This document shows positions 1 to 64,000 of a stretch of 64,000 nt of DNA, piece by piece. Numbering within the stretch: the stretch's first letter is position 1; every line of letters starts with the position of its first letter. The translations under genes and the position numbers were made by a program. The notes beneath the pieces are model-generated. The model saw nothing but the letters and a program-made list of their open reading frames with translations, was not told the origin of the DNA and did no database searches. The DNA comes from a bacterium (GTDB taxonomy: Bacteria; Vulcanimicrobiota; Vulcanimicrobiia; Vulcanimicrobiales; Vulcanimicrobiaceae), in contig JAJYCL010000002.1 in assembly GCA_021778415.1 (NCBI GenBank), positions 1 to 64,000 of the forward strand, given 5' to 3'.

Positions 1-780
1 CCGATCTTTTACGAGCATTGCATCCGGAATAAGAATTGCGCCGATAAAAATGGCTTCCGGGGCCCCCATGCGCGTACATGCCCACGCCGTTCGTAGCGAG
101 ATGCGCAGCGATGAAAAAATGCGGTACTCGGGGTGGCGGGCAACGTACACGAAGGCATAGATGACGCCAACGATCTCGGAGACGAGCGAGGATATTCCGG
201 CGCCGATAATGCCGAGGGGATGATGGGTGAGGAGGCCGACGGCAAGTGTGAAGACGAGTGGAATGTGGATGAGATTGATGATTGCTAAGACCTGGATGCC
301 GAGACGACGATTGCCTGCCGCTCCCAAACCACCGATCAGCGTCGCCGAAAAAATCATGACTAAGAGCGAGACACTGCGCAGTGCGAGATAGGCGCCACTT
401 GCGGGAGCACTGGAAATGTTACCGACGAGAGCCCGCACGATATATTCGCCACCAAAGATCGTGCCGATCGTGATGAATAGTGCGAGAATGAACGGCCCAA
501 CTGTTGCAGAGCGGACGGTGGAGGCAAAGCCGTCAATATCGCGCGCACCGATACGTTGAGCGGCGAGGATTGTACCTCCCGAGAGCAGCGAGATGACGAT
601 GGCGCTGAGCGCGAAGAAAATTGCGCTCGATGCGGTGACGCCGGCGAGTGCCGTTGCACCGAAAGACCCGATAACAATCGTATCGACGATACCCAAAATC
701 TGATCGCCGGCAAATTGCACGGCGAGGGGAACGGCAAGTCGTCGGAACGCCGCACCGACATCGCGGTGATCGACGATCAT
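1..780 (-). CDS. MATE-family efflux transporter, 3' end outside window
   Basis: This is the N-terminal 260 residues of a multidrug and toxic compound extrusion (MATE) type membrane carrier; the reading frame is still open at base 1. The first 80 residues read like the family's first helices: a short cytosolic N-terminus, then QFAGDQILGIVDTIVIGSFG and a second hydrophobic segment ending in LAAQRIGARD. Members exchange Na+ or H+ for drugs or metabolites. The ATG lies 23 bases after the kynureninase stop on the same strand, so it is probably the last gene of the tryptophan-catabolic operon. The substrate cannot be told from sequence; export of a pathway product such as anthranilate is speculation. 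Confidence 0.85.
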   Translation of the reverse strand, partial: MIVDHRDVGAAFRRLAVPLAVQFAGDQILGIVDTIVIGSFGATALAGVTASSAIFFALSAIVISLLSGGTILAAQRIGARDIDGFASTVRSATVGPFILALFITIGTIFGGEYIVRALVGNISSAPASGAYLALRSVSLLVMIFSATLIGGLGAAGNRRLGIQVLAIINLIHIPLVFTLAVGLLTHHPLGIIGAGISSLVSEIVGVIYAFVYVARHPEYRIFSSLRISLRTAWACTRMGAPEAIFIGAILIPDAMLVKDR

Positions 781-803
781 CGCGTCTGCGGCGTCGATGA
801 TCG

Positions 804-1958
804 TTATCCCTTACGCAACTCGTCGATATGTGCGAAAAAGGCGTCGATCTCGTCGTCCGTCGTGTAGAAGTGCGGAGAGACGCGCAATCCGCACCCTGGG
901 CGATAGTCGAGAAAGACGCGACGCGCAATGAGCTTGTCGCACAAGGTTTTCGCGTCGTCGCAGTCGATGCCGATCCATCCGCCGCGCTGTTCCGGAATAC
1001 GCGGCGTCTTGATGAGAAATCCCCGTTCTTGCGCGTGTTCGGCGATGCGTTCGGTGAGGCGAATATTATGTTCGCGAATGCGCGGAACGCCGATTTTCGC
1101 GATGATCTCATGGCCCGGCTGTGCGACCATGTAGCCCGGAATTGTCGGCGTTCCGCTTCCGAAACGGTACATCGATTCGGCGTGGCGCGTCGGAGCGGGC
1201 TCAAATGAGAACGGCGATGCATGGGCCATCCAACCTGTTACGGCCGGAGAAAAACGATGGCGTAGCTGCGGGGCGACGTAGATCCAACCGCAACCGGGGC
1301 CGCCGCACAACCATTTGTGCGATCCGCCGACGACAATATCGAGGTTCCATTGCGTGACATCGAAGGGATAGACGCCTGCGGTTTGATAGGCATCGACGCA
1401 AAGAAGCGCACCGACCGATCGCGCATGCGCTTGGATCGTGCGGACATCGCAGATCGAACCGGACACGTAATACGCATGCGATAAGACGGCGATGGCGGTT
1501 TTTTCGGTGATCGCATTGACGATGGATTCCGTTGGAACCGTGCGGCCATCGGGCGAGGGAACGATTTTTAATCGCGCTCCATAGCGCTCCCATTCTTTCC
1601 AGAGATAGAGCACCGATGGAAACTGCAAAGCCTCGATAACAACTTCGTTGCGCTCGCCTGAAAAATCAAGCGATGACGCGAGCGATGCCTGAAGGAGGGC
1701 AACATTGGGCGCTAAGAACATGGTCCCGGGAGCGGCGCCAATGATCGCGCCGATTCCATCGGCGATGCTCGCGATGCGCGGCAGCCAAAGCTCCCACGCT
1801 TCCGGGCCTTCTGCCGTCCATTCATCAAGATAGGTTGTTAGCGCATCGCGCGTTGCACGGGGTGCTGCGCCCATCGAGTGGCTCACAAGATACGTGGATG
1901 TTGAGAGCGTCGGAAATTCTTCGCGCAAGAGCGGTGCCGTCATCGTAATTTTATCCAT
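804..1958 (-). CDS. kynU: Kynureninase
   Basis: PLP-dependent hydrolase of fold type I (class V aminotransferase family). It cleaves kynurenine to anthranilate and alanine. The PLP lysine lies in GGSHKWLCGGPG, with the upstream aspartate in CVDAYQTAG; the C-terminus carries LDYRPGCGLRVSPHFY, typical of kynureninases. The chosen ATG (MDKITM) overlaps the dioxygenase stop by 8 bases and has a GGAG about 9 bases upstream. An ATG five codons earlier is possible but worse placed. The protein is about 384 residues, near the usual 400. The neighbouring dioxygenase supports the assignment. A kynurenine formamidase gene is not visible in the window. Confidence 0.93.
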   Translation of the reverse strand: MDKITMTAPLLREEFPTLSTSTYLVSHSMGAAPRATRDALTTYLDEWTAEGPEAWELWLPRIASIADGIGAIIGAAPGTMFLAPNVALLQASLASSLDFSGERNEVVIEALQFPSVLYLWKEWERYGARLKIVPSPDGRTVPTESIVNAITEKTAIAVLSHAYYVSGSICDVRTIQAHARSVGALLCVDAYQTAGVYPFDVTQWNLDIVVGGSHKWLCGGPGCGWIYVAPQLRHRFSPAVTGWMAHASPFSFEPAPTRHAESMYRFGSGTPTIPGYMVAQPGHEIIAKIGVPRIREHNIRLTERIAEHAQERGFLIKTPRIPEQRGGWIGIDCDDAKTLCDKLIARRVFLDYRPGCGLRVSPHFYTTDDEIDAFFAHIDELRKG

Positions 1959-2727
1959 AGCTCGGTGCTCCAAGGCGGGTGCGGACTTCCCAGAGCTCGG
2001 GAAAACAGCGGTATGACAAGGTTTTCTGTAGATAATCCACGCCCGATGATCCGCCGGTTCCCTGCTTGTGCCCGATCATGCGCTCGACCATGCGAACGTG
2101 GCGACCGCGCCACAGCAAAAGGCGTTCATCGAGTTCGATGAGATCTTCGAGGAGCATATAGAGCTCGTAGTGATCATTTTCGTTGCTGTAAATGCGCTCG
2201 AGCGATGCGAGCATGGCCTCGTGAGTATCCGTCGCAAATCCCTGACGCGTTAGAGCATTTTTGAGATCATCGTTGATCGATGGTTCGGCGAGTCGTCGCT
2301 CAAGGCGCGACCTTTGCGCGGTATCCATTTCGATGTGGACCATCGTCTCGGTTCGGCGAACGCCGCAGAGAAATTCCATTTCGCGAAATTGGATGGACTG
2401 AAAACCGCTCGCCGGATTCAAATGTTCGCGGAATTTATTGAAATCGTTCGGGGCCATCGTTTCCAAAACATCGACTTGTTGCTCTAAGAGCCGCTGAATC
2501 GTGTGGATGCGGCGGAAATGTTTGCGCGCACGCATGAGTTGATCGGCGCGAAGATCGCTAACGACGGCATCGAGTTCGTGTAAGAGCTGCTTGAACCACA
2601 ACTCATAGACTTGATGAATGATGATAAACAGGAGTTCGTCGTGATGTTCCGGGCGCGAAAGCGGCGCTTGTAATGCAGTGAGATCGTTGACGCGCAAATA
2701 CGATCCGTACGAAAGGCGTTCACTCAT
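1951..2727 (-). CDS. kynA: Tryptophan 2,3-dioxygenase
   Basis: Cytosolic heme enzyme that opens the indole ring of tryptophan to N-formylkynurenine. The diagnostic FIIIHQVYELWFKQ block is near the N-terminus, and the C-terminal MIGHKQGTGGSSGVDYL block carries the proximal heme histidine and the substrate loop. Length (258 residues) matches bacterial TDO. A longer reading frame exists upstream, but the ATG of MSERLSYGSYL gives a 4-base ATGA overlap with the preceding inhibitor gene and matches the family N-terminus. It is followed by kynureninase, so the pair converts tryptophan to anthranilate if a formamidase is supplied from elsewhere. Confidence 0.96.
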   Translation of the reverse strand: MSERLSYGSYLRVNDLTALQAPLSRPEHHDELLFIIIHQVYELWFKQLLHELDAVVSDLRADQLMRARKHFRRIHTIQRLLEQQVDVLETMAPNDFNKFREHLNPASGFQSIQFREMEFLCGVRRTETMVHIEMDTAQRSRLERRLAEPSINDDLKNALTRQGFATDTHEAMLASLERIYSNENDHYELYMLLEDLIELDERLLLWRGRHVRMVERMIGHKQGTGGSSGVDYLQKTLSYRCFPELWEVRTRLGAPSYG

Positions 2728-3107
2728 TTTGCGGGCGTAACGGCCACGGCGAAGGTCACGGTTTTTACCGCCGGAACGCCGGATTCCCACGGACGACTAT
2801 ACGAGAACGTCAACGTATACGTCCCGGCTTGTTTTGCCGTAAAGAGATACAATTCGGTGCCGCTTGCGCCAACGCGCGCCGCCGTCGGCGCAAGATAGGA
2901 CGTGCCGAGAAAGCCAAGTTTGGCTTGCGTTAGTTCGCCGCTCATGCGCCAAGAATAGCCGGTGCTTGGGCTTGAAACCAGACCGATGACAAACGTCTGC
3001 CCGACATGAACGGCAATCGATGGTGTCGCTTCTGTAAAGACATTCGGAGTCGTTGAGGGTGATGCCGCGCATAACAGGAGCGAGAGAGCGGCGAAGAGTC
3101 GTTTCAT
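2724..3107 (-). CDS. Chagasin-like (I42) cysteine protease inhibitor, exported
   Basis: Small secreted protein of 127 residues with an N-terminal signal peptide (MKRLFAALSLLLCAAS). It resembles proteinase inhibitor family I42 (chagasin/amoebiasin). The three inhibitory loops can be recognised: SPSTGYSW corresponds to NPTTGY, GASGTELYLF to the GxGG loop and SRPWE to the RPW loop. Family members inhibit papain-like proteases, probably in the periplasm here. The cysteine ending the hydrophobic stretch could be a weak lipobox, but LLLC is not canonical. The ATG follows the DUF962 stop by one base, and the stop overlaps the dioxygenase start. A link to tryptophan breakdown is not obvious. Confidence 0.8.
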   Translation of the reverse strand: MKRLFAALSLLLCAASPSTTPNVFTEATPSIAVHVGQTFVIGLVSSPSTGYSWRMSGELTQAKLGFLGTSYLAPTAARVGASGTELYLFTAKQAGTYTLTFSYSRPWESGVPAVKTVTFAVAVTPAK

Positions 3108-3108
3108 G

Positions 3109-3432
3109 TTAGTGGTGTTCCCCGTTGACGATGGCAATTTGCTCGTTGATCGATCCGCTCACAACGTGCCAAGCCATGACATAATCGGCTGCAAGCGATG
3201 AAAGCGGTGCACGGAAGGTCTCGGGGTTATTCTTTTCGATGAAGAAATGCGAGTACCAGGCGGGGCCATATCCCGCGGCCAGGCCGATGGCAGCAAGCCA
3301 CGGCTTGCGGGTGGCAAGTGCGGTCAGCACCAGCGACGTGGCGGCGATGGTGCCGACGACATGAATGGCTCGGGTTCGCGGGTCCGCATGCGCTTTTAGG
3401 TAGCGGGGCCAAAACTGTTCGAAGGATGACAT
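3109..3432 (-). CDS. DUF962 / Mpo1-like membrane protein
   Basis: Short membrane protein (107 residues) of the DUF962 (Mpo1-like) family. The conserved features are the early FWPRYLKAHADPRTRAIH stretch, two hydrophobic helices, and GPAWYSHFFIEKNNPETF followed by a final helix region. The yeast member Mpo1 is an Fe-dependent dioxygenase of 2-hydroxy fatty acids, and its histidines correspond to those seen here (H in KAHAD, H in RAIH, H in YSHF, H in MAWHV). The same activity in this bacterium is inference. An upstream in-frame extension was dropped because MSSFEQFWP matches family N-termini. It heads the operon toward the inhibitor and kynurenine genes. Confidence 0.8.
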   Translation of the reverse strand: MSSFEQFWPRYLKAHADPRTRAIHVVGTIAATSLVLTALATRKPWLAAIGLAAGYGPAWYSHFFIEKNNPETFRAPLSSLAADYVMAWHVVSGSINEQIAIVNGEHH

Positions 3433-3484
3433 GGGCCAATGCTTACGGGGTACCGCCAGCTTCTCCTCGAAGAACGACGGCGTT

Positions 3485-4105
3485 ATGAAATTCCGCCTTT
3501 TTGCCGTGCTCGCCCTTGCCGTGATCGCCGCCTGTTCCGGACATTCCACCAGCGAAAAGGCCACGCCGACGCCAGGCGCAACATCGATCGCTTTCGGGCT
3601 TCCGACCGGCGCGAAACTGCTCTCCTCGCACGATGTGGTCACGCCGCACTTCGTCGGGCATGATCTCATCGCCGCGTCGGCGCAGTCGCTTGCCGATCTT
3701 TCCGGATGGCTCACGAGCATGAGTGCGACCCCGCCCAATGGCTACACGGCTGATGATCCGTCCCATTTGAGCGAACTTAAAAAACGGATCGAACCCTACG
3801 GTATTCGCGCTGCCGCGTTTGTGCATCAAGTGAATGGTCAGCCGCACGGCGTCCTGGTGTTGGTCTTCGATCCGGCGACAGTGCGGGAAAAAGCGGGCAT
3901 TCTCGTTTCACTCGCGTCCAAGTACCGCGCCTTGCCGCCGATGCTTCGCGATCCCATCGATACGCAGATCAAAAAGCAATCCGGAATGACGGGAACGGAA
4001 TTACTGGCCCCGAGCAATCCCATCGGCGCGGTTATCGAATCGCTGGATACCCTAAAGACGGCGAATGAACGCGGTATTCTTATCATCGACGGAACCAAAA
4101 AATAG
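3485..4105 (+). CDS. Putative lipoprotein of unknown function
   Basis: About 206 residues starting MKFRLFAVLALAVIAACSGHS, a clear lipoprotein signal with lipobox IAAC. The mature part begins with a Ser/Thr/Pro linker, then a globular region (VTPHFVGHDLIAASAQSL, later AAAFVHQVNGQPHGVLVLVFDPA). I do not recognise the family. Its stop TAG overlaps the GTG start of the next gene (TAGTG), so the two are probably co-translated envelope proteins. It is transcribed divergently from the DUF962 operon, with only about 50 bases between them for two promoters. Confidence 0.7.
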   Translation: MKFRLFAVLALAVIAACSGHSTSEKATPTPGATSIAFGLPTGAKLLSSHDVVTPHFVGHDLIAASAQSLADLSGWLTSMSATPPNGYTADDPSHLSELKKRIEPYGIRAAAFVHQVNGQPHGVLVLVFDPATVREKAGILVSLASKYRALPPMLRDPIDTQIKKQSGMTGTELLAPSNPIGAVIESLDTLKTANERGILIIDGTKK

Positions 4106-4773
4106 TGCTGCTTTCGGCAATTTGGATCGGAGCGCAAGCGCTCTTGCTTGCTGGCGTGCATAAAGATGTCGCCGGAACGCAATACGGTGCAGGCGGTGGC
4201 GCATTCGTTGAAGTGACTGCGCGTGCAAAACGTCTGCAGGTTCATTTCGAGGGCTTCCCCGTTGTTTCGATTCCGCAACGAGCGTCGGCGTATTACGGCC
4301 AGGCAACGCCGGCCATCGGCATTCTCGATTACTCCGTGGGCTACGCGGTGACGCCGCGTATTCGAGTAGGGCTCGGGCAAACGGTGATCAATCAGCGGAC
4401 GCCGCTGCCGAACCTCTCGCAGGTCGTAACGTCTCGTCTCGCCGGGGCGCGCTATGAACTCGGCTATTCGCAGCCGCTCCATCGAAACCGATTTATCGAA
4501 GCGCTGTTTGCCGGATCGACGAATCTCACCGGTGCAGATGTCTATGTCTATAGCGATGGCGTGACGCCGACTGTCGTCAAGCAAGAGCGTGAATAGGCTA
4601 TCGACGGAACGATCGAATTGGGCTTCGTGCATCCAAAATCGGAGTTTTTAATCGGCGTGCGCGTCATTAATTTTTCTGCGAAATACACCGCAACAAACGA
4701 GGCCGGCGACCGCAATGCGGGCGTCGGCCTCGTTCTGGAATGGCGCCGCCGCGTAGGCGGGAGTTCGCCTTAA
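4105..4773 (+). pseudogene. Barrel-like envelope protein interrupted by an in-frame TAG
   Basis: The GTG-started frame codes for 163 residues: a hydrophobic N-terminus (MLLSAIWIGAQALLLAGVHK) and alternating strands such as YSVGYAVTPRIRVGLGQT and AGARYELGYSQPL, suggesting an outer-membrane beta-barrel. A TAG at 4594-4596 stops it in a surface-loop-like stretch (VVKQERE). The same frame then stays open for 58 more codons with the same strand pattern (TIELGFVHP, FLIGVRVINFSAKY, AGVGLVLEWRR) up to TAA at 4771. The intact product would be about 221 residues plus the codon at the TAG. This is a recent nonsense mutation, a sequencing error, or readthrough. A strong inverted repeat (AACGAGGCCG at 4696-4705 with CGGCCTCGTT at 4725-4734) lies in the 3' part. 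Confidence 0.6.
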
Positions 4774-4777
4774 TGCC

Positions 4778-5389
4778 TTACGGCGAAAACCAATTCGAGG
4801 TGCCGTCGGTCTTATAGGTATGGACGCCGCCGGAGAATGTATCGTCGTAAATCCCCGCGAAGAATTTTTTCGTTCCGTTATCGTAGAGGGAGAGATACGG
4901 GGATCGGCCATCGCCCTCCAAGATGACTTGTTTTTGGCCTGCCGCGTTATTGAACTGTAAGAGTGACGTGTTTCCCGTCGTCATTCCCAGATAAGCGCGC
5001 TCCGTTCCCGAGTTATCGCGCAGGCGAATAAATGGTCCGGTCGGATCGCCGTTGATGCTGACGCGCACGGATTTATCTTCGGCGCGCATTTCATAGAACG
5101 GGATTGAGGTCTTCTCGTCGACCCCGATGACTTGGCGATACACGCCAGATGGCCCGGCGATGCCGATGCCCGCCGCATCGATATCAACGCGATCGACGCC
5201 GTTGGCATCGACGATTTTAAGATGCTGCATCGTTTGTGTCGCGGCTGACTGGGCCGTGACGGTGGCAACCGAGGCGACTGCAATGAATGCGATGAGCAGG
5301 GCCACGGTAGTGATCCGCGAGCGCTTGGCAGCTCGTTCGAGCTGCTCGATGCGGACAGCGAGAGAGGCAACGTCAGTGGTGGTGTTCAT
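4778..5389 (-). CDS. Membrane-anchored repeat protein, paralogue A
   Basis: 203 residues. Residues 1-20 form a short charged, possibly coiled N-terminus, then RITTVALLIAFIAVASVATVTA makes one membrane anchor or uncleaved signal. The outside part consists of short beta-like repeats: LKIVDANGVDRVDID, GIAGPSGVYRQVI, FIRLRDNSGTERAYLGM and PYLSLYDNGTKKFFAGI. Each has a turn Gly followed by a charged residue and a hydrophobic strand. I know no function. An excellent AGGAGGT precedes the ATG. It lies just downstream of a clear paralogue with the same architecture, so the pair arose by tandem duplication. Confidence 0.75.
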   Translation of the reverse strand: MNTTTDVASLAVRIEQLERAAKRSRITTVALLIAFIAVASVATVTAQSAATQTMQHLKIVDANGVDRVDIDAAGIGIAGPSGVYRQVIGVDEKTSIPFYEMRAEDKSVRVSINGDPTGPFIRLRDNSGTERAYLGMTTGNTSLLQFNNAAGQKQVILEGDGRSPYLSLYDNGTKKFFAGIYDDTFSGGVHTYKTDGTSNWFSP

Positions 5390-5462
5390 AGGTTTACCTC
5401 CTAATGCACCTTCCCATTCGCTATGCTCGCTCGCTTGCCTCGTGATTCGCAAGGGGGTTCTG

Positions 5463-5948
5463 CTAGGGTGCGTAGGACCGTTGTTCGATTGGATTGCCGA
5501 ATCGGTTGTCGAATTCGAGCAGGGTCCGATTCGCGTCGGTGACGCCCAAGTAGACTCTTTGGTGCCGGTTCGCTCCCCACAATCGGACAAACGGAGCATT
5601 CTGGTTTCCGACGATATCGATGAGCGGCGAATGTGTATGGCTGCGCATCTCAATAACCGGAGCATTCGATTTCGCATCGACTGTCAGTATTTCTCGATAC
5701 GTGCCCGACGAATCCGCAATGGCAATTCCCGTTTCGTCGATATCGACGCGATCGACGCCTCGCGCATCGACGACTCGGAGATGACGAATCGTTTGCGTTG
5801 CCGCCGAGTTAGCGGCAACCGTTGCGACCGACGCAACGGCAATGAAAGCGGCAAGTAAGAGCACGGTGGTGATCCGATAGCGCACGACGCTTCGTTCGAG
5901 GCGATCAAAGCGTTCATGTAGGGAAGGTACGTCGGAAGTGGGATTCAT
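5463..5948 (-). CDS. Membrane-anchored repeat protein, paralogue B
   Basis: 161 residues with the same plan as its downstream neighbour: N-terminal charged segment (HERFDRLERSVVRY), one hydrophobic anchor (RITTVLLLAAFIAVASVATVAA), then repeats such as LRVVDARGVDRVDID, FVRLWGANRHQRVYLGV and LLEFDNRFGNP. Identity with paralogue A is highest in the anchor and first repeat. Paralogue A has one additional repeat at its C-terminus. The start has an AGGAGGT 6 bases upstream, nearly the same leader as paralogue A. The two are separated by about 70 bases and could share a transcript. No family name is recognised. Confidence 0.72.
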   Translation of the reverse strand: MNPTSDVPSLHERFDRLERSVVRYRITTVLLLAAFIAVASVATVAANSAATQTIRHLRVVDARGVDRVDIDETGIAIADSSGTYREILTVDAKSNAPVIEMRSHTHSPLIDIVGNQNAPFVRLWGANRHQRVYLGVTDANRTLLEFDNRFGNPIEQRSYAP

Positions 5949-6073
5949 GGGAATACCTCCTGATGCCCAAGCCGTTCTCGGCGGCTATGCCTGAGCCTGT
6001 CGTGAATGCCTCGCTCGGGGCAAAACAAGGTGAAATGCGGTGGACCCGCATAGAATAGGCGCCTGTAGGCCGC

Positions 6074-6160
6074 GGAGAGATGGCAGAGCGGTTGAATGCG
6101 GCGGTCTTGAAAACCGCTGAACCTTCGCGGGTTCCGTGGGTTCGAATCCCACTCTCTCCT
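6074..6160 (+). tRNA. tRNA-Ser(UGA)
   Basis: An 87-base cloverleaf. The 7-bp acceptor stem is GGAGAGA/TCTCTCC, the anticodon stem GCGGT/ACCGC encloses CTTGAAA with anticodon TGA, a long variable arm GAACC-TTCGC-GGGTTC marks class II, and the T arm is GTGGG-TTCGAAT-CCCAC. It reads serine codons UCA and wobble partners. The discriminator is T, whereas bacterial tRNA-Ser usually has G. CCA is not encoded. Confidence 0.95.
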
Positions 6161-6171
6161 GATTTTTCCCG

Positions 6172-6792
6172 CTAGTCGCTCGGCGGCTCGTCGCAGACGT
6201 AGACGCTGCCGCACGAAATTTCTGCCGCGATGCGAAAGCGATTGTCGGACTCGATGATTTCGCGGTGGACCGGCGTGTGATAGATGAGCCACGTAGCCCC
6301 GTTGCGGCGACGTGAGGAAATGGCGCCGAGCGCGATCTCGAGCGCCGATGCATCGAATGGGTTGTACAGAAACACGACAAGATCGCCCGGCGGGTACGTC
6401 CACATGCGCGCATCGGCGCGCACGATGCGAACGTCGTTGCAACGCCTGAGCGGGCACTGCGCGGTTTCGAGATTTTCACGAGCGACTTCATACAGGCTCG
6501 CCGATACTTCGACGCCCACAACTTGCCGAAAAGGCAATTCGCTCGCAAGGATTAACGCGCGTCCCATTCCGGCGCCGACATCCACGAACGTCGATTTGGC
6601 GATTGCATCCGCCGGCACAAGTGCGAGTAAAGCCCGAAAATCCGCGACCGGAACGCCTTCATAATGCGTTGCGTGGTACCCCGCATCTCCCACATCGTCG
6701 GGATCGAGATCGGACAGAAAAAGAATCGCTTGCGTTGTGACGGCGTACTCGCGGTCGAATCGCCGACCGTCGCTTCGCTCCGAGTTCGGCAT
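6172..6792 (-). CDS. Class I SAM-dependent methyltransferase
   Basis: 206 residues with Rossmann-type methyltransferase motifs: motif I FVDVGAGMGRAL at about residues 69-80, acidic motif II VVGVEVS, and VRIVRADARMW before a DLVVFLYNPF strand (motif IV-like). The N-terminal FDREYAVTT and HYEGVPVADFRALL parts resemble small methyltransferases whose substrates are mostly unknown. The NPF sequence recalls the NPPY motif of N-methyltransferases, but a substrate cannot be assigned. It ends 11 bases after the tRNA-Ser on the opposite strand and lies 18 bases after the ABC permease stop region, probably at the end of the exporter transcript. Confidence 0.8.
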   Translation of the reverse strand: MPNSERSDGRRFDREYAVTTQAILFLSDLDPDDVGDAGYHATHYEGVPVADFRALLALVPADAIAKSTFVDVGAGMGRALILASELPFRQVVGVEVSASLYEVARENLETAQCPLRRCNDVRIVRADARMWTYPPGDLVVFLYNPFDASALEIALGAISSRRRNGATWLIYHTPVHREIIESDNRFRIAAEISCGSVYVCDEPPSD

Positions 6793-6810
6793 GCGCGATA
6801 CTCCCCTAGA

Positions 6811-8028
6811 TTATTCGAAGCGCAATGCTTCGATAGGATGGAGATGCGAGGCCTTGCGCGCGGGATAGTAACCGAAAAAGACCCCGACCATTGCCGAGAA
6901 GAGAACGGAGAACGCAATCCATGTCGGCGGAATCAACATCGGCCAGTGCGCGAGCGTCGCGACGAGCAATGTTCCGGCGAGGCCGAAGACGACGCCGATG
7001 ATGCCTCCGGCGGTCGAGAGCACGATGGATTCGGTAAGAAACTGATTGAGGATGACGGCAGAACGTGCGCCGACGGCCATGCGTAAGCCAATTTCGCGCG
7101 TGCGTTCGGTGACGGAGACCATCATAATGTTCATGATGCCGATGCCGCCGACGAGAAGCGAAACCGCCGCGACGCCGGCAAGGAGAAACTCCATGACTGC
7201 ACCTGTTGATGATGCAGCTGAAGCAATCGCTTGCAACGAGCGCACCGAGAAATCATCCGGCGTCGGAGGAATGATGCGGTGGCGGGCTTCCAGCAACGTC
7301 GTGATTTCCGTTAGGACGATGGGAACGCTCGCGGCATCGGTTGCCGAGACCGTGAGGATACTCACCGTCGTTTGCCCGGTCAGACGATGCATGGCTGAGG
7401 TGTACGGTACGAGGATGGTATCGTCTTGATCTTGCCCCATGCCGTTTTGCCCCATCGCGCCGAGTGTGCCGATGACCGTAAATGGAACGCCTTTGATGTT
7501 GACCGTTTGCCCGAGCGGCGAGGCACCGTTGGGAAAGAGATTTTGCACGACCGTTTGGCCAAGCACGCAAACTTTCGCCGCCGAGACGGTATCGTTCTGG
7601 GAAAAGAACAACCCCGATGCCATCGGCCAACTGCGAATAAATGTATAAGTCGGCGCAACTCCCGTCACCGTGGTTTGCCAGTTATTCCCACCGGAGACGA
7701 CTTGCGTACGCAGTCCAACGGCGGGTGAAACGGCGGCAACATTGGGAAGCTTGGCAATCGCCATGCCATCGTCGGGTGTGAGGGTCGAGGCTCCGCCGAA
7801 GCCGGTCCGTGCCCCGCCTTGCGTGATACTTCCCGGCAGAACGACGAGCATGTTACTGCCGAGACTAGAAATTTGCGCTTGAACGGATGCGCGCGCACCC
7901 GCTCCGATGGCCACGGTCACGATGACGGCTGCAACGCCGATAATCACGCCAAGCATCGTGAGCATCGAGCGTGCGCGATTTCGCAAAAGCGCGTCGAAGG
8001 CCAAGCGTAACGTTGCTTTGAGGTTCAT
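6811..8028 (-). CDS. MacB-like ABC exporter permease (FtsX family)
   Basis: 405 residues with the MacB arrangement: an N-terminal helix in ARSMLTMLGVIIGVAAVIVTVAIG, a large periplasmic domain (about residues 45-270), then three C-terminal helices including LVGGIGIMNIMMVSVTERTREIGLRMAVGA, the FtsX signature. It forms the membrane half of a mechanotransmission-type transporter. In E. coli MacB the ATPase and permease are fused; here the ATPase is the preceding gene, joined by an ATGA overlap. The MacA-like adaptor precedes both, so the three make one exporter for antibiotics, lipids or peptides. The outer-membrane channel is not in the window. Confidence 0.93.
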   Translation of the reverse strand: MNLKATLRLAFDALLRNRARSMLTMLGVIIGVAAVIVTVAIGAGARASVQAQISSLGSNMLVVLPGSITQGGARTGFGGASTLTPDDGMAIAKLPNVAAVSPAVGLRTQVVSGGNNWQTTVTGVAPTYTFIRSWPMASGLFFSQNDTVSAAKVCVLGQTVVQNLFPNGASPLGQTVNIKGVPFTVIGTLGAMGQNGMGQDQDDTILVPYTSAMHRLTGQTTVSILTVSATDAASVPIVLTEITTLLEARHRIIPPTPDDFSVRSLQAIASAASSTGAVMEFLLAGVAAVSLLVGGIGIMNIMMVSVTERTREIGLRMAVGARSAVILNQFLTESIVLSTAGGIIGVVFGLAGTLLVATLAHWPMLIPPTWIAFSVLFSAMVGVFFGYYPARKASHLHPIEALRFE

Positions 8029-8726
8029 GCAGCAACCTCACCGCGGCGGACGTCGGAAATAATCGCCCCATCGCGAAACGTAATGATGCGCTTGGCAAAG
8101 GCTGCAACGTCGGCTTCGTGGGTGACGAGCAAGATCGTTATTCCATGCTCATTATTGAGCGTGGTAAACAACTCCATGACGTCCTTGGAGGCTTTGGTAT
8201 CGAGCGCACCGGTGGGTTCGTCGGCGAGAATCAGGCCGGGATTGTTGACCATCGCGCGAGCGATGGCGACACGTTGCTGTTGTCCGCCCGACATCTGGTT
8301 TGAATTGTGGTCGCGCAAGTGGGCGATGCCGATCAGTGCCATTTTCTCAAGCGCAATGCGCTCTCGCTGTTGCTCCGGTACGCCAGCATAAATCATCGGG
8401 AGCTCGACATTTTCGAGTGCGCTCGTTCGTGGAAGTAAATTATACGATTGGAAGACGAAGCCTAAACGCCGACTCCGAATATCCGCCCGCTCATCTCCGG
8501 TGAGGCGTATCGCATCGATACCTTCGAAAAAATAGCTTCCCGAGGTGGGCTCGTCGAGCATTCCGATGAGATGCATAAACGTTGATTTGCCGGAACCCGA
8601 TGCGCCCATGACGGCGATGAACTCGCCTGCTTCAATGCGCATACTCACATTCTCTATGCCGACGACATGGTCGTCCCCAAGCTCGTAGAGTTTCGTTAAG
8701 TGCTCAACGACGACGACGTCGCTCAT
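8025..8726 (-). CDS. MacB/LolD-type ABC transporter ATPase
   Basis: 233 residues starting MSDVVVVEHLTKLYELGDD. Walker A is GASGSGKST, the Q loop is FVFQSYNLLPRTSALENVELP, the signature is MSGGQQQRVAIARA, Walker B is LILADEPTGALD and the H loop is LLVTHEAD. The sequence SALENVELPMIYAGVP places it in the MacB/LolD subfamily that powers FtsX-like permeases. The ATG lies one base after the adaptor stop and the gene overlaps the permease by 4 bases. A longer in-frame start inside the adaptor gene was rejected. Confidence 0.95.
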   Translation of the reverse strand: MSDVVVVEHLTKLYELGDDHVVGIENVSMRIEAGEFIAVMGASGSGKSTFMHLIGMLDEPTSGSYFFEGIDAIRLTGDERADIRSRRLGFVFQSYNLLPRTSALENVELPMIYAGVPEQQRERIALEKMALIGIAHLRDHNSNQMSGGQQQRVAIARAMVNNPGLILADEPTGALDTKASKDVMELFTTLNNEHGITILLVTHEADVAAFAKRIITFRDGAIISDVRRGEVAA

Positions 8727-8727
8727 C

Positions 8728-10200
8728 TTAGTGAATCGGCCTTCCAAGCGACGTTGGGCCGGTTGACATTGCCGGGCGGCTCGATCGCGTTCCGTTTTGC
8801 GAGGAATCGCTGATGACAACGGCATCGCCGACATTGAGCGTCCCCGAGAGCGGCGTAACGGCAGCTTGCGTGCCGCTGATGAGATCGACGCGAACGCGAA
8901 TTGCGTGGATCTTTGAGCCGCTTCGCACGAAGATCATTCCGGTTGCGCCGGGGAGGGCGCTCACGCCAACGCCAGGCGCCGTCTGCCCCCACGGCGATGC
9001 TGTTAGGCCGGTTGTCGATGGCTTGGGAGTGCTGCTCTTGCGCGGACCCGTTCGCGGCACGGCAGATGCCGGGCGCCAGGAGAGGGCTTGCGTTGGAACG
9101 ATCAACGCTTTCTGCGCAATGGCAACGTTGATCGTTGCATTTGCCGTCATGCCGGGAAGCAATTCCGTCTTTGGATTATCGACAAGCGTGACGACATCGT
9201 AGGTGACGACATTACTGACTGTCGTGGGGTTGACGCGGACTTGGCTCACCACGCCATGAAAGACCTTACTGGGATAGGCGAGCACGGTGAAATCAACTCC
9301 GTTGCCGACGCGCACGTTTCCGATGTCCGATTCGCCAACGGCAATATCGACTTGCATTTTGCGTAGATTCTGGGCGATGGTAAAAAGCGTTGGCGTTTGA
9401 AAACTTGCAGCGACGGTCTGCCCGACCGAAACATTGCGCGCCACAACCGTTCCGTCGACCGGTGAAGTGATAATCGTATGATCCAAGTTGTAGGCTACCT
9501 GCGCTACTTGGGCTCGTGAGACGGCGATAGCCGCATTTTGCGACTGTGCGGTAAATTGCGAGCCTGTGGCCTGCGCGCTACTTTGTGCGGTACTTGCCTT
9601 TGCCTGATTGAGAGCTGCTTGGGCTGCAGCGACAGCACTTTGCGCCGCGACGACGGCCGAGGCATCCGCATCATAGATATTTTGCGCGAGGTAGCCTTGC
9701 ACCAGCAGCGCGTGATCTCGCGAAAGCGTCGCTTGGGCGAGGGTGTAGGCACTTTGTGCTTTACTCACATTGGACTGTGCCGTTTGAATGCCGGCTTGCG
9801 CGACGGCCACCCCGGATTGTGCGCCCGAGGCATTTGCCGCTTGGGCTTGCGCTTGCGCTTGCGTGACAGCCAACGTTGCATTGGCTTGATCGAGTTGCGC
9901 TTGCAACTGTGACGGATCGATGCGAGCGAGTATTTCGCCTTTCTTTACTTTGCTATTGTAATCAACGTAAATTTCCGCGATCGTTCCCGATGACTGCGAT
10001 CCGATTGTGATCGTATTTTGCGGATTGACGGTGCCCGATGCCGTGACCGACTGGATTAAATTTTGGCGAACAACCGGTTGTGTTAGGTAGGTCATTTCCG
10101 TGCGGGTGCGCAGTGTCGCCAGCGAAACGATGATGATGGCGATCAGCGCAATCAGGAGAAGAAGTGCAACGACGCGGTGCTGCATGACCCAATTCCACAT
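8728..10200 (-). CDS. MacA/HlyD-type periplasmic adaptor
   Basis: About 490 residues. A single N-terminal membrane helix (VVALLLLIALIAIIIVSLA) is followed by a lipoyl-like half (NTITIGSQSSGTIAEIYVDYNSKVKKGEILARID), a long Ala/Gln-rich coiled hairpin (about residues 95-220) that docks on an outer-membrane channel, the second lipoyl half (ITSPVDGTVVARNVSVGQTV), then beta-barrel domains and a Ser/Pro/Thr-rich insert near residue 385. It joins the ABC pair to an outer-membrane exit duct. The start is uncertain: the ATG of MWNWVMQHR was chosen. Another ATG at 10269 sits 8 bases after a TATACT and could be a leaderless start. Confidence 0.9.
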   Translation of the reverse strand: MWNWVMQHRVVALLLLIALIAIIIVSLATLRTRTEMTYLTQPVVRQNLIQSVTASGTVNPQNTITIGSQSSGTIAEIYVDYNSKVKKGEILARIDPSQLQAQLDQANATLAVTQAQAQAQAANASGAQSGVAVAQAGIQTAQSNVSKAQSAYTLAQATLSRDHALLVQGYLAQNIYDADASAVVAAQSAVAAAQAALNQAKASTAQSSAQATGSQFTAQSQNAAIAVSRAQVAQVAYNLDHTIITSPVDGTVVARNVSVGQTVAASFQTPTLFTIAQNLRKMQVDIAVGESDIGNVRVGNGVDFTVLAYPSKVFHGVVSQVRVNPTTVSNVVTYDVVTLVDNPKTELLPGMTANATINVAIAQKALIVPTQALSWRPASAVPRTGPRKSSTPKPSTTGLTASPWGQTAPGVGVSALPGATGMIFVRSGSKIHAIRVRVDLISGTQAAVTPLSGTLNVGDAVVISDSSQNGTRSSRPAMSTGPTSLGRPIH

Positions 10201-10420
10201 ACCCGAAAAACTCAAGAGTGATTTTGATCGTGCGTTTGCACTTGCCGGAACACTGATTCTGCCTTGCATATCGGCCCAGTATACCCATAAATGCTGAGAA
10301 ACTCTGAGGAACATCTTAAGCGTTCCTGAGAATGGTGAATTCGCCCTAGCGTAGGCACGTTTCTCCCTGATGTTCCGTTAGGCTCTAATAGGAAGCGTTC
10401 TACAATAAGGTTGGCAGAGC

Positions 10421-10861
10421 ATGAATACTCTTCGTATCGCGATGATCGCGGCACTCCTCGGAATCACCGGCTGCAGCGGAAGTAGCGTCGGATCGATACT
10501 CGGCGGAATCGGCGGGCTCGTAACCTGTAACCCTGGAACCCAAGTGCAATTAGCGCGTCCGTCGCAAGGGCAAACCGGTGCCGGAGCATTGACGTCAATC
10601 GAAATCGTGGCAAACGGTAACACCAGCACCTTGGGGACGAACTATCAGAGTTGGCAGTTGCAGGTTCAGGCGAATTTCGGAAACACGATAACCGGAAGTG
10701 CGCTCACCCTCGTCCCCGATCCAAGCGGTCCGCATCCGTATGCCTCAGATTTCTTTTATTCGTCGTCATTTCCGGCATTGCAAACCGGGCAGAGCTATAC
10801 CGTCTATCTCACGCAAAATGGGCTCTGTCAGCCGCTTAACATCGGGAGTTTCTCGAACTAA
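10421..10861 (+). CDS. Putative lipoprotein
   Basis: 146 residues with the lipoprotein signal MNTLRIAMIAALLGITGCSGSS (lipobox ITGC). A glycine-rich linker follows, then a beta-rich domain (SIEIVANGNTSTLGTNYQSWQLQVQ, TYTVYLTQNGLC). Two cysteines in the mature part (TCNPG and GLCQP) may form a disulfide. I do not recognise the family. It is divergent from the adaptor gene, with about 220 bases between the two chosen starts for promoters, and its stop overlaps the stop of the VIT transporter on the other strand. Confidence 0.65.
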   Translation: MNTLRIAMIAALLGITGCSGSSVGSILGGIGGLVTCNPGTQVQLARPSQGQTGAGALTSIEIVANGNTSTLGTNYQSWQLQVQANFGNTITGSALTLVPDPSGPHPYASDFFYSSSFPALQTGQSYTVYLTQNGLCQPLNIGSFSN

Positions 10862-11562
10862 AGGTGCGCGACGAAGCGTGCAAGCCAGAAGGCGACTCCG
10901 GAAGCAACGCCACCGATAAGCATGGTTTGAAACGCAGATTTTATCGGCGATGATCCGGTGAGCGAACCCTTGACGGCTCCGAAAATCAGGAGCGCAATCA
11001 TCGTGACGATGGCCGAGACAATCAATGCGCGACTTGCATTAGGAACGGCCATGTAGGGAATAAGTGGCACCAAACCGCCGACGATGTAGGATGTGCCGAT
11101 CGTCAGGCCGCTGGTGAGTGCGCGTTTGGGATCCGGCACCTCCAGCCCAAGTTCAAGTTTCATCATAAAATCGACCCAACGGTCACGATCTTTGGTAATG
11201 GCCCGGGTTGCGGCATCCAAGGTGGCATCGGCCATGCCAAACGATTCGAGAATCGACCGCACTTCGTGCCGCTCTGCATCCGGAATATCGCGAACTTCAT
11301 CGTGCTCTCGCTGGAGTTCGCTCTTGTAATGTTCGGCATCCGTTCGCGCTGCTAAATATCCGCCGAGGGCCATGGCGATCGCGCCAGCGGCCACCTCGGC
11401 GACGCCCGCCGTGACAACGATACGCGAGGAAGCGATGGCGCCTGATATACCGGCTGCGAGCGCAAACGGGACGGTGAGACCGTCGGACATACCGATAACG
11501 ACATCGCGAACGATTGCCGATGAGGTGAAATGCCCCTCGGCATGCTTAGAAAATACGGGCAC
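10858..11562 (-). CDS. VIT1/CCC1-family membrane transporter
   Basis: 234 residues. The N-terminal half carries the VIT signature (IVRDVVIGMSDGLTVPFALAAGISGA, then VAAGAIAMALGGYLAARTDAEHY) and the C-terminal half three helices (GTSYIVGGLVPLIPY and so on). A central acidic and charged region (about residues 75-140: HDEVRDIPDAERHEV, AITKDRDRWVDFMMKLELG) corresponds to the cytosolic metal-binding domain of vacuolar iron transporters. It likely moves Fe2+ or Mn2+ out of the cytosol. The GTG start has GGAGGAT upstream. A neighbouring conserved metal regulator was not seen. Confidence 0.9.
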   Translation of the reverse strand: MPVFSKHAEGHFTSSAIVRDVVIGMSDGLTVPFALAAGISGAIASSRIVVTAGVAEVAAGAIAMALGGYLAARTDAEHYKSELQREHDEVRDIPDAERHEVRSILESFGMADATLDAATRAITKDRDRWVDFMMKLELGLEVPDPKRALTSGLTIGTSYIVGGLVPLIPYMAVPNASRALIVSAIVTMIALLIFGAVKGSLTGSSPIKSAFQTMLIGGVASGVAFWLARFVAHL

Positions 11563-11672
11563 AAGCAGATCCTCCGTACAAGCCTTACGCTTGAATAGTC
11601 GCTAGTGTGGGTACCATTCCTTACGGCACCTAAAAACGTCGAATTCTCGGCGGGGTAGCCGTAGGAGTAGGT

Positions 11673-11831
11673 ATGGCTGGCTTTTTATGGGCGATCATCG
11701 TTATTTTCTTCGTTCTCTGGCTCATTGGTTTTGCCGTTCACATCGGTGGCGGCCTTATTCACTTGTTGCTGGTGATTGCGCTCATCCTTCTCGTCTTTAA
11801 TCTTATTACGGGTCGAGGAGCGCGCATTTAG
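11673..11831 (+). CDS. Lmo0937-type small membrane protein
   Basis: A 52-residue protein of two hydrophobic segments (FLWAIIVIFFVLWLIGFAVH and LIHLLLVIALILLVFNLI) ending in TGRGARI. It has the length and pattern of the lmo0937-family (DUF5670) stress-associated membrane peptides, with the typical glycine-rich turn HIGGG between the helices. AGGAG lies 7 bases before the ATG. It is followed 12 bases later by a DUF1003 gene and they probably share a transcript. Confidence 0.75.
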   Translation: MAGFLWAIIVIFFVLWLIGFAVHIGGGLIHLLLVIALILLVFNLITGRGARI

Positions 11832-11843
11832 CCTCGCCGCCAT

Positions 11844-12377
11844 ATGAACGACAACGATCTTCCGCCGCACATTGAGGAGTCGCTGCAAGCGGTTGCCGAA
11901 CTCCATGCCAAGCAAAGCGCCGACGCAACACGATTTCAGCGAACTGTCGCGCTTATTACGGAATCGATCGGGCGCCCGCGATTTCTCGTCGTGCTCTCAC
12001 TCGTGCTCATGGCATGGATTGGAGTGAGTCTTGTTTCGGGATTGCGTGGGGGGCGCGCTTTTGATCCGCCGCCGTTCACGTGGCTGCAATTCTGCATTTC
12101 TCTCGTCGTTTTGTATATGACGGTATTCATTCTTTCGGCCCAGCAGCGCGACGATCTCAAATCAGGTCATCGGGAACGTCTGGCGCTTGAACTTGCCATT
12201 CTGAACGATCAAAAATCGGCAAAAATCATCTCGTTACTGGAAGATCTTCGGCGCGATAGCCCGGCCGTGCCCAATCGTGTCGACGAGCAAGCCGAAGCGA
12301 TGTCGACACCGGCAAACCCGAGTGCCGTGCTTGAGGCAATCCAAGAATCGGCGAGTGTTTCAGAACCTTCGAATTAG
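11844..12377 (+). CDS. DUF1003 membrane protein
   Basis: 177 residues of the DUF1003 family. Residues 30-50 hold the conserved ATRFQRTVALITESIGRP, then two helices (FLVVLSLVLMAWIGVSL and FCISLVVLYMTVFILSAQQR), with the conserved FDPPPFTWLQF between them. The conserved QQRDDLKSGHRERLALELAI follows the second helix. A Ser/Pro/Ala-rich tail of about 40 residues has no recognised motif. Family function is unknown, though it often occurs near ion or stress genes. The stop overlaps the GNAT stop on the other strand by 4 bases. Confidence 0.88.
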   Translation: MNDNDLPPHIEESLQAVAELHAKQSADATRFQRTVALITESIGRPRFLVVLSLVLMAWIGVSLVSGLRGGRAFDPPPFTWLQFCISLVVLYMTVFILSAQQRDDLKSGHRERLALELAILNDQKSAKIISLLEDLRRDSPAVPNRVDEQAEAMSTPANPSAVLEAIQESASVSEPSN

Positions 12378-12916
12378 ATGGAATCTACTTCCGATGCCAG
12401 CTTCGCATAGAGAATTGCATCAAAGATGATGCCGTCGCGATCGATGTAGCGTTCTTTGAGTAGCGCTTCTTTGGTAAACCCGCATTTTTCAAGGACTCGC
12501 ATGGATGCGACGTTGATTGAAAAGACGTGCGCTTCTAACCGGCGCAGGCCGCGTTCACGCAAGGCCACGCGCGCGAACACTCGGGCGGCTTGCGTCATGA
12601 TTCCGCGGCCCCAATACGGCGGGGCAAGCCAGTAACCGAACTCCGCAACGCCGAGAATTTCCCCGGCATGCGGTGTGACGCCCAAGCCGCCAGCGACGGC
12701 TCCGTCGACCTCGATGAGAAAATGATTGCGCGGTTCATCGTTCATGGTATGGCGAATGAACGTTTCGGCATCGGCAAGGGCGTACGGATACGGGAAGCGT
12801 GCAGACATCCACTGTGAAATCCGACGATCGTTGGCAATGTGCGCGAGCTCTGCGCAATCGTCCAATGAGTATGGTCGAAGCGAAAACCCGTGTGCGTTGT
12901 TCGGCACATCGATCAT
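12374..12916 (-). CDS. GNAT N-acetyltransferase, RimJ/RimL-like
   Basis: 180 residues beginning MIDVPNNAHGFSLRPYSLDDC. The acetyl-CoA loop is YWGRGIMTQAARVFAR in the Q/RxxGxG/A position, preceded by EFGYWLAPP and followed by RRLEAHVFSINVASMRVLEKCGFTKEAL, the standard pattern of the RimJ/RimL branch, which acetylates N-terminal or small-molecule amines. The substrate is unknown. The ATG overlaps the preceding DUF190 stop by 4 bases, so it is the last gene of the Nudix-esterase-monooxygenase operon. Confidence 0.88.
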   Translation of the reverse strand: MIDVPNNAHGFSLRPYSLDDCAELAHIANDRRISQWMSARFPYPYALADAETFIRHTMNDEPRNHFLIEVDGAVAGGLGVTPHAGEILGVAEFGYWLAPPYWGRGIMTQAARVFARVALRERGLRRLEAHVFSINVASMRVLEKCGFTKEALLKERYIDRDGIIFDAILYAKLASEVDSI

Positions 12917-13239
12917 ACGAGAGGCGCGTGAATCTCGACGGGTTCGACGGTGATGAGGCCGCTGCACATCATGCTGTGAAGGTCATCCAATAAGGGCGTG
13001 AGACGACCCGCTTCGTCGATACTTTCGATGACCAAAGTAAGCGACGATGTGGCATCGATTGCGCGCTCGTCTCGTAAAATGCCCGACGCACCAAAACCTT
13101 CAATGCTTCGGCAAACCGTCGCTCCGGCGATTCCCTTCGATTGAAGATACTCAATGAGACAGGAGTACGTGGGTTTGCCTTCGTGCATATCGCGTTCGTT
13201 CACGGCGACGCGAAGTCGAAGAAGCTGCGTTGCGCTCAT
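12913..13239 (-). CDS. DUF190 protein, copy 2
   Basis: 108 residues of the DUF190 family, a PII-like ferredoxin fold: LLRLRVAVNERDMHEGKPTYSCLIEYLQSKGIAGATVCRSIEGFG, then LTLVIESIDEAGRLTPLLDDLHSMMCSGLITVEPVEI. The GxPxYxxLIEYLxxxGIAGATVxRGxxGFG pattern is almost complete. Family members are often next to the fluoride channel gene crcB, but none is seen here. The gene is joined by ATGA overlaps to another DUF190 gene before it and to GNAT after it. Confidence 0.9.
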   Translation of the reverse strand: MSATQLLRLRVAVNERDMHEGKPTYSCLIEYLQSKGIAGATVCRSIEGFGASGILRDERAIDATSSLTLVIESIDEAGRLTPLLDDLHSMMCSGLITVEPVEIHAPLV

Positions 13240-13571
13240 CGCGAAACCTGAAGAAAGCGTACGGGCGAGAGCGTTATCAGCCCTTTGTTCATCATCTCGC
13301 GAAGTTGATCGAGTAGCGGCAGAAGAAGTGCTTCCTCGCCCACGGTTTCGATAACGATTGGAAGATTCGGCCGCCAGGCAAATGGTGTTGCCGCATGGAG
13401 CGTGTGATGTGTGCCAAAACCCTCAAGCCCGCGAAACGCAGTTACGCCCGCGACACCATGGTTTTTTAGAAACATGATAAGGGCGACGTGCGACGGCTCA
13501 TCGCCAATCCGGTCGTCCTCGTCGACAAAAATGCGTACGGTTATACCGTCGGTAAAAGTGTTTGCGCTCAT
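13236..13571 (-). CDS. DUF190 protein, copy 1
   Basis: 111 residues, paralogous to the next gene: TVRIFVDEDDRIGDEPSHVALIMFLKNHGVAGVTAFRGLEGFG and LPIVIETVGEEALLLPLLDQLREMMNKGLITLSPV. It shares the PII-like half-fold, but its first motif differs (GDEPSHVALI instead of GKPTYSCLI). The two copies probably form a heteromeric regulator. It starts 16 bases after the monooxygenase stop. The ATG is preceded by a GGAGAA. Confidence 0.88.
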   Translation of the reverse strand: MSANTFTDGITVRIFVDEDDRIGDEPSHVALIMFLKNHGVAGVTAFRGLEGFGTHHTLHAATPFAWRPNLPIVIETVGEEALLLPLLDQLREMMNKGLITLSPVRFLQVSR

Positions 13572-13587
13572 GGTTTTCTCCAGAGTT

Positions 13588-15057
13588 TTATGGTAGGACG
13601 CGCTTGCTGTAGGCCCCTGCGTGAAAACGTCTCAGGTGATAATCAAACGTGAAGGTGAAGCCGGGCCAGATTGTCACATTGCGGCCGCGTGCATTGAGAT
13701 ACCAACTGTTGCATCCCGATTGCCACACCGTTCGGGGCAGTGATCGCGCAAGCGCAGCGTTAAATGCCGCTTGAGCCTCGGGATGAAGATCAATCTCACA
13801 AAGCCCTTCGCGCCTCATGGTGCGCAGGGCATCGATGCAATAGCGGATCTGCGCCTCGGCCATGAGGACAACGGAATTGTGCCCAAGACCGCTGTTTGGG
13901 CCGAGCAACAAAAAGAGATTCGGAAAACCGGCCACGGAAGTCCCGTAGTAGGCCTCCATCCCGCCTTCCCACGCCTGCGATAAGGTCAAACCGTCGCGCC
14001 CGACGATCTCAATCGGGAGTGCATTATCGGCGACATGAAATCCGGTGCTGAAAATGAGGATGTCGAGTGGAACGCGCAGTCCGTTTTCGGTGAGAACGCC
14101 GTCGGAATCGAGGCTTGCTATTGGATCGGTTATGAGACGCACATGTGGTTCGGCAAGTGCCGGGTAGTAGTCGCTAGCGAAAATAATTCGTTTGCAGCCG
14201 AGACGATAGTCGGGAGTGAGGGCCTCTCGCAACAAAGGATCGGCAATGTGTTTTTGAAGGTGGCGTTTTGCCAAGCGTTCGAGCAGTCGTAACAGGCGCG
14301 GATACTTCGTGAACCCGAAAGCCAGTGATTCTGCAATGGAATAATAGAAACCGCGTTCGAGCCGCGCAAAACCGGGGACCGATCGTCGCAACCATCGCTC
14401 GATGCGCGAAATCGGACGGTCCGGTTTCGGCAGTATCCACGGGGGCGTACGTTGGAAGACGGCGAGGGAAGCTACCTTTGCAGCTAGGTGCGGAATGCAT
14501 TGGGCTGCACTTGCGCCCGTGCCGATAATGCCAACGCGCTTTCCGGTTACGTCGATGTCGTGGTTCCAGCGCGCCGTGTGAAAGCACTCGCCGGTGAATG
14601 ATTCCATTCCTGGTAGCGTCGGAAACGACGGTTGGCTAAATGGACCGATTGCACCGATGAGCACGCGCGCACGTATCGGCTCGGTACCGCACGTGAGATT
14701 CCATTCCATCTGCGTTTCGTCGTAGCGTGCCGTCGTGACGGTCGTCTTGAGTCTGAGGTGACTCCCGAGATCAAATGTGTCGCAACATGTTTGCAGATAC
14801 GCGTGTATTTCTGCTTGGCCGGGATAGGCCCGCGTCCAATTCGGATTGAGTGCGAATGAAAAGGAATAGACGACCGATGGAACATCGCACGCACAGCCGG
14901 GATAGGTATTTTCCCACCACGTTCCGCCTATGGAATCATTGCGTTCGATGAGCAGAAAATTATCGATGCCGGCGCGTTTGAGCGCGATTGCCATGCCGAT
15001 GCCGCTAAATCCGGCACCGATGATCGCGACATCGTAGAGATGGCTCGCTGCTTTCAC
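13588..15057 (-). CDS. Baeyer-Villiger-type flavin monooxygenase
   Basis: 489 residues. An N-terminal FAD site (VAIIGAGFSGIGMAIALK, then LLIERNDSIGGTWWENTYPGC) and an NADPH site (VGIIGTGASAAQCIPHLA) flank the Baeyer-Villiger fingerprint FTGECFHTARWNHD (FxGxxxHxxxW). These enzymes insert one oxygen into a ketone to give an ester or lactone, though some act on sulfides or amines. The preceding gene is an esterase and overlaps it by 4 bases (ATGA), which suggests ketone oxidation followed by ester hydrolysis. The real substrate is unknown. The C-terminus (NSWYLNARGRNVTIWPGFT) is typical of the family. Confidence 0.92.
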   Translation of the reverse strand: MKAASHLYDVAIIGAGFSGIGMAIALKRAGIDNFLLIERNDSIGGTWWENTYPGCACDVPSVVYSFSFALNPNWTRAYPGQAEIHAYLQTCCDTFDLGSHLRLKTTVTTARYDETQMEWNLTCGTEPIRARVLIGAIGPFSQPSFPTLPGMESFTGECFHTARWNHDIDVTGKRVGIIGTGASAAQCIPHLAAKVASLAVFQRTPPWILPKPDRPISRIERWLRRSVPGFARLERGFYYSIAESLAFGFTKYPRLLRLLERLAKRHLQKHIADPLLREALTPDYRLGCKRIIFASDYYPALAEPHVRLITDPIASLDSDGVLTENGLRVPLDILIFSTGFHVADNALPIEIVGRDGLTLSQAWEGGMEAYYGTSVAGFPNLFLLLGPNSGLGHNSVVLMAEAQIRYCIDALRTMRREGLCEIDLHPEAQAAFNAALARSLPRTVWQSGCNSWYLNARGRNVTIWPGFTFTFDYHLRRFHAGAYSKRVLP

Positions 15058-15995
15058 GAGCCAGGCGTAAGATCGGCAACGGTTTGCCGAACGGCATCGA
15101 GCAGCGCTTGCCGCGCCGACGGAACGATTCCGGCCATATTCACAAAACCGTGCGAGAGGGTGGGATGCAAGTCATAGCGCACGCGTACTCCGGCATCTCG
15201 CAATCGTGACGCAAGCATGGCACCCTCATCCAATAATGGATCATACCCGGCAGCTGAAATCATCGTCGGCGGAAAATCGGCGAGATTGTGAGCATCGATG
15301 AGCGTGACTCGCAGCGACCGTAAATCCTCGGCATCACGAAAATAGTGTTGTGCAAACCAGGTGATCATCTCGGGCGTGAGCGGAACTCCGCTGGAAAATT
15401 TTGCACGCGAGGGGCCGCGCGCGTGACCATCGGCCGAAGGGTAGATGAGCAGTGCTGCTGCCGGTTTGGGTACGTGTTTCTCGCGCCATTGCACGCAGAG
15501 CGATCCCGCCAGACCGCCGCCCGCGCTGTCTCCACCCACGGCAATGCGCTCTTTGTGCATCCCGAGGTCTTCGGCATGCTCGCAAACCCAGGCGTAGATC
15601 GCGAGCGCGTCATCGTGCGCCGCGGGATAGCGATGTTCCGGGCCTAAGCGATAGCTTGCGCTCAAGACGGCGATGCTTCCGCAATGGGCGAGAAATCGGG
15701 TGAGGTGATCGTAACAGTCGATATCACCAATGACCCAACCTCCACCGTGAAAATACAGAAGAAGCCCTTGCTGTTGAGCATTCGGCGGTAAGTACAAACG
15801 AGCGGGAAGATCCGTTCCGTCGGCGCCGGGGATCATGAGATCACGCGTTGGCATCGTTGCTTTCGGACGCAGCCCGAAACGCGCATTCATTTCGCGGTAT
15901 CCCGCCCGTAAACGATCGACGCTGGTATCCGGACGAAATGATTTACCGAGGATGTCGGCGGCAAAAAGTGTCGTTCTGATGCGCCAATCAAGCAT
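15054..15995 (-). CDS. Alpha/beta-hydrolase, hormone-sensitive-lipase-type esterase
   Basis: 313 residues beginning MLDWRIRTTLFAADI. The HSL-family oxyanion motif HGGGWVIGD, the nucleophile GGDSAGGGLAG, the acid in DPLLDEGAMLASRL and the histidine in LSHGFVNM are all present. It hydrolyses esters of short or medium acids. The chosen ATG overlaps the Nudix stop by 8 bases; a start ten codons upstream is possible. It overlaps the monooxygenase gene, so it may cleave the ester made by that enzyme. Confidence 0.93.
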   Translation of the reverse strand: MLDWRIRTTLFAADILGKSFRPDTSVDRLRAGYREMNARFGLRPKATMPTRDLMIPGADGTDLPARLYLPPNAQQQGLLLYFHGGGWVIGDIDCYDHLTRFLAHCGSIAVLSASYRLGPEHRYPAAHDDALAIYAWVCEHAEDLGMHKERIAVGGDSAGGGLAGSLCVQWREKHVPKPAAALLIYPSADGHARGPSRAKFSSGVPLTPEMITWFAQHYFRDAEDLRSLRVTLIDAHNLADFPPTMISAAGYDPLLDEGAMLASRLRDAGVRVRYDLHPTLSHGFVNMAGIVPSARQALLDAVRQTVADLTPGS

Positions 15996-16524
15996 GGTGC
16001 AGCATTGCTTCGACGGTGCGGGCAAGTTCGCCGTCTTTCCAGCGTCCTACAAACGATGCCAAAATGAGGCCGGTCAGGCCCCAAATATGGTGATCGCCGA
16101 AATCGAGGATGGGTGTTGGAATCGAAAGACCGGCATATTCGGTGAGCCCGTCCCGAAGTTCCGTCAGTACGGTGTGGAGTGGAACGGTGAAAACGCCGAC
16201 CGTCTCACTACCATCGATGACAAGTGGCGTTTGTTCGTAGACGGCGACGAACGGAGTCACGACATAGCGATTGATACGCGCGCGAATATCGGGAAGCTGT
16301 GCAATGATCGTGACGAGTTCCGGTGCTACTCCGACTTCCTCGTGCATTTCGCGAAGTGCCGTTGCACGAAGATCGCCTGCGTCGATATCATCCATGCCGC
16401 CACCCGGGAGACCAATTTGGCCCGCATGGGAGCGCATCTCTTCGGAGCGTTGAATGAAGATGATTCCATGCGGAGCGCGTTGCGCAATCGCAATCATCAC
16501 CGCCGCCGGACGCCGAGCATTCAT
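15988..16524 (-). CDS. Nudix hydrolase, CoA-pyrophosphatase-like
   Basis: 178 residues with a Nudix box GGGMDDIDAGDLRATALREMHEEVGV (first 20 residues GGGMDDIDAGDLRATALREM), in which a one- or two-residue longer loop is present, plus the upstream RSEEMRSHAGQIGLPGG stretch seen in NudL/CoA-pyrophosphatases. Members cleave CoA to 3',5'-ADP and phosphopantetheine; other dinucleoside or nucleotide-derived substrates are possible. It is the first gene of an operon with esterase, monooxygenase, two DUF190 genes and GNAT. Confidence 0.85.
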   Translation of the reverse strand: MNARRPAAVMIAIAQRAPHGIIFIQRSEEMRSHAGQIGLPGGGMDDIDAGDLRATALREMHEEVGVAPELVTIIAQLPDIRARINRYVVTPFVAVYEQTPLVIDGSETVGVFTVPLHTVLTELRDGLTEYAGLSIPTPILDFGDHHIWGLTGLILASFVGRWKDGELARTVEAMLHHA

Positions 16525-16618
16525 CCCTGTCTCTTTCGCGTTGCAAGCGTGATCATCCGTTTGGATGAAAATGCGAGTTCACCGAAGGACAACGCAATCG
16601 GTAGAAAAGTTGGCCGGT

Positions 16619-16916
16619 ATGTATCTTTGCTCGCTCCTGGTTTTTCTAATGCTCTGTCGATTCTCCCAAAGCTCTGTCACTTGGCTACAACGGCGATGAG
16701 CGAGCGTTTTACGCGGTAATGATGGGGAATTACGTCTTTAGTCCGACATGGTCGCTGGCAGCGCGATACGAACGCGCACAAAACCGCAGCGTTTCACTTC
16801 GCGCAGAATACGCGAACGTTCATCTCGCTGCATATGCTCCCGGTCTTGGTTTCGGTTCGAGCGGTCGAGACGCATCGCAATCTCGAATCGGATTGGAACT
16901 CGGGTTTCAGATGTAG
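16619..16916 (+). pseudogene. Small barrel-like envelope protein, frameshifted
   Basis: One frame from ATG 16619 codes for a signal-peptide-like MYLCSLLVFLMLCRFSQSS and stops at TGA near 16698. A second frame, open from 16650, codes for SLGYNGDERAFYAVMMGNYV and strand-like segments ending RIGLELGFQM before TAG at 16914. Joined by a one-base shift near 16670-16695 they would make one exported protein of about 98 residues with alternating amphipathic strands. Neither part makes sense alone. It could be a small relic of an outer-membrane barrel or a sequencing error. An independent 65-residue gene from ATG 16719 is the alternative. Confidence 0.35.
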
Positions 16917-16920
16917 AACA

Positions 16921-18078
16921 TTATGCTGCGGTACGACGACGGGACGAAGCAAGGATCGGCAATGCAATCGCTTGCGATACGACGCTGATGATCGCCACGG
17001 CAATGAGCGAATGGTCGTACAGAAATCCCATCGTCACGCTTCCCGCGAACCACGCGATGCCGAAGATCGCATCGAACAACCCGATGGCCGAGGCTCGTTT
17101 CTCCGGCGGCGCTCCGCTGGCAACGATGGCGACGAGCAACGCTTCTTGTGCGCCCATCCCTAATCCCCATATCGCCAAGCCAACGATTGCAAGATTCGCT
17201 CCTCCGAGCAAGATGAGCGGTGCACTTGCAGCGGCGATGCCAAAGGCGATCACCGCGATGCTGATACCGAAACGATCGTAGAGTTTGCCCGCAATCGGAG
17301 CGATCGCACCCGCGCATATCATTGCGACGGCGTACGCAATGGGGATGAAGCCGACGGCAAGCACGTGCTCTTGGCTGAGTCGAAACGAGAGAAGTGCGAA
17401 ATCCGCATAACCGAAGGCAATGAAGGCGCCACCGATTGCTAGTCGTTGAAACGACGTTCCGATGCCGTGGGTGTTGATATCGCGATGAGCATGGAGATCG
17501 TGCGGAGCCGGAAACTTCATGCGCGCCACAGCGAGCACGGCAAGTGCGGCAAGAGCCGGTGCTGCGAGCATGCCGAGCGCAAGCGTAAAATCGTGTCTCG
17601 TTAACAGGACGATGCCGATGGCGACGGCGCCGATCGTGGCGCCGAGTTGATCCATCGCTTCACGAAAGCCGAAAACCCACCCATGACCAAGTTGCGTTCC
17701 GGCATTCGCAAGCAATGCCGAACTTGTCGGCTTGCGAATTCCGCGGCCCAGCCGTTCGCCGATCAGCAGGCCGGCAGCCAACGGCCATGAACCGGCGAAG
17801 GCCAGCGCGGGCACGCAGAGTAGGTTGATGGCATAGCCGATAAAGGTGGGCAACCAATAGCGTTTCGTCGCATCGGCGATTCGGCCCGAGAGTAAGCGAG
17901 CGCCATAGCCAAGTAATTCACCGGAGCCGGCGGTGATGCCGACGATGGCGCCCGTTGCACCGAGGTGAGCAAGCAAGGGCCCGGCGACGCTTCGTGCTCC
18001 TTCATACACCATATCTGCAAAAAGGCTGACGAAGCTCATGAGCAGGACGAAACGGAAGGCTCGTGATTTTTGCATCAC
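16921..18078 (-). CDS. MFS transporter
   Basis: 385 residues with about 12 hydrophobic segments. The loop 2-3 region GYGARLLSGRIADATKRYW corresponds to the MFS G-x-x-x-D-R motif, and GERLGRGIRKPTSSALLANAGTQLGHGWVFGFREAMDQLGA is typical of the group related to bicyclomycin and arabinose-polymer carriers. The second half has PIAGKLYDRFG. No ligand can be given. The gene starts with two ATG codons (MMQK). It ends 4 bases after the broken barrel gene on the opposite strand. Confidence 0.9.
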   Translation of the reverse strand: MMQKSRAFRFVLLMSFVSLFADMVYEGARSVAGPLLAHLGATGAIVGITAGSGELLGYGARLLSGRIADATKRYWLPTFIGYAINLLCVPALAFAGSWPLAAGLLIGERLGRGIRKPTSSALLANAGTQLGHGWVFGFREAMDQLGATIGAVAIGIVLLTRHDFTLALGMLAAPALAALAVLAVARMKFPAPHDLHAHRDINTHGIGTSFQRLAIGGAFIAFGYADFALLSFRLSQEHVLAVGFIPIAYAVAMICAGAIAPIAGKLYDRFGISIAVIAFGIAAASAPLILLGGANLAIVGLAIWGLGMGAQEALLVAIVASGAPPEKRASAIGLFDAIFGIAWFAGSVTMGFLYDHSLIAVAIISVVSQAIALPILASSRRRTAA

Positions 18079-18148
18079 GCCTGCACTTCACGCAATCTAG
18101 AGCCACCCCTGGCGGGAGCTTGTGGCGAAAGTTCGAAGCTCGGGGCAC

Positions 18149-18928
18149 ATGTCGTGGTATACCGCATTCCCGTTCATTGTTGCGATTTTACTCTTTTTCG
18201 CATCGCTCGCTGCCGGAGAAATCGGCTATCGCATGGCGCGGGCGGCAACCCCTCCGTCCGTCGGCGTTCCCGGCATGACGCAAGCAAATATTGTTGCCGG
18301 TGCAATTCTCGGGCTCGTCGGCTTGCTTTTGGCATTCAGTTTTTCGTTTGGTGCAGATCGCTATAATGCTCGTCGTCACTTCGTGGTCGAGGAAGCCTCG
18401 GATATCGGAACCGTGCTTGAGCGTGCGGAACTGTTTCCCGGGCCGCTGAGTCAACGACTTCGCGCCGAGTTACGCGATTACGCAACGTTGCGACTTTCAC
18501 GCGTTGATAGCGCTGAAAGTTCAAGCAAGCGTGCAAACGCAGAACAACAATCCGAACGCGAAAGTGGCGATATTTGGCGAACGTATGCGAAGTTGCACGC
18601 GCAAAACCTGCGAAATTCCATGAGCAAAGAGTTGGGCCTGGCACTCAATCATCTCTTTGATGAAGCGATCTTTGAACGCGATGCCGAATCGGACTCTCTG
18701 CCGGGGTTGGTGTTGCTGATGTTGATTAGCAGCACGCTCGTTGCTTCTGCTGCCACGGGCTACAGTGCGTGCATCGATAATCATCGTCGACGTATCTATG
18801 AAGTGGCCTTCGCCCTTGTCGTTGCCGTTGTCGTCTATACGATTCTTGATCTCAATAGCCCGTATGGTGGGTTCATCCACAATAGCGATGAACCGCTCCG
18901 GCATGTCCTCTCACTCATGAACTCTTAA
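18149..18928 (+). CDS. DUF4239 (bestrophin-like) membrane protein
   Basis: 259 residues starting MSWYTAFPFIVAILLFFASL. Helices occur near residues 5-25, 47-68, 190-207 and 220-240. The first helices contain the conserved GEIGYRMARA and the loop NARRHFVVEEASDIGTVLERAELFP, which with SPYGGFIHNSDEPL near the end match the DUF4239 family, whose members resemble bestrophin-type anion channels but have no proven function. A GTG start nine codons earlier is possible. It is followed by a cytochrome c gene, but a functional link is not clear. Confidence 0.78.
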   Translation: MSWYTAFPFIVAILLFFASLAAGEIGYRMARAATPPSVGVPGMTQANIVAGAILGLVGLLLAFSFSFGADRYNARRHFVVEEASDIGTVLERAELFPGPLSQRLRAELRDYATLRLSRVDSAESSSKRANAEQQSERESGDIWRTYAKLHAQNLRNSMSKELGLALNHLFDEAIFERDAESDSLPGLVLLMLISSTLVASAATGYSACIDNHRRRIYEVAFALVVAVVVYTILDLNSPYGGFIHNSDEPLRHVLSLMNS

Positions 18929-19019
18929 CGTTCATTCCATATTCTGTTCTTAATCTCGATAGGTGATACTTTCGAGCTTAGGGATCTGTCGTTTGGTCCT
19001 ATTCCCAGCAGGAGACTTC

Positions 19020-19556
19020 ATGCGTTCGTTTCTTCTCGGTGTCATTGCGACGTTGCTCATTTTTACCGCAGCTGGGTATGTTGCCGTATCGCAGGGGCTT
19101 GTGCCCGCTAACGCAGATGGGCGTCCACCCGGAATCGAAATGTGGGCCGCACGAACGTCGTTGCACGCGACGTTGCGTCGCGAGGCACCACAAGGCGCCG
19201 TCCCGATTCAGGCGACCGATGCAAATTTGGTCGCGGGTGTCAGGTTGTATGGGCAAAATTGTGCGGTATGTCATGGCGCATCGACAAGTAAGCGGGAGAC
19301 CGCAAGTAATATCGCAATCGGGCTCTATCAGAAGGCCCCACAACTCGCCGACCACGGGGTTGAGGATGATCCGGTCGGTGTCACCTACTGGAAAATCGCG
19401 CACGGCATTCGCTTCACCGGGATGCCCGCTTTCGGCGCACATTTAAGCGATACGCAGATTTGGCAGATGAGTCTCTTTCTCAACAAAATGGATAAACTGC
19501 CACCCGAAGTGCAAAAGGTTTGGGCGAAGGTGCAAGCAACGCCCGCCCCCGTTTAG
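19020..19556 (+). CDS. Exported monoheme cytochrome c
   Basis: 178 residues. An N-terminal hydrophobic helix (SFLLGVIATLLIFTAAGYVAV) serves as signal or anchor. The heme c site NCAVCH lies at residues 80-85 and the axial methionine is likely in FTGMPAFG. IWQMSLFLNKMDKLP is the conserved helix of class I cytochromes. It moves electrons in the periplasm. GGAGA precedes the ATG by 6 bases. The preceding start (18963) was rejected because it adds a second hydrophobic stretch without RBS. Confidence 0.92.
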   Translation: MRSFLLGVIATLLIFTAAGYVAVSQGLVPANADGRPPGIEMWAARTSLHATLRREAPQGAVPIQATDANLVAGVRLYGQNCAVCHGASTSKRETASNIAIGLYQKAPQLADHGVEDDPVGVTYWKIAHGIRFTGMPAFGAHLSDTQIWQMSLFLNKMDKLPPEVQKVWAKVQATPAPV

Positions 19557-19569
19557 CACCTCATAGGGA

Positions 19570-20277
19570 TCATCCGCAGGCTAAAAGCGCTTCGCGGTCT
19601 TCGTTGAGTCCGTCCCAGAACGTTTGCACCGCATCCAGGACGGTCACGCCGGCGGCCAGGAAACGCTCCTGTTCATCGCGTGTTCCGTGGGAGAATCGGA
19701 AGAGCGCTGCCTCGGTTGCTTCAACGCGCCGTGCGTCGAGGTGACCGTGCCAGACCCAATAGCCGAGTGGTAATTTCGGTATCCGCGATCGACGAATGTG
19801 GCGCAATCCCTGGATGATCGAATGCCAAAAACCGGCGGCCGCCCAGTGTTCGAGAGCATACGATGCTCCGCCGGCCGTTGCCGGATCCGGGTTGCCATAG
19901 ACGTCAATAAGCGTGTCGCAGAACGAAAGCGTCGTCGGTGTTGCGAAATAGCGGCGTCCTAAATGCTCGAAATCAAGCCCGATTGCGAGGCCGAACTCAA
20001 CAAGCCATTCGAAATGGCCGACGGAGCATTGCGCCACGCCCAATTCATTGAGCAGAATATCTTTGGAGGCGCGGTAACTCGGCAAATCGGGAGCGTTGAG
20101 GCACTTCCGTAACTGCGCTTCGAGAAAAAGATGGCTGAAAACCGAGAACTGGACGGTGAAACGACGCAGTTCGTCAAGCGGCACATTCCCGGAGGAAAAC
20201 CATTCGCAGTAGGCATTGTGCGCGAGGATCGGATGCTCATGAATTTTTGCGGTACCAGGTGCGCGAAAATCGTTCAT
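19570..20277 (-). CDS. Heme-oxygenase-fold (HDO/CADD-like) putative dinuclear metalloprotein
   Basis: 235 residues, all-helical, with a pattern of metal-ligand-like residues in the order E53 (FLEAQLRK), E78 (LLNELG), H88 (SVGHFEW), E143-H144 (ALEHWAAA), H179 and D181 (WHGHLDARRVE). This spacing resembles TenA/PqqC/CADD-type heme-oxygenase-like diiron enzymes. CADD itself makes p-aminobenzoate for folate from a tyrosine side chain of its own; whether this one does cannot be told. A rho-independent terminator lies in its leader, suggesting attenuation. It is convergent with the cytochrome c gene and overlaps nothing. Confidence 0.7.
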   Translation of the reverse strand: MNDFRAPGTAKIHEHPILAHNAYCEWFSSGNVPLDELRRFTVQFSVFSHLFLEAQLRKCLNAPDLPSYRASKDILLNELGVAQCSVGHFEWLVEFGLAIGLDFEHLGRRYFATPTTLSFCDTLIDVYGNPDPATAGGASYALEHWAAAGFWHSIIQGLRHIRRSRIPKLPLGYWVWHGHLDARRVEATEAALFRFSHGTRDEQERFLAAGVTVLDAVQTFWDGLNEDREALLACG

Positions 20278-20306
20278 TTCTCGTACTCTCCATGCGTGCG
20301 AAGGGA

Positions 20307-20335
20307 TAAAAAAACCTCACCGGTGCCGGTGAGGT
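20307..20335 (-). terminator. Intrinsic terminator in the leader of the heme-oxygenase-fold gene
   Basis: Perfect 10-bp inverted repeat ACCTCACCGG (20314-20323) and CCGGTGAGGT (20326-20335), followed on the minus strand by seven U residues (A run 20308-20314 on the plus strand). No minus-strand gene lies within 500 bases upstream except serS, which ends elsewhere, so it may terminate a short leader RNA or act as an attenuator 30 bases before the 19570-20277 start codon. Confidence 0.75.
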
Positions 20336-20490
20336 GCGATTCGTGTTTGCGGTTTTCGATGTCCGCTACAAGCTATACGCAACCTCCCGACCTCGAACGA
20401 GGACGGTGATAAGGGAGACGGTAACTCGGGCGGTATGAAACATCGTTGCCGCAGAGTAGCATGGGGCGCTTGGCGAATGCAAGGCCAGGT

Positions 20491-20853
20491 ATGAAATTTC
20501 TAACGCGATGGCTCGGGGTGGAGGCTCCCGGCCCGCTGGTGGGTTTGCGCCTTCGGCGTGAATTTTCGTTGCCCGGATCCTTTGCATCGGGAATGGCGCT
20601 CGTGAACGATGCGGTAACACTGTGCCTTGGCGCGAACGTCGAAGAGCGCGATGATGCGCAAGGAACCCTGAGTTGCTCGTTTGGACTCATTGAGCAGCGC
20701 GAACGTCTGACTATGCATGTGCACGCACATGATGGCATCGCGATCATCGAAATTGAAGTGACGTTTCCGGCGGGCCGTCAGGCGGCGGCAACCAGCCAGG
20801 CCCTCGAAGAGTTGCGGCGTTACTTTCTCGCGCACGGCTGCACGGAACGTTAG
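20491..20853 (+). CDS. Hypothetical protein
   Basis: 120 residues starting MKFLTRWLGVEAPGPLVGL. The body has strand-rich stretches (LRRREFSLPGSFASGMALVN, LTMHVHAHDGIAIIEIEVTFP) and a final helix (QAAATSQALEELRRYFLAHG). The preceding AAGGCCAGG is a weak RBS. The stop overlaps the serS stop on the other strand by 4 bases. I see no motif of a known family. It is divergent to the heme-oxygenase-fold gene, with a 213-base gap that contains the attenuator-like terminator. Confidence 0.6.
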   Translation: MKFLTRWLGVEAPGPLVGLRLRREFSLPGSFASGMALVNDAVTLCLGANVEERDDAQGTLSCSFGLIEQRERLTMHVHAHDGIAIIEIEVTFPAGRQAAATSQALEELRRYFLAHGCTER

Positions 20854-22139
20854 GGGCTAATGCGTTCGAGGCCACCGAGATACGGGCGCAATGCGTTGGG
20901 AATGACGACGCTACCATCGGCCTGCTGATAGTTTTCCAGAATGGCAACGAGCGTGCGCCCAACGGCTAAGCCCGAACCATTCAGCGTATGGACGAATTCG
21001 GGTTTCGCTTTGGCATCGCGTCGAAAGCGCATATTCAGGCGGCGAGCTTGAAAATCCGTGCAATTCGAGCACGAGGAAATTTCGCGATAGGTCTGCGCGC
21101 CGGGTAACCACACTTCGATATCGTGCGTTTTCGCCGCGTTAAATCCGGTGTCGCCAGCGCAGAGGGCGATCACACGATGCGGAATGTCGAGTTCTTCGAG
21201 AAGCGATGCCGCATGTTGCGTAAGCGTATCGAGTGCAGCGAAAGAATCTTCCGGCCGAGTGAGCCACACTAACTCGACTTTATCGAATTGGTGGAGGCGA
21301 ATTAAGCCGCGCGTATCGCGCCCGGCTGCGCCCGCTTCTTTACGAAAACAGGGCGTATGGGCGGTAAGTTTGCGCGGAAGCGATGCTCCGTCGAGCAGTT
21401 CGTTGCGATACATTGCCGTGAGCGGTACTTCCGCCGTCGGAATCATCAACAAATCGCCGTCGATATCGGTAAACATGGCGTCGGCAAATTTTGAGAGATG
21501 TCCCGTGCTACGCATGGTCTCGCGAAGCACGAGATAGGGTGGGACGAATTCTTCGTATCCGTGCGATGCTGCGCGATCTAAGAAAAAGGAAACGACGGCT
21601 CGTGAAAGTTTCGCTCCCATGCCACGTAAAACGACAAATCGGGCCCCCGATAATTTTGCAGCGCGCTCGAAATCGAGGATACCGAGCTTTTCGCCGATAT
21701 CGACATGTTGCTGGGCCGGGAATCCGAGTTCGCGCACTTCGCCCCAATGTCGCAGTACAACGTTCGCTGATTCATCGCTGCCGACGGGCACCGAAGCATC
21801 GAGCACGTTCGGCGAGCCCTCAAGGAGCGCTCGAAGCGGTGATTCGGATTCATCGGGGGCAAGGATGCGCGCCTGCTCTTCAAGCGATGCGATGGTCGCA
21901 GCCAATGCATCGAGTTGCGGACGAAGTTCGGCTGCCGCCGCGGCCTTATCGGCGGCGCGGCCGATGGTCGCCGAAAGGGCGTTTTTTTCAGCTTTGGTCC
22001 GTTCGAGTTCCGCTAACTCGCGACGATACTCCGCATCGAGTCGCAAAATGTCATCGACAAAGCCGGGATCGGCACCGCGGCGACGCGCGCTGGTGCGCAC
22101 GATTTCTGGGTCTCGCCGAAGCAACGCAATATCGAGCAT
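20850..22139 (-). CDS. serS: Seryl-tRNA synthetase
   Basis: 429 residues, class II synthetase that charges tRNA-Ser and, with it, selenocysteine tRNA. The N-terminal coiled arm (about residues 30-105, with AEYRRELAELERTKAEKNALSA) is complete. Motif 2 is in PCFRKEAGAAGRDTRGLIRLHQF and motif 3 in NGSGLAVGRTLVAILENYQQ. A tRNA-Ser gene lies 14 kb away. It is divergent from moeA with about 110 bases between them; no T-box leader was recognised. Confidence 0.98.
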   Translation of the reverse strand: MLDIALLRRDPEIVRTSARRRGADPGFVDDILRLDAEYRRELAELERTKAEKNALSATIGRAADKAAAAAELRPQLDALAATIASLEEQARILAPDESESPLRALLEGSPNVLDASVPVGSDESANVVLRHWGEVRELGFPAQQHVDIGEKLGILDFERAAKLSGARFVVLRGMGAKLSRAVVSFFLDRAASHGYEEFVPPYLVLRETMRSTGHLSKFADAMFTDIDGDLLMIPTAEVPLTAMYRNELLDGASLPRKLTAHTPCFRKEAGAAGRDTRGLIRLHQFDKVELVWLTRPEDSFAALDTLTQHAASLLEELDIPHRVIALCAGDTGFNAAKTHDIEVWLPGAQTYREISSCSNCTDFQARRLNMRFRRDAKAKPEFVHTLNGSGLAVGRTLVAILENYQQADGSVVIPNALRPYLGGLERISP

Positions 22140-22248
22140 AGAAGTCCGCGCGTTTTAGCCGTTAGCGAGGCGCGCTCCTACCGATGCGCAGCGTGGGAAC
22201 GCGGCATGAGATGGGAGGCGAGTCGCGCGAACGTGAAGAGAGCGATGC

Positions 22249-23469
22249 ATGCGCAATGGTTTCGATATCGGTGCTCTCGTCACGCCGGAAGAAGCAATCC
22301 GAACGTTTTTGCACACGGTGCAGCTTGCCGAACCTACCTGTGAAGACGTCGCCATCGATGAAGCGTATGCTCGCGTTCTGGCTCGCCCGATTCATGCCGA
22401 TCGCGAGTATCCCGATGCTGCACGCTCTGCGATGGATGGATTCGCTCTCGCCGCACACGTAACGGGGGAGTCGTCGTGGAATCTTGTGGGCGACGTACCG
22501 ATGGGCGGAGTGCTTGCTCGGTCGCTCTTGCCCGGAACGTGCGCACGCATCCCAACGGGAGGCATTGTGCCGGATGGCGCCGTTGCTGTCGTCCCGGTGG
22601 AAGAGACCGAGGAGGTTGATGGCGTCGTTCGCTTGCGCGGGTCGGTCGGCGCAGGTGAGAACATCACGCCGCGCGGCGATGATATGCACGCGGGCGATCT
22701 CGTGCTGGAAGCGGGTCGCCGCCTGAGTGCGGGCGATATCGGCCTCTTAGCGACGCTTGGCATCGTCGCCGTTCCGGTCGTTCGACGCCCCGTCTTCGGG
22801 GTGCTATCGAGCGGAGATGAGCTCGTCGAGCCTGCGCGGCAGCCGCGACCGGGGCAGATTCGCGACTCGAACCGCTACGCGATCGCCGCGGCCCTTAGGG
22901 CGATGGGCGTTGATGCGATCCACCTTCCGAGCGTTCCCGATCACGCCGGGGCCCTTGAGACCGCGATGCGCGAAGCCTTGCCCGGTGTGGACGGCCTCGT
23001 ACTTTCCGGTGGATCCTCGGTCGGCGAGCGGGATAGAACGCCCGAAGCGATTGCCTCCCTTGGGGCCCCCGGCGTGGTCGTTCACGGCCTCCGGATAAAA
23101 CCGGGCAAGCCGACGGTGCTGGCGGCGGTCGGAACTACGCCGATCTTCGGCCTGCCCGGAAACCCGGCGTCGGCGCTGATGGTCCTCGATGCCGTCATCG
23201 CGCCGATCCTCGATGCGATGCTCGGGGCGCAATCGGGGCGGAAGCGGCGGCGGGCTCGCATGGCGGAGGCGCTATCCGGGCGCGCCGGCTGGACCTGGTA
23301 CGCTCCGGTTGCCGTCGAGGATGAACCTGAGGGGCCAACGGCGCATCCTCTCGTCCTGCGCTCCTCGCACGTCCGCCTTATGGCGCGTGCTTCCGGTTAC
23401 GTGACCATCGCGGCACCGGTCGCAGCGGGGGAGTGGGTCGAGGTCACCGATTTCGTTGGCGGAGGGTAG
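22249..23469 (+). CDS. moeA: Molybdopterin molybdenumtransferase
   Basis: 406 residues. MoeA inserts molybdate into adenylated molybdopterin, the last step of the molybdenum cofactor. Domain pattern: EDVAIDEAYARVLARPIHADREYPDAARSAMDGFA, the beta domain with VRLRGSVGAGENITPRGDDMHAGD, then the MPT-binding LVLSGGSSVGERD with conserved Gly-Gly-Ser-Ser, and domain IV. In the same window moaC and mogA sit 28 kb away. It is followed 9 bases later by hisC. Codons here are very GC rich between 22.8 and 23.4 kb. Confidence 0.96.
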   Translation: MRNGFDIGALVTPEEAIRTFLHTVQLAEPTCEDVAIDEAYARVLARPIHADREYPDAARSAMDGFALAAHVTGESSWNLVGDVPMGGVLARSLLPGTCARIPTGGIVPDGAVAVVPVEETEEVDGVVRLRGSVGAGENITPRGDDMHAGDLVLEAGRRLSAGDIGLLATLGIVAVPVVRRPVFGVLSSGDELVEPARQPRPGQIRDSNRYAIAAALRAMGVDAIHLPSVPDHAGALETAMREALPGVDGLVLSGGSSVGERDRTPEAIASLGAPGVVVHGLRIKPGKPTVLAAVGTTPIFGLPGNPASALMVLDAVIAPILDAMLGAQSGRKRRRARMAEALSGRAGWTWYAPVAVEDEPEGPTAHPLVLRSSHVRLMARASGYVTIAAPVAAGEWVEVTDFVGGG

Positions 23470-23478
23470 TACAACAAC

Positions 23479-24573
23479 GTGGCAGAGCCGAATGCGCTCG
23501 TCGCATCCATACCGGAGACGGTCCCGTTTGTGGGACCGGAGCAACTCATGCGCGAGCATGGATTGCGCGAGTGTCTTCGTTTGGGTGCCAACGAATCACC
23601 CTTTGGCGCCTCGCCGCTCGCCGTCGCGGCGATGCGCGACGAACTAGCACGTATCTGGTGCTACGGCGATCCGCAGTCTCACGAGTTGCGCGAAGCATTA
23701 GCCCGAACGCACGGAGTTGCGATGGAATCGCTCTTGGTCGGCTCCGGTATCGATGATCTCATGGGTCTGATCGTTCGCGCCTTTACGGCCGCCGACGACG
23801 CAGTCGTGACGACGCTCGGCACCTATCCGACGCTCGAATATCATGTCGTTGGGTATGGGAGTCGTGCCATTGCCGCGCCCTATCGCCCGGATGGCCGGGT
23901 CGATCTCGATGCGTTACTCGATCTTGCGCGCAAACATGAGGCAAAACTGCTCTACCTCGCGAATCCCGATAATCCTAGTGGTACCTTTGCAACCAAAGAT
24001 GACGTTTGCCGACTTATCGACGCCTTGCCCGCGGCAACGCTCCTGATGCTCGATGAAGCATATGCCGATTTCATTGCGCCGCACGATGTTGGCATTGATC
24101 TCGATGATCGCGTCATTCGCTTGCGAACGTTTTCAAAAGGCTACGGAATGGCTGGAGCTCGTATCGGTTATGCGATGACGACACCTCGCCATATCTCGGC
24201 GTTGCAGAAAATTCGTCTCCAATATGGCGTCAATCGGATCGCACAGGTCGGGGCCTTGGCGGCCCTTCGCGATACGGCGTTTTTACAGTCGGTTATCGAC
24301 GAAACGGCGCGAGGCCGAAGCGACTACGAGGCCTTGGCCTCGCGCTTAGGGATCGGCACCATTCCATCATCGACGAATTTTATGCTGTTCGATTGCGGGA
24401 CGGAGGAGCGAGCGCATCGTGTGCTTGCGGCGTTGCTACGCCGTGGCGTATGGATTCGTAAGCCCGGTGCTCCACCGCTTAACCGATATATTCGCGCAAC
24501 CGTAGGAACGAAAGCAATGCGTGTAGCCTTCGCCGATGCACTCGAAGCCGTGTTCGTCGAGGTAGCGGCATGA
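23479..24573 (+). CDS. hisC: Histidinol-phosphate aminotransferase
   Basis: 364 residues, GTG start. PLP enzyme that converts imidazole-acetol phosphate and glutamate to histidinol phosphate; it may also accept aromatic amino acid precursors. Features: LGANESPFGASP at the N-terminus, GSGIDDLMGLIVRAF, YLANPDNPSGTF, the Asp/Tyr pair in LDEAYADF and the PLP lysine in TFSKGYGMAGARIGYAM. The ATGA overlap with the next phosphoesterase suggests co-translation. No other his gene is visible. Confidence 0.93.
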   Translation: MAEPNALVASIPETVPFVGPEQLMREHGLRECLRLGANESPFGASPLAVAAMRDELARIWCYGDPQSHELREALARTHGVAMESLLVGSGIDDLMGLIVRAFTAADDAVVTTLGTYPTLEYHVVGYGSRAIAAPYRPDGRVDLDALLDLARKHEAKLLYLANPDNPSGTFATKDDVCRLIDALPAATLLMLDEAYADFIAPHDVGIDLDDRVIRLRTFSKGYGMAGARIGYAMTTPRHISALQKIRLQYGVNRIAQVGALAALRDTAFLQSVIDETARGRSDYEALASRLGIGTIPSSTNFMLFDCGTEERAHRVLAALLRRGVWIRKPGAPPLNRYIRATVGTKAMRVAFADALEAVFVEVAA

Positions 24574-25295
24574 AGTATGCCATTATCTCCGATGTCCATT
24601 CGAATATCGAATCGTTGGAGCGGGCGTTATCGCTTGTCGAACCGGACGAAGAATTAATCTGTCTTGGCGATATCGTCGGCTATGGTCCGAATCCGAATGA
24701 GTGTGTTGAACGGATTCGAAGCCGGGTCAAGTACGCGGTCCTCGGTAATCACGATCTCGCGGCCGTCGAAAATTTCGGTGTCGAGCACTTTAACGATGCC
24801 GCGCGCGCGGCAATTTCGTGGACGCAGTCGGTGTTGCGTCATGAAAATAGATCCTGGCTCAATGAGCTGTCGTATGAATTGCGACTTCCACAATTCTTGC
24901 TCGTGCATGGTGCACCGGTCGAGTATTTCGAATATATTCTCGATAAACGCACGGCAAAACGGGCGCTGGAGCGGACCGATGCGCCGCTCGTTTTTATCGG
25001 TCACACCCATATCGCGGAATGGTACGGTCTCGATGCCAACGGCGATGTTACGCACAATCATATGCAGCATGGCGGCACGCTCGAGCTCGATCCGGAGAAA
25101 CGGTATATCATCGATGTCGGCTCGGTCGGACAGCCACGGGATCTCAATCCAGAGGCCTGTTTTGTGCGCTACGATACCGTGACGCGTACAGTCGAATGGG
25201 TACGCTATACGTATCCCGTTTCCAACGTGCAACAGAAAATTCACGCATGTCACTTGCCCGAATATCTCGCTACGCGTCTTGCCATGGGACGATGA
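24570..25295 (+). CDS. Metallophosphoesterase, YfcE-like
   Basis: 241 residues of the calcineurin-like fold: ISDVHSNIESLERAL (motif 1), GDIVGYGPNPNECVE, LGNHDLAAV, LVHGAP and GHTHIAEW for the last metal histidines. It likely hydrolyses phosphodiesters with Mn2+ or Fe/Zn. The exact substrate cannot be told; cyclic nucleotides or phosphoprotein are known for relatives. Overlaps by 4 bases with both hisC before it and the thioesterase after it. Confidence 0.92.
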   Translation: MKYAIISDVHSNIESLERALSLVEPDEELICLGDIVGYGPNPNECVERIRSRVKYAVLGNHDLAAVENFGVEHFNDAARAAISWTQSVLRHENRSWLNELSYELRLPQFLLVHGAPVEYFEYILDKRTAKRALERTDAPLVFIGHTHIAEWYGLDANGDVTHNHMQHGGTLELDPEKRYIIDVGSVGQPRDLNPEACFVRYDTVTRTVEWVRYTYPVSNVQQKIHACHLPEYLATRLAMGR

Positions 25296-25744
25296 GGGAC
25301 GGGGAAAGCGCTGTGCCTATTGACGATGGTCGATGTTTTGCATGCGGGCCGAAAAATCCGATCGGACTCTGCTTGGAGTTTGAACGTGCCGGAAGCGACG
25401 AGGTTTTTTGTTGGACCGTCCTTTCCGATGAATTTCAAGGTTGGCAGAATATTGCGCATGGCGGCATCGGCATGACGTTACTGGATGAAGCGATGGCGCA
25501 TGCGGCAGCCGCCAAAGGCTATCGCGGTGTGACGGCATCGATGAATGTTCGTTTTCGTAAACCTGTGCCGCTCAACGTTCCGGTTGCCATCGAAGGACAC
25601 GTCATTTGGCAGCGTCGTAACGTCGTTGGTTTGCGAGCGATGGTGCGCGATGAAGACGGGACGCTTTTGCTTGAAGGCGAAGGCAGTTTTGTCTCGATGG
25701 GGTCGGTGCATGATGCAGATGATCGCCGGACACCGCAAGAGTAG
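25292..25744 (+). CDS. PaaI-like hotdog-fold acyl-CoA thioesterase
   Basis: 150 residues. The first 20 residues contain CFACGPKNPIGL, the two-cysteine stretch of one PaaI-like group. The hotdog helix follows as WQNIAHGGIGMTLLDEAMAH, with the conserved HGG; YRGVTASMNVRFRKPVP forms the next strand. It cleaves acyl-CoA of unknown chain. The ATG overlaps the phosphoesterase stop (ATGA); smpB starts 12 bases after its stop. Confidence 0.88.
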   Translation: MRDGESAVPIDDGRCFACGPKNPIGLCLEFERAGSDEVFCWTVLSDEFQGWQNIAHGGIGMTLLDEAMAHAAAAKGYRGVTASMNVRFRKPVPLNVPVAIEGHVIWQRRNVVGLRAMVRDEDGTLLLEGEGSFVSMGSVHDADDRRTPQE

Positions 25745-25756
25745 GCAGATCGCATA

Positions 25757-26257
25757 ATGGCAAAAATGAAGCAAATCCGCGTTGCGGAAAAAGCAAAGCG
25801 GCCGGTCGAGGCGCCAACGCTGGAAAATCGTAGAGCGCGGCACGAATACGAAATTCTTGAGTCGATGGAAGCCGGCTTGGTGCTCACCGGAACCGAAGTA
25901 AAAGCTTTACGCGCAGGCGGCGCATCGATGAGCGACGCCTATGCACGCATTAAAGACGGTCAGGCCTGGTTGCATAATCTGCATATTCCGCCGTATAAGC
26001 AGGGAAGTTTTTCGAACGAAGAGCCGCGTCGCTCGCGAAAACTGCTTTTGCATCGCGATCAAATCGCCGGCCTTGCAGAGCGTTCCCAGGAGAAAGGTCT
26101 CACTATCGTTCCTCTCAAGCTGTATTTCACGCGCGGGATGGCGAAAGTGCAAATTGGCGTTGCCCGTGGCAAACAGCTTTGGGATAAACGCGCGGCGATT
26201 CAAAAGCGTGAGGCCGATCGTTCGCTTCGCGCTGCACTCGCTCAACGATCTCGATGA
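25757..26257 (+). CDS. smpB: SsrA-binding protein SmpB
   Basis: 166 residues. SmpB binds tmRNA and starts trans-translation of stalled ribosomes. The pattern ENRRARHEYEILESMEAGLVLTGTEVKALRAG, the SYARI-like MSDAYARIKDGQAWL and LHIPPYKQGSF matches the family, as does the basic C-terminus RGKQLWDKRAAIQKREADRS. An ssrA gene was not seen in this window. It overlaps the tilS start by 4 bases. Confidence 0.97.
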   Translation: MAKMKQIRVAEKAKRPVEAPTLENRRARHEYEILESMEAGLVLTGTEVKALRAGGASMSDAYARIKDGQAWLHNLHIPPYKQGSFSNEEPRRSRKLLLHRDQIAGLAERSQEKGLTIVPLKLYFTRGMAKVQIGVARGKQLWDKRAAIQKREADRSLRAALAQRSR

Positions 26258-27141
26258 TGTCCGGGCAGCAACTCGAGGAGTTGCTTTCCGATGAGACGGT
26301 CGTACGCGATGGCGAACGCGTGCTGGTTGCGTGCAGCGGTGGGCCGGATTCCGTTGCGCTTGCGCACCTTTTTGCAACGGTTGCGCCGCGCCGTCTGCTG
26401 ACGATTTCGTTCGCGTACATCCATCATTCGACGCGTCACTCCGCATGGCAAGATGAAGCGGTTGTCTTACGCATCGGTGCATCGCTCCATGTCGATGTCG
26501 ATGTGCGTGCCATCGAGCAGACTGCGCATGATGAAGCGTCACTTCGCGATGCTCGTTACCGGGCGCTCTGCGATCTGGCGCAGCAGCTTGGGGCAACGGC
26601 CATTGCCACGGCGCATCACGCTCAGGATCAGACCGAGTCCGTCTTGCTCGCGCTCTTCCGCGGGACCGGCCCAGCCGGGCTACTCGGAATGCCGACTCGT
26701 CGGACGCTCGATGCCGGAATCGATCTGGTACGGCCGCTTTTACGTGCCGATCCCCAGAGTTTGCTGGCCTATTGCCATGCGCAGGGTCTCCCGTATGCCG
26801 TCGATCCCACCAACGATGATCGAGATCTGCGACGGAATGCGATTCGTGCCGCTTTGCACGAAGTTCGCCCGTATTTTCCAGGGATGGACGAAGCCGTCGC
26901 ACGGGCAGTGATGCTCGTCGAAAACGAGCGTGATGCGACCCCGCGGGCCGACTTACGTCGCCATGTCCGCGAGGTATTGCGTGACGAAGATGCTCTCCAT
27001 GACGTTTCATTCGAGCGAATCGAAGCCGCAGTTCGGGCGCTTGAGCGCGGAACGACCGGGCGCTTCGAATTGCGGGGCGGCTTGACGCTTCGCGTCGACG
27101 GCCGGACACTCACCATCGAACGGAGATCCCATGACTCTTAA
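26254..27141 (+). CDS. tilS: tRNA(Ile)-lysidine synthase, short form
   Basis: 295 residues. It puts lysine on C34 of tRNA-Ile(CAU) so that it reads AUA. The PP-loop ACSGGPDSVALAHLF lies at residue 26-40, then HHSTRHSAWQDEA and the conserved HHAQDQTESVLLALFRGTG with RPLLRADPQSLLAYC and VDPTNDD..RNAIR. The C-terminal domains of the longer TilS are absent, as in many bacteria with short forms. It overlaps hpt by 11 bases; the tilS-hpt-ftsH order is well conserved in Firmicutes. Confidence 0.95.
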   Translation: MMSGQQLEELLSDETVVRDGERVLVACSGGPDSVALAHLFATVAPRRLLTISFAYIHHSTRHSAWQDEAVVLRIGASLHVDVDVRAIEQTAHDEASLRDARYRALCDLAQQLGATAIATAHHAQDQTESVLLALFRGTGPAGLLGMPTRRTLDAGIDLVRPLLRADPQSLLAYCHAQGLPYAVDPTNDDRDLRRNAIRAALHEVRPYFPGMDEAVARAVMLVENERDATPRADLRRHVREVLRDEDALHDVSFERIEAAVRALERGTTGRFELRGGLTLRVDGRTLTIERRSHDS

Positions 27142-27703
27142 CGCCTACGAGCCGACGATCGAACGGACGCTCGCCTCACGGGAGGAGATCGCCGCGACCG
27201 TCGCTCGTCTTGCCGATCGGATTGCGGCGGACTATGCCGGGAAACCGCTGCTCCTCATCGGCGTGTTAAAGGGAGCGCTCCACGTGAGCGTTGACCTAGC
27301 TCGGGAGATCTCGCGGCGTATCGACGGCCCCAGTGAAATACGAATGGAATATATCTGCGTTTCAAGTTATGGGAACGCGACTCGCTCAAGCGGCGAGGTG
27401 CGGCTGCTCAAGGATGTCGACCGTGAGACGGCCGGGCAAAATGTCCTGATCATTGAGGATATCATCGATAATGGCCATACGCTGGCGTACCTGCGCGATC
27501 TCTTCCAACGCCGAAATCCGGCAACGCTGCGCAGCTGCGTCCTCTTCGATAAGCCCTATCGCCGGTTGGTGAACGTGCCTGTCGAGTATGTCGGAATGAC
27601 CGTCCCTGATGAATTTGTCATAGGGTACGGCTTGGATTACCAAGAACTCTATCGTAATCTTCCCTACCTCGCACAGCTCAAAGCGAGCGCCTTTTCCAGC
27701 TAA
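27131..27703 (+). CDS. hpt: Hypoxanthine phosphoribosyltransferase
   Basis: 190 residues. Purine salvage enzyme that makes IMP and GMP from base and PRPP. The PRPP loop is VLIIEDIIDNGHTLAYL, the pyrophosphate loop VLKGALHVSVDLAR and the base contacts CVLFDKPYRRL. The next gene, ftsH, starts after 23 bases. This gene order tilS-hpt-ftsH is typical; the tilS product and Hpt interact with FtsH in Bacillus. Confidence 0.96.
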   Translation: MTLNAYEPTIERTLASREEIAATVARLADRIAADYAGKPLLLIGVLKGALHVSVDLAREISRRIDGPSEIRMEYICVSSYGNATRSSGEVRLLKDVDRETAGQNVLIIEDIIDNGHTLAYLRDLFQRRNPATLRSCVLFDKPYRRLVNVPVEYVGMTVPDEFVIGYGLDYQELYRNLPYLAQLKASAFSS

Positions 27704-27726
27704 TTACAAAGAAAGCCACCCCCCTC

Positions 27727-29646
27727 GTGCCAAAATATCTCAAACCGCTCGTGCTCCTGGTAATCGTCCTCGTGGCGATGTTTTTTGTGCTCAAGGCATT
27801 TACGCCGGTCACAGATACATCCGTACGTCTCGATTATGGGACGTTCTATCAAAAGCTTGAGTCCAATAAGGTTTCCTCGATTTCGGCAGTCGGGTTGGAT
27901 GCCACCGGCAAGCTGACGGACGGATCGGCGTATTCCGTCACGCTGCCAAACAAAGATCAGGCGTTTGTCAACGAGCTCACCAAGCATATTCCGTCGGGGC
28001 AAATTCGTTGGGCGCAACAGCCGAACGGCTCGGTCCTTTCGATGTTGAGTCCGCTTATTACGGTAGCGATTATGGTGCTGCTGTTTTTCTTTATTTTCCG
28101 CCAAGCACAAAGCGGTGGAAACCAGGCGATGTCGTTCGGGCGGTCGCGCGCAAAAATGTTGAGCGAGAATCGCCCGAAAGTAACCTTTGCCGATGTGGCG
28201 GGCGTGGAAGAAGCCAAAGAAGAGTTGTCGGAGATCGTCGATTTCCTCAAATTTCCCAAGAAGTATCAAGCGTTAGGCGCGCGCATTCCGAAGGGCGTTC
28301 TCTTACTTGGGCCCCCGGGTACCGGTAAGACGTTGCTAGCGCGGGCTATCGCCGGTGAAGCCGGCGTTCCATTTTTGTCGATCTCCGGTTCGGATTTCGT
28401 CGAAATGTTTGTCGGTGTCGGGGCATCGCGCGTTCGCGATCTCTTCGACCAAGCAAAGAAGTCGGCACCGTGTATCATTTTTATCGACGAAATCGATGCG
28501 GTGGGCCGTCAACGTGGCGCCGGTCTCGGCGGCGGACACGACGAGCGCGAGCAGACCTTAAATCAGTTGCTTGTCGAGATGGATGGTTTCGATCAAAATG
28601 TCGGCGTCATTCTCATTGCAGCGACGAACCGTGCCGACGTCCTCGATCCGGCGTTGCTGCGTCCGGGTCGCTTTGATCGCCAAGTCGTTGTCGGTCGCGC
28701 GGATTTTCGCGGGCGCGCCAAAATTTTGGAAGTGCATGCGCGCAATAAACCGCTGGCAAAAGAAGTCTCCATCGATGTCCTTGCGAAGCGCACGCCGGGA
28801 TTCTCCGGTGCCGATTTAGAGAATCTTCTCAACGAAGCTGCGCTCCTCGCAGCTCGCCGTAATCGAACGGTCATCGAGATGCAAGATTGCGATGAAGCCA
28901 TCGATCGTGTGATGGTCGGGCCTGAGCGCAAATCGTTGGTCATGTCGCAAAAAGAGAAAGAAAACACCGCCTATCACGAGTCGGGCCACGCGATTATCGG
29001 TGGCACGCTTGAAAAATCGAGCCCAGTGCATAAGGTGACGATTATTCCGCGCGGTATGGCCTTGGGTATTACCTGGTCGTTGCCCGAGGATGATCGGCAC
29101 AGCCAAAGTAAAGATGAATTACTCGCGCAGATCACGATGGCCATGGGTGGTCGGTTAGCTGAAGAAATTCAGTTTGGCGATGTCACCACCGGCGCATCGA
29201 ATGATTTTGAAAACGCAACGGCGATGGCGCGGGCGATGGTCACGCAATACGGCATGTCCGAATTGGGCCCGATCTCGTTCGGTCGCGGCGCTCACCAAGT
29301 ATTTCTTGGGCGCGATTTCGGCGATGAGCGGAACTACTCTGAAGAAGTTGCCAGTAAGATCGACGCGGAAGTTCGCCGCATCATCGAAACGTGTTATGAA
29401 AACGGCCGCCGTATTCTCAACGAAAACTGGGAAAAAGTCGAGCGGATGGTTGCTTCATTGCTCGAATTTGAAACAGTTGAAGCCGAGGAAGTCCGCGCTA
29501 TTTTAGCCGGGACGCCGTATGATCGCGATAGTTCCTCGGGTGGAAGCGCGGTCGCCGCCGAGCCCGAGCGAGCGCTTCCGCAAGCGGAAGCCCCAGCCGT
29601 AAAGCCGACGCTCCTCCCACCGAATATCTCTCCGGAACCGGCATGA
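27727..29646 (+). CDS. ftsH: ATP-dependent zinc metalloprotease FtsH
   Basis: 639 residues, GTG start. Two membrane helices near residues 7-27 and 104-124 flank a small periplasmic domain; the AAA domain has Walker A GPPGTGKT at 195-202, Walker B IIFIDEID, the SRH region and the peptidase HESGH at 417-421. FtsH degrades membrane and regulatory proteins as a hexamer. The C-terminus ends with a proline- and glutamate-rich tail. It overlaps the M16-like gene by 4 bases (ATGA), which places the two M16-like proteins under the same promoter. Confidence 0.98.
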
Positions 29647-30893
29647 TGCGCCGAGCGCTAGCGATTGCGTGCATGTGTGCATGCACGCTGGCGCCCAGGG
29701 GTGCGGCCTTCGCCTCGGGCGATCAGGCAACTGGGACGCTGGCTCGTGGTGGGACGTATGTCGTGCAACAAGATCCGGCATCGCCGGTCACTGCCATCGC
29801 TCTCTGGTTCCGCGCTCCCGCCGCCGGTTACGACGGCGCGACTCCTGGTATCTCGCGATTGGCTGCGGCCGCCGCCGCAAGTTCTCCGCTGGCAACGGGC
29901 AAATCCTTAGCCCATTTCGTGCGCGATCTCGGCGGACGTTTTTCGATTAATATCTTCGCCGATCTCGTCGGTGTCGATGCCCTTGTTCCGAATGCCCAAG
30001 CGCGCCGCGTCATTGCGGCGATGACGGCGGCGTATTTTGCACCGACGATCGATGATGCGTCATTGACCATGGCGCGTCGCGACGAAGCGGTTGCTTTCGT
30101 AACCCAACGCTATTCGCTTGGATCGACGCTGCAGACGGCTCTGGCGATGGCGCTCTTTGCTCATGGACCGCATCATGATCCCCTCTTGCCACCGTCCGTA
30201 GCGGCCATTGGAAGTATTCCTCGCGATGCGGTCTCATCGTTCGCACACCAAGCCTTTGCTTCATCGAACGCGGTCTTAGCGGTGGTTGGCAACGTGTCGC
30301 CGGATATCGTGCGTGCCGTGACCGACGGGACACCGAATCAAGGGAGCGCGCCGATGCTCGACTCGTTGCCGGGGGACGAGCCGCTGGATACGACGATCGA
30401 TGCACCGGTTGCCGGAATAGGGATCGCATGGAGCGGCCCTTCCATCTCCGATGAGAAAGCCGCAACCGCGATGGATTTTCTTGCCGATCAACTCTTTTCT
30501 TCGCCGCCGCCGCATGTCACTGGTCAGTTCGTGACCTTGCATGCCGCAGGGATGTTTTTTGCCACCATATCGGGGCCCTCGGCGAACGCAACAAAAAAAC
30601 GCGTTCTTGCGCGAATCGAGCAACTGCAATCACCGCTTGATGCAGCGACATTTGCGCGCCTCCATGCAGCGTTTCTCTTGCGCATTCGTCAGCAAACACA
30701 AGCGCCCGATGAAGTTGCCGATGAAATCGGATGGTATGCATCGGAAGGCAACGCGGCCTATGCGCCTGGAGATCATCGCGGAGCGTATTGGACGGCCGCG
30801 ACATCCTTAACGCCGGAATACGTCGCATCGATTGCGGCGCGCTACTTCTCTCACCCGGTTGTGGTCACGACGAAGCAGTCGGCGACGCCATGA
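29643..30893 (+). CDS. M16 (insulinase-like) protein without the HXXEH motif, copy 1
   Basis: 416 residues with a signal peptide (residues 1-25, ending GAAFASGDQ). Fold is that of M16 peptidases: the first domain reads SPVTAIALWFRAPAAGYDGATPGISRLAAAAAASS and LAHFVRDLGGRFSINIFADLVGVDAL, the second VLAVVGNVSPDIVRAV. At the place of the zinc HXXEH there is only ISRLAAAAA, so it should be inactive. Such subunits serve as partners of active ones. Here the next gene is of the same type, and neither has the motif. Confidence 0.8.
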   Translation: MMRRALAIACMCACTLAPRGAAFASGDQATGTLARGGTYVVQQDPASPVTAIALWFRAPAAGYDGATPGISRLAAAAAASSPLATGKSLAHFVRDLGGRFSINIFADLVGVDALVPNAQARRVIAAMTAAYFAPTIDDASLTMARRDEAVAFVTQRYSLGSTLQTALAMALFAHGPHHDPLLPPSVAAIGSIPRDAVSSFAHQAFASSNAVLAVVGNVSPDIVRAVTDGTPNQGSAPMLDSLPGDEPLDTTIDAPVAGIGIAWSGPSISDEKAATAMDFLADQLFSSPPPHVTGQFVTLHAAGMFFATISGPSANATKKRVLARIEQLQSPLDAATFARLHAAFLLRIRQQTQAPDEVADEIGWYASEGNAAYAPGDHRGAYWTAATSLTPEYVASIAARYFSHPVVVTTKQSATP

Positions 30894-32131
30894 GACCCTT
30901 TCTTGCCGTCGTACCCCTCATGGCAATGCTGCTCGGCGCAATGCCTGCATTGCACGTTCTTCCCGATGCAAGCTCGCCGATTGCCGTCGCCGCGTTTTCC
31001 GTCCCGGCTGGGTTAGACCGCCAAACCGATTCGGAGAACGGATTGGCGGCGTTTACGGCGTATGCGATTCTTGAGGGGAATGTCTCGGATGGGACATCAC
31101 TTCTGGATGCCGTCACAGCGCAAGGCGGAACGATCAGCGTCGATGTCACATCGCGGGCCAGCCTGTTTACGATTACGGCCCTTCCCGATCGCTTTGCCTC
31201 GGTGGTTGCGCTGTTTGCTCAAAGCTTACAGCATCCGGATTTTTCCCCGGTTACGATGGCCCATACGCGCGCAGCCGTGTTAGCGCAATTCGCCGAATCA
31301 CAACGTAATGGCGCGCTCATTGCCGAGCAGATGATCGATGGCGTACAGGCCGCGGTCAATGAATCGGCGGCGACACCACTGGGATTGCCGGCAACGATCG
31401 TCGCCATTCGCTCATCGAACGTCGAAAAATTTTTCACCCAAAACTATCGTCGTAACGGGGCCGCAATCGTCGCAACGGATGTGAAAACGCAGGCTGCTAT
31501 TGCCGCGTTGCTCGATGCATTAGCACCCGGTACGCCTGCCAAAATTCGGGGCGAGGCGCGTCCGCTCATTGGAGCCTCGCGCGAACTGCAGGCAGTGCGC
31601 TCGCATGCGTCGCTCGCCTATGTCCTTTCGTTTCCGGCTCCCGGGCCTCGCGACATGGCCGCGCCGGCAGCCTTTGTCTTTGCTCAAATGCTACAAACAG
31701 CGATCGCTCAACTCGCCGAATTGCCGGATATCCCGTCGCGCTCGCTCACTGACGGTGCGATCGACGTCACCTACGATTATCTCCATGCCCCGGCGCGTTA
31801 TGTCGTTACGATCGACGGATCGCTTGGGAACGCATCGCGTGTGGTGAGCGTAACGATGGGTCTAGCCAAGGCGTTTTCATCGCTCCGATTCAAGGGGAAT
31901 GTGAATCGGTTCATCGCGATAGCCCGGGGCCGGATGCTCGAAGGTGCGCGCACACCCACCGCCCGCGTAGAGATGTCCGCGCAATTTTTAGCAGCAGGTT
32001 TACCCCTCGATCAACTGGCGATTTTCGATCGTGAGTTAGGGAATGTCGACGCGGCAATGCTCGAACACGCGGCGCGCGGTTTACGCTCGGCACCGACGAT
32101 CGCCGTTGTTGGATCGGTGGACGGGAACTGA
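30890..32131 (+). CDS. M16 (insulinase-like) protein without the HXXEH motif, copy 2
   Basis: 413 residues starting MRPFLAVVPLMAMLLGAMP, a signal peptide. The M16 pattern is seen in AVAAFSVPAGLDRQTDSENGLAAFTAYAILEG, in DGTSLLDAVTAQGGTISVDVTSRASLFTITALPD, and in FFTQNYRRNGAAIVATDVK. The HXXEH position reads LAAFTAYAILEG, so no zinc ligands remain. The ATG overlaps the stop of copy 1 (ATGA). A longer frame starting inside copy 1 was rejected. It ends in a TGA that overlaps the start of a glycosyltransferase. Confidence 0.8.
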   Translation: MRPFLAVVPLMAMLLGAMPALHVLPDASSPIAVAAFSVPAGLDRQTDSENGLAAFTAYAILEGNVSDGTSLLDAVTAQGGTISVDVTSRASLFTITALPDRFASVVALFAQSLQHPDFSPVTMAHTRAAVLAQFAESQRNGALIAEQMIDGVQAAVNESAATPLGLPATIVAIRSSNVEKFFTQNYRRNGAAIVATDVKTQAAIAALLDALAPGTPAKIRGEARPLIGASRELQAVRSHASLAYVLSFPAPGPRDMAAPAAFVFAQMLQTAIAQLAELPDIPSRSLTDGAIDVTYDYLHAPARYVVTIDGSLGNASRVVSVTMGLAKAFSSLRFKGNVNRFIAIARGRMLEGARTPTARVEMSAQFLAAGLPLDQLAIFDRELGNVDAAMLEHAARGLRSAPTIAVVGSVDGN

Positions 32132-33201
32132 AAGTCGCTCTCGTTCACGATTATTTGAACCAGCGCGGCGGTGCCGAACGTGTTTTTGCACAGATTGCTC
32201 ATACGTTTCCGGATGCCCCAATCTATACGTCGATGGTCGATCTCGATGTTACCGGAGATCTCTTCCCGGGCCGAACGATTCACACGTCATTTCTTCAGCA
32301 TATGCCTGCACGCAGACGCCTGTTTCGCTGGTATGCACACCTGTATCCACGGGCATTCGAAGCATTCGATTTGCGTGAATACGATGTCGTTGTGAGTTCG
32401 TCAAGCGCCTGGGCGAAAGGTGTGCGGACCCGTGCCGATGCCGTGCACGTGAGTTATCTGCATGCGGTGAGTCGCTTTGTTTTTGATTACGATGCCTACA
32501 TCGGGGGATTCGGCGTTGGAACGTTGGCTCGCCCGATCATCAATCGGCTTGTTGCGTGGGATGAACAGGCCGCTCAACGCCCAACGCGGCTTCTGGCAAA
32601 CTCGCAGAATGTAGCTGACGATATTGCCAAATATTATCGGCGCAGCGCTACCGTCGTGCATCCTCCCGTTGATCTTCAGCGATTTACGCCAACGGATAAT
32701 AGGAGCGATTATTTTTTTATCGCGTCGCGATTACTCCCGTATAAACGCATAGATCGTGCAATTGCGGCTGCAAAAGCGGCTGACGTTCGTCTGGTCATTG
32801 TCGGAACTGGGCCATCGCTTGCCGCGTTGCGTGAACAAGCGCATGGATCAAAGGTCGAACTCTTGGGCTTTGTCGATGATGCAACGGTTGTCGCATTGAT
32901 GCGTGAGGCGCGAGCCGTCATACTTCCCGGTAGCGAAGATTTCGGCTTGGTTCCCATTGAAGCGGCCGCCTGCGGAAGGCCCACGATCGCATTGGCGCGT
33001 GGTGGCGCGATGACGACGGTCATACCGGATGTTACCGGAGCACACTTTTCAACCCAAGAAGAACTCACCGAAATTTTGCGTGCGTTCGATGTCACGCGCT
33101 TTTCTCCCGAGCGTATTCGGGCTCACGCACTTGAGTTCGGCAACGACGCATTCCGGCGGAGAATTCGAGAGTGCGTCGAGGAGACGGTTGTATTGCGATG
33201 A
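32128..33201 (+). CDS. GT4-family glycosyltransferase, probably starting with CTG
   Basis: 357 residues. The N-terminus KVALVHDYLNQRGGAERVF is the very common opening of this GT4 group, and its first codon is CTG, overlapping the TGA of the M16 gene as CTGA, in the place where other genes have ATGA. The nearest usual start (TTG at 32155) would lose the first strand. The sugar-nucleotide site is EDFGLVPIEAAACGRPTIALARGG; the acceptor half carries AVSRFVFDYDAYIGG. It makes a glycan, perhaps of the cell envelope. It overlaps the next glycosyltransferase by 4 bases. Confidence 0.88.
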   Translation: MKVALVHDYLNQRGGAERVFAQIAHTFPDAPIYTSMVDLDVTGDLFPGRTIHTSFLQHMPARRRLFRWYAHLYPRAFEAFDLREYDVVVSSSSAWAKGVRTRADAVHVSYLHAVSRFVFDYDAYIGGFGVGTLARPIINRLVAWDEQAAQRPTRLLANSQNVADDIAKYYRRSATVVHPPVDLQRFTPTDNRSDYFFIASRLLPYKRIDRAIAAAKAADVRLVIVGTGPSLAALREQAHGSKVELLGFVDDATVVALMREARAVILPGSEDFGLVPIEAAACGRPTIALARGGAMTTVIPDVTGAHFSTQEELTEILRAFDVTRFSPERIRAHALEFGNDAFRRRIRECVEETVVLR

Positions 33202-34298
33202 CACGTGGCATCCGTATCCCCGTTTTCGATGAGCGCCGTTCGGCGTTTTCGCGATTACGCGATGCGCGGGTACTGGTCTATTGGCCGCACGGATTAGGAG
33301 ATTTCGTTCATCTGGGGACGATACTCCCCGCGCTGGAGCCGAGCAATACGTACACCGTCACACGCATCGGCGACGATTTCGTTAGCATATTCGATGACGC
33401 ACTCGGTATCTTCACGATACAAACCGGAATTCGCCGGATCGATGACGGAAGTTCGTACGGATCGCGTCACTTGGGAATCAATTTTAAACACATTCGGAAC
33501 GGCCCGATGGACGTTATCCTGCCCGAACCGCTTGCGTCACGCATCGACATAACGCAATTTGACGCGATTCTTTATACGGATTATCCCGAACCTGCCGGAA
33601 AATTACGGTTCCCACGTTTTAGTAAGGCACGTGCCGCGATTGCCGCGCTGGCTCCCCACCGCATCGATGCCGTGCAATGGAATGAACCGTTGCCGAATTG
33701 TCTCTCCTTCTCTCCGACACCGGCATTCGATGAAGCGGTTTCTCGTGAATTCGTTCGACGATTTGGGGATCGTTCACGTATTATGCTTCTTGGAACCCAA
33801 GGTCACACGGAACCGCGGAAGGAGTGGCCCTGGGAATATGAGCGCGAACTTATTCGTCGCTGGCTAGATGCGGATGCGCACCATGCAGTTGTGCGGTTTC
33901 AGGATACGCCTTTGAATTTGCCCAATGAGGAAAGGGTTGTATCGGTACGACTATTGAGCGAGCAGTTTGACGTGCCATTTGCCACGTTGCTTAAGGCGCT
34001 TCTTTCACATGCTGCGGTGTATGTTGGCGTTCCGGCGGGGCCATTTCATGCGGCGATGAATCAGGGACGACTTCCCGTTGTTGGGATTTGGCAGGCGCAT
34101 CACCCCGATTGGTATGACGAGTATAATGGGAAATCGCGTCATCTTCTTGGGCGTTTCGCGGCAAAGATGGGCGAACATCGCCCCGCAACAAAAACAAAAC
34201 CGAACAGCCTGTCGCAAAACTATCGTTGTGTTTCTAGTGATAGTATCCCAGTGTCGGATGTGTGGTCGGAGCTCGAGTACGTTCTTACAAACCGGTAG
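33198..34298 (+). CDS. GT9-like (heptosyltransferase-like) glycosyltransferase
   Basis: 366 residues starting MTRGIRIPVFDERR. The Rossmann halves begin with VLVYWPHGLGDFVHLGTILPAL and RSRIMLLGTQGHTEPRKEWP, and the donor site ALLSHAAVYVGVPAGPFHAAMNQGRLPVVGIW corresponds to the ADP-heptosyl group GTGPxHLAAALG. The exact sugar is unknown. ATGA overlap with the preceding GT4, and a 14-base tail-to-tail overlap with the next gene on the other strand. Codon use shows some AT-rich runs near 34.1 kb. Confidence 0.7.
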   Translation: MTRGIRIPVFDERRSAFSRLRDARVLVYWPHGLGDFVHLGTILPALEPSNTYTVTRIGDDFVSIFDDALGIFTIQTGIRRIDDGSSYGSRHLGINFKHIRNGPMDVILPEPLASRIDITQFDAILYTDYPEPAGKLRFPRFSKARAAIAALAPHRIDAVQWNEPLPNCLSFSPTPAFDEAVSREFVRRFGDRSRIMLLGTQGHTEPRKEWPWEYERELIRRWLDADAHHAVVRFQDTPLNLPNEERVVSVRLLSEQFDVPFATLLKALLSHAAVYVGVPAGPFHAAMNQGRLPVVGIWQAHHPDWYDEYNGKSRHLLGRFAAKMGEHRPATKTKPNSLSQNYRCVSSDSIPVSDVWSELEYVLTNR

Positions 34299-35307
34299 CT
34301 GCTCGCCGAAAAACTTCCAGCGTTTGTTCGGCCGTGCGATTCCACGAAAACATCTGCGCGTTCTGCTGACCCGCATCGCGCAAGTGACGACGTAGTGGTT
34401 CATCATTGACGATCCGGCGCAAAGCCTCTTGCCAAGCACTAATATCGTCGAATGCATCGACGTAAAAGGCCGCGTCTTTGCAGACCTCTGGGAGCGACGA
34501 GGCGCGAGAGGCAACGACCGGGGTCCCACATCCCATTGCCTCCAGCGGCGGAATTCCGAATCCTTCGTATCGTGACGGCATAGCGAATGCTAAGGCACCT
34601 CGGTAGAGGCTTTGCAAGACGTCAAACCCGACATCTTTAAAGGTGATTGCGCCGGGAAATGTTCCGTTCGTTACGCAGACGAGGGCAACGTCATCGGCGG
34701 CGAATTCGGCTCGATAGGCAGCCACGAGTGTTGCCAGGTTCTTTCTTTCATCGTCTGCGCCAACGGCTAGGACGTAGCGGCGCCCTCGAAGTTCGTCGGG
34801 CAAAGAAGTCGGCTCCCCGGGTGTGAAGCGCGGGTCGGCGGCCAGAGGGACGACATCGATTTTTTCAGGCGCTACGCCCAAATGACGGATAATTTCATCG
34901 CGCGAAAAGAGCGAATCGGTGACGATTCGTTGGGCTGACGCCGAGCGCAAAAAGGGCTCTTGTTGTTTTGAGCGCTCGCGGTCGTCATTGCTCGGAAATG
35001 CAAATGGAGCGACATCGTGAATCGTTGCAACCGATGGACATCGTTTATTCGAGAGAAACGTTCCGTTCCATGGGTGCCAAACGATGTTCGCGTCGGGTGG
35101 AACGCCTCGCGAAATCGAAAAACCGGTTTGCCCGATTTGTCTTACGAACGTATCGTGCCAGCGCCATGGATATATACCTGGAACAACTAATGTTATCGCC
35201 ACATCGTTGAGTTCGATAAAACGAGATAGTAACGCACGCAGGTACACACCGATTCCTCGGCGATCGTGGAGAAGATTTTTTGCATCGACGGCAATACGGA
35301 GTAGCAT
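34285..35307 (-). CDS. GT4-family glycosyltransferase
   Basis: 340 residues starting [27 protein letters not shown], the opening of the GT4 group that builds surface polysaccharides. The donor site [31 protein letters not shown] is complete, and [20 protein letters not shown] supplies the phosphate contacts. It is transcribed toward the two glycosyltransferases on the plus strand and ends by overlapping the previous gene. It lies 9 bases downstream of the CPBP gene, so one transcript may hold them. Confidence 0.9.
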
Positions 35308-35316
35308 CGTTGGTCG

Positions 35317-36114
35317 TTAGTGTAGATGAAGCGAACCCGAAGAGTAGAGAGCGATAACGGTTGTCGCATTAAACGTTGCATGCACCATCATCGAGCAAAA
35401 TGCATTGCGCGTTCGATAATAGACGGTCGCGAGAATAAATCCGGCCAGGGCGAGCGGAATCAAGAAATAGATATCACCGTGAGCGGCCCCGAAAAGAAGC
35501 GCACTTGCTACAGCGCCGATCCAGAATCCACCGTAACGTAAGCCGATATTAAAGAGAAAGAGTCGAAACACGGTCTCTTCGGCAATCGGTGCCAGAAGAA
35601 CGGCAAAAATAATAAAACCGGTGATCGTCGCAGGGTTATGCGCGTGTTTGAGCAGTTCGACGACATCTTGCTTGTGCGTTGTGTGAGCGAGCTTCGTAAT
35701 GAGACTAGCGGAGAGATCGGTTACGAGAATCATCGCGATAGCCCCGAATGCGACCGTCGTCAATGAGGAAAGTTTCGGAAGCGAAAATCCGAGTTCGCGG
35801 TAGCTGAGTTGCGTTAGGCGTGGTAGCGCAATGATGAGCGTCGCGATAACCGGTGCTTCAAAGGCGAATTGTACCCACAGGGCGTCGCTAAGGTTCAAGG
35901 CCGAACGGATTGGAATGCCGGCGAAAATTTCCGTGTGGACAAGGAGCAGGATACCGAGCGCGATGCCCGCGCCGAGAGCACCGGCTGCAAGAGCACCGAT
36001 GGTTGTGAGGACGGTGGGAAGTGCTTTAAATGCTTGCGGCGGCCAAATTGTCGGCCAGGCGGGCGAAAGCTGCGATGTCGAGTTGTTCTCCACGAATCTC
36101 CGGTGATAGGGCAC
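35317..36114 (-). CDS. CPBP-family intramembrane metalloprotease
   Basis: 265 residues, about eight helices. The motifs are APIAEETVFRLFLFN (EExxxR), LLFGAAHGDIYF (FxxxH-like) and MMVHATFNATTV (HxxxN). These are glutamate/histidine proteases of the CAAX/Abi type; some prenyl-process proteins or confer bacteriocin immunity. The start is uncertain: a GTG at 36114 or at 36093, both inside the 3' end of ksgA. A 60-90 base overlap with the preceding gene is unusual; no internal start after the ksgA stop leaves the first helix intact. Confidence 0.85.
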   Translation of the reverse strand: MPYHRRFVENNSTSQLSPAWPTIWPPQAFKALPTVLTTIGALAAGALGAGIALGILLLVHTEIFAGIPIRSALNLSDALWVQFAFEAPVIATLIIALPRLTQLSYRELGFSLPKLSSLTTVAFGAIAMILVTDLSASLITKLAHTTHKQDVVELLKHAHNPATITGFIIFAVLLAPIAEETVFRLFLFNIGLRYGGFWIGAVASALLFGAAHGDIYFLIPLALAGFILATVYYRTRNAFCSMMVHATFNATTVIALYSSGSLHLH

Positions 36115-36856
36115 TCTGCCGAATGGCAGCGGTAATCAGTTCGCGCGAATGCCCTAGTGCGAGATGTAAGCTATTCGCGAGGGTCTTGCGGCGGTACGCG
36201 AACGCTGCGCGGACAACCTGCCGAAAGAGCGTAATGTCCCGTACCGGAGCTACCGGCTGCGCGCGCTTGCGGAAGGCGACGATCGTGGAATCAATTTTCG
36301 GCCGTGGGAAGAACGCATTGGGGCCGAGCGTAAAGACGCGTTCGACGTCAAAAGAATATTGCACGGCGATGGAAAGGCTCCCGTACATCGGCGTCCCCGG
36401 CTTTGCGGCAAAACGGTCGGCGACATCGCGCTGAACCATCACGACGAGTGTTTCCGGTGCGTCGTCCATCTCGACGAGACGAGTAACGATCGGAGTCGCA
36501 ATATTATATGGGAGATTACCGGCGACGCTCCACGGTCCCGAAGCTGCAAATGCTGCGTAATCAAACGTCAAGGCATCGGCATGGACGAAATGGACGTTCG
36601 CGAGGTCTTCGCGTTCGCGCAGTAGCGAAATGAGGTGGTCGTCGATTTCTATTGCCGTTAAATCGGAGCACAGCGCAGCGAGGGCGATGGTCAGCGCTCC
36701 GGTTCCCGCTCCGATTTCCAACATTCTCGTCGGCGCAGTTGCGCAGGCGACGCGAGCAATGCGAGCGCAAACACCCGCATCCATAAGGAAATTTTGTCCC
36801 AGGCTTTTCTTAGGGGTAAGCCCTCGCGCGTCGAGTTGCGCGCGCGCGTGCGTCAC
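36026..36856 (-). CDS. ksgA: 16S rRNA dimethyladenosine transferase
   Basis: 276 residues, GTG start overlapping the previous stop as GTGA. KsgA (RsmA) dimethylates two adjacent adenosines near the 3' end of 16S rRNA. The entry motif KSLGQNFLMDAGV, SAM site LEIGAGTGALT, EIDDHL and catalytic NLPYNIATPIV are present; SPEIRGEQLDIAAFARLAD is the C-terminal domain. The position next to a 3D-domain (YabE-like) gene repeats the Bacillus order yabE-rnmV-ksgA without rnmV. Confidence 0.97.
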   Translation of the reverse strand: MTHARAQLDARGLTPKKSLGQNFLMDAGVCARIARVACATAPTRMLEIGAGTGALTIALAALCSDLTAIEIDDHLISLLREREDLANVHFVHADALTFDYAAFAASGPWSVAGNLPYNIATPIVTRLVEMDDAPETLVVMVQRDVADRFAAKPGTPMYGSLSIAVQYSFDVERVFTLGPNAFFPRPKIDSTIVAFRKRAQPVAPVRDITLFRQVVRAAFAYRRKTLANSLHLALGHSRELITAAIRQSALSPEIRGEQLDIAAFARLADNLAAASI

Positions 36857-37887
36857 TTCAGGCGATAGACCGTGATCACGCGACGACCGAATTGCATCGC
36901 TTCGTACTGCGATGTGAAGCCGAGATCGATGCGATCACCTTTGATTGCGCCGCCTGTATCTCCGGCGACGGCGAAGCCGTATCCGGGAATAAAGAGTCGT
37001 GTTCCCAGCGGAATGACTCGCGGATCGACGGCGACGATTCCGTGCCCTGCGCGATACCCGAGTGCGGTATACCCGCTACATCCGGCGCACCACGGGGTAT
37101 ATGCCGTTGCAACGAGTGTGTAGCGGCCAGCGACATGATAGCTCGATTGCGAAAAGACGCCGGTTGTGGCCACCGCATCGTAGCGGGAGACACCGTCGGC
37201 AACGACGCGCGGTGTGGGCTTCGTAAGCATTTTCGAATCAAGATACCGAGTATCCGTTGTGCCGTCGTCACCTTTGAGGTGGACGATGGTGACGCTTTTT
37301 TTGCCGTCGCGACCCGGCGAAATGACGTGCGTAACACCCGGTGCTAAAGCAAAATCAAGGCGATGAATAACCGGCGGGGCAACGGGCTTGATCACATGCT
37401 GCGTTATTGCGCTAAAGTGAATGATTCGAATGCGTGATCCGGCATGCAACGGCGTATTGAGCGACGGGCGAACAAGATCGTAGCGTCCCAGTTCGATGTT
37501 CTCATCAACGATGAAATGATTGATGGTCGAAGCGCTGGAGTCGATTAGCGTTGTGCCGGCAGCAGTGACGAGCGTAATCGGAACAGCCGGTCGATACACA
37601 ATGCGCATGCCATCGGCAAGCGGCATGGCAGCCGACGGATCGACGTAATCGGTTGAGCCGATGACGATTCCGCGTCGGGCAAGAAATTCGCCGACGGTAA
37701 TTGCCCCGGTATCGGCGATACGCCGATGTGAACCTTGCTCAAAAACAATATGGTGTCGCCCGGCTCCGAATGGCGCTGCTGCGCCGACGGGGCGGGGACG
37801 GGTGACAAAGGCTGCAGTGACCAAACCGGTCACGAGAACGCTAATGGTGAGCAGATGACTCACGCGAATAGGGCCGCGTCCTATCAA
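36853..37887 (-). CDS. Secreted 3D-domain (YabE-like) cell-wall protein
   Basis: 344 residues. An N-terminal hydrophobic segment (HLLTISVLVTGLVTAAFV) is followed by DUF348-like segments (GAITVGEFLARRGI...), then a G5-like region and a C-terminal 3D domain (LVATAYTPWCAGCSGYTALG, AVDPRVIPLGTRLFIPGYG, AGDTGGAIKGDRIDLGF). The last two aspartates match the catalytic acids of lytic-transglycosylase-like 3D domains, suggesting peptidoglycan action. The TTG start was chosen because it has AAGGAG 8 bases upstream; a GTG ten codons earlier is possible but has none. A structured 180-base leader precedes it. The stop overlaps ksgA. Confidence 0.85.
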   Translation of the reverse strand: MIGRGPIRVSHLLTISVLVTGLVTAAFVTRPRPVGAAAPFGAGRHHIVFEQGSHRRIADTGAITVGEFLARRGIVIGSTDYVDPSAAMPLADGMRIVYRPAVPITLVTAAGTTLIDSSASTINHFIVDENIELGRYDLVRPSLNTPLHAGSRIRIIHFSAITQHVIKPVAPPVIHRLDFALAPGVTHVISPGRDGKKSVTIVHLKGDDGTTDTRYLDSKMLTKPTPRVVADGVSRYDAVATTGVFSQSSYHVAGRYTLVATAYTPWCAGCSGYTALGYRAGHGIVAVDPRVIPLGTRLFIPGYGFAVAGDTGGAIKGDRIDLGFTSQYEAMQFGRRVITVYRLK

Positions 37888-37918
37888 CTTTAAGACTCCT
37901 TTCCTTCGCGCTTGCACC

Positions 37919-38096
37919 GCAATACAAAGAGACGATGAAAACCGGGTTTGTATTGCAAGGCAGCCGAAGTGGCGGTGCTTTTCGTTGACGGATCCGTGCT
38001 ATCGGAAACGCCAGAGTGGTGGTCGCATGGAGCGACGCAGTCCAGGACTCGGCGACTATAGCACGGGCAGACCTTTAGGCCTCAATGCCAAAGGTC
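37919..38096. other. Structured intergenic region, possible cis-regulatory RNA
   Basis: Three inverted repeats lie between the 3D-domain gene (minus) and a glycosyltransferase (plus). They are GCAATACAAA (37919-37928) with TTTGTATTGC (37947-37956); an extended nested stem CCGTGCTAT (37994-38002) with ATAGCACGG (38058-38066), then CGCCAGAGT with ACTCGGCG, then GTCGC with GCGAC; and GACCTTTAGGC with GCCAAAGGTC (38070-38096, one bulge). The first lies about 15 bases before the RBS of the 3D-domain gene. Strand of function is not settled. No known riboswitch consensus was recognised. Confidence 0.55.
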
Positions 38097-38135
38097 GGAA
38101 GGTAGAAGGGTTAACCTCCTTTTAACAACAGCTAC

Positions 38136-39278
38136 ATGCCGTCTTTACGTGTTGGACTTTTTTCCGAGGTCTATAGCCCCGTCGTTAACGGAGTTGTCGC
38201 ATCGCTCGATGCACTCAAAGCGGGTTTGCTAACGCGCGGATATGACGTGCATTGTTTTGCGCCGCGTATCCCCGGTGTCAATGATGACGACACATCGTTT
38301 ACGTGTTTGCCATCGCTACCGCTCCCGCATCGCGCACCGTATCGATTGACGTTGCCGGTGATCGGACGTAGCGATTTAGACGACATTATTTCCGGACTGA
38401 ATGTCATCCATGCACATTCGTTCTTTGTCACTGGTTGGATGGCTTGGCGCTACGCACGGCGCTACAGCATTCCGTTCGTTCTCACCTATCACACGCAACT
38501 CGATGCCTATGCCCACTACATTCCATTCGAGCCGCATGCAACGCGGTATGCCGCGGGCGAATTGACGCGATTGCTTGCCAATAGAGCCGATGCCGTTATC
38601 GCGCCGACCTTCGCCGTTCGCGAACGATTGCGCGGCCTGGGAGTAACGTCGCGGATAGAAGTGATCCCGTCCGGCGTGGATGTCGCAAAGTTTGCGCAAG
38701 GTGTTCGCGATGACGCATGGCGCGCGTCGCTCGGTGTGGCCAAACACGAACGCCTGCTTTTAACCGTTGCGCGTATCGCCGTAGAAAAAAAACTGGATGT
38801 GCTTGTCGATGCCGTCGCGCAACTCTCCGATCCATCAGTGCATTTGGTCATCGTCGGCGATGGTCCGGAACGGGATGCCTTACAAGCTCAGATCGATCAT
38901 CTTGCGTTATCGGATCGTATTCATCTCGCCGGCTTTATCGATCGCGTTGCATTGCCGAACATCTATGCGAGTGCCGATGCCTTTGTCTTTGCCTCAACGT
39001 CGGAGACGCAGGGCATTGTCTTTGCCGAAGCCTTGGCCGCAGGCTTGCCGATTATTGCCGCGAGCATCGGTTCGAATATCGAAGTGTTGGGCGAGAACGC
39101 TTTGCTCGTTCCGGCGGAACCCGAAGCCTTTGCCAAGGCAATGAACGATCTGCTCGCGGGGCGCCATCCCGACCTCGCGAAGCGAGCGGCTTTGGCCGCC
39201 TCGGAATTTTCGCTTGATCGCCAAGCCGACCGGACTTCGGCCGTCTACCACTCGTTGCAGGTGCCCATCCTCGCTTGA
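38136..39278 (+). CDS. GT4-family glycosyltransferase, PimB/MgtA-like
   Basis: 380 residues starting MPSLRVGLFSEVYSPVVNGVVASLDALK, the opening of the GT4 group that includes alpha-mannosyltransferases and glycolipid synthases. HAHSFFVTGWMAWRYARRYSIPFVLTYHTQLDAYAHYIP carries the acceptor contacts, TSETQGIVFAEALAAGLPII the donor site. It may make a membrane glycolipid. It is divergent from the 3D-domain gene. The 3' end contains the -35 of the following SOS-type promoter. Confidence 0.92.
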   Translation: MPSLRVGLFSEVYSPVVNGVVASLDALKAGLLTRGYDVHCFAPRIPGVNDDDTSFTCLPSLPLPHRAPYRLTLPVIGRSDLDDIISGLNVIHAHSFFVTGWMAWRYARRYSIPFVLTYHTQLDAYAHYIPFEPHATRYAAGELTRLLANRADAVIAPTFAVRERLRGLGVTSRIEVIPSGVDVAKFAQGVRDDAWRASLGVAKHERLLLTVARIAVEKKLDVLVDAVAQLSDPSVHLVIVGDGPERDALQAQIDHLALSDRIHLAGFIDRVALPNIYASADAFVFASTSETQGIVFAEALAAGLPIIAASIGSNIEVLGENALLVPAEPEAFAKAMNDLLAGRHPDLAKRAALAASEFSLDRQADRTSAVYHSLQVPILA

Positions 39279-39303
39279 CACCGAACATATGTTCGATATA
39301 TGA
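39274..39303 (+). promoter_or_regulatory. Sigma-70-type promoter
   Basis: TTGACA at 39274-39279 and TATGAT at 39298-39303, 18 bases apart, the best promoter consensus seen in the window. It begins within the stop region of the glycosyltransferase and drives the 39329-39733 gene, whose RBS GGAAAGGGG lies at about 39311. A LexA box sits between the two elements. Confidence 0.8.
39281..39294. promoter_or_regulatory. LexA (SOS) box
   Basis: CGAACATATGTTCG, a perfect 14-base palindrome that fits the Firmicutes LexA/DinR consensus CGAACRNRYGTTYC except for the last base class, and lies between the -35 and -10 elements, where a repressor would block RNA polymerase. No second copy was noticed in the window. 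Confidence 0.8.
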
Positions 39304-39328
39304 TAGTCCCTGGAAAGGGGATTCGGCG

Positions 39329-39733
39329 ATGCAAAAGCGAGTGGAAAAGCTGACCGATGTCCAGGTTGGTTTCGCGGTCGATGGCTCCGGGTTTGGAGTC
39401 GTCTACGGAGCTATCGGCCCGGCACGCCGAGTTCTCTCCCTGTCGTTTCACGCGGGCGGGCTGCCCCTCCGAGCCGTTGGCTACGTCGCCTTGGATCATC
39501 TTGCTCGGGCTCTGCGGGATCGCCATGTCAAAAACGTGCAGTTCCTTGTCCCCGACGCCGAGTTGGTGGCAGATCTGAGCGAGCATCGCACCATTGCGTC
39601 GGCATTGGTTCCTCGCTATGTGCGTCTTGGATGCACCCTGAATCAACTCGGGCGCACCGGCGTTGCCTTCCGATTCGATCCGGATGTTGACGCTCGTGCT
39701 CGCGCCGACGTTGCACTCCGCATCGCTGCGTGA
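39329..39733 (+). CDS. SOS-box protein of unknown function, possible RNase H-like fold
   Basis: 134 residues starting MQKRVEKLTDVQVGFAVDGSG. The order strand-strand-strand-helix-strand (VGFAVDGSG, FGVVYGAIG, RVLSLSFHAG, ALDHLARALRDR, NVQFLVPDAELV) resembles RNase HI. The first and third acids would be D18 and D76, but the helix Glu of RNase HI is missing, so activity is in doubt. No family is recognised with certainty. The promoter has a LexA box, so DNA damage should induce it. It stands alone: rho follows after 120 bases and the upstream glycosyltransferase belongs to another transcript. Confidence 0.75.
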   Translation: MQKRVEKLTDVQVGFAVDGSGFGVVYGAIGPARRVLSLSFHAGGLPLRAVGYVALDHLARALRDRHVKNVQFLVPDAELVADLSEHRTIASALVPRYVRLGCTLNQLGRTGVAFRFDPDVDARARADVALRIAA

Positions 39734-39855
39734 TATAGTCGCGTCGTCGCACCTCCGTCGCATCTCGCATGGAGCGTGTGTGCATATCGCTCCCTCGCAT
39801 TCCACTCATCACCGTTGGCCGCGGCTTTCGTCGCAGCGCCCGGTTGTTCGAATAG

Positions 39856-41319
39856 ATGCGCTTCTACGAGAGAGAGACTCCCCTGCAACTCGAACATCGT
39901 CCGAATGAGAATGGCCGACCGCCGTACGGTGTCGGTGGCCGTCGCCGGAATCGTCGCCGCCGTAATTTTAATCCCGGAGTCCCGCATGGAGATCTTCCGC
40001 AGATCGAGGCTGGACCACCGCCGCTGACCGCCGCGCAGCTCGAAGAAAAGACGAAACCCGAACTGGTCGAGATTGCCAAGGGGATGGAAGTCGTTTTCGA
40101 ACTTCCAACGACCAAGCTAAAAAAAGAACAGATCATCGAGCAGATCCTGACGACGCAGCAACAGCGCTCGGGGCTGGAGCAAGCCGGTGGCATTTTGGAT
40201 GTGTTACCCGAGGGCTACGGATTTATTCGTCGCGGCGGGTATGTCGTCGGTCCCGACGATATCTATGTGAGTCAGTCGCAAGTGCGACGCTACGAGATGC
40301 GTCGCGGCGATGCCATCGACGGGCAAGTTCGACGTCCCAAAGAGGGCGAGAAATACTGGGGCCTTGCCCGCGTCGAAGCCATCAACGGTCTGGATCCGGA
40401 ACGCAATCGCGGACGTCGACTGTTCGAAAAGGGTACCCCGATCTATCCGAACGAGCGCTTCAAATTGGAAGTTCGCTCGACCCAACTTTCGACTCGCGTC
40501 ATCGATCTGTTCTGCCCCATCGGTATGGGCCAGCGTGCCTTGATCGTCTCGCCCCCGAAAGCCGGTAAGACGACGCTACTCAAGAACATCGCCAACGCAA
40601 TTTCCATCAATCATCCCGAGGCGCATATCATTGCGCTACTCGTCGATGAGCGCCCCGAAGAAGTCACGGATATGCAACGCACCATCGATGGTGAAGTCGT
40701 TGCATCGACCTTCGACGAGCATCCCGAGAATCACACCGCGGTTGCCGAACTTGCGATGGAGCGCGCAAAGCGTCTCGTCGAAATGGGCAAAGACGTGGTC
40801 ATTCTGTTGGATTCGATCACGCGTTTGGCACGTGCCTACAATCAGGTGATCCCAACCTCGGGTCGCACGCTATCGGGCGGCCTCGATACGGCATCGTTGC
40901 ATAAGCCGAAACGCTTCTTCGGTGCGGCGCGCAAAATCGAAGAAGGCGGGTCGCTGACGATCATTGCAACAGCCTTGATCGAGACCGGATCGAAAATGGA
41001 CGACGTGATTTTTGAAGAGTTCAAAGGTACCGGAAACATGGAACTCAATCTCACGCGGAAACTTGCCGAATCGCGCGTCTTTCCCGCTGTCGATATCAAA
41101 CGCTCCGGAACGCGTCATGAAGAATTGCTCCTTTCGGCTGACGAAATGCGCAAGATTTGGATGCTTCGACGAGCGACTGCAGTCCTTAATACCGGCGATA
41201 TCACCGAGATCATTCTCGATAAGATGGCGCAAACGCGTACGAACGATGAGTTTCTCGGTTCCGTCACCAAAGAAGCGCTCTCGATGTCGCGTGGGTACGA
41301 CGACAAAGAGAAATACTAG
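39856..41319 (+). CDS. rho: Transcription termination factor Rho
   Basis: 487 residues. Rho is a ring ATPase that ends untranslated transcripts. Layout: a basic N-terminal tail of 50 residues ([10 protein letters not shown]), the Rho-N domain [20 protein letters not shown], the RNA-binding S1-like domain ([19 protein letters not shown]), then the ATPase with Walker [15 protein letters not shown] at about residue 232 and [11 protein letters not shown]. The ATG directly follows an in-frame TAG. RBS is weak. It is followed by a pseudouridine synthase after 6 bases. Confidence 0.97.
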
Positions 41320-41325
41320 GTTCAC

Positions 41326-42069
41326 TTGCGCCTGAATCGTTACTTGGCGCAAGCGGGCGTCGCATCGCGTCGTGCCGCTGAGGATCTCATTCGGAGCGGG
41401 CGCGTCGCCGTTAACGGCCATATCGTCACGGAATTGGCGACGGTTGTTGACGACGATGCGAACGTTACCGTGGATTCCAAGCCCGTTCGCGTCGCGGAGC
41501 ATTTCACGTATATCATCATGCATAAACCCTTTGGCGTGATGACGACCATGAGCGATCCGGAGGGTCGTAAGACGATCGCCGATATTCTCCCTCGATCGCT
41601 CCCACGAGTTGTCCCCGTTGGTCGCTTGGATTTCGATACCGCCGGATTATTATTACTCACGAACGACGGCGAACTTGCGCATCGGCTGATGCATCCGAAA
41701 TTCGGCGTTCGAAAACTCTATCGGGTGACGGTGCGCGGCGAGCTCTCGGAGAAATCCATTGAAGCCTTGCGCCGAGGGTTGCGTCTCGAAGACGGGCCCA
41801 CGGCACCGGCGATCGTGCGTGTCATTCGACGTACGGATCGCTCCACGATTCTGGATATTTCCATTCACGAAGGGCGTAATCGCCAGGTGCGACGCATGTT
41901 TGAAGCAGTCGGCGCACCTGTTGAAAAACTGGCTCGGCAAGCGTTTGGATCCGTTGAAATCGGCCCGCTGGCCGTTGGCCGCTGGCGACATCTGACTGCG
42001 CGCGAAGTCGCCGATCTTCGGGCGACGACCGCGCCCGGTCCCGAACAACGTCGAGGCCACGTCGACTAA
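41326..42069 (+). CDS. RsuA/RluB-family rRNA pseudouridine synthase
   Basis: 247 residues, TTG start. An S4 domain ([31 protein letters not shown]) precedes the synthase domain, with [19 protein letters not shown] bearing the catalytic aspartate, and the conserved [19 protein letters not shown]. The protein makes pseudouridine in 16S or 23S rRNA (RluB in the large subunit is most likely from the length). The last residues are charged. It is probably co-transcribed with rho and the DAHP synthase, which starts 27 bases later. Confidence 0.93.
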
Positions 42070-42095
42070 ACGGATGCTAGGATAGAACGACGATT

Positions 42096-42956
42096 ATGGA
42101 GTTTTCGCATCGCTCGGGAGACTATCGCTTGGCCCATCGTCAAGCGCGGCCTGAAGGGTCCAGCGTCCCGATAGGTCATGGAGTTCTGATTGGCGGCCCG
42201 GCGCTGGCGATCTGCGCCGGCCCGTGTGCCGTCGAATCCGAAGAACAGATCGAGGCGACGGCAGCCTCGGTCGCGCGCTCCGGGGCGAATATCCTCCGCG
42301 GCGGTGCCTTTAAGCCACGAACATCACCCTACGCGTTTCAAGGACTGGGCCTGCGCGGGCTGGAGGCTCTGCGCGCTGCCGCCACGCGCCACGGATTGGC
42401 TGTCGTGACCGAAGTTCTCGATCCGCGCGATGTCGATGCCGTCGTTGCGCACGCCGATTTGATTCAGATCGGCGCACGTAATATGCAGAATTTCGCCTTA
42501 CTGCGCGAGGTGGGACGGACCCAAAAACCCGTCCTGCTCAAGCGCGGCCTGGCCGCGACGATCGATGAGTGGCTGGCTGCGGCCGAGTATATTCTGGTTT
42601 CCGGCAACGAGCGGGTCGTGCTCTGCGAGCGCGGCATTCGTTCCTTCGATCCGGCCACGCGCAATGTGCTCGATCTTGCGGCGATACCGGTTCTTGCAGC
42701 GCGCACGCATCTTCCGGTGATTGTCGATCCCTCCCATGCAACCGGCGTGGCATCGCTCGTTGAGCCCATGGCTCTGGCGGCGATTGCAGCCGGAGCGGAT
42801 GGGGTGCTCGTAGAAGTCCACCCGACCCCGGAGCAGGCGGCTTCCGACGGCCAGCAATCCCTCGAGTTTGAGGCCTTTGCTCGGCTGGTGGAGCGGCTCG
42901 GTCGTGTGGCGACGGCTGTTGGCCGCACGCTCCCGGTGAAGAGCGCGGCCGCCTAG
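42096..42956 (+). CDS. aroF: 3-Deoxy-7-phosphoheptulonate synthase, type I-beta
   Basis: 286 residues. It condenses phosphoenolpyruvate with erythrose 4-phosphate, the first step of aromatic amino acid synthesis. CAGPCAVESEEQIEATA, LRGGAFKPRTSPYAFQGLG, LIQIGARNMQNFALL, KPVLLKRGLAAT and VIVDPSHATG are the conserved metal and PEP sites. There is no ACT or ferredoxin-like regulatory domain. Both synthesis of aromatics and degradation of tryptophan (first operon) are thus coded in the window. Confidence 0.95.
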   Translation: MEFSHRSGDYRLAHRQARPEGSSVPIGHGVLIGGPALAICAGPCAVESEEQIEATAASVARSGANILRGGAFKPRTSPYAFQGLGLRGLEALRAAATRHGLAVVTEVLDPRDVDAVVAHADLIQIGARNMQNFALLREVGRTQKPVLLKRGLAATIDEWLAAAEYILVSGNERVVLCERGIRSFDPATRNVLDLAAIPVLAARTHLPVIVDPSHATGVASLVEPMALAAIAAGADGVLVEVHPTPEQAASDGQQSLEFEAFARLVERLGRVATAVGRTLPVKSAAA

Positions 42957-43030
42957 GCGGCACGTTCTTACCCTTGCATTTCGTTCATATCAGTACTCAC
43001 GTTACTTCCACGATTAAAGATGAGGACCAC

Positions 43031-44347
43031 ATGACTCGACACCTCCGACCGCTGTTGTTGGCAGCACTCGCGCTCATTGTAACCGGCGCTCCGGCGCTGG
43101 CACAGTACGCCAATGAGTACGTGCCTCCGAAACTCACGAAACTTGGCCACACGTCCAAGCCGATCGCGGGCTCGGGTATTGTCGAAGTCAAAGTTCAGGT
43201 CAACGCCGATGGGTCGCACAAATTCGTCAACATCATTAAAACGACGAACCGTGGCGATAATCCAGCGGCCATCGAAATCGCGTCGACGTCGACCTTTTCG
43301 ACTGCACGTCGCGGAAAAAATCCGTTGACGGCATTTATCACCTTCAGCTTGAAATTCACGGGTAAATCATTCGCTGGTGAAGCGATTTCATCGAATATCG
43401 ATGTGCAACGCACCGAGGGAATGGTTCGAGCGGGAAATTACGCGGGTGCCAAAGCGAAGGCGCTTGCATTCTTGGCGAAGCACCCTGGTGACACTGCGAT
43501 GCTTCAGGAACTCGGCGCCGCCGAGTACTTCCTTAACGATCCGGTAGCGTCTGCGGCGGCCTTTGCGAAGGTTCCGGTCCTTTTAAACGAGATGCGTGGC
43601 GTCGCCTCACACGCATTTGCAGCAGCAACGCTGAAATCCGTCGGCTCGGATCCCGCTACTGCACTCGTCTACGCTCAGCGGGCTTTTGAGCTTGACCCAG
43701 GCGCCAATGGCCTCTATGCCCTTGGCCTAGCGCAAGAGGCAAATAAAAATTACGCCGATGCGGCCGTCTCCGTGGAGAAGGCTCGCGACCTCGCGTTTTC
43801 CGATCCGAAAACCGATCTTGCCGCGAAGGTGGTTCTCGATTCGCGATTGATGGGCATTTACGCCGAGATGGGGAACGACGCAAAAGCGCAGGAGGTTGCG
43901 ATGGAAATTCGCAAGCTCGATCCCACATCGACGGTCCCAACGCAATTTCTTGGTGGTCAATATATTAAATTAGGTCAAGCTGCGATGGCTGCCAAGAATA
44001 CGCCGGAGGCTTTGGCCGAATTTGCTAAGGCGGCGGGACTTGGCGATGCGAAGATTACGTTAGTGGCGATGACGAGCTCCGCATTTGCGATCCTTTCTAG
44101 CGAAAAGCCTGATTACGATAAAGCGAAGGCCTACGCCGATAAGGCGCTTGCTGCCAATCCGAACGACGCGGCCGCGAATTTTGCCGAAGGGATCGCGCTC
44201 TATGGCCAAGGGATAGCTTTCCGTCGAGACGATCTGAAGGATCAAGCGAAAGCAACGTTGGCCAAGGCAGAGAGCCTGGCAAAAGCTGCGAGCAATGAGG
44301 CTTTACTCGTACAAATTCAAAACTTCGAAAAGAACAATATACACTAG
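43031..44347 (+). CDS. Secreted protein with TonB-C-like domain and TPR repeats
   Basis: 438 residues starting MTRHLRPLLLAALALIVTGAPALAQ, a signal peptide. Residues 30-110 read like a TonB C-terminal domain: GSGIVEVKVQVNADGSHKFVNIIKTTNRGDNPAAIEIASTSTF...TFSLKFT. The rest is helical, with TPR-like repeats (AKAKALAFLAKHPGDTAMLQELGAAEYFL, ALVYAQRAFELDPGANGLYALGLAQEA, KAYADKALAANPNDAAANFAEGIALYGQG). It probably works in the periplasm, just before the exbB-exbD-tonB cluster, from which a strong hairpin separates it. A role as a TonB partner is an inference. Confidence 0.75.
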   Translation: MTRHLRPLLLAALALIVTGAPALAQYANEYVPPKLTKLGHTSKPIAGSGIVEVKVQVNADGSHKFVNIIKTTNRGDNPAAIEIASTSTFSTARRGKNPLTAFITFSLKFTGKSFAGEAISSNIDVQRTEGMVRAGNYAGAKAKALAFLAKHPGDTAMLQELGAAEYFLNDPVASAAAFAKVPVLLNEMRGVASHAFAAATLKSVGSDPATALVYAQRAFELDPGANGLYALGLAQEANKNYADAAVSVEKARDLAFSDPKTDLAAKVVLDSRLMGIYAEMGNDAKAQEVAMEIRKLDPTSTVPTQFLGGQYIKLGQAAMAAKNTPEALAEFAKAAGLGDAKITLVAMTSSAFAILSSEKPDYDKAKAYADKALAANPNDAAANFAEGIALYGQGIAFRRDDLKDQAKATLAKAESLAKAASNEALLVQIQNFEKNNIH

Positions 44348-44366
44348 CGCGCCGCGCCAGGACTTT

Positions 44367-44392
44367 GGGCGGACCTGGCTAATGGTCCGCCC
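44367..44392 (+). other. Hairpin between the TPR gene and exbB
   Basis: GGGCGGACC (44367-44375) and GGTCCGCCC (44384-44392) form a 9-bp stem with an 8-base loop. No T run follows, so it is not a classical intrinsic terminator. It may protect mRNA ends or lower the expression of the following exbB-D cluster. Confidence 0.45.
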
Positions 44393-44460
44393 TCACGGCA
44401 GCGCCGAGACGTTGCCACTTGCTTGTCTACTCTGCGTTCCCGGGAGGGGTCGAACGAAAC

Positions 44461-45129
44461 ATGTTTTCTGGTTTTTTTAGTGTGATGCAACAGGGCGGAT
44501 TCGATATGTGGATCCTGCTCGTACTTTCGATCGTCGTTGTGGCGATTGTCGCCGAGCGATTCTTTTTCTTCTCGTCGCAACATGGCGATACCAAAGGTCT
44601 GCTCAAAATGCTCGGCCAGAAAATCGGTGCCGACGATCTCGCCGGAGCGCGCAAACTCTGCGCCCAGCAAAAAGGTATGCTGCCGCGTATTTTGGAGTTC
44701 GGTTTGGCTCGCGGTGAAAAGAACCGCGCCGATATCACCGATGCGCTTTCGATCGCGCTCATGGAGCATCTCAATATGCTCGAGCGTAATCTCTCCATCA
44801 TCGGTACCATCGCCGTAATCGCGCCGTTCGTCGGCCTTGCGGGTACGGTTCTCGGTATTATTAAGGCCTTCACGGAAATTGCTCAAAAGGGCAGTTCGTC
44901 ACCGGCAGTCGTCGCCGGCGGTGTTTCCGAAGCGCTCGTCACGACCTTCGGTGGTCTCGTCGTCGCTATCGTCGCCGTTATTTTCTTCAACGTCTTTAAG
45001 ACGCGCATCAAGATCTACAACCAAGAGATGATCGTTGCTGCAAATCAGCTCGCCGAAATGCTGCACTTCCACAACACGGGAGCGCCGATTCCGACCGATC
45101 TCTATCAGCCATCCAGCGGCGCGAAGTAA
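44461..45129 (+). CDS. exbB: ExbB/TolQ-type proton channel subunit
   Basis: 222 residues starting MFSGFFSVMQQGGFDMWILLVLSIVVVAIVAERFFF. The family pattern includes three helices and the proton-channel consensus AVIAPFVGLAGTVLGIIKAFTEIA and EALVTTFGGLVVAIVAVIFFNVF. It forms, with ExbD, a channel that uses the proton gradient to move TonB. AGGGG precedes the ATG at a distance of 11 bases. The order exbB-exbD-exbD-tonB follows. Confidence 0.95.
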   Translation: MFSGFFSVMQQGGFDMWILLVLSIVVVAIVAERFFFFSSQHGDTKGLLKMLGQKIGADDLAGARKLCAQQKGMLPRILEFGLARGEKNRADITDALSIALMEHLNMLERNLSIIGTIAVIAPFVGLAGTVLGIIKAFTEIAQKGSSSPAVVAGGVSEALVTTFGGLVVAIVAVIFFNVFKTRIKIYNQEMIVAANQLAEMLHFHNTGAPIPTDLYQPSSGAK

Positions 45130-45147
45130 CGCGGAGAAGGAGCTAAC

Positions 45148-45558
45148 GTGGGACTCCTGTCCGCACAGCAAGATGCGGAGGTCATGGCGGAGATCAACAT
45201 CACGCCATTCACCGACGTCTTGCTGGTTCTCCTGATTATCTTTATGATTTTGGCTTCGCTCGTAGCCCCCCCGGGTTTCGAGAAGGAGCTTGCCAAATCA
45301 AGTAATGCCCAAAATCAGAATCAGCAGAACAATAAAGATATCAACGTGCTCGTCAACGATAAGGGCCAGATCATGGTCGATACGATTCACGCTGATAGCA
45401 AATCGATTTACTACGCGATGCATTTAATCGTGCAAAAGAAGGGTCTTCATCACGTTGCCATCACCGGCGACGCGAAGGCTCCCTATGGCGTGATCATTCG
45501 CATCTTAGACGCTGCAAAAGAGGCCGGACTCAAAGACGTCGGCTTCGTGTCGTCATAG
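45148..45558 (+). CDS. exbD: ExbD-type TonB energising protein, copy 1
   Basis: 136 residues, GTG start. The N-terminus MAEINITPFTDVLLVLLIIFMILASLV holds the proton-carrying aspartate in the single membrane helix. A periplasmic domain follows with a Gln/Asn-rich linker (AQNQNQQNNKD) and DAKAPYGVIIRILDAAKEAG. GGAGAAGGAG precedes the start. A second exbD copy is next. Confidence 0.95.
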   Translation: MGLLSAQQDAEVMAEINITPFTDVLLVLLIIFMILASLVAPPGFEKELAKSSNAQNQNQQNNKDINVLVNDKGQIMVDTIHADSKSIYYAMHLIVQKKGLHHVAITGDAKAPYGVIIRILDAAKEAGLKDVGFVSS

Positions 45559-45577
45559 GAATGGGGGCACGATAAGT

Positions 45578-46003
45578 ATGGCTGTTTCAACAGGACAAGG
45601 CGAAGACGATGTCATGTCGACGATCAACATCACGCCCTTCACGGACGTGTTGCTGGTTCTCCTGATCATTTTCATCATTCTCGCATCGGTAACCAAAGAA
45701 CCCAAGCTTCCGGACGCACACAATAGAGAAAAAGTCGTCATGTCGCAGATCATCGTGCGCATCGACGATAAGAATGTCATCTCGATCGGTGCTCGGACGG
45801 TTAACATTCGCGATGCGGCTGCAGCATTTGCCGATATTCAAGCCTCTACGGGCGGAACGTCGAAATCGGTGATCATCAAAGCCGATCCGCATGCCGATTA
45901 CGGGTTAATTTTGCAAGTGATGGATGCCGCAAAGAGTCAGAATATCATTGATTTCGGCTTGGCAAATCATATTGAAGGCACGCCAGAGGGGTCGGTCCAG
46001 TAA
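45578..46003 (+). CDS. exbD: ExbD-type TonB energising protein, copy 2
   Basis: 141 residues. The membrane part MSTINITPFTDVLLVLLIIFIILASV is nearly the same as in copy 1, but the periplasmic part differs: REKVVMSQIIVRIDDKNVISIGARTVNIRDAAAAF and SVIIKADPHADYGLILQVMDAAKSQ. Two different ExbD proteins next to one ExbB suggest a mixed dimer or two alternating systems. TonB starts 2 bases after the stop. Confidence 0.95.
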   Translation: MAVSTGQGEDDVMSTINITPFTDVLLVLLIIFIILASVTKEPKLPDAHNREKVVMSQIIVRIDDKNVISIGARTVNIRDAAAAFADIQASTGGTSKSVIIKADPHADYGLILQVMDAAKSQNIIDFGLANHIEGTPEGSVQ

Positions 46004-46005
46004 CA

Positions 46006-46728
46006 ATGGCAAATAACGACTCTCCCTTTCTGACAACCGGCGAAAAAGTTCGGAATTTTCTCGGGATCGCAATTCTCGTTTCGCTTATAGCGCACGTTGC
46101 CGTGACTCCGCTGTTTCCCGATCTCGCGCATCCCAAAGATGCCGAGAAAGTTCAGAAGGTCACCGTCGACAAGACGCATGTAAAGCCACCTCCGACGCCG
46201 CCGCCGCCGACACCCACGCCGCCGCCAACACCGACGCCGCCACCAAAGGTGGAGACGCCGCCGCCGAAGCAAGAGCAAAAACCACCGACGCCGATTATTC
46301 ACGTTCAAAAGTTGAACAACAATAATTCCGGTGGCTCTTCGACGAATTTGGTTGTCAATACCAAGGGAACGGAAAATCTCACGGCTCCGGGATCCAAAGC
46401 GACCGGTCCGCCGGCGACGGCACCGCCGACGCAGGCTCCGCAATGTGCGGTTCCGTTCCAGGATGCCACCGTCAATCAGAAGGCTGATGTGAATACGCCA
46501 CAGTCGGCAGTTGATGCGGGAGCAGTTCCGGCGACGGTGGTCGTCGAGGTGACCATCGATGCATCCGGAAATCCGGTTGCAGCGAAGATTAGTCAATCGG
46601 GGAATAATATGGCGCTTGATCGTGAAGCGAAACGCGCAGCGATGACGTCGAGCTATCACCCGAAAATCGTCAACTGTAAAAAGGTGACCGGAGACTATCT
46701 CTTCCAAGTCGATTTCACAAACGATTAA
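46006..46728 (+). CDS. tonB: TonB-family energy transducer, copy 1
   Basis: 240 residues. An N-terminal membrane helix (FLGIAILVSLIAHVAVTPLF), a proline/threonine/lysine-rich periplasmic span (about residues 60-95 with PPPPTPTPPPTPTPPP), an Asn-rich linker, then a TonB C-terminal domain ending VTIDASGNPVAAKISQSGNN and YLFQVDF. Cysteines QCAVPF and VNCKKV may form a disulfide across the domain. It carries energy to outer-membrane receptors. A strong terminator follows. Confidence 0.9.
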   Translation: MANNDSPFLTTGEKVRNFLGIAILVSLIAHVAVTPLFPDLAHPKDAEKVQKVTVDKTHVKPPPTPPPPTPTPPPTPTPPPKVETPPPKQEQKPPTPIIHVQKLNNNNSGGSSTNLVVNTKGTENLTAPGSKATGPPATAPPTQAPQCAVPFQDATVNQKADVNTPQSAVDAGAVPATVVVEVTIDASGNPVAAKISQSGNNMALDREAKRAAMTSSYHPKIVNCKKVTGDYLFQVDFTND

Positions 46729-46751
46729 CCGCGTGTGAATCGCAGGCCCCG

Positions 46752-46790
46752 AACAGGCGCTCCCAACCGGGAGCGCCTGTTATCTTTGCC
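46752..46790 (+). terminator. Intrinsic-like terminator after tonB copy 1
   Basis: Perfect 13-bp stem AACAGGCGCTCCC (46752-46764) and GGGAGCGCCTGTT (46769-46781) with the loop AACC, followed by ATCTTTGCC. The T stretch is short but the stem is very stable. It ends the exbB-exbD-exbD-tonB transcript. Confidence 0.75.
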
Positions 46791-46806
46791 AAAGCCTGTC
46801 GCCTAG

Positions 46807-47418
46807 ATGAGAACATCGCGTCGGTTTCTGCTCCTCGCCCTGACAATCTCATTGCTGCTCCACCTTGTGGTCGCGGTGGTTTTGCGTTGGCCATATACGC
46901 ATGTGCAGCCCAAACCGGATGTTGTTACCGTGAGCATCCTATCGCTGAAAAAAACGAGACCGACACCACGACCGATTCCTACGGTACGACCGACGAGCGC
47001 GCCGAAGGCCGCGGCGACGAAAACGTCCACCCGGCCGAAGCGTCCAGGCAAGAATCCGGTCGCCCCTGCCGGTCCAAGGGCCACACCTGCAGCGCCGACG
47101 CCTTCTCCGCAGCCCAGCGCATCGGCGAACCCGTGCGGCATTGCGAACGCTCCCGCGGCGCTGTTAAGCGCCCCGACGCAACCACCTATTCCGGCTACCG
47201 TGCGGGCAACGATGACGTCGGGGATCACCGATGTCGCGGTGACCCTCGATCCTCAAGGGCGCGTTCTTACGGCGACCTTGGTCCGCTCCTCGGGGAATGC
47301 GGCGCTCGATGCGCTCGGCGTGCAGATGGCAAAGAGTGCCACCTATACGCCTGCGCGCAAGGCATGCCGATCGATTGCCGGGAGCTACGATTTTACCGCA
47401 AAATTTGTTGCGTGGTAG
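46807..47418 (+). CDS. TonB-family energy transducer, copy 2
   Basis: 203 residues. A membrane helix (RRFLLLALTISLLLHLVVAVVLRW) is followed by a proline/arginine/threonine-rich stretch (residues 50-110) and a short TonB C domain (ATMTSGITDVAVTLDPQGRVLTATLVRSSGNAALDALGVQMAKSATYTPARKACRS). Again two cysteines (NPCGIA and KACRS) frame the domain, as in copy 1. It lies behind the terminator and would have its own promoter, about 25 bases after it. Its receptor partner is not known. Confidence 0.85.
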   Translation: MRTSRRFLLLALTISLLLHLVVAVVLRWPYTHVQPKPDVVTVSILSLKKTRPTPRPIPTVRPTSAPKAAATKTSTRPKRPGKNPVAPAGPRATPAAPTPSPQPSASANPCGIANAPAALLSAPTQPPIPATVRATMTSGITDVAVTLDPQGRVLTATLVRSSGNAALDALGVQMAKSATYTPARKACRSIAGSYDFTAKFVAW

Positions 47419-47422
47419 GGAG

Positions 47423-47806
47423 TTAGAGAACGCCCATGTCGCGCAGGAGCCGCAACGTGTCGATGTAGCGCTGTAAGTGCGTTCGTAATTCATCATCGAC
47501 ATCGACGAAGGCGACGCCGGTGCGATATCGCTGCATAAGCGCATCGAGATGCGACCAGCGTACGATGCCGCGCAAACGGAGCAGCGGTACCTTATCGCCG
47601 CGTAATTCAAGTGTGATCGTGAGAGGCAACGATGGCGACAGCTCTGCGTTCGTTAAAATTGCCATTCCACCGAGGGCGATGTCGTAGGTCTCGGTGAACT
47701 CCGGTGCATATTCATCACCGATGCTATAGGCGACGAGCAAGGTATCGCCTACACGTGCAAAACGACGATCATGTTGATCGTCTTGCGGAGTTTCGATGGA
47801 TTGCAC
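47423..47806 (-). CDS. PilZ-domain c-di-GMP receptor-like protein
   Basis: 127 residues with the two c-di-GMP signatures: RRFAR (RxxxR) at residues 14-18 and DIALGG at 42-47. GTG at 47806 was chosen because GAGGTGG lies 11 bases upstream; the frame is open further to 47968, but that part would overlap the uppP start by 67 bases. The rest resembles the PilZ beta-barrel (LPLTITLELRGDKVPLLRLRGIVRWSHLD, RTGVAFVDVDDELRTHLQRYI). It is probably a cytosolic effector for the HD-GYP enzyme seen at 55 kb. Confidence 0.8.
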   Translation of the reverse strand: MQSIETPQDDQHDRRFARVGDTLLVAYSIGDEYAPEFTETYDIALGGMAILTNAELSPSLPLTITLELRGDKVPLLRLRGIVRWSHLDALMQRYRTGVAFVDVDDELRTHLQRYIDTLRLLRDMGVL

Positions 47807-47901
47807 GGGGACGTCGTCCACCTCGATTCGCTTACCCGGCCTGCCAGCCCAATCCTGCCCTAGGCAGGCGACCTTGCCAGGAAGCGCGTACCTGACTCGC
47901 C

Positions 47902-48762
47902 GTGACAATCGTACAAGCGATGACGCTCGCGCTGCTCCAGGGCGTAAGTGAGCTTTTCCCGATATCAAGCCTCGGCCACACGATTCTCATCCCGGCACTG
48001 CTGGGATGGCATTCGATTGATCGCTCCGACCCGAGCTTTCTTTCTTTTGTGGTCGCGTTGCATTTCGGGACGGCACTTGCTCTCGTTATCTTCTACCGTA
48101 AGCAGTGGCTGCGCATCGTGCGTGCATTGTTGGCTTCGGTGATTCGCGGAAAACTCTCGAACGATCGCGATGAACGCATCGGATGGTTGCTCGTGGTCGG
48201 GACGATTCCGGTTGGTCTCTTGGGCCTATTGCTTGAGCATCCGGTCCGCCGACTCTTTGGCTCGGCATCGTTTGCCGCGTTGTTTCTTATGCTCAACGGC
48301 GTCGTCATGTTCGCCGGCGAGTGGTTACGGCGCCGTCAGCATCAGCAATTACATCGCGAGGACCATCCGATCGAACGTCTTTCGTTCGCGCAGGGGGCAA
48401 TCGTCGGGGTGGGACAGGCCTTTGCTCTCCTACCCGGCATCTCACGATCCGGTTCTTCGATCGTTGCTGCGTTGCTCTGCGATTTGGATCACGAAGATGC
48501 GGCTGAATTTTCGTTTCTTCTTGCAACACCCGTCATCGCTGCGGCGGCGTTACTGGAAGTGCCGAAATTAATGGCCCCGGCAGCGCACAGTACCTTGCTC
48601 TTGGCTTCGGCTGGTGCCGTTGTCGCGGGCATCGCCGCGTACGCATCGGTGGCGTTTCTCACGCGCTATTTTCGCAATAATGATCTTCGGCCGTTCGGCT
48701 GGTATTGTGTGCTCTTCGGAGCCTTCTGCTTCACTCTCGCCCGCTTTGGAGTTATCCGATAA
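47902..48762 (+). CDS. uppP: Undecaprenyl-diphosphatase
   Basis: 286 residues, GTG start, several membrane helices. The BacA/UppP motifs LLQGVSELFPISSLGHTIL (with the catalytic glutamate) and GVGQAFALLPGISRSGSSI are complete. It recycles undecaprenyl pyrophosphate to the lipid carrier for cell-wall synthesis and gives bacitracin resistance. It is divergent from PilZ and followed by a small membrane protein after 1 base. Confidence 0.95.
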   Translation: MTIVQAMTLALLQGVSELFPISSLGHTILIPALLGWHSIDRSDPSFLSFVVALHFGTALALVIFYRKQWLRIVRALLASVIRGKLSNDRDERIGWLLVVGTIPVGLLGLLLEHPVRRLFGSASFAALFLMLNGVVMFAGEWLRRRQHQQLHREDHPIERLSFAQGAIVGVGQAFALLPGISRSGSSIVAALLCDLDHEDAAEFSFLLATPVIAAAALLEVPKLMAPAAHSTLLLASAGAVVAGIAAYASVAFLTRYFRNNDLRPFGWYCVLFGAFCFTLARFGVIR

Positions 48763-48763
48763 T

Positions 48764-48955
48764 ATGAAAGCCCTTGCTCTTCTTTTGTGTCTTGTTTTTG
48801 TGGTGTTAGCGGTTCTTACGGCAACCGGCGTGACATCGATGCTGCCGGCGATCGGCCTTAACGGACACGCCCATGTCAAACATACGATTTTGTATGGTGT
48901 TTTGGCGGTGCTGAGTCTGGTGTGGTATCGCTTCCAGGGAAACCAGGCCCGCTAG
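48764..48955 (+). CDS. Small two-helix membrane protein
   Basis: 63 residues starting MKALALLLCLVFVVLAVLTATG. The second segment GHAHVKHTILYGVLAVLSLVWYRFQG has two or three histidines before the helix, a pattern found in a small family of uncharacterised membrane peptides. It starts one base after uppP and ends 4 bases before the methylase-like gene on the opposite strand. Function is unknown. Confidence 0.65.
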   Translation: MKALALLLCLVFVVLAVLTATGVTSMLPAIGLNGHAHVKHTILYGVLAVLSLVWYRFQGNQAR

Positions 48956-48959
48956 CGCG

Positions 48960-49874
48960 TTAGCTTTTCGCGACGAGATAAATTTCGTCGGGCCCGAAGT
49001 GGCGAATATCGACATGCTTGCGCGCATTGCGCAATGCGGGTTCGACATCGAGGAGGCGTTCTTGTGTAGTCTGTACGACGACAAGCGGGAACGCTTCGGC
49101 GGCATTCATGACCGACGCCAACGCATGAGTATACGCATGCTCATCGGATGCTCGCGGGCCGAAAAGCGAGTTTCGATACGCGTGCTCGAGCGTGAGATAG
49201 GGATTGCCGTGCCACCATGCTTCCCACATCCAGATGCGCGCGTCGGCACTTCGTAAAGTATTGCGTGCGGGCGGAGCAAAGTACACGGCATCGGCCGCTC
49301 GCGCGGTGAGCGTTGCAAGAACGTCGGCCTGCCGAACGGTGTTGTGCTGCAAGTTGGACATCACCCATGCCTCGGTTTCGCGAATGTACGACCACGCGAG
49401 TTCGCTTGGAGCGATATCCGGCATATCGTCCGGAAAGCGCGTCTTAAAGAGCCAATAGCAGAAGACGCGCCAGAGCCCTAAAACGGCGAGACCCGTTTGC
49501 CCGTCGCTTCGCAGGTTGCGAACATTATCGAACCATACGCCGAGATAGACGCACTGTTCTTCCGTGAAAAAAACGCCCTCCCACGCTTTGAATGCATCGA
49601 CGGAATAAATTCTCCCGGGAAGCATTTCGACGATCTCGGCAACTTCGCTATCGCGTAGGACCGTCATATCGTTGACAACGATCCCTTCGCCGACGCGCAC
49701 GAACCATTCCAGTAAATCGCCGCCGTGAACGGCAATGCCATGGCGTTTGAGATAGTTGAGATGCGTCGGCAAGCCCATGCACGGATCGACCACGCTGCGG
49801 ACATCATGTTCGCGCAGAATTTCATGGAGACGTGACGGGGAGATGCGCCGCGTGCGCTCGCCGAGTTCGATCAT
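48960..49874 (-). CDS. Adenine-methylase-like (D12-type) protein with degenerate motifs
   Basis: 304 residues. The N-terminus SVVDPCMGLPTHLNYLKRHGIAVHGGDLLEWFVRVGEGIVVND lines up with the SAM motif FSGTG..YLK..G..V..GD.......N of D12-type N6-adenine methylases; a helical part with FFTEEQCVYLGVWFDNVRNL follows, as in Dam/D12 enzymes. The catalytic DPPY is replaced by YFAPPARN at residues 198-205. It may have lost activity or modify another substrate. It is coupled by a 4-base overlap to the degenerate HD-GYP gene before it. Confidence 0.6.
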   Translation of the reverse strand: MIELGERTRRISPSRLHEILREHDVRSVVDPCMGLPTHLNYLKRHGIAVHGGDLLEWFVRVGEGIVVNDMTVLRDSEVAEIVEMLPGRIYSVDAFKAWEGVFFTEEQCVYLGVWFDNVRNLRSDGQTGLAVLGLWRVFCYWLFKTRFPDDMPDIAPSELAWSYIRETEAWVMSNLQHNTVRQADVLATLTARAADAVYFAPPARNTLRSADARIWMWEAWWHGNPYLTLEHAYRNSLFGPRASDEHAYTHALASVMNAAEAFPLVVVQTTQERLLDVEPALRNARKHVDIRHFGPDEIYLVAKS

Positions 49875-51058
49875 GAAAGGCTCCCTGCGACGCGAATGAG
49901 CGCGCGGACGACATCGGGATCGAATTGCGTCCCCGACGCATCGTCCAGGCGGTGCGTCGCTAGCAAATCGGGGCTGCTGGACGCCGCTGCGGTGCGATTC
50001 CGGAGCAAGGCATCAAAGGCGATCGAGACGGCAAGAATCTGCGACAAGGCGGGAATCGCATCGCGCCCAAGGCCGCGAGGTTTGCCGGTTCCGTCGAACC
50101 ATTCGGCGCGAGCGCGCAAAATCGGCGTGAGGTGAGCGAGCGCTCGGAATCGCTCAACAAGTTGTGCCGCAAGCGTCGCATTGCGAGCTCGCTCTTCGAT
50201 ACCGAGCCGAGCCAACGGGTCGTAGAGCGACTCTTCGACATCGCGGGCGGCAAGCTCGCCCGAGCCGTAGGTTGCACAGGCCAATTCGAGTGTGCCTTGT
50301 CCGTGTTCGTCGATACCAATTTCCGTCGCGACGCGTTCGGCGATCGTTGCGACACGACGCCACCGGCCGCGTACGCCATTGTGGTCATCGATGCGGTCGG
50401 CGATATCGCGGAGGATGGAATCCGGGACGCACTTGCGTGCATCGAGCGTGGCATTCGGGGTAGGCGTCGGCTCCGGGTCCCCACCGTTGAGGTGAAGCCA
50501 GAGCAGAAAACTACGAGCCATTTCCGGAGAGAAGCGCCGCCCGCTTTCCTGCGAGACGGCAGCCAACGCTTCTTCGGGTTGTTCGATGCGCGCAAAACAG
50601 TCGGCGAGGGCGAGGATTTGAGCTCCGTGAGGAATCGTCGTCCAGCGGAGTTGGTCGGGCGATCCGGTTCCGTCCCAGCGCTCGTCTTGCCAGCGGATGA
50701 GATCGGCGCAGTTCATCGGCAACGCCCCAATGCGCTCGGCGATCCGGGCACCTTGGGCCGGAATGTCCCAGCGTTCCATCCGGGCGAGACGTGGCGGTAG
50801 GCCCTCTCCCTTTCGGCAGGCATCGTTGCCCAGAGCCCCTATGGCATGCAGTTGGGCAGCAAAAAAAATCGCATCGACCTCGGGTTGTTCCACTTCGAGG
50901 GCGCGGGCAAGTGAAGCTGCGGCCTGCGCTTTACGCGTGGACAGCCCTGCGGGATCGCCGTTCGCGAGATCGCCGATTGCCCCAAACCAAGCCAGCAAGT
51001 CGGCTAGACGCGCCGCAGCGGCCCGGGGATCGGCGTCGGTCTCCTGGAATAGCGCCAT
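49871..51058 (-). CDS. Tandem HD-GYP-like protein with degenerate catalytic residues
   Basis: 395 residues made of two similar halves. Half 1 has FAAQLHAIGALG at 66-77 in place of the canonical LHDIGKIG, and WQDERWDGTGSPDQLRWTTIP at 123-143 in place of HHExxDGxGYPxGLxGxxIP. Half 2 keeps AEWFDGTGKPRGLGRDAIPALSQILAV (319 on), but its HD region is CATYGSGELAA. Neither half has a full set of metal ligands, so it should not cleave c-di-GMP; it may bind it. Divergent from moaC with only 18 bases between the genes. Confidence 0.7.
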   Translation of the reverse strand: MALFQETDADPRAAAARLADLLAWFGAIGDLANGDPAGLSTRKAQAAASLARALEVEQPEVDAIFFAAQLHAIGALGNDACRKGEGLPPRLARMERWDIPAQGARIAERIGALPMNCADLIRWQDERWDGTGSPDQLRWTTIPHGAQILALADCFARIEQPEEALAAVSQESGRRFSPEMARSFLLWLHLNGGDPEPTPTPNATLDARKCVPDSILRDIADRIDDHNGVRGRWRRVATIAERVATEIGIDEHGQGTLELACATYGSGELAARDVEESLYDPLARLGIEERARNATLAAQLVERFRALAHLTPILRARAEWFDGTGKPRGLGRDAIPALSQILAVSIAFDALLRNRTAAASSSPDLLATHRLDDASGTQFDPDVVRALIRVAGSLS

Positions 51059-51076
51059 TGCTACTGCGAATTATTC

Positions 51077-51556
51077 ATGGACAGCAAGAAACCCTCACAC
51101 ATAGCCAATGATGGCTCGTTGACGATGGTCGACGTGACCGAGAAACCCGTCTCGCAACGCTCCGCCCGAGCGCGTGCGCGTCTTGCCTTTTCACCCGCTG
51201 CAGCCAATGCACTGCGTACGGCAACGCTGCACAAGGGGGATGCGTTCGTCGCCGCTCAATTGGCCGGGATCATGGCCGCAAAACGCACTGCCGATCTGAT
51301 TCCGCTTGCGCACCCGCTCGCGCTTTCGCACGTTGATGTTTTTTTTGCTTGGGAGGGTGATATGTTGCTCATCGATGCCACGGCAACGACGGCGGCCCAA
51401 ACGGGCGTCGAAATGGAAGCAATGATGGCAGCATCGATTGCGGCGCTGACCATCTACGATATGGCCAAAGCCTTGGATAAGGGTATTGTCATCGAAACGA
51501 TTCGCTTGATCGAAAAGCGCGGCGGAAAATCCGGCCATTGGATTGCAACGGAATGA
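51077..51556 (+). CDS. moaC: Cyclic pyranopterin monophosphate synthase
   Basis: 159 residues. MoaC closes the ring of the molybdopterin precursor Z. The family pattern MVDVTEKPVSQRSARARARLAFSP, MAAKRTADLIPLAHPLALSHVDV and GVEMEAMMAASIAALTIYDMAKALDKG is present, with the active-site Lys/Asp in MAKALDKG. Its stop overlaps the start of mogA by 4 bases. The radical SAM partner MoaA is not in the window. Confidence 0.96.
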   Translation: MDSKKPSHIANDGSLTMVDVTEKPVSQRSARARARLAFSPAAANALRTATLHKGDAFVAAQLAGIMAAKRTADLIPLAHPLALSHVDVFFAWEGDMLLIDATATTAAQTGVEMEAMMAASIAALTIYDMAKALDKGIVIETIRLIEKRGGKSGHWIATE

Positions 51557-52041
51557 GCGACCGTTTTCGCGTAGCACTTATCGTTCTTTCCGATCGCGCT
51601 GCTCGCGGCGATCGTGCCGATGCGTGCCTGCCGGTCATGCGCGAGGCCCTCGGTGAAATTTATGATGTCGTGCGCGCCATCGTCATGGAGGACGATCCCT
51701 CCGCATTGCAAGCCGAACTAATCGATCTGTGCGATACGCATGGCGCCGATCTCATCGTTACGAGCGGTGGTACCGGCTTGGCCCCTCGCGATCGCACGCC
51801 GCAAGCCACAGCAGCGATCCTCGATTACGAAGTCCCCGGCATTTCCGAGGCAATTCGTGCGGAGTCGATGCGCATCGTCCGTAGTGCTATGCTCTCCCGC
51901 GGAATCGCGGGCGTTCGTCATCGCACATTGATCATTAATCTTCCGGGAAGCCCGAAAGCCGTCGCGGAATCGATTGAAATTATCGCTTCGATATTGCCGC
52001 ATGCGTTGGAATTACTCGCGGGAGTTGTCCTCGACGGATGA
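51553..52041 (+). CDS. mogA: MogA/MoaB-type molybdopterin adenylyltransferase
   Basis: 162 residues starting MSDRFRVALIVLSDRAARGDRAD. It adenylates molybdopterin before metal insertion by MoeA. LIVTSGGTGLAPRDRTPQAT carries the MPT-binding GGTG, and VPGISEAIRAESMRIVRSAMLSRGIAGVRHRTLIINLPGSPKA is typical. ATGA overlap with moaC and with the next folC gene. Confidence 0.93.
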   Translation: MSDRFRVALIVLSDRAARGDRADACLPVMREALGEIYDVVRAIVMEDDPSALQAELIDLCDTHGADLIVTSGGTGLAPRDRTPQATAAILDYEVPGISEAIRAESMRIVRSAMLSRGIAGVRHRTLIINLPGSPKAVAESIEIIASILPHALELLAGVVLDG

Positions 52042-53312
52042 CAAAAATCCAGACGTACGCGGACGCCGAACGCTATCTGCTTTCGACGATCAATGAACAT
52101 GTCTCGCGTTCTCAACCCTATCGTCTTGAACGGATGGTTGGATTCTTAGCCGAACTTGGCGATCCGCAACGACGCTATCCGACGGTACATATTGGTGGGA
52201 CCAGCGGAAAGGGTTCGACGTGTACGCTGCTGGCCAACGTGCTACGAGCGGCCGGACATCGGACCGGATTACACGTCAAACCGCATCTGCAATCGATGAC
52301 CGAACGCGCGTGTATTGACGGCGTGGATATCTCCGAAGATGATTTTGCCACGACGCTCGTATCGATGATGCCGGCAATCGAGCGTGCTGCGGCTCGCGGC
52401 GAGCGGCCTTCGTATTATGAAACCTTACTCGCCTTGGCATTTCGCTATTTCGCCGATCAGAAGGTTGATATCGCCGTTATCGAGGTGGGACTCGGCGGTC
52501 GCCTAGACGGAACGAACGTGTTGCAGCCACTCGTGACGGCTATCACGTCGATCGGCTACGATCATACCGACGTGTTGGGCGATACCTTGGAACTCATCGC
52601 AGCGGAGAAAGCCGGTATTGCCAAACCTGGCGTTCCGATGGTGGCCAATATCGCCGATGAAGCCGCCCGTCGCGTCGTCGAGCAAACGTGTGCGACGATC
52701 GGTGCACCATGGATCGATGTGCGAAAGGAAGCCTCGTCGCCGTACATCCAAGCGATCCATCTCGACGGAGCCTTTCAGCGCGACAATGCAAAGACTGCCG
52801 TAGCCGTCCTATCGGCTCTCCCCGACGCATTCAGGCCGAGTGGCCACGCCATTGCACAAGGATTTGCCATGACGCAAATCGCAGGTCGAATGGAACGCTT
52901 CGCCACGCGTCCGGTAACGATTCTCGATATCGCGCACAATGAGCAGAAGGCTCGGGCATTGGCGTCGGCAGTTCGCGAGATCGGAGCTCCAACAATACGC
53001 GTGGTTCTCTCGATTGCCGAAACCAAGGATGCAGCCGAAATCGTTGCCGCACTGTGTGAGGTGGCGCATGAATTTTTTTGCACCGCATTTCACCCACAGC
53101 CGGGGCGAGCGCCACTATCGCCGGAGCTTTTGGCAAGCTTGGTACGCGCCCGCGGTGGGACTGCCGAAATCATCGAAGATCCGTTGCAAGCGCTTATCAT
53201 GGCGCGTCAGCGCAGCGGTCTCGACGATCTTGTTCTTGTGACCGGATCGACGCTGCTCGTAGCGACGTTGCGGAACACCGTTCGAGAAAGCGAGCATGCT
53301 CGATCATGCTAG
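52038..53312 (+). CDS. folC: Dihydrofolate synthase / folylpolyglutamate synthase
   Basis: 424 residues of the Mur ligase type. GGTSGKGSTCTLLANVLRAAG is the ATP loop; HLQSMTERACIDGVDISEDDFATTL and VEVGLGGRLDGTNVLQPLVTAITSIGYDHTDVLGDT are characteristic. It adds glutamate to dihydropteroate and polyglutamates. A tetrahydrofolate operon follows: folP overlaps by 7 bases, then folB and folK. Confidence 0.95.
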   Translation: MTKIQTYADAERYLLSTINEHVSRSQPYRLERMVGFLAELGDPQRRYPTVHIGGTSGKGSTCTLLANVLRAAGHRTGLHVKPHLQSMTERACIDGVDISEDDFATTLVSMMPAIERAAARGERPSYYETLLALAFRYFADQKVDIAVIEVGLGGRLDGTNVLQPLVTAITSIGYDHTDVLGDTLELIAAEKAGIAKPGVPMVANIADEAARRVVEQTCATIGAPWIDVRKEASSPYIQAIHLDGAFQRDNAKTAVAVLSALPDAFRPSGHAIAQGFAMTQIAGRMERFATRPVTILDIAHNEQKARALASAVREIGAPTIRVVLSIAETKDAAEIVAALCEVAHEFFCTAFHPQPGRAPLSPELLASLVRARGGTAEIIEDPLQALIMARQRSGLDDLVLVTGSTLLVATLRNTVRESEHARSC

Positions 53313-54124
53313 CGTGGGGAACAAAAACATTCGTGATGGGCATCGTGAACGTCACGCCCGATTCGTTTTCGGGGGATGGCCGTATCGCCATCGATTCCGC
53401 CGTCGAGCATGCCGTTGCGCAACATGCTCTCGGCGCGGATATTTTAGATATCGGCGGAGAATCGACGCGTCCGGGCGCGCAAGCGATTAGCGCCGACGTG
53501 GAATGCGAGCGCATTCTTCCCGTGATTCGTGCGGTTCGCGAGAGACTGCCCCACGCCATACTATCGGTCGATACCTATAAGCCGGAAGTAGCGCGTGAAG
53601 CCTGTAAGGCCGGTGCATCGATGGTGAATTCGGTCTACGGGGTAACCGACGAGTTGCTTGACATCGTGCAAGCAATGCATGTTGGTATCGTCATTATGCA
53701 TCATCGTTTTCGTTCGCCGGACGGAGCAAACGCCGTTGACGATGTGATCGAATTTCTCCGCGAAGCGTCCGATCGGGCCCTTCGCTGCGGGATACCACGG
53801 AAAAATATTATCTTGGATCCGGGCATCGGGTTTGGCAAAACGCCCGATCAAAATATTGCTGTGCTCGCACAGTTGGCGCAGATCGTCGATCTAAGGTTTC
53901 CGACGCTGCTCGGCACATCGCGAAAATCGACGCTGGGCCTGTTAACCGGGCGGCGCGAGCCGAGCGACCGCGTTGCGGCGACGACGGCGACAACGGCGTT
54001 TGCAGTGATGGCACGAATGGATATCGTTCGCGTTCACGATGTTGCCGCGGCGCGTGATGCCGTCGCCGTTGCAGACGCAATCGTTCGGGGATGGAGGCCG
54101 CAATCGTGGACCGTATCGCAGTAA
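53306..54124 (+). CDS. folP: Dihydropteroate synthase
   Basis: 272 residues starting MLAWGTKTFVMGIVNVTPDSFSGDGR. It condenses p-aminobenzoate with the pterin pyrophosphate and is the target of sulfonamides. GADILDIGGESTRPGA, LSVDTYKPEVAREA, DPGIGFGKTPDQN and LGTSRKSTLG are the pterin and PABA sites. The ATG lies inside the last codons of folC. The stop overlaps folB. Confidence 0.96.
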   Translation: MLAWGTKTFVMGIVNVTPDSFSGDGRIAIDSAVEHAVAQHALGADILDIGGESTRPGAQAISADVECERILPVIRAVRERLPHAILSVDTYKPEVAREACKAGASMVNSVYGVTDELLDIVQAMHVGIVIMHHRFRSPDGANAVDDVIEFLREASDRALRCGIPRKNIILDPGIGFGKTPDQNIAVLAQLAQIVDLRFPTLLGTSRKSTLGLLTGRREPSDRVAATTATTAFAVMARMDIVRVHDVAAARDAVAVADAIVRGWRPQSWTVSQ

Positions 54125-54468
54125 ACGGTATCCGCGCAATGGGCGCGCATGGAGCCGATCCTGGAGAACGTGAAACGCTACAACCGTTTTGCGTCGATGT
54201 CGAACTGGCATGCGATCTGCACGAGGCGGCATCAACGGACGCCCTGGAAGCGACGATCGATTACGCGATGCTTCACGCAAAAATCGTTGAGATCATCGAG
54301 CGGCGATCGTATATCTTACTCGAGCGGCTGGCCGACGAGATTCTCAGGTGCATTTTCCTTGACCCACGAGTCGCTTCGGCCTCGGTATGCGTCGGCAAAC
54401 CCGAAAAACTCGACGGAGCGACACCGAGCATCACACTTTCGCGGATAAATCCGCGCCATCATCGGTAA
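54106..54468 (+). CDS. folB: Dihydroneopterin aldolase
   Basis: 120 residues with GTG start; GGAGG lies 8 bases upstream, better than the ATG at 54091. It cleaves or epimerises dihydroneopterin. DRIAVNGIRAMGAHGADPGERETLQPFCVDVELACDL is the substrate pocket, AMLHAKIVEIIERRSYILLERLADEILRCIF the helix pair, and KPEKLDGA the conserved last region. The TAA overlaps the folK ATG by one base. Confidence 0.92.
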   Translation: MDRIAVNGIRAMGAHGADPGERETLQPFCVDVELACDLHEAASTDALEATIDYAMLHAKIVEIIERRSYILLERLADEILRCIFLDPRVASASVCVGKPEKLDGATPSITLSRINPRHHR

Positions 54469-54938
54469 TGCCTGATTCGCATGTTGCGGTTATCGGGCTT
54501 GGATCGAATCTCAATGATCCGGTGCAGCAAGTTCGTCGTGCAATATCGGCCCTAGCAAGCGTTGGGAGCGTCGAGGCAGTATCGCGACTCTACCGGAGCC
54601 GACCGTGGGGGAATCTCACGCAGCCGGATTTCATCAACGCCGTCGTTCGGATGCGAACTCGCCTTGAACCGCATGCTCTTTTGGGGGCTCTTAAAGCCTT
54701 GGAAGCGACGCTTGGGCGCGTACCAAGCGAACGCTGGGGGCCGCGATCGATCGATCTCGATATCCTGACCTACGACGCACTCGAATTCGTTGATGCCGAA
54801 CTCTGCCTTCCGCATCCGCATCTATTCAAGCGAGCGTTCGCACTCGTGCCGCTCGCCGAGATCGATGCGTCCTATGCCCTCGCTGTTGCCGCCCTTGATC
54901 CGGCTGAGCGCGACGGATTGACGCTCATCGAGACCTAA
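54468..54938 (+). CDS. folK: 2-Amino-4-hydroxy-6-hydroxymethyldihydropteridine pyrophosphokinase
   Basis: 156 residues starting MPDSHVAVIGLGSNLNDP. It pyrophosphorylates the pterin before FolP. SRLYRSRPWGNLTQPDFINAVV, LKALEATLGRVPSERWGPRSIDLDILTYDA and LPHPHLFKRAFALVPLAEI are the usual motifs. The stop overlaps the HD-GYP stop on the opposite strand. Confidence 0.95.
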   Translation: MPDSHVAVIGLGSNLNDPVQQVRRAISALASVGSVEAVSRLYRSRPWGNLTQPDFINAVVRMRTRLEPHALLGALKALEATLGRVPSERWGPRSIDLDILTYDALEFVDAELCLPHPHLFKRAFALVPLAEIDASYALAVAALDPAERDGLTLIET

Positions 54939-56710
54939 ACTTGCGGTTTAATACTATCGTAGACGCGCTGGGTGATGAACACATCGAGAAGAAGCGGATC
55001 GATTTTTCCGCGTTGACTGAACTCTTTTTCTAAAATATCCAAGGCGCGTTCCACGGAAAGTCCCTTTTTATATGGGCGATCTCCGGCGGTGAGCGCATCG
55101 AAGACATCGGCAATGGTCATCATACGAACCTGCGGGGCGATTTGATCTCCCGCAAGCTTGCGCGGGTATCCCGTGCCGTCGAGATGTTCGTGATGTCCGT
55201 AGGCGAGTTCGGCGACATTTTTCCACGGAGTGCGACCCCACGGGATTTCGCGCAGAAAATAGAACGATTGAGTGACGTGCTCTTGCATGCGCTCTCGCTC
55301 GTCATCCGAGAGCGAACCTCGTGGAATCGAGAGGAAATCAAGTTCACGTGGCGTGATCAGTGGTTGCTCGCCGTCGTCGCCGAGGTACATGCGTTGCATC
55401 GCGTCATGCATGGCCGAGTCGGCGGCAGCATCGACAATAACCGGTTCGTTTGCCGCCACGATTTTTGCCAGTAATGCTTGGAGCTCGGCACGGGTCCGTG
55501 CGTCCGGAGCTTGTTCGATCGCCAGGAGAAAACGGAGACGGATCGTGTCAAGGCGACCATCGGGAAGTTTTTTTGCCTTGGCAAAAATGTATTCGGGAAC
55601 GGCGACTTTGCCGAAATCGTGCAGCAACGACGCATAACGAAGTTCGCGAAGTTCGTCGTCGCTAAAGTGCAGGTTGGCAAGCGGGCCGACGCCGATTTCG
55701 CTGATTGCCTTGGCTTGAGCGACGGTGAGCGCGGCGACGCGTTCGGAATGGCCCTGCGTTGCTCGGTCGCGGCCTTCAATCGCTTTGACCGACGCGTGAA
55801 CGAAGTTCTCGAAAAGCTCTTGGATGGATTCGACGAGTTGCGCATTGACGATCGAAACGGCCGCTTGCGCTGCGAGCGCCGCGAGAACGCCTTCGTCATG
55901 GTCATCGAAATTTTGCACGTTCGCTTCAACCATCGTCGCATCGCCAAGAACGATATGAAAACTACGTTTGCGATTGATGAGCTGAATGGCACCGACGATG
56001 CGCCCGTCCACCGATCGCATCGGCACGCAAAGCATGGATTTCGTGCGATAGCCCGTCGCGTTATCGTAGCTGCGGTTAAATGAATAGGGCGACGCTTCGG
56101 AGATCGAATAGACATCGTCGATACGCAGCGTTTCGCCCGTTGAGGCGACATAGCCGGCAATCGACTGGCCGGTGAGCGGAAGGAGCGAGCCGAGAAAGAC
56201 GCCTTCGTCGGTAGGGCCGGTTTGCGTCACAGTAAAGCGAAGCATTTTCGTGCCGTCGGACTCTTCGAGAACATACAGGCTTCCGGCGTCCGCATCGGTG
56301 AGTTCGCGCGCTTTGCGTACAATGAGTTGTTCCAAGCGCGTGATATCACGTTCGGATGAGAGCGCTTGTGCGATCCCTAGGAGTTCCGTGCCTTCGTGCG
56401 ATGCGCGTTCGAGGGCGCGATTGGTCGCCGCAGCAACGGCGCCGCGAATGGCGGCCGAGATTTCGGCACGGTTGACCGGGGGGCGAAGGATCGAAACGAC
56501 GTTCGGATCGGAACTGATCCAGGCTTCATTTGGATCGTGCAGTGGCAGGACGACGATTGCCGGCGAGGCGGTGTGCCTCAGCGAGGATATTCCCCCGCGT
56601 TCGCGGAGCCGGGCGAAATCGACCTCGAAGGCATCGAGCCCAGCTTTGCCGACCATTTCCGGGATTTCCCCGAGATCGATGCCGCGGGGATAGAGAAACA
56701 GCGCTACCAC
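54935..56710 (-). CDS. GAF and HD-GYP domain c-di-GMP phosphodiesterase
   Basis: 591 residues; GTG start chosen (VVALFLYPRGID), because an upstream extension lies in the AccB-like gene on the other strand. Residues 1-110 look like a degenerate receiver domain; about 130-310 is a GAF domain (TDADAGSLYVLEE, YRTKSMLCVPM, GAIQLINRK). The HD-GYP domain holds LLHDFGKVAVPE and GHHEHLDGTGYP with complete metal ligands. A helical insertion with a long acidic loop separates them. It should hydrolyse c-di-GMP to GMP; the PilZ protein at 47.5 kb could read the signal. Confidence 0.92.
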   Translation of the reverse strand: MVALFLYPRGIDLGEIPEMVGKAGLDAFEVDFARLRERGGISSLRHTASPAIVVLPLHDPNEAWISSDPNVVSILRPPVNRAEISAAIRGAVAAATNRALERASHEGTELLGIAQALSSERDITRLEQLIVRKARELTDADAGSLYVLEESDGTKMLRFTVTQTGPTDEGVFLGSLLPLTGQSIAGYVASTGETLRIDDVYSISEASPYSFNRSYDNATGYRTKSMLCVPMRSVDGRIVGAIQLINRKRSFHIVLGDATMVEANVQNFDDHDEGVLAALAAQAAVSIVNAQLVESIQELFENFVHASVKAIEGRDRATQGHSERVAALTVAQAKAISEIGVGPLANLHFSDDELRELRYASLLHDFGKVAVPEYIFAKAKKLPDGRLDTIRLRFLLAIEQAPDARTRAELQALLAKIVAANEPVIVDAAADSAMHDAMQRMYLGDDGEQPLITPRELDFLSIPRGSLSDDERERMQEHVTQSFYFLREIPWGRTPWKNVAELAYGHHEHLDGTGYPRKLAGDQIAPQVRMMTIADVFDALTAGDRPYKKGLSVERALDILEKEFSQRGKIDPLLLDVFITQRVYDSIKPQV

Positions 56711-56770
56711 TTTTCCATGGTTAGCGGCGGCTGGGGAGTAACCCCGCATGGGGGGAGCGAAAATGTGGGA

Positions 56771-57184
56771 ATGTCCGAAACGCTGGTTGACCTCAGTCCG
56801 ACCGTCGCGCGGGTCGGCACCCTCATCGAGCTCTTCAATGCAAGCGGTTTGAGCCGCCTTGTCATCGAGCGTGCCGATGAGCGTGTCGAGATCGCTCGTG
56901 GCCCGAGATTCGAGCGCGTACCCCTTGCCGAGCCGTTGCCCGTCGAGGAGGCGCACCGGATCGATCGTCTGAGCGCGGATCTTGTCGGGATTGTTCGTCT
57001 CAGCCGTCCGACCCCGGTGCAGGGAGAGACGTTGGCCGGTGACCGCGAATTGGCGTACGTTGAGGCTCTGGGTATTCGCAACCCGGTTCGTAGCCGCGGG
57101 GCCGGTCGCATCGTTTCGATTCCCATAAGCGACGGCCAAGTGGTCGATTATGGCCAGACACTGTTTGAGATTGATCGAGGATAG
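56771..57184 (+). CDS. AccB-like (BCCP) protein lacking the biotinylated lysine
   Basis: 137 residues. The N-terminal VARVGTLIELFNASGLSRLVIERADERVEI matches the AccB N-terminus. The C-terminal barrel reads VGIVRLSRPTPVQGETLAGDRELAYVEALGIRNPVRSRGAGRIVSIPISDGQVVDYGQTLFEI; here the biotin motif EAMKL is EALGI, with glycine 101 where the lysine should be. It therefore cannot be biotinylated. The accC gene follows directly. Plant BADC proteins show the same change and hold back acetyl-CoA carboxylase; similar regulation is an inference. A true AccB must be elsewhere. Confidence 0.85.
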   Translation: MSETLVDLSPTVARVGTLIELFNASGLSRLVIERADERVEIARGPRFERVPLAEPLPVEEAHRIDRLSADLVGIVRLSRPTPVQGETLAGDRELAYVEALGIRNPVRSRGAGRIVSIPISDGQVVDYGQTLFEIDRG

Positions 57185-57187
57185 AGT

Positions 57188-58543
57188 ATTTTCCGCAAAG
57201 TTTTAATTGCGAATCGCGGCGAGATCGCGGTGCGCATCAATCGTGCCTGTCAAGAACTTGGCGTCTGTACCGTCGCGGTGTTTTCCGAAGCCGACCGTGA
57301 TTCGTTGCACGTGCGTCAGGCGGATGAGACCTTGTGCGTCGGACCGGGACCGGTATCGCGATCCTATCTCAACATCCCGAATATTATTTCGGCGGCGCTT
57401 GTTACCGGATGTGACGCGATCCACCCCGGCTATGGGTTTCTTGCCGAAAACGCTCGCTTTGCGCAGATCTGCGCCGATCACGGGCTCACCTTTATCGGGC
57501 CCCAACCGTCGGTGATTTCGGCAATGGGCGATAAGGCGACGGCAAAGCGCGTCATGCATGAAGCGGGCGTTGCAACGACGCCGGGAACGGGAATCCTCGA
57601 TTCCGTCGATGAGGCATTGGCTGCTGCAGAGAACGTTGGCTATCCGGTGCTCATCAAGGCGACGGCCGGCGGCGGCGGCAAGGGAATGCGCGAGGTGCGT
57701 TCGGCCGATGAGATGGAACGTGCATTTGCGTCGGCGCGTTCGGAAGCGGAAGCGAGTTTTAAAGACGGACGCGTCTACATGGAGAAATTGATTCTCAACC
57801 CGCGTCACATCGAAGTACAAGTTCTCGGCGATTCCTTCGGCTCCGTCGTTCATTTGGGCGAGCGCGATTGTTCGGTTCAAAAGCCATCGCATCAGAAGCT
57901 GATCGAAGAAGCGCCTGCGCCGCGTCTCTCACCCGCCGCTCGCGACGCTTTGCATGAGATGGCCGTGAAGGCATGTCGTCACGTCGGTTATACCAATGCC
58001 GGCACATTGGAATTTTTAGTCAGCGGCGATCATGTGTATTTCATGGAAATGAATACGCGCATTCAAGTCGAGCATCCGGTCACGGAGATGATCTTCGGTA
58101 TCGATCTCGTCAAAGAGCAAATTCGCGTCGCGTCGGGTGAGCCGCTCGGATTTGCTCAGAGTGATATTCGCGTTCGCGGCCACGCGATCGAATGTCGCAT
58201 AAATGCCGAAGATGCGGAGCATAATTTTGCCCCGCAGGCGGGGACGTTGGAGACGGTGGTCTTTCCGGGCGGCCTCGGTATTCGTGTCGATACGCACGTG
58301 TACGGCGGCGCAACGATTCCGCCATATTACGATTCGATGTTGGCCAAAATTATCGCCTTCGGTGATACGCGCGAAGCTGCAATTTCGCGAATGGAACGCG
58401 CTCTGCGCGAAACAACGATCACCGGCGTGAATACAACCATCCAGAAGTGTCTTGAAATTCTGGCGACGCGGGAATTCCGCGAAGGCCGCTACGATATCGG
58501 ATTTCTTCCCGCCTTGCTGCTTAGCACTGCGGCCGCACACTAA
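57188..58543 (+). CDS. accC: Biotin carboxylase subunit of acetyl-CoA carboxylase, likely ATT start
   Basis: 451 residues. FRKVLIANRGEIAVRINRACQELG is the conserved N-terminus, directly after the stop of the AccB-like gene. The only start upstream of it is ATT at 57188, with GAGGA 6 bases before. A GTG at 57230 would cut away KVLIANRGEIA. ATP-grasp motifs: GDKATAKRVMHEAGVATTPG, IKATAGGGGKGMREV, FMEMNTRIQVEHPVTEMI and VRGHAIECRINAED. It carboxylates biotin on AccB for fatty acid synthesis. nusB follows after 11 bases. Confidence 0.92.
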   Translation: MFRKVLIANRGEIAVRINRACQELGVCTVAVFSEADRDSLHVRQADETLCVGPGPVSRSYLNIPNIISAALVTGCDAIHPGYGFLAENARFAQICADHGLTFIGPQPSVISAMGDKATAKRVMHEAGVATTPGTGILDSVDEALAAAENVGYPVLIKATAGGGGKGMREVRSADEMERAFASARSEAEASFKDGRVYMEKLILNPRHIEVQVLGDSFGSVVHLGERDCSVQKPSHQKLIEEAPAPRLSPAARDALHEMAVKACRHVGYTNAGTLEFLVSGDHVYFMEMNTRIQVEHPVTEMIFGIDLVKEQIRVASGEPLGFAQSDIRVRGHAIECRINAEDAEHNFAPQAGTLETVVFPGGLGIRVDTHVYGGATIPPYYDSMLAKIIAFGDTREAAISRMERALRETTITGVNTTIQKCLEILATREFREGRYDIGFLPALLLSTAAAH

Positions 58544-58554
58544 GGAGTAGGTCC

Positions 58555-58962
58555 ATGGCAGCACGCCGCTTAGGGCGCGAACAAGCCTTGCAAGCGCTTT
58601 ACGGCATAGCCGTCGGTAAACGCGAACCAAGCGAGGCCGTCGATGAAGTCATCAACGAAAAAGCCGATACGGAGCATCGACTTTTTGTTGCTGATTTAGT
58701 GTATGGAACGTTGCGAAACGCCGAAGATTCCGATACGCTACTTGCGCCGCATTTGCAAGAATGGACAATTGATCGCTTAGCCGCGATCGATCGCATTATT
58801 TTGCAGATGGCTGCATTTGAAATCGTTCATGTGCCGACGATGCCGCAGGCCGTGGTCATTAACGAAGCCGTTGAATTGGCGAAACGCTTTTCGACCGATG
58901 ATTCGGCCGGATTTATCAATGGTGTCTTAGGCTCGGTGGTGCGTGGACGGATATCGTCCTAA
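58555..58962 (+). CDS. nusB: Transcription antitermination factor NusB
   Basis: 135 residues. RRLGREQALQALYGIAV is the N-terminal helix, LAAIDRIILQMAAFEIVHVPTMPQAVVINEAVELAKRFSTDDSAGFINGVLG the conserved core. NusB binds boxA RNA with NusE for rRNA antitermination. GGAGTAGG precedes the ATG. Its last 20 bases overlap the start of the penicillin-binding protein gene. Confidence 0.95.
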   Translation: MAARRLGREQALQALYGIAVGKREPSEAVDEVINEKADTEHRLFVADLVYGTLRNAEDSDTLLAPHLQEWTIDRLAAIDRIILQMAAFEIVHVPTMPQAVVINEAVELAKRFSTDDSAGFINGVLGSVVRGRISS

Positions 58963-61126
58963 GCGGCGCAAGAAGCCGACCGCGTCGAAGCGGCCGACCG
59001 GGCGCTTTCCATGGCGACGCATCGGGTACATACTGCTTTTTTCCGTCTTGCTGGTCGTCGGATTTTTTGCCGGCCTGATCATTTCGTTCTCGCGAAATTT
59101 ACCCGATATCAGCCGCATGGCCGATTATCAGCCGGCGAGTGCCACGCGGATTTATGCGCGCGATGGATCTCTGCTCGCGAGCGTGTATACCAAAAATCGC
59201 GTCTGGGTGCCGATTTCACGCATTCCTAAAGTCATGCAAGAAGCCGTCGTTGCAAACGAAGATCATAACTTCTACACGCACCACGGAGTCGATCCGGTCG
59301 GGATCCTTCGCGCGGCATTTGCCGATATGACACACCAGCAATTTCAAGGTGCTTCGACAATCACGCAGCAACTCGCGCGTAACTTGTTTCTTAACGACGA
59401 AATTTCGATTAAACGCAAAATCGAAGAGGCGTTACTTGCCATCGAGATCGAGCGATACTATACCAAAGACGAAATTCTCGAACGCTATCTCAATTTGATT
59501 TATCTCGGAGCAGGGGCCTACGGTGTGGATGCCGCTGCGCACACGTATTTCGGCACGAGTGTCGATAAACTCGATCTTGCGCAAGCGGCCACCTTGGCGG
59601 GCATTATTGCCGCCCCGTCGGATTACTCGCCATTCGTGAATCCTCGGTTGGCGACCGACCGCGAACATCACGTCCTCGATCGTATGGTCGATAGCGGATA
59701 TATTACCGTCGCTCAAGCGACTGCGGCAAAACATGCACCGATTAAGTTGACGAAATATCGTACACCTGGTGTGATGGGCTATCGTTCGCCGTGGTTTACC
59801 ACGTATGCCATCTCGCGTCTTGAAACGCTCTTTGGCGCGCAGGCCGTTCGCGAAGGGGGATTGCAAGTTTATACGACGATGGATCCGGTGCTTGAACGTG
59901 AGGCGCAAAACGCCGTCGATTGGGGCGTCGCAGCGGCAAAAAGCGAGGGGATCGGCGCGCACCAGGCTGCACTTGTTGCCATTCGTCCGTCGACGGGTGA
60001 AATTGTTGCGATGATCGGCGGTACGACGTTTTCACTCAACAATCAGTTCAATCGTGCGTGGCAAGCGTTGCGCCAACCCGGCTCATCATTTAAGGCCTAT
60101 GTCTATTCCGCCGCCATCGATTCGGGATACGAACCGTCGACGCTCGTGGATGATGCACCGATCAGCTATCCGATGGGCGACGGAACCAAATGGTCGCCGA
60201 TGGATGACGATAATCGTTACATGGGGATGATGACGTTGCGTCGCGCGCTTGCGCTTTCACGCAATGTCGTGGCCGTTCGCGTAGCCGATCGCGTCGGACT
60301 CGATAAAATCATTGAATACGCACATCGCATGGGCGTACGTGCGCAATTAGACGCCAATCTTTCCCTTGCACTCGGCTCGTCGGTGGTCAGCGTATTGGAT
60401 CAGGCCAGCGGCTACTCGACGCTTGCCAACGGCGGTATCCATAATACGCCCACTGCCGTGCGCCTGGTAAAGGATTCTCTCGGGAATATCGTCCTCGATC
60501 ATTCTATTCCGCGCTCGCGTGAGGCGATCAGTGCGGGAACCGCGTATTTGGTGACATCGATGTTAGAAGACGTTATCGCGTACGGGACGGGAACCAATGC
60601 GAATATCGGGCGACCGGCCGCGGGCAAGACGGGCACGACGACGGATTTCCGCGATGCGTGGTTTGTCGGCTATACGCCGGATTTGGTGACGGCCGTTTGG
60701 CTTGGCAACGACGATTATTCGCGTATGAGCGAATCCTACGGCGGAAATATTCCGGCCCGCATTTGGGCCCGCTTTATGCGCGCTGCGTTGGCAAAGACGC
60801 CGCCGCATCCGTTCATCATGCCATCGGGGCAAGTCGAGAGAACGTCACGATGCGGCACTCCCGGAACGCATCTGTATCTCAAAGCCGATACGCCGATTTC
60901 GCCGTGCGCGGTCGATACGGCAAAACCGATCGTCAATGCGGTGATTCCATCGCCGTCGCCAATGTCGGCTTCAAGCGCAACGCCGATGCCGACGGATACC
61001 CCGGCCACCTCGCCGCCCCTTACGCCCGAACCGTCAGCCGCGCCGACGGCTGCGCCGACGCCGATTCCGCCGATCTCCACCTCGGCGCCGCAGGTTGCTG
61101 CGACGGCGCAACCGAGTCCGCCGTAA
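58943..61126 (+). CDS. Class A penicillin-binding protein (PBP1A-like)
   Basis: 727 residues. A cytosolic basic tail (RRKKPTASKRPTGR) and one membrane helix (IGYILLFSVLLVVGFFAGLIISF) precede the glycosyltransferase domain (VVANEDHNFYTHHG, QGASTITQQLARNLFL, ERYLNLIYLGAGAYG) and the transpeptidase with SSFK at about residue 381, LSRNVVAV and KTGT at about 562. The C-terminal 60 residues are rich in Pro, Ser and Thr. It polymerises and cross-links peptidoglycan. The TAA overlaps the xseA ATG. Confidence 0.96.
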   Translation: MDGYRPKRRKKPTASKRPTGRFPWRRIGYILLFSVLLVVGFFAGLIISFSRNLPDISRMADYQPASATRIYARDGSLLASVYTKNRVWVPISRIPKVMQEAVVANEDHNFYTHHGVDPVGILRAAFADMTHQQFQGASTITQQLARNLFLNDEISIKRKIEEALLAIEIERYYTKDEILERYLNLIYLGAGAYGVDAAAHTYFGTSVDKLDLAQAATLAGIIAAPSDYSPFVNPRLATDREHHVLDRMVDSGYITVAQATAAKHAPIKLTKYRTPGVMGYRSPWFTTYAISRLETLFGAQAVREGGLQVYTTMDPVLEREAQNAVDWGVAAAKSEGIGAHQAALVAIRPSTGEIVAMIGGTTFSLNNQFNRAWQALRQPGSSFKAYVYSAAIDSGYEPSTLVDDAPISYPMGDGTKWSPMDDDNRYMGMMTLRRALALSRNVVAVRVADRVGLDKIIEYAHRMGVRAQLDANLSLALGSSVVSVLDQASGYSTLANGGIHNTPTAVRLVKDSLGNIVLDHSIPRSREAISAGTAYLVTSMLEDVIAYGTGTNANIGRPAAGKTGTTTDFRDAWFVGYTPDLVTAVWLGNDDYSRMSESYGGNIPARIWARFMRAALAKTPPHPFIMPSGQVERTSRCGTPGTHLYLKADTPISPCAVDTAKPIVNAVIPSPSPMSASSATPMPTDTPATSPPLTPEPSAAPTAAPTPIPPISTSAPQVAATAQPSPP

Positions 61127-62466
61127 TGGCGACCGAGCCCAAAGAAATCATCGGTGTCACCGAATTCGCGAAGCGCCTTCGTGTTGTGTTTGATCGACGC
61201 CTTAAAGCACTTCATCATATCGGGATCACGGGAGAACTCGTTTCGTATTCGGCGTCCGAACAGAACAATGTCAATTTCACGCTCAAACAAGACGACAATA
61301 CGCTCAATGGTTTTGCCTGGTCCGGTGATGCAAAGGCGTTTCCAAAGGTCGCCGTCGGGATGATCGTTACCGCGATAGGTAATGTGACAACCTATCCGAA
61401 GCGAAGCGCATATCAACTCGTGTGCACGGAACTTCGCCCGAGTGATGAGCGAGGACGGTTAGCTCTCCAGTATGCGACGCTCAAGGAGTCGTATGCGGCA
61501 GATGGCTTATTCGACGTCACGCGTAAAGTTGCATTGCCGAAATACCCGCTTCGGGTGATTGTCGTTTCGTCGAGCCGTGGCAAGGGAACGGACGATTTTG
61601 TCGATCAAATGCGCAAAGAAGCTCCATTCGTCAAGGTCTCGCTCCAAGAGACGCAAGTACAAGGCTCGGGTGCGGAACTCTCTATTGCGCGGGCAATTGC
61701 GGCCGCCGATGCCCTCGCGCCCGATATTATTGTTGTCTTGCGCGGCGGTGGGGCCTACGAAGAACTCTTTACGTTCAACCTCGACCCTGTGGTGCGCGCG
61801 ATTGCTAATGCGGTAACGCCCATCGTTACATCGATTGGACATAATGCGGACCGACATCTCGCCGATGACGTCGCCGATGCGTATTTCGCTACGCCGACTG
61901 CGGCCATTAAATCGATTACCGCCTCCTGGACCGAGGGCAAGCATCGCGTGCTAGAAGCCGGGGAACGCAGTGAAAACATTATTCGAACGACTCTGCGTTT
62001 GCTCGCGCAACGCTTGGATGGAATGAACAGTAAGTTGCCTGACGCGTCGCGTCTAGCTCTCGGTGTTCTCAGGGAACGCCTTCGTAAGCGCTCGGTTCGC
62101 CTTGATCAGGGCAGCCCATTGACACGTCTGGGTCAGCGCCGCGCCGCGTATGCGCAGGCTATCGGCCGACTCGGAGCCTGGCCTGCACACGCATTGGTGC
62201 GCTCTAAGAGCAGTTTGCAAGATGCGGCGCAACGGTTGCAAATCGCTCTTGATGCTGTGGTATCGCAACGCGTCGTTCAGTATGATCGCTCTTGTGCGCT
62301 CCTGAAAGCGTTGGACCCAGCGGCACCATTGGCACGAGGGTATGCCATTGTTGAAGCCGGCGGCCATCCGCTCTTGCGCGCCGATGCGGTGCAATCCGGC
62401 GATGCTGTGCGCGCGCGTCTCGCCCACGGGTCGCTTGCCCTTCGCGTCGAAGAGGTGCTCCCATGA
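61126..62466 (+). CDS. xseA: Exodeoxyribonuclease VII large subunit
   Basis: 446 residues. The OB-fold N-terminus IIGVTEFAKRLRVVFDRRLKALHHIGITGELVSYSASEQNNVNFTLK, then the nuclease core VIVVSSSRGKGTDDF, LRGGGAYEELFTFNL and VTSIGHNADRHLADDVADAYFATPTAA, and the long helical region. In the usual sequence GIGHETD the glutamate is asparagine here. The last part LDPAAPLARGYAIV is typical. It degrades single-stranded DNA with XseB. ATGA overlap with xseB. Confidence 0.95.
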   Translation: MATEPKEIIGVTEFAKRLRVVFDRRLKALHHIGITGELVSYSASEQNNVNFTLKQDDNTLNGFAWSGDAKAFPKVAVGMIVTAIGNVTTYPKRSAYQLVCTELRPSDERGRLALQYATLKESYAADGLFDVTRKVALPKYPLRVIVVSSSRGKGTDDFVDQMRKEAPFVKVSLQETQVQGSGAELSIARAIAAADALAPDIIVVLRGGGAYEELFTFNLDPVVRAIANAVTPIVTSIGHNADRHLADDVADAYFATPTAAIKSITASWTEGKHRVLEAGERSENIIRTTLRLLAQRLDGMNSKLPDASRLALGVLRERLRKRSVRLDQGSPLTRLGQRRAAYAQAIGRLGAWPAHALVRSKSSLQDAAQRLQIALDAVVSQRVVQYDRSCALLKALDPAAPLARGYAIVEAGGHPLLRADAVQSGDAVRARLAHGSLALRVEEVLP

Positions 62467-62693
62467 GCGAAGCACCGACCACGTTCGAAGCCAAACTTGC
62501 CCGCATCGAAGCCATCGTCAAAGAGCTTGAAAGCGGCCAAGCGACCTTGGATCGCCAACTCGAACTCTATCGCGAAGGCAAAACGCTGGAACGCGAATGT
62601 GATGCGCTGCTCAAGAACGCCGAAAAAGAACTCGCCCGCGCCGCCGGTCAAGAGATCGCCAAGGAAACGACTTCAGACGAAACTCCATTTTAG
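62463..62693 (+). CDS. xseB: Exodeoxyribonuclease VII small subunit
   Basis: 76 residues. FEAKLARIEAIVKELESGQATLDRQLELYREGKTLERECDALLKNAEKELA is the family helix hairpin. It completes the nuclease with XseA. Its stop closes the accB-like to xseB run. After it comes a gap of about 110 bases with no gene; base composition then changes. Confidence 0.95.
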   Translation: MSEAPTTFEAKLARIEAIVKELESGQATLDRQLELYREGKTLERECDALLKNAEKELARAAGQEIAKETTSDETPF

Positions 62694-62805
62694 CTATTCG
62701 CGGCGAGGCGAAGTCAAGGCGGAAGGCGAAGTTCTGAACAGAGAGCCGTATCGTTAGCACATCGTATTGCGATGTTGTTTGCTTTGGAGTGGTGCGTCGG
62801 CTGAT

Positions 62806-64000
62806 ATGGATTTTGTACTTACACAGCAATTTACGGATGATTTGGAGTCCCTTCCGGATGCAGATCAGCGTCGGGTTAAAGATGCGGTTTTCAAAATTCG
62901 AAGTGCCCCGGATAGCAAGGGATTGAATTCCGAAAAGCTTAAAAAATGCGAGAATATGTGGTCCTATCGTGCCACGCAAAACATTAGGATTATTGCCCGT
63001 CGTGAGGGCGAAGTCTGTAGTTTAGTTGCGGTTGGACGCCATGATAAGGCATATGATCGGGCTGAATCGGGTTCTGTTGGAGCAAGCGCCGGAGCCGAAA
63101 CTCTGGCCGTAATAAAAAGATCGCGAACTCAGGTGTTTTCACTCGCACCACACGAACCGCGCCTCCGCGGTCCATTACGTGAAATATCGGATGAAAGATT
63201 ATGTCAGGAATTCGGGGTGCCAGTTGATTGGATAAGCGCGTTGCGATCGGTCGCGGATCGCGACGCCCTTTGGGGGATAGGGATTGAAAACGCCATTTCT
63301 GACGAGGCATTTTTCCGCCTTGAAGCGCTCATGCCGATTCCGTCCCTTAGTTCGACGGGCGCGAAGCCTATGTATCGTTTACCGAGCGCTGCATTAGCCC
63401 GTGCGTTCGTCGAGGGTTCTATCCTTGATCTGCAGTTTAATCTTCCGGCATCGTCATGGTCGATCATTGAAAGCGCAAAGAGATCGCCGATTCTCGTCAA
63501 GGGTGGCCCAGGCTCGGGAAAAACGCTCGTGTCTTTGTACCGCGCGTTGCATATACTGGACGGTGACCCTGCCCTCAGTCTTTTTGAAACACCGCGCGTC
63601 CTCTACGTTACCTTCACGAATCAGCTTTGTGACGATGCGCGGAACAAAATTGTTCGCCTCCGCGGCTCGGTTCCGAGTGGACTAACAATCTCTACTTACG
63701 ACTCGATCGCTGAAAAATTGGCGGGCTCGGGCGCACGAACGATTTTCCCTCAGAAAGTTGGTCCATATCTTGAGGCCGCACTGGAAGGAGTCGACATCGA
63801 GCGCGAATTTTTCGAAAGCGAAATTACGGAATGCATTCAGTGGCGCAACTTCCGCACCGCTGATGAGTACGAGCGTGCACTTCGCCGCGGGCGGGGCGGC
63901 AGGCTCGGTGTGCCAGGCCGCCGAGCCCTATGGTCGGCATATGAGGGTTATCGGGCTGCCCTGTCGAGAGACGGATTTAGGGATCTCGGGAGCACGCGCA
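62806..64000 (+). CDS. RelE/ParE-like domain fused to UvrD-type helicase, 3' end outside window
   Basis: 398 residues are visible. Residues 1-90 read like a RelE/ParE toxin: FTDDLESLPDADQRRVKDAVFKIR, GLNSEKLKKCENMWSYRATQNIRIIARREGEVCSLVAVGRHDKAYDRA. A linker region of about 140 residues follows, then Walker A VKGGPGSGKT at residues 231-240, VLYVTFTNQLCDDARNKI and ISTYDSIAEKLA, as in UvrD/Rep superfamily 1 helicases. ATA, AGA and AGG codons are frequent here but rare in the genes before it, so it may have been acquired recently. Its role is unknown; DNA repair or defence fits the class. Confidence 0.85.
   Translation, partial: MDFVLTQQFTDDLESLPDADQRRVKDAVFKIRSAPDSKGLNSEKLKKCENMWSYRATQNIRIIARREGEVCSLVAVGRHDKAYDRAESGSVGASAGAETLAVIKRSRTQVFSLAPHEPRLRGPLREISDERLCQEFGVPVDWISALRSVADRDALWGIGIENAISDEAFFRLEALMPIPSLSSTGAKPMYRLPSAALARAFVEGSILDLQFNLPASSWSIIESAKRSPILVKGGPGSGKTLVSLYRALHILDGDPALSLFETPRVLYVTFTNQLCDDARNKIVRLRGSVPSGLTISTYDSIAEKLAGSGARTIFPQKVGPYLEAALEGVDIEREFFESEITECIQWRNFRTADEYERALRRGRGGRLGVPGRRALWSAYEGYRAALSRDGFRDLGSTR

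Follow-up and report, generated by a model that had tools for sequence, protein, structure and literature searches.

An AccB paralogue without a biotin site is encoded directly before accC and may be a bacterial counterpart of plant BADC

The window (the whole stretch of DNA that was analysed, 64,000 nucleotides) contains, directly upstream of the biotin carboxylase gene accC and of nusB, a paralogue of accB whose product has no biotin site (accB*; Table 1). The codon at the biotin-lysine position is GGT (57071-57073), which places a glycine (G101) there, so that the biotin-accepting lysine of the EAMK(L/M) motif is absent. The complete 137-residue protein has a lysine count of zero and therefore cannot carry biotin; attachment to another lysine of the window's protein is ruled out because there is none. 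The sequence-only reading had described an AccB paralogue with glycine at the biotin lysine, standing in the place of accB, and both the translation and the adjacency to accC agree with that description. The TAG stop codon of accB* ends at 57184, and an SD-like GAGG lies just before it.

The wider gene order, folC-folP-folB-folK-(HD-GYP)-accB*-accC-nusB-pbp-xseA (about 52038-62466), is well conserved in the family. An HD-GYP/GAF ORF, as listed at 54935-57139 on the minus strand, runs antisense through most of accB*; the additional N-terminal stretch of this ORF probably goes untranslated. Many relatives have no HD-GYP/GAF gene, and in them folK directly precedes accB*.

Table 1. Coordinates of accB*, its structural elements and the genes downstream.
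Feature	Coordinates	Strand	Details and basis
accB*, AccB paralogue without biotin site	56771..57184	+	137 aa (P0001), ATG start
N-terminal helix and beta-hairpin, residues 9-42 (AccB assembly region)	56795..56896	+	AlphaFold and profile-profile match
Biotinyl-type barrel, residues 64-135	56960..57175	+	pLDDT 94-98; Foldseek
Site of the missing 5-residue thumb of canonical AccB, between T81 and P82	57011..57016	+	alignments
EALGI in place of EAMKL	57062..57076	+	translation and alignments
accB*/accC junction: 3-nt spacer and ATT start of accC (57188-57190)	57185..57190	+	sequence
accC, biotin carboxylase	57188..58543	+	only stand-alone BC among the genome's biotin-domain loci seen
nusB	58555..58962	+	accB*-accC-nusB order kept across the phylum

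In an AlphaFold model of the single accB* chain, run with a sequence alignment (mean pLDDT 88.9), the N-terminus forms a helix (residues 9-25) and two strands (29-34 and 37-42), while the barrel contains a hairpin (93-99/102-107) that has G101 at its turn. Profile-profile comparison of accB* with canonical AccB N-termini gave 97% probability (P 1e-10), whereas a wrong-domain control gave 0.4%. Foldseek matched the model to E. coli BCCP (1bdo and 4hr7), Arabidopsis BCCP1 (9a87) and other biotinyl domains, and the accB* family profile matched 4hr7 over its full length (E 3e-26). The Pfam profile PF00364 scored 24.9 bits against a cut-off of 22.1, the match covering the C-terminal two thirds of the profile only. 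The earlier claim that accB* keeps the AccB N-terminus and the barrel is thus borne out by the AlphaFold model, by Foldseek and by the profile match. The BCCP profile TIGR00531 also detected accB* (E = 4.5e-9), with a score of 36.9 bits that does not reach the equivalog cut-off of 115.2; the true AccB of the same genome, at 110.3 bits, also falls slightly below it. The alignments show that the thumb is gone from accB* and retained in this true AccB. By fold and descent accB* is a member of the AccB family, one that fails the defining features of the carrier. It is very improbable that accB* has departed from acetyl-CoA carboxylase (ACC) to serve a different complex or to bind RNA or a regulator, since its linkage to accC is tight across two phyla, the AccB N-terminus is retained and its best matches are AccB proteins.

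Of 60 relatives, 57 have a homologue of accB*, among them all 45 of good quality. At the biotin-lysine position glycine is present in each of the 38 aligned sequences from the window's order (34/34 in the family and 4/4 in the sister family), and in place of the old biotin motif these sequences have the nearly invariant motif YVEALGIRNPVRS. The 38 sequences come each from its own assembly, against the raw-read error at the glycine codon that had been raised as a possibility. The dN/dS of accB* between close relatives is 0.07-0.22, which indicates purifying selection on the gene. Sequencing error, mis-assembly or a pseudogene is a negligible alternative, given the recurrence of the same residue and motif in separate assemblies and these dN/dS values, by which both a read error and a decaying gene are ruled out.

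Beyond the order the residue is more varied. In the next family of the class (f3) the accC-linked copy has K in 8 sequences and R in 6, and elsewhere in the window's phylum the residue is G, R, N or S, with K in one case. The f3 relatives (e.g. L056-L069) encode accC-linked proteins with a C-terminal tail that often ends in EPPRL or EPPRI. The question raised earlier, whether the lysine is lost across the clade, is answered in the affirmative for the order, with glycine in 38/38, and the loss extends well beyond it. Judged from these alignments, lysine loss is wider and older than first noted, and several residues besides glycine have taken its place.

The genome (2.59 Mb, 95.6% complete) also encodes a true AccB, MMDEKQTLAELLEMM...VCILEAMKLFNEIQSE, with the motif EAMKLFNE and the gene order hisS-accB-gmhA; elsewhere in the window's phylum, too, the lysine-bearing AccB is located by hisS. 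The search for a second, biotinylatable accB, which had been proposed as a check, was positive: the gene is split over two contigs, running across the end of C7 (L011) and the start of C13 (L012) in genome G000, which overlap by 127 bases, 126 of them identical. A genome without a second AccB is ruled out, the split copy on two overlapping contigs being easily missed, and automatic annotation may call this gene missing or partial. Elsewhere in the genome accD and accA are adjacent (contig C23), and a biotin-ligase-family domain lies on contig C47. Two other biotin carboxylase domains were seen (C12 and C61), each fused to its own biotin domain.

The association with accC was followed through the relatives. 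An accB-type copy lies directly upstream of accC in 74 sequences from Eremiobacterota (probably the window's phylum) and 42 from Armatimonadota, the stop codon of the accC-linked copy and the start of accC usually being a few bases apart. Within the window's phylum accC comes next wherever the flanks read far enough, usually followed by nusB and a penicillin-binding protein gene. A scan of named genomes with a four-sequence alignment yielded, among the matches listed, accC-linked AccBs without the lysine in Armatimonadota. Two or more AccB matches were obtained in 78 of the 81 genomes of the Armatimonadota sample. The residue at the site in the accC-linked copy is there G, R, D, S, N, H or K, and a few further copies with accC unconfirmed have T, G, R or N. 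The two-AccB arrangement occurs as well in a third small group (L298-L327; G130, G275-G292), in which the accC-linked residue is G, D or K.

Across these two-copy groups (the window's phylum, Armatimonadota and the third small group), 96 of 124 accC-linked copies have replaced the lysine (by G, R, N, D, S or H) and the second AccB keeps it, whereas outside them the accC-linked copy has lysine in 90/90 and another residue in 0/90 (Fisher P 1e-35 for lysine loss in two-copy groups versus others, relatedness ignored). Because the remaining 28 of the 124, mostly from Armatimonadota and f3, retain the lysine, part of the range might still biotinylate the accC-linked copy. The AccBs of Cyanobacteriota (12 inspected by eye and 30 by script) all have the lysine, and as a rule a genome has a single stand-alone copy. 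Among 59 sampled Cyanobacteriota genomes none showed a second stand-alone AccB of the accB* type, and for this reason inheritance of plant BADC via the plastid ancestor by this route is disfavoured. Of the 55 matched genomes of Acidobacteriota, 53 had one AccB match, and the lysine was present in 30/30 examined.

In a tree of 128 sequences (SH-aLRT support), the accC-linked copies of Eremiobacterota and Armatimonadota fall, except for one long-branch row, into one group (support 86). A separate cluster (89) contains the carriers of all three groups, whether hisS-linked or unlinked. In a reduced set that leaves out the longest branches, support for the accC-linked group is 92. The third group's accC-linked copies lie outside the Eremiobacterota-Armatimonadota clade, and one divergent member (G057) is placed among the cyanobacteria, probably through long-branch attraction. 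The separation of accC-linked from carrier copies suggests, with moderate branch support, one old duplication before Eremiobacterota and Armatimonadota parted. The lysine position would have changed afterwards, with at least 8 switches between K and non-K inside the accC-linked clade. These changes, together with the variety of residues at the site (G, R, N, D, S, H, K) and the alternation of K and R in f3, are what might be seen if the accC-linked copy were a redundant carrier that drifted, having lost its lysine repeatedly once the hisS-linked AccB did the carrying, and being retained as a minor scaffold or for the sake of accC translation. We consider such drift quite improbable. In the window's order the old motif has been replaced by YVEALGIRNPVRS, and the near-invariance of this new motif argues there for a positive role.

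The junction with accC has a further feature. At the accC start position (MF[RK]KVLIANRGE) the window and 12 other genomes of the family (L019-L026, L030-L032 and L037) have ATT or ATC, preceded by an SD-like sequence. For several of the 13, the window included, the stretch from the in-frame stop to the accC core KVLIANRGE contains no ATG, GTG, TTG or CTG. In these 13 genomes the apparent start codon of accC is ATT or ATC. In E. coli AUU starts are found in infC and pcnB only (PMC9410913). Such a start would fit translational coupling and limitation of accC.

Comparison with known systems places accB* close to, and apart from, the bacterial carriers. It shares with AccB/BCCP (E. coli BCCP, 4hr7 and 1bdo) the fold, the order of helix-hairpin, linker and barrel, and the place before accC, but differs in having no biotin lysine and no thumb and in scoring well under the equivalog threshold of TIGR00531. 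The parallel with plant BADC drawn from the sequence was apt, as both belong to the same protein family, have no biotin site and coexist with a biotinylated BCCP. Plant BADC, like accB*, is a BCCP-like protein without the biotinylation motif that is found alongside biotinylated BCCP, and in plants it is reported to act as a glue between BC and BCCP and to touch the thumb side of BCCP (PMC11926652). The two are likened by features, and accB* differs in being bacterial and in being encoded together with accC; by this analogy accB* probably works like BADC. In the BC1 protein of Chloroflexus aurantiacus, a fused BC-BCCP, the BCCP beta-hairpins interlock four-fold and hold the BC tetramer together (PMC11077971). 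The same hairpin element is kept in accB*, although BC1 differs in being fused and in having a barrel with the biotin lysine. The epsilon subunits of actinobacterial acyl-CoA carboxylases are generally described as short, unrelated proteins that have no biotinyl-type barrel. What they have in common with accB* is the idea of a non-catalytic 'glue' (as cited in PMC11926652).

On balance we lean towards accB* being a non-catalytic, never-biotinylated subunit of the BC half of acetyl-CoA carboxylase that assembles or stabilises AccC-AccB, a bacterial analogue of plant BADC. A biotin-free structural subunit is the simplest reading because the protein keeps its N-terminus, has lost its own thumb and is translated right before accC; its binding to AccC and AccB, and its part in assembly, we infer. 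In such a mechanism accB* would be made together with AccC from adjacent genes separated by a 3-nt gap, and its helix and hairpin would dock onto AccC among the equivalent hairpins of the hisS-linked, biotinylated AccB. The barrel, without biotin site and thumb, would then occupy a structural place, and accB* would help to assemble or stabilise the AccC-AccB subcomplex and set the number of biotin arms, as reported for BADC. The chemistry does not demand such a role, since E. coli assembles BC and BCCP without a biotin-free AccB subunit.

The main rival to a structural subunit is an inhibitory role, in which accB* would compete with biotinylated AccB for AccC and so act as a negative regulator, lowering ACC activity in response to changes in its level or state. 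An AccB that has its docking region intact but carries no biotin could be a decoy, and plant BADCs were first described as inhibitors (Salie 2016, as cited in PMC11926652). We regard such regulation as unlikely, however, because translation of accB* with AccC from adjacent genes favours a constant over a regulated ratio, and its presence in 45/45 good-quality relatives is more in keeping with a fixed subunit than with an optional regulator.

The structural-subunit reading can be extended to a standing two-carrier ACC in two phyla and the third group, in which one AccB would be a permanently biotin-free structural subunit, derived from one duplication at or before the common ancestor and independent of plant BADC, with an AUU or AUC start of accC in part of the window's family. 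To this larger picture, taken as a whole, we would give slightly less than an even chance. Searches of the literature, which took in few of the subscription journals, turned up no bacterial BADC-like or non-biotinylated AccB, and a 2025 paper describes BADC as unique to the plant enzyme (PMC11926652). With a co-encoded, biotin-free AccB conserved in two or three phyla, this type of subunit would have arisen in bacteria as well. The committed step of fatty acid synthesis is that of acetyl-CoA carboxylase, an enzyme whose multi-subunit form is unstable and little understood. Together accB*, accC and accB make up a compact system in which to probe what a biotin-free BCCP does, and for annotation they are a warning that the neighbour of accC is not always the carrier.
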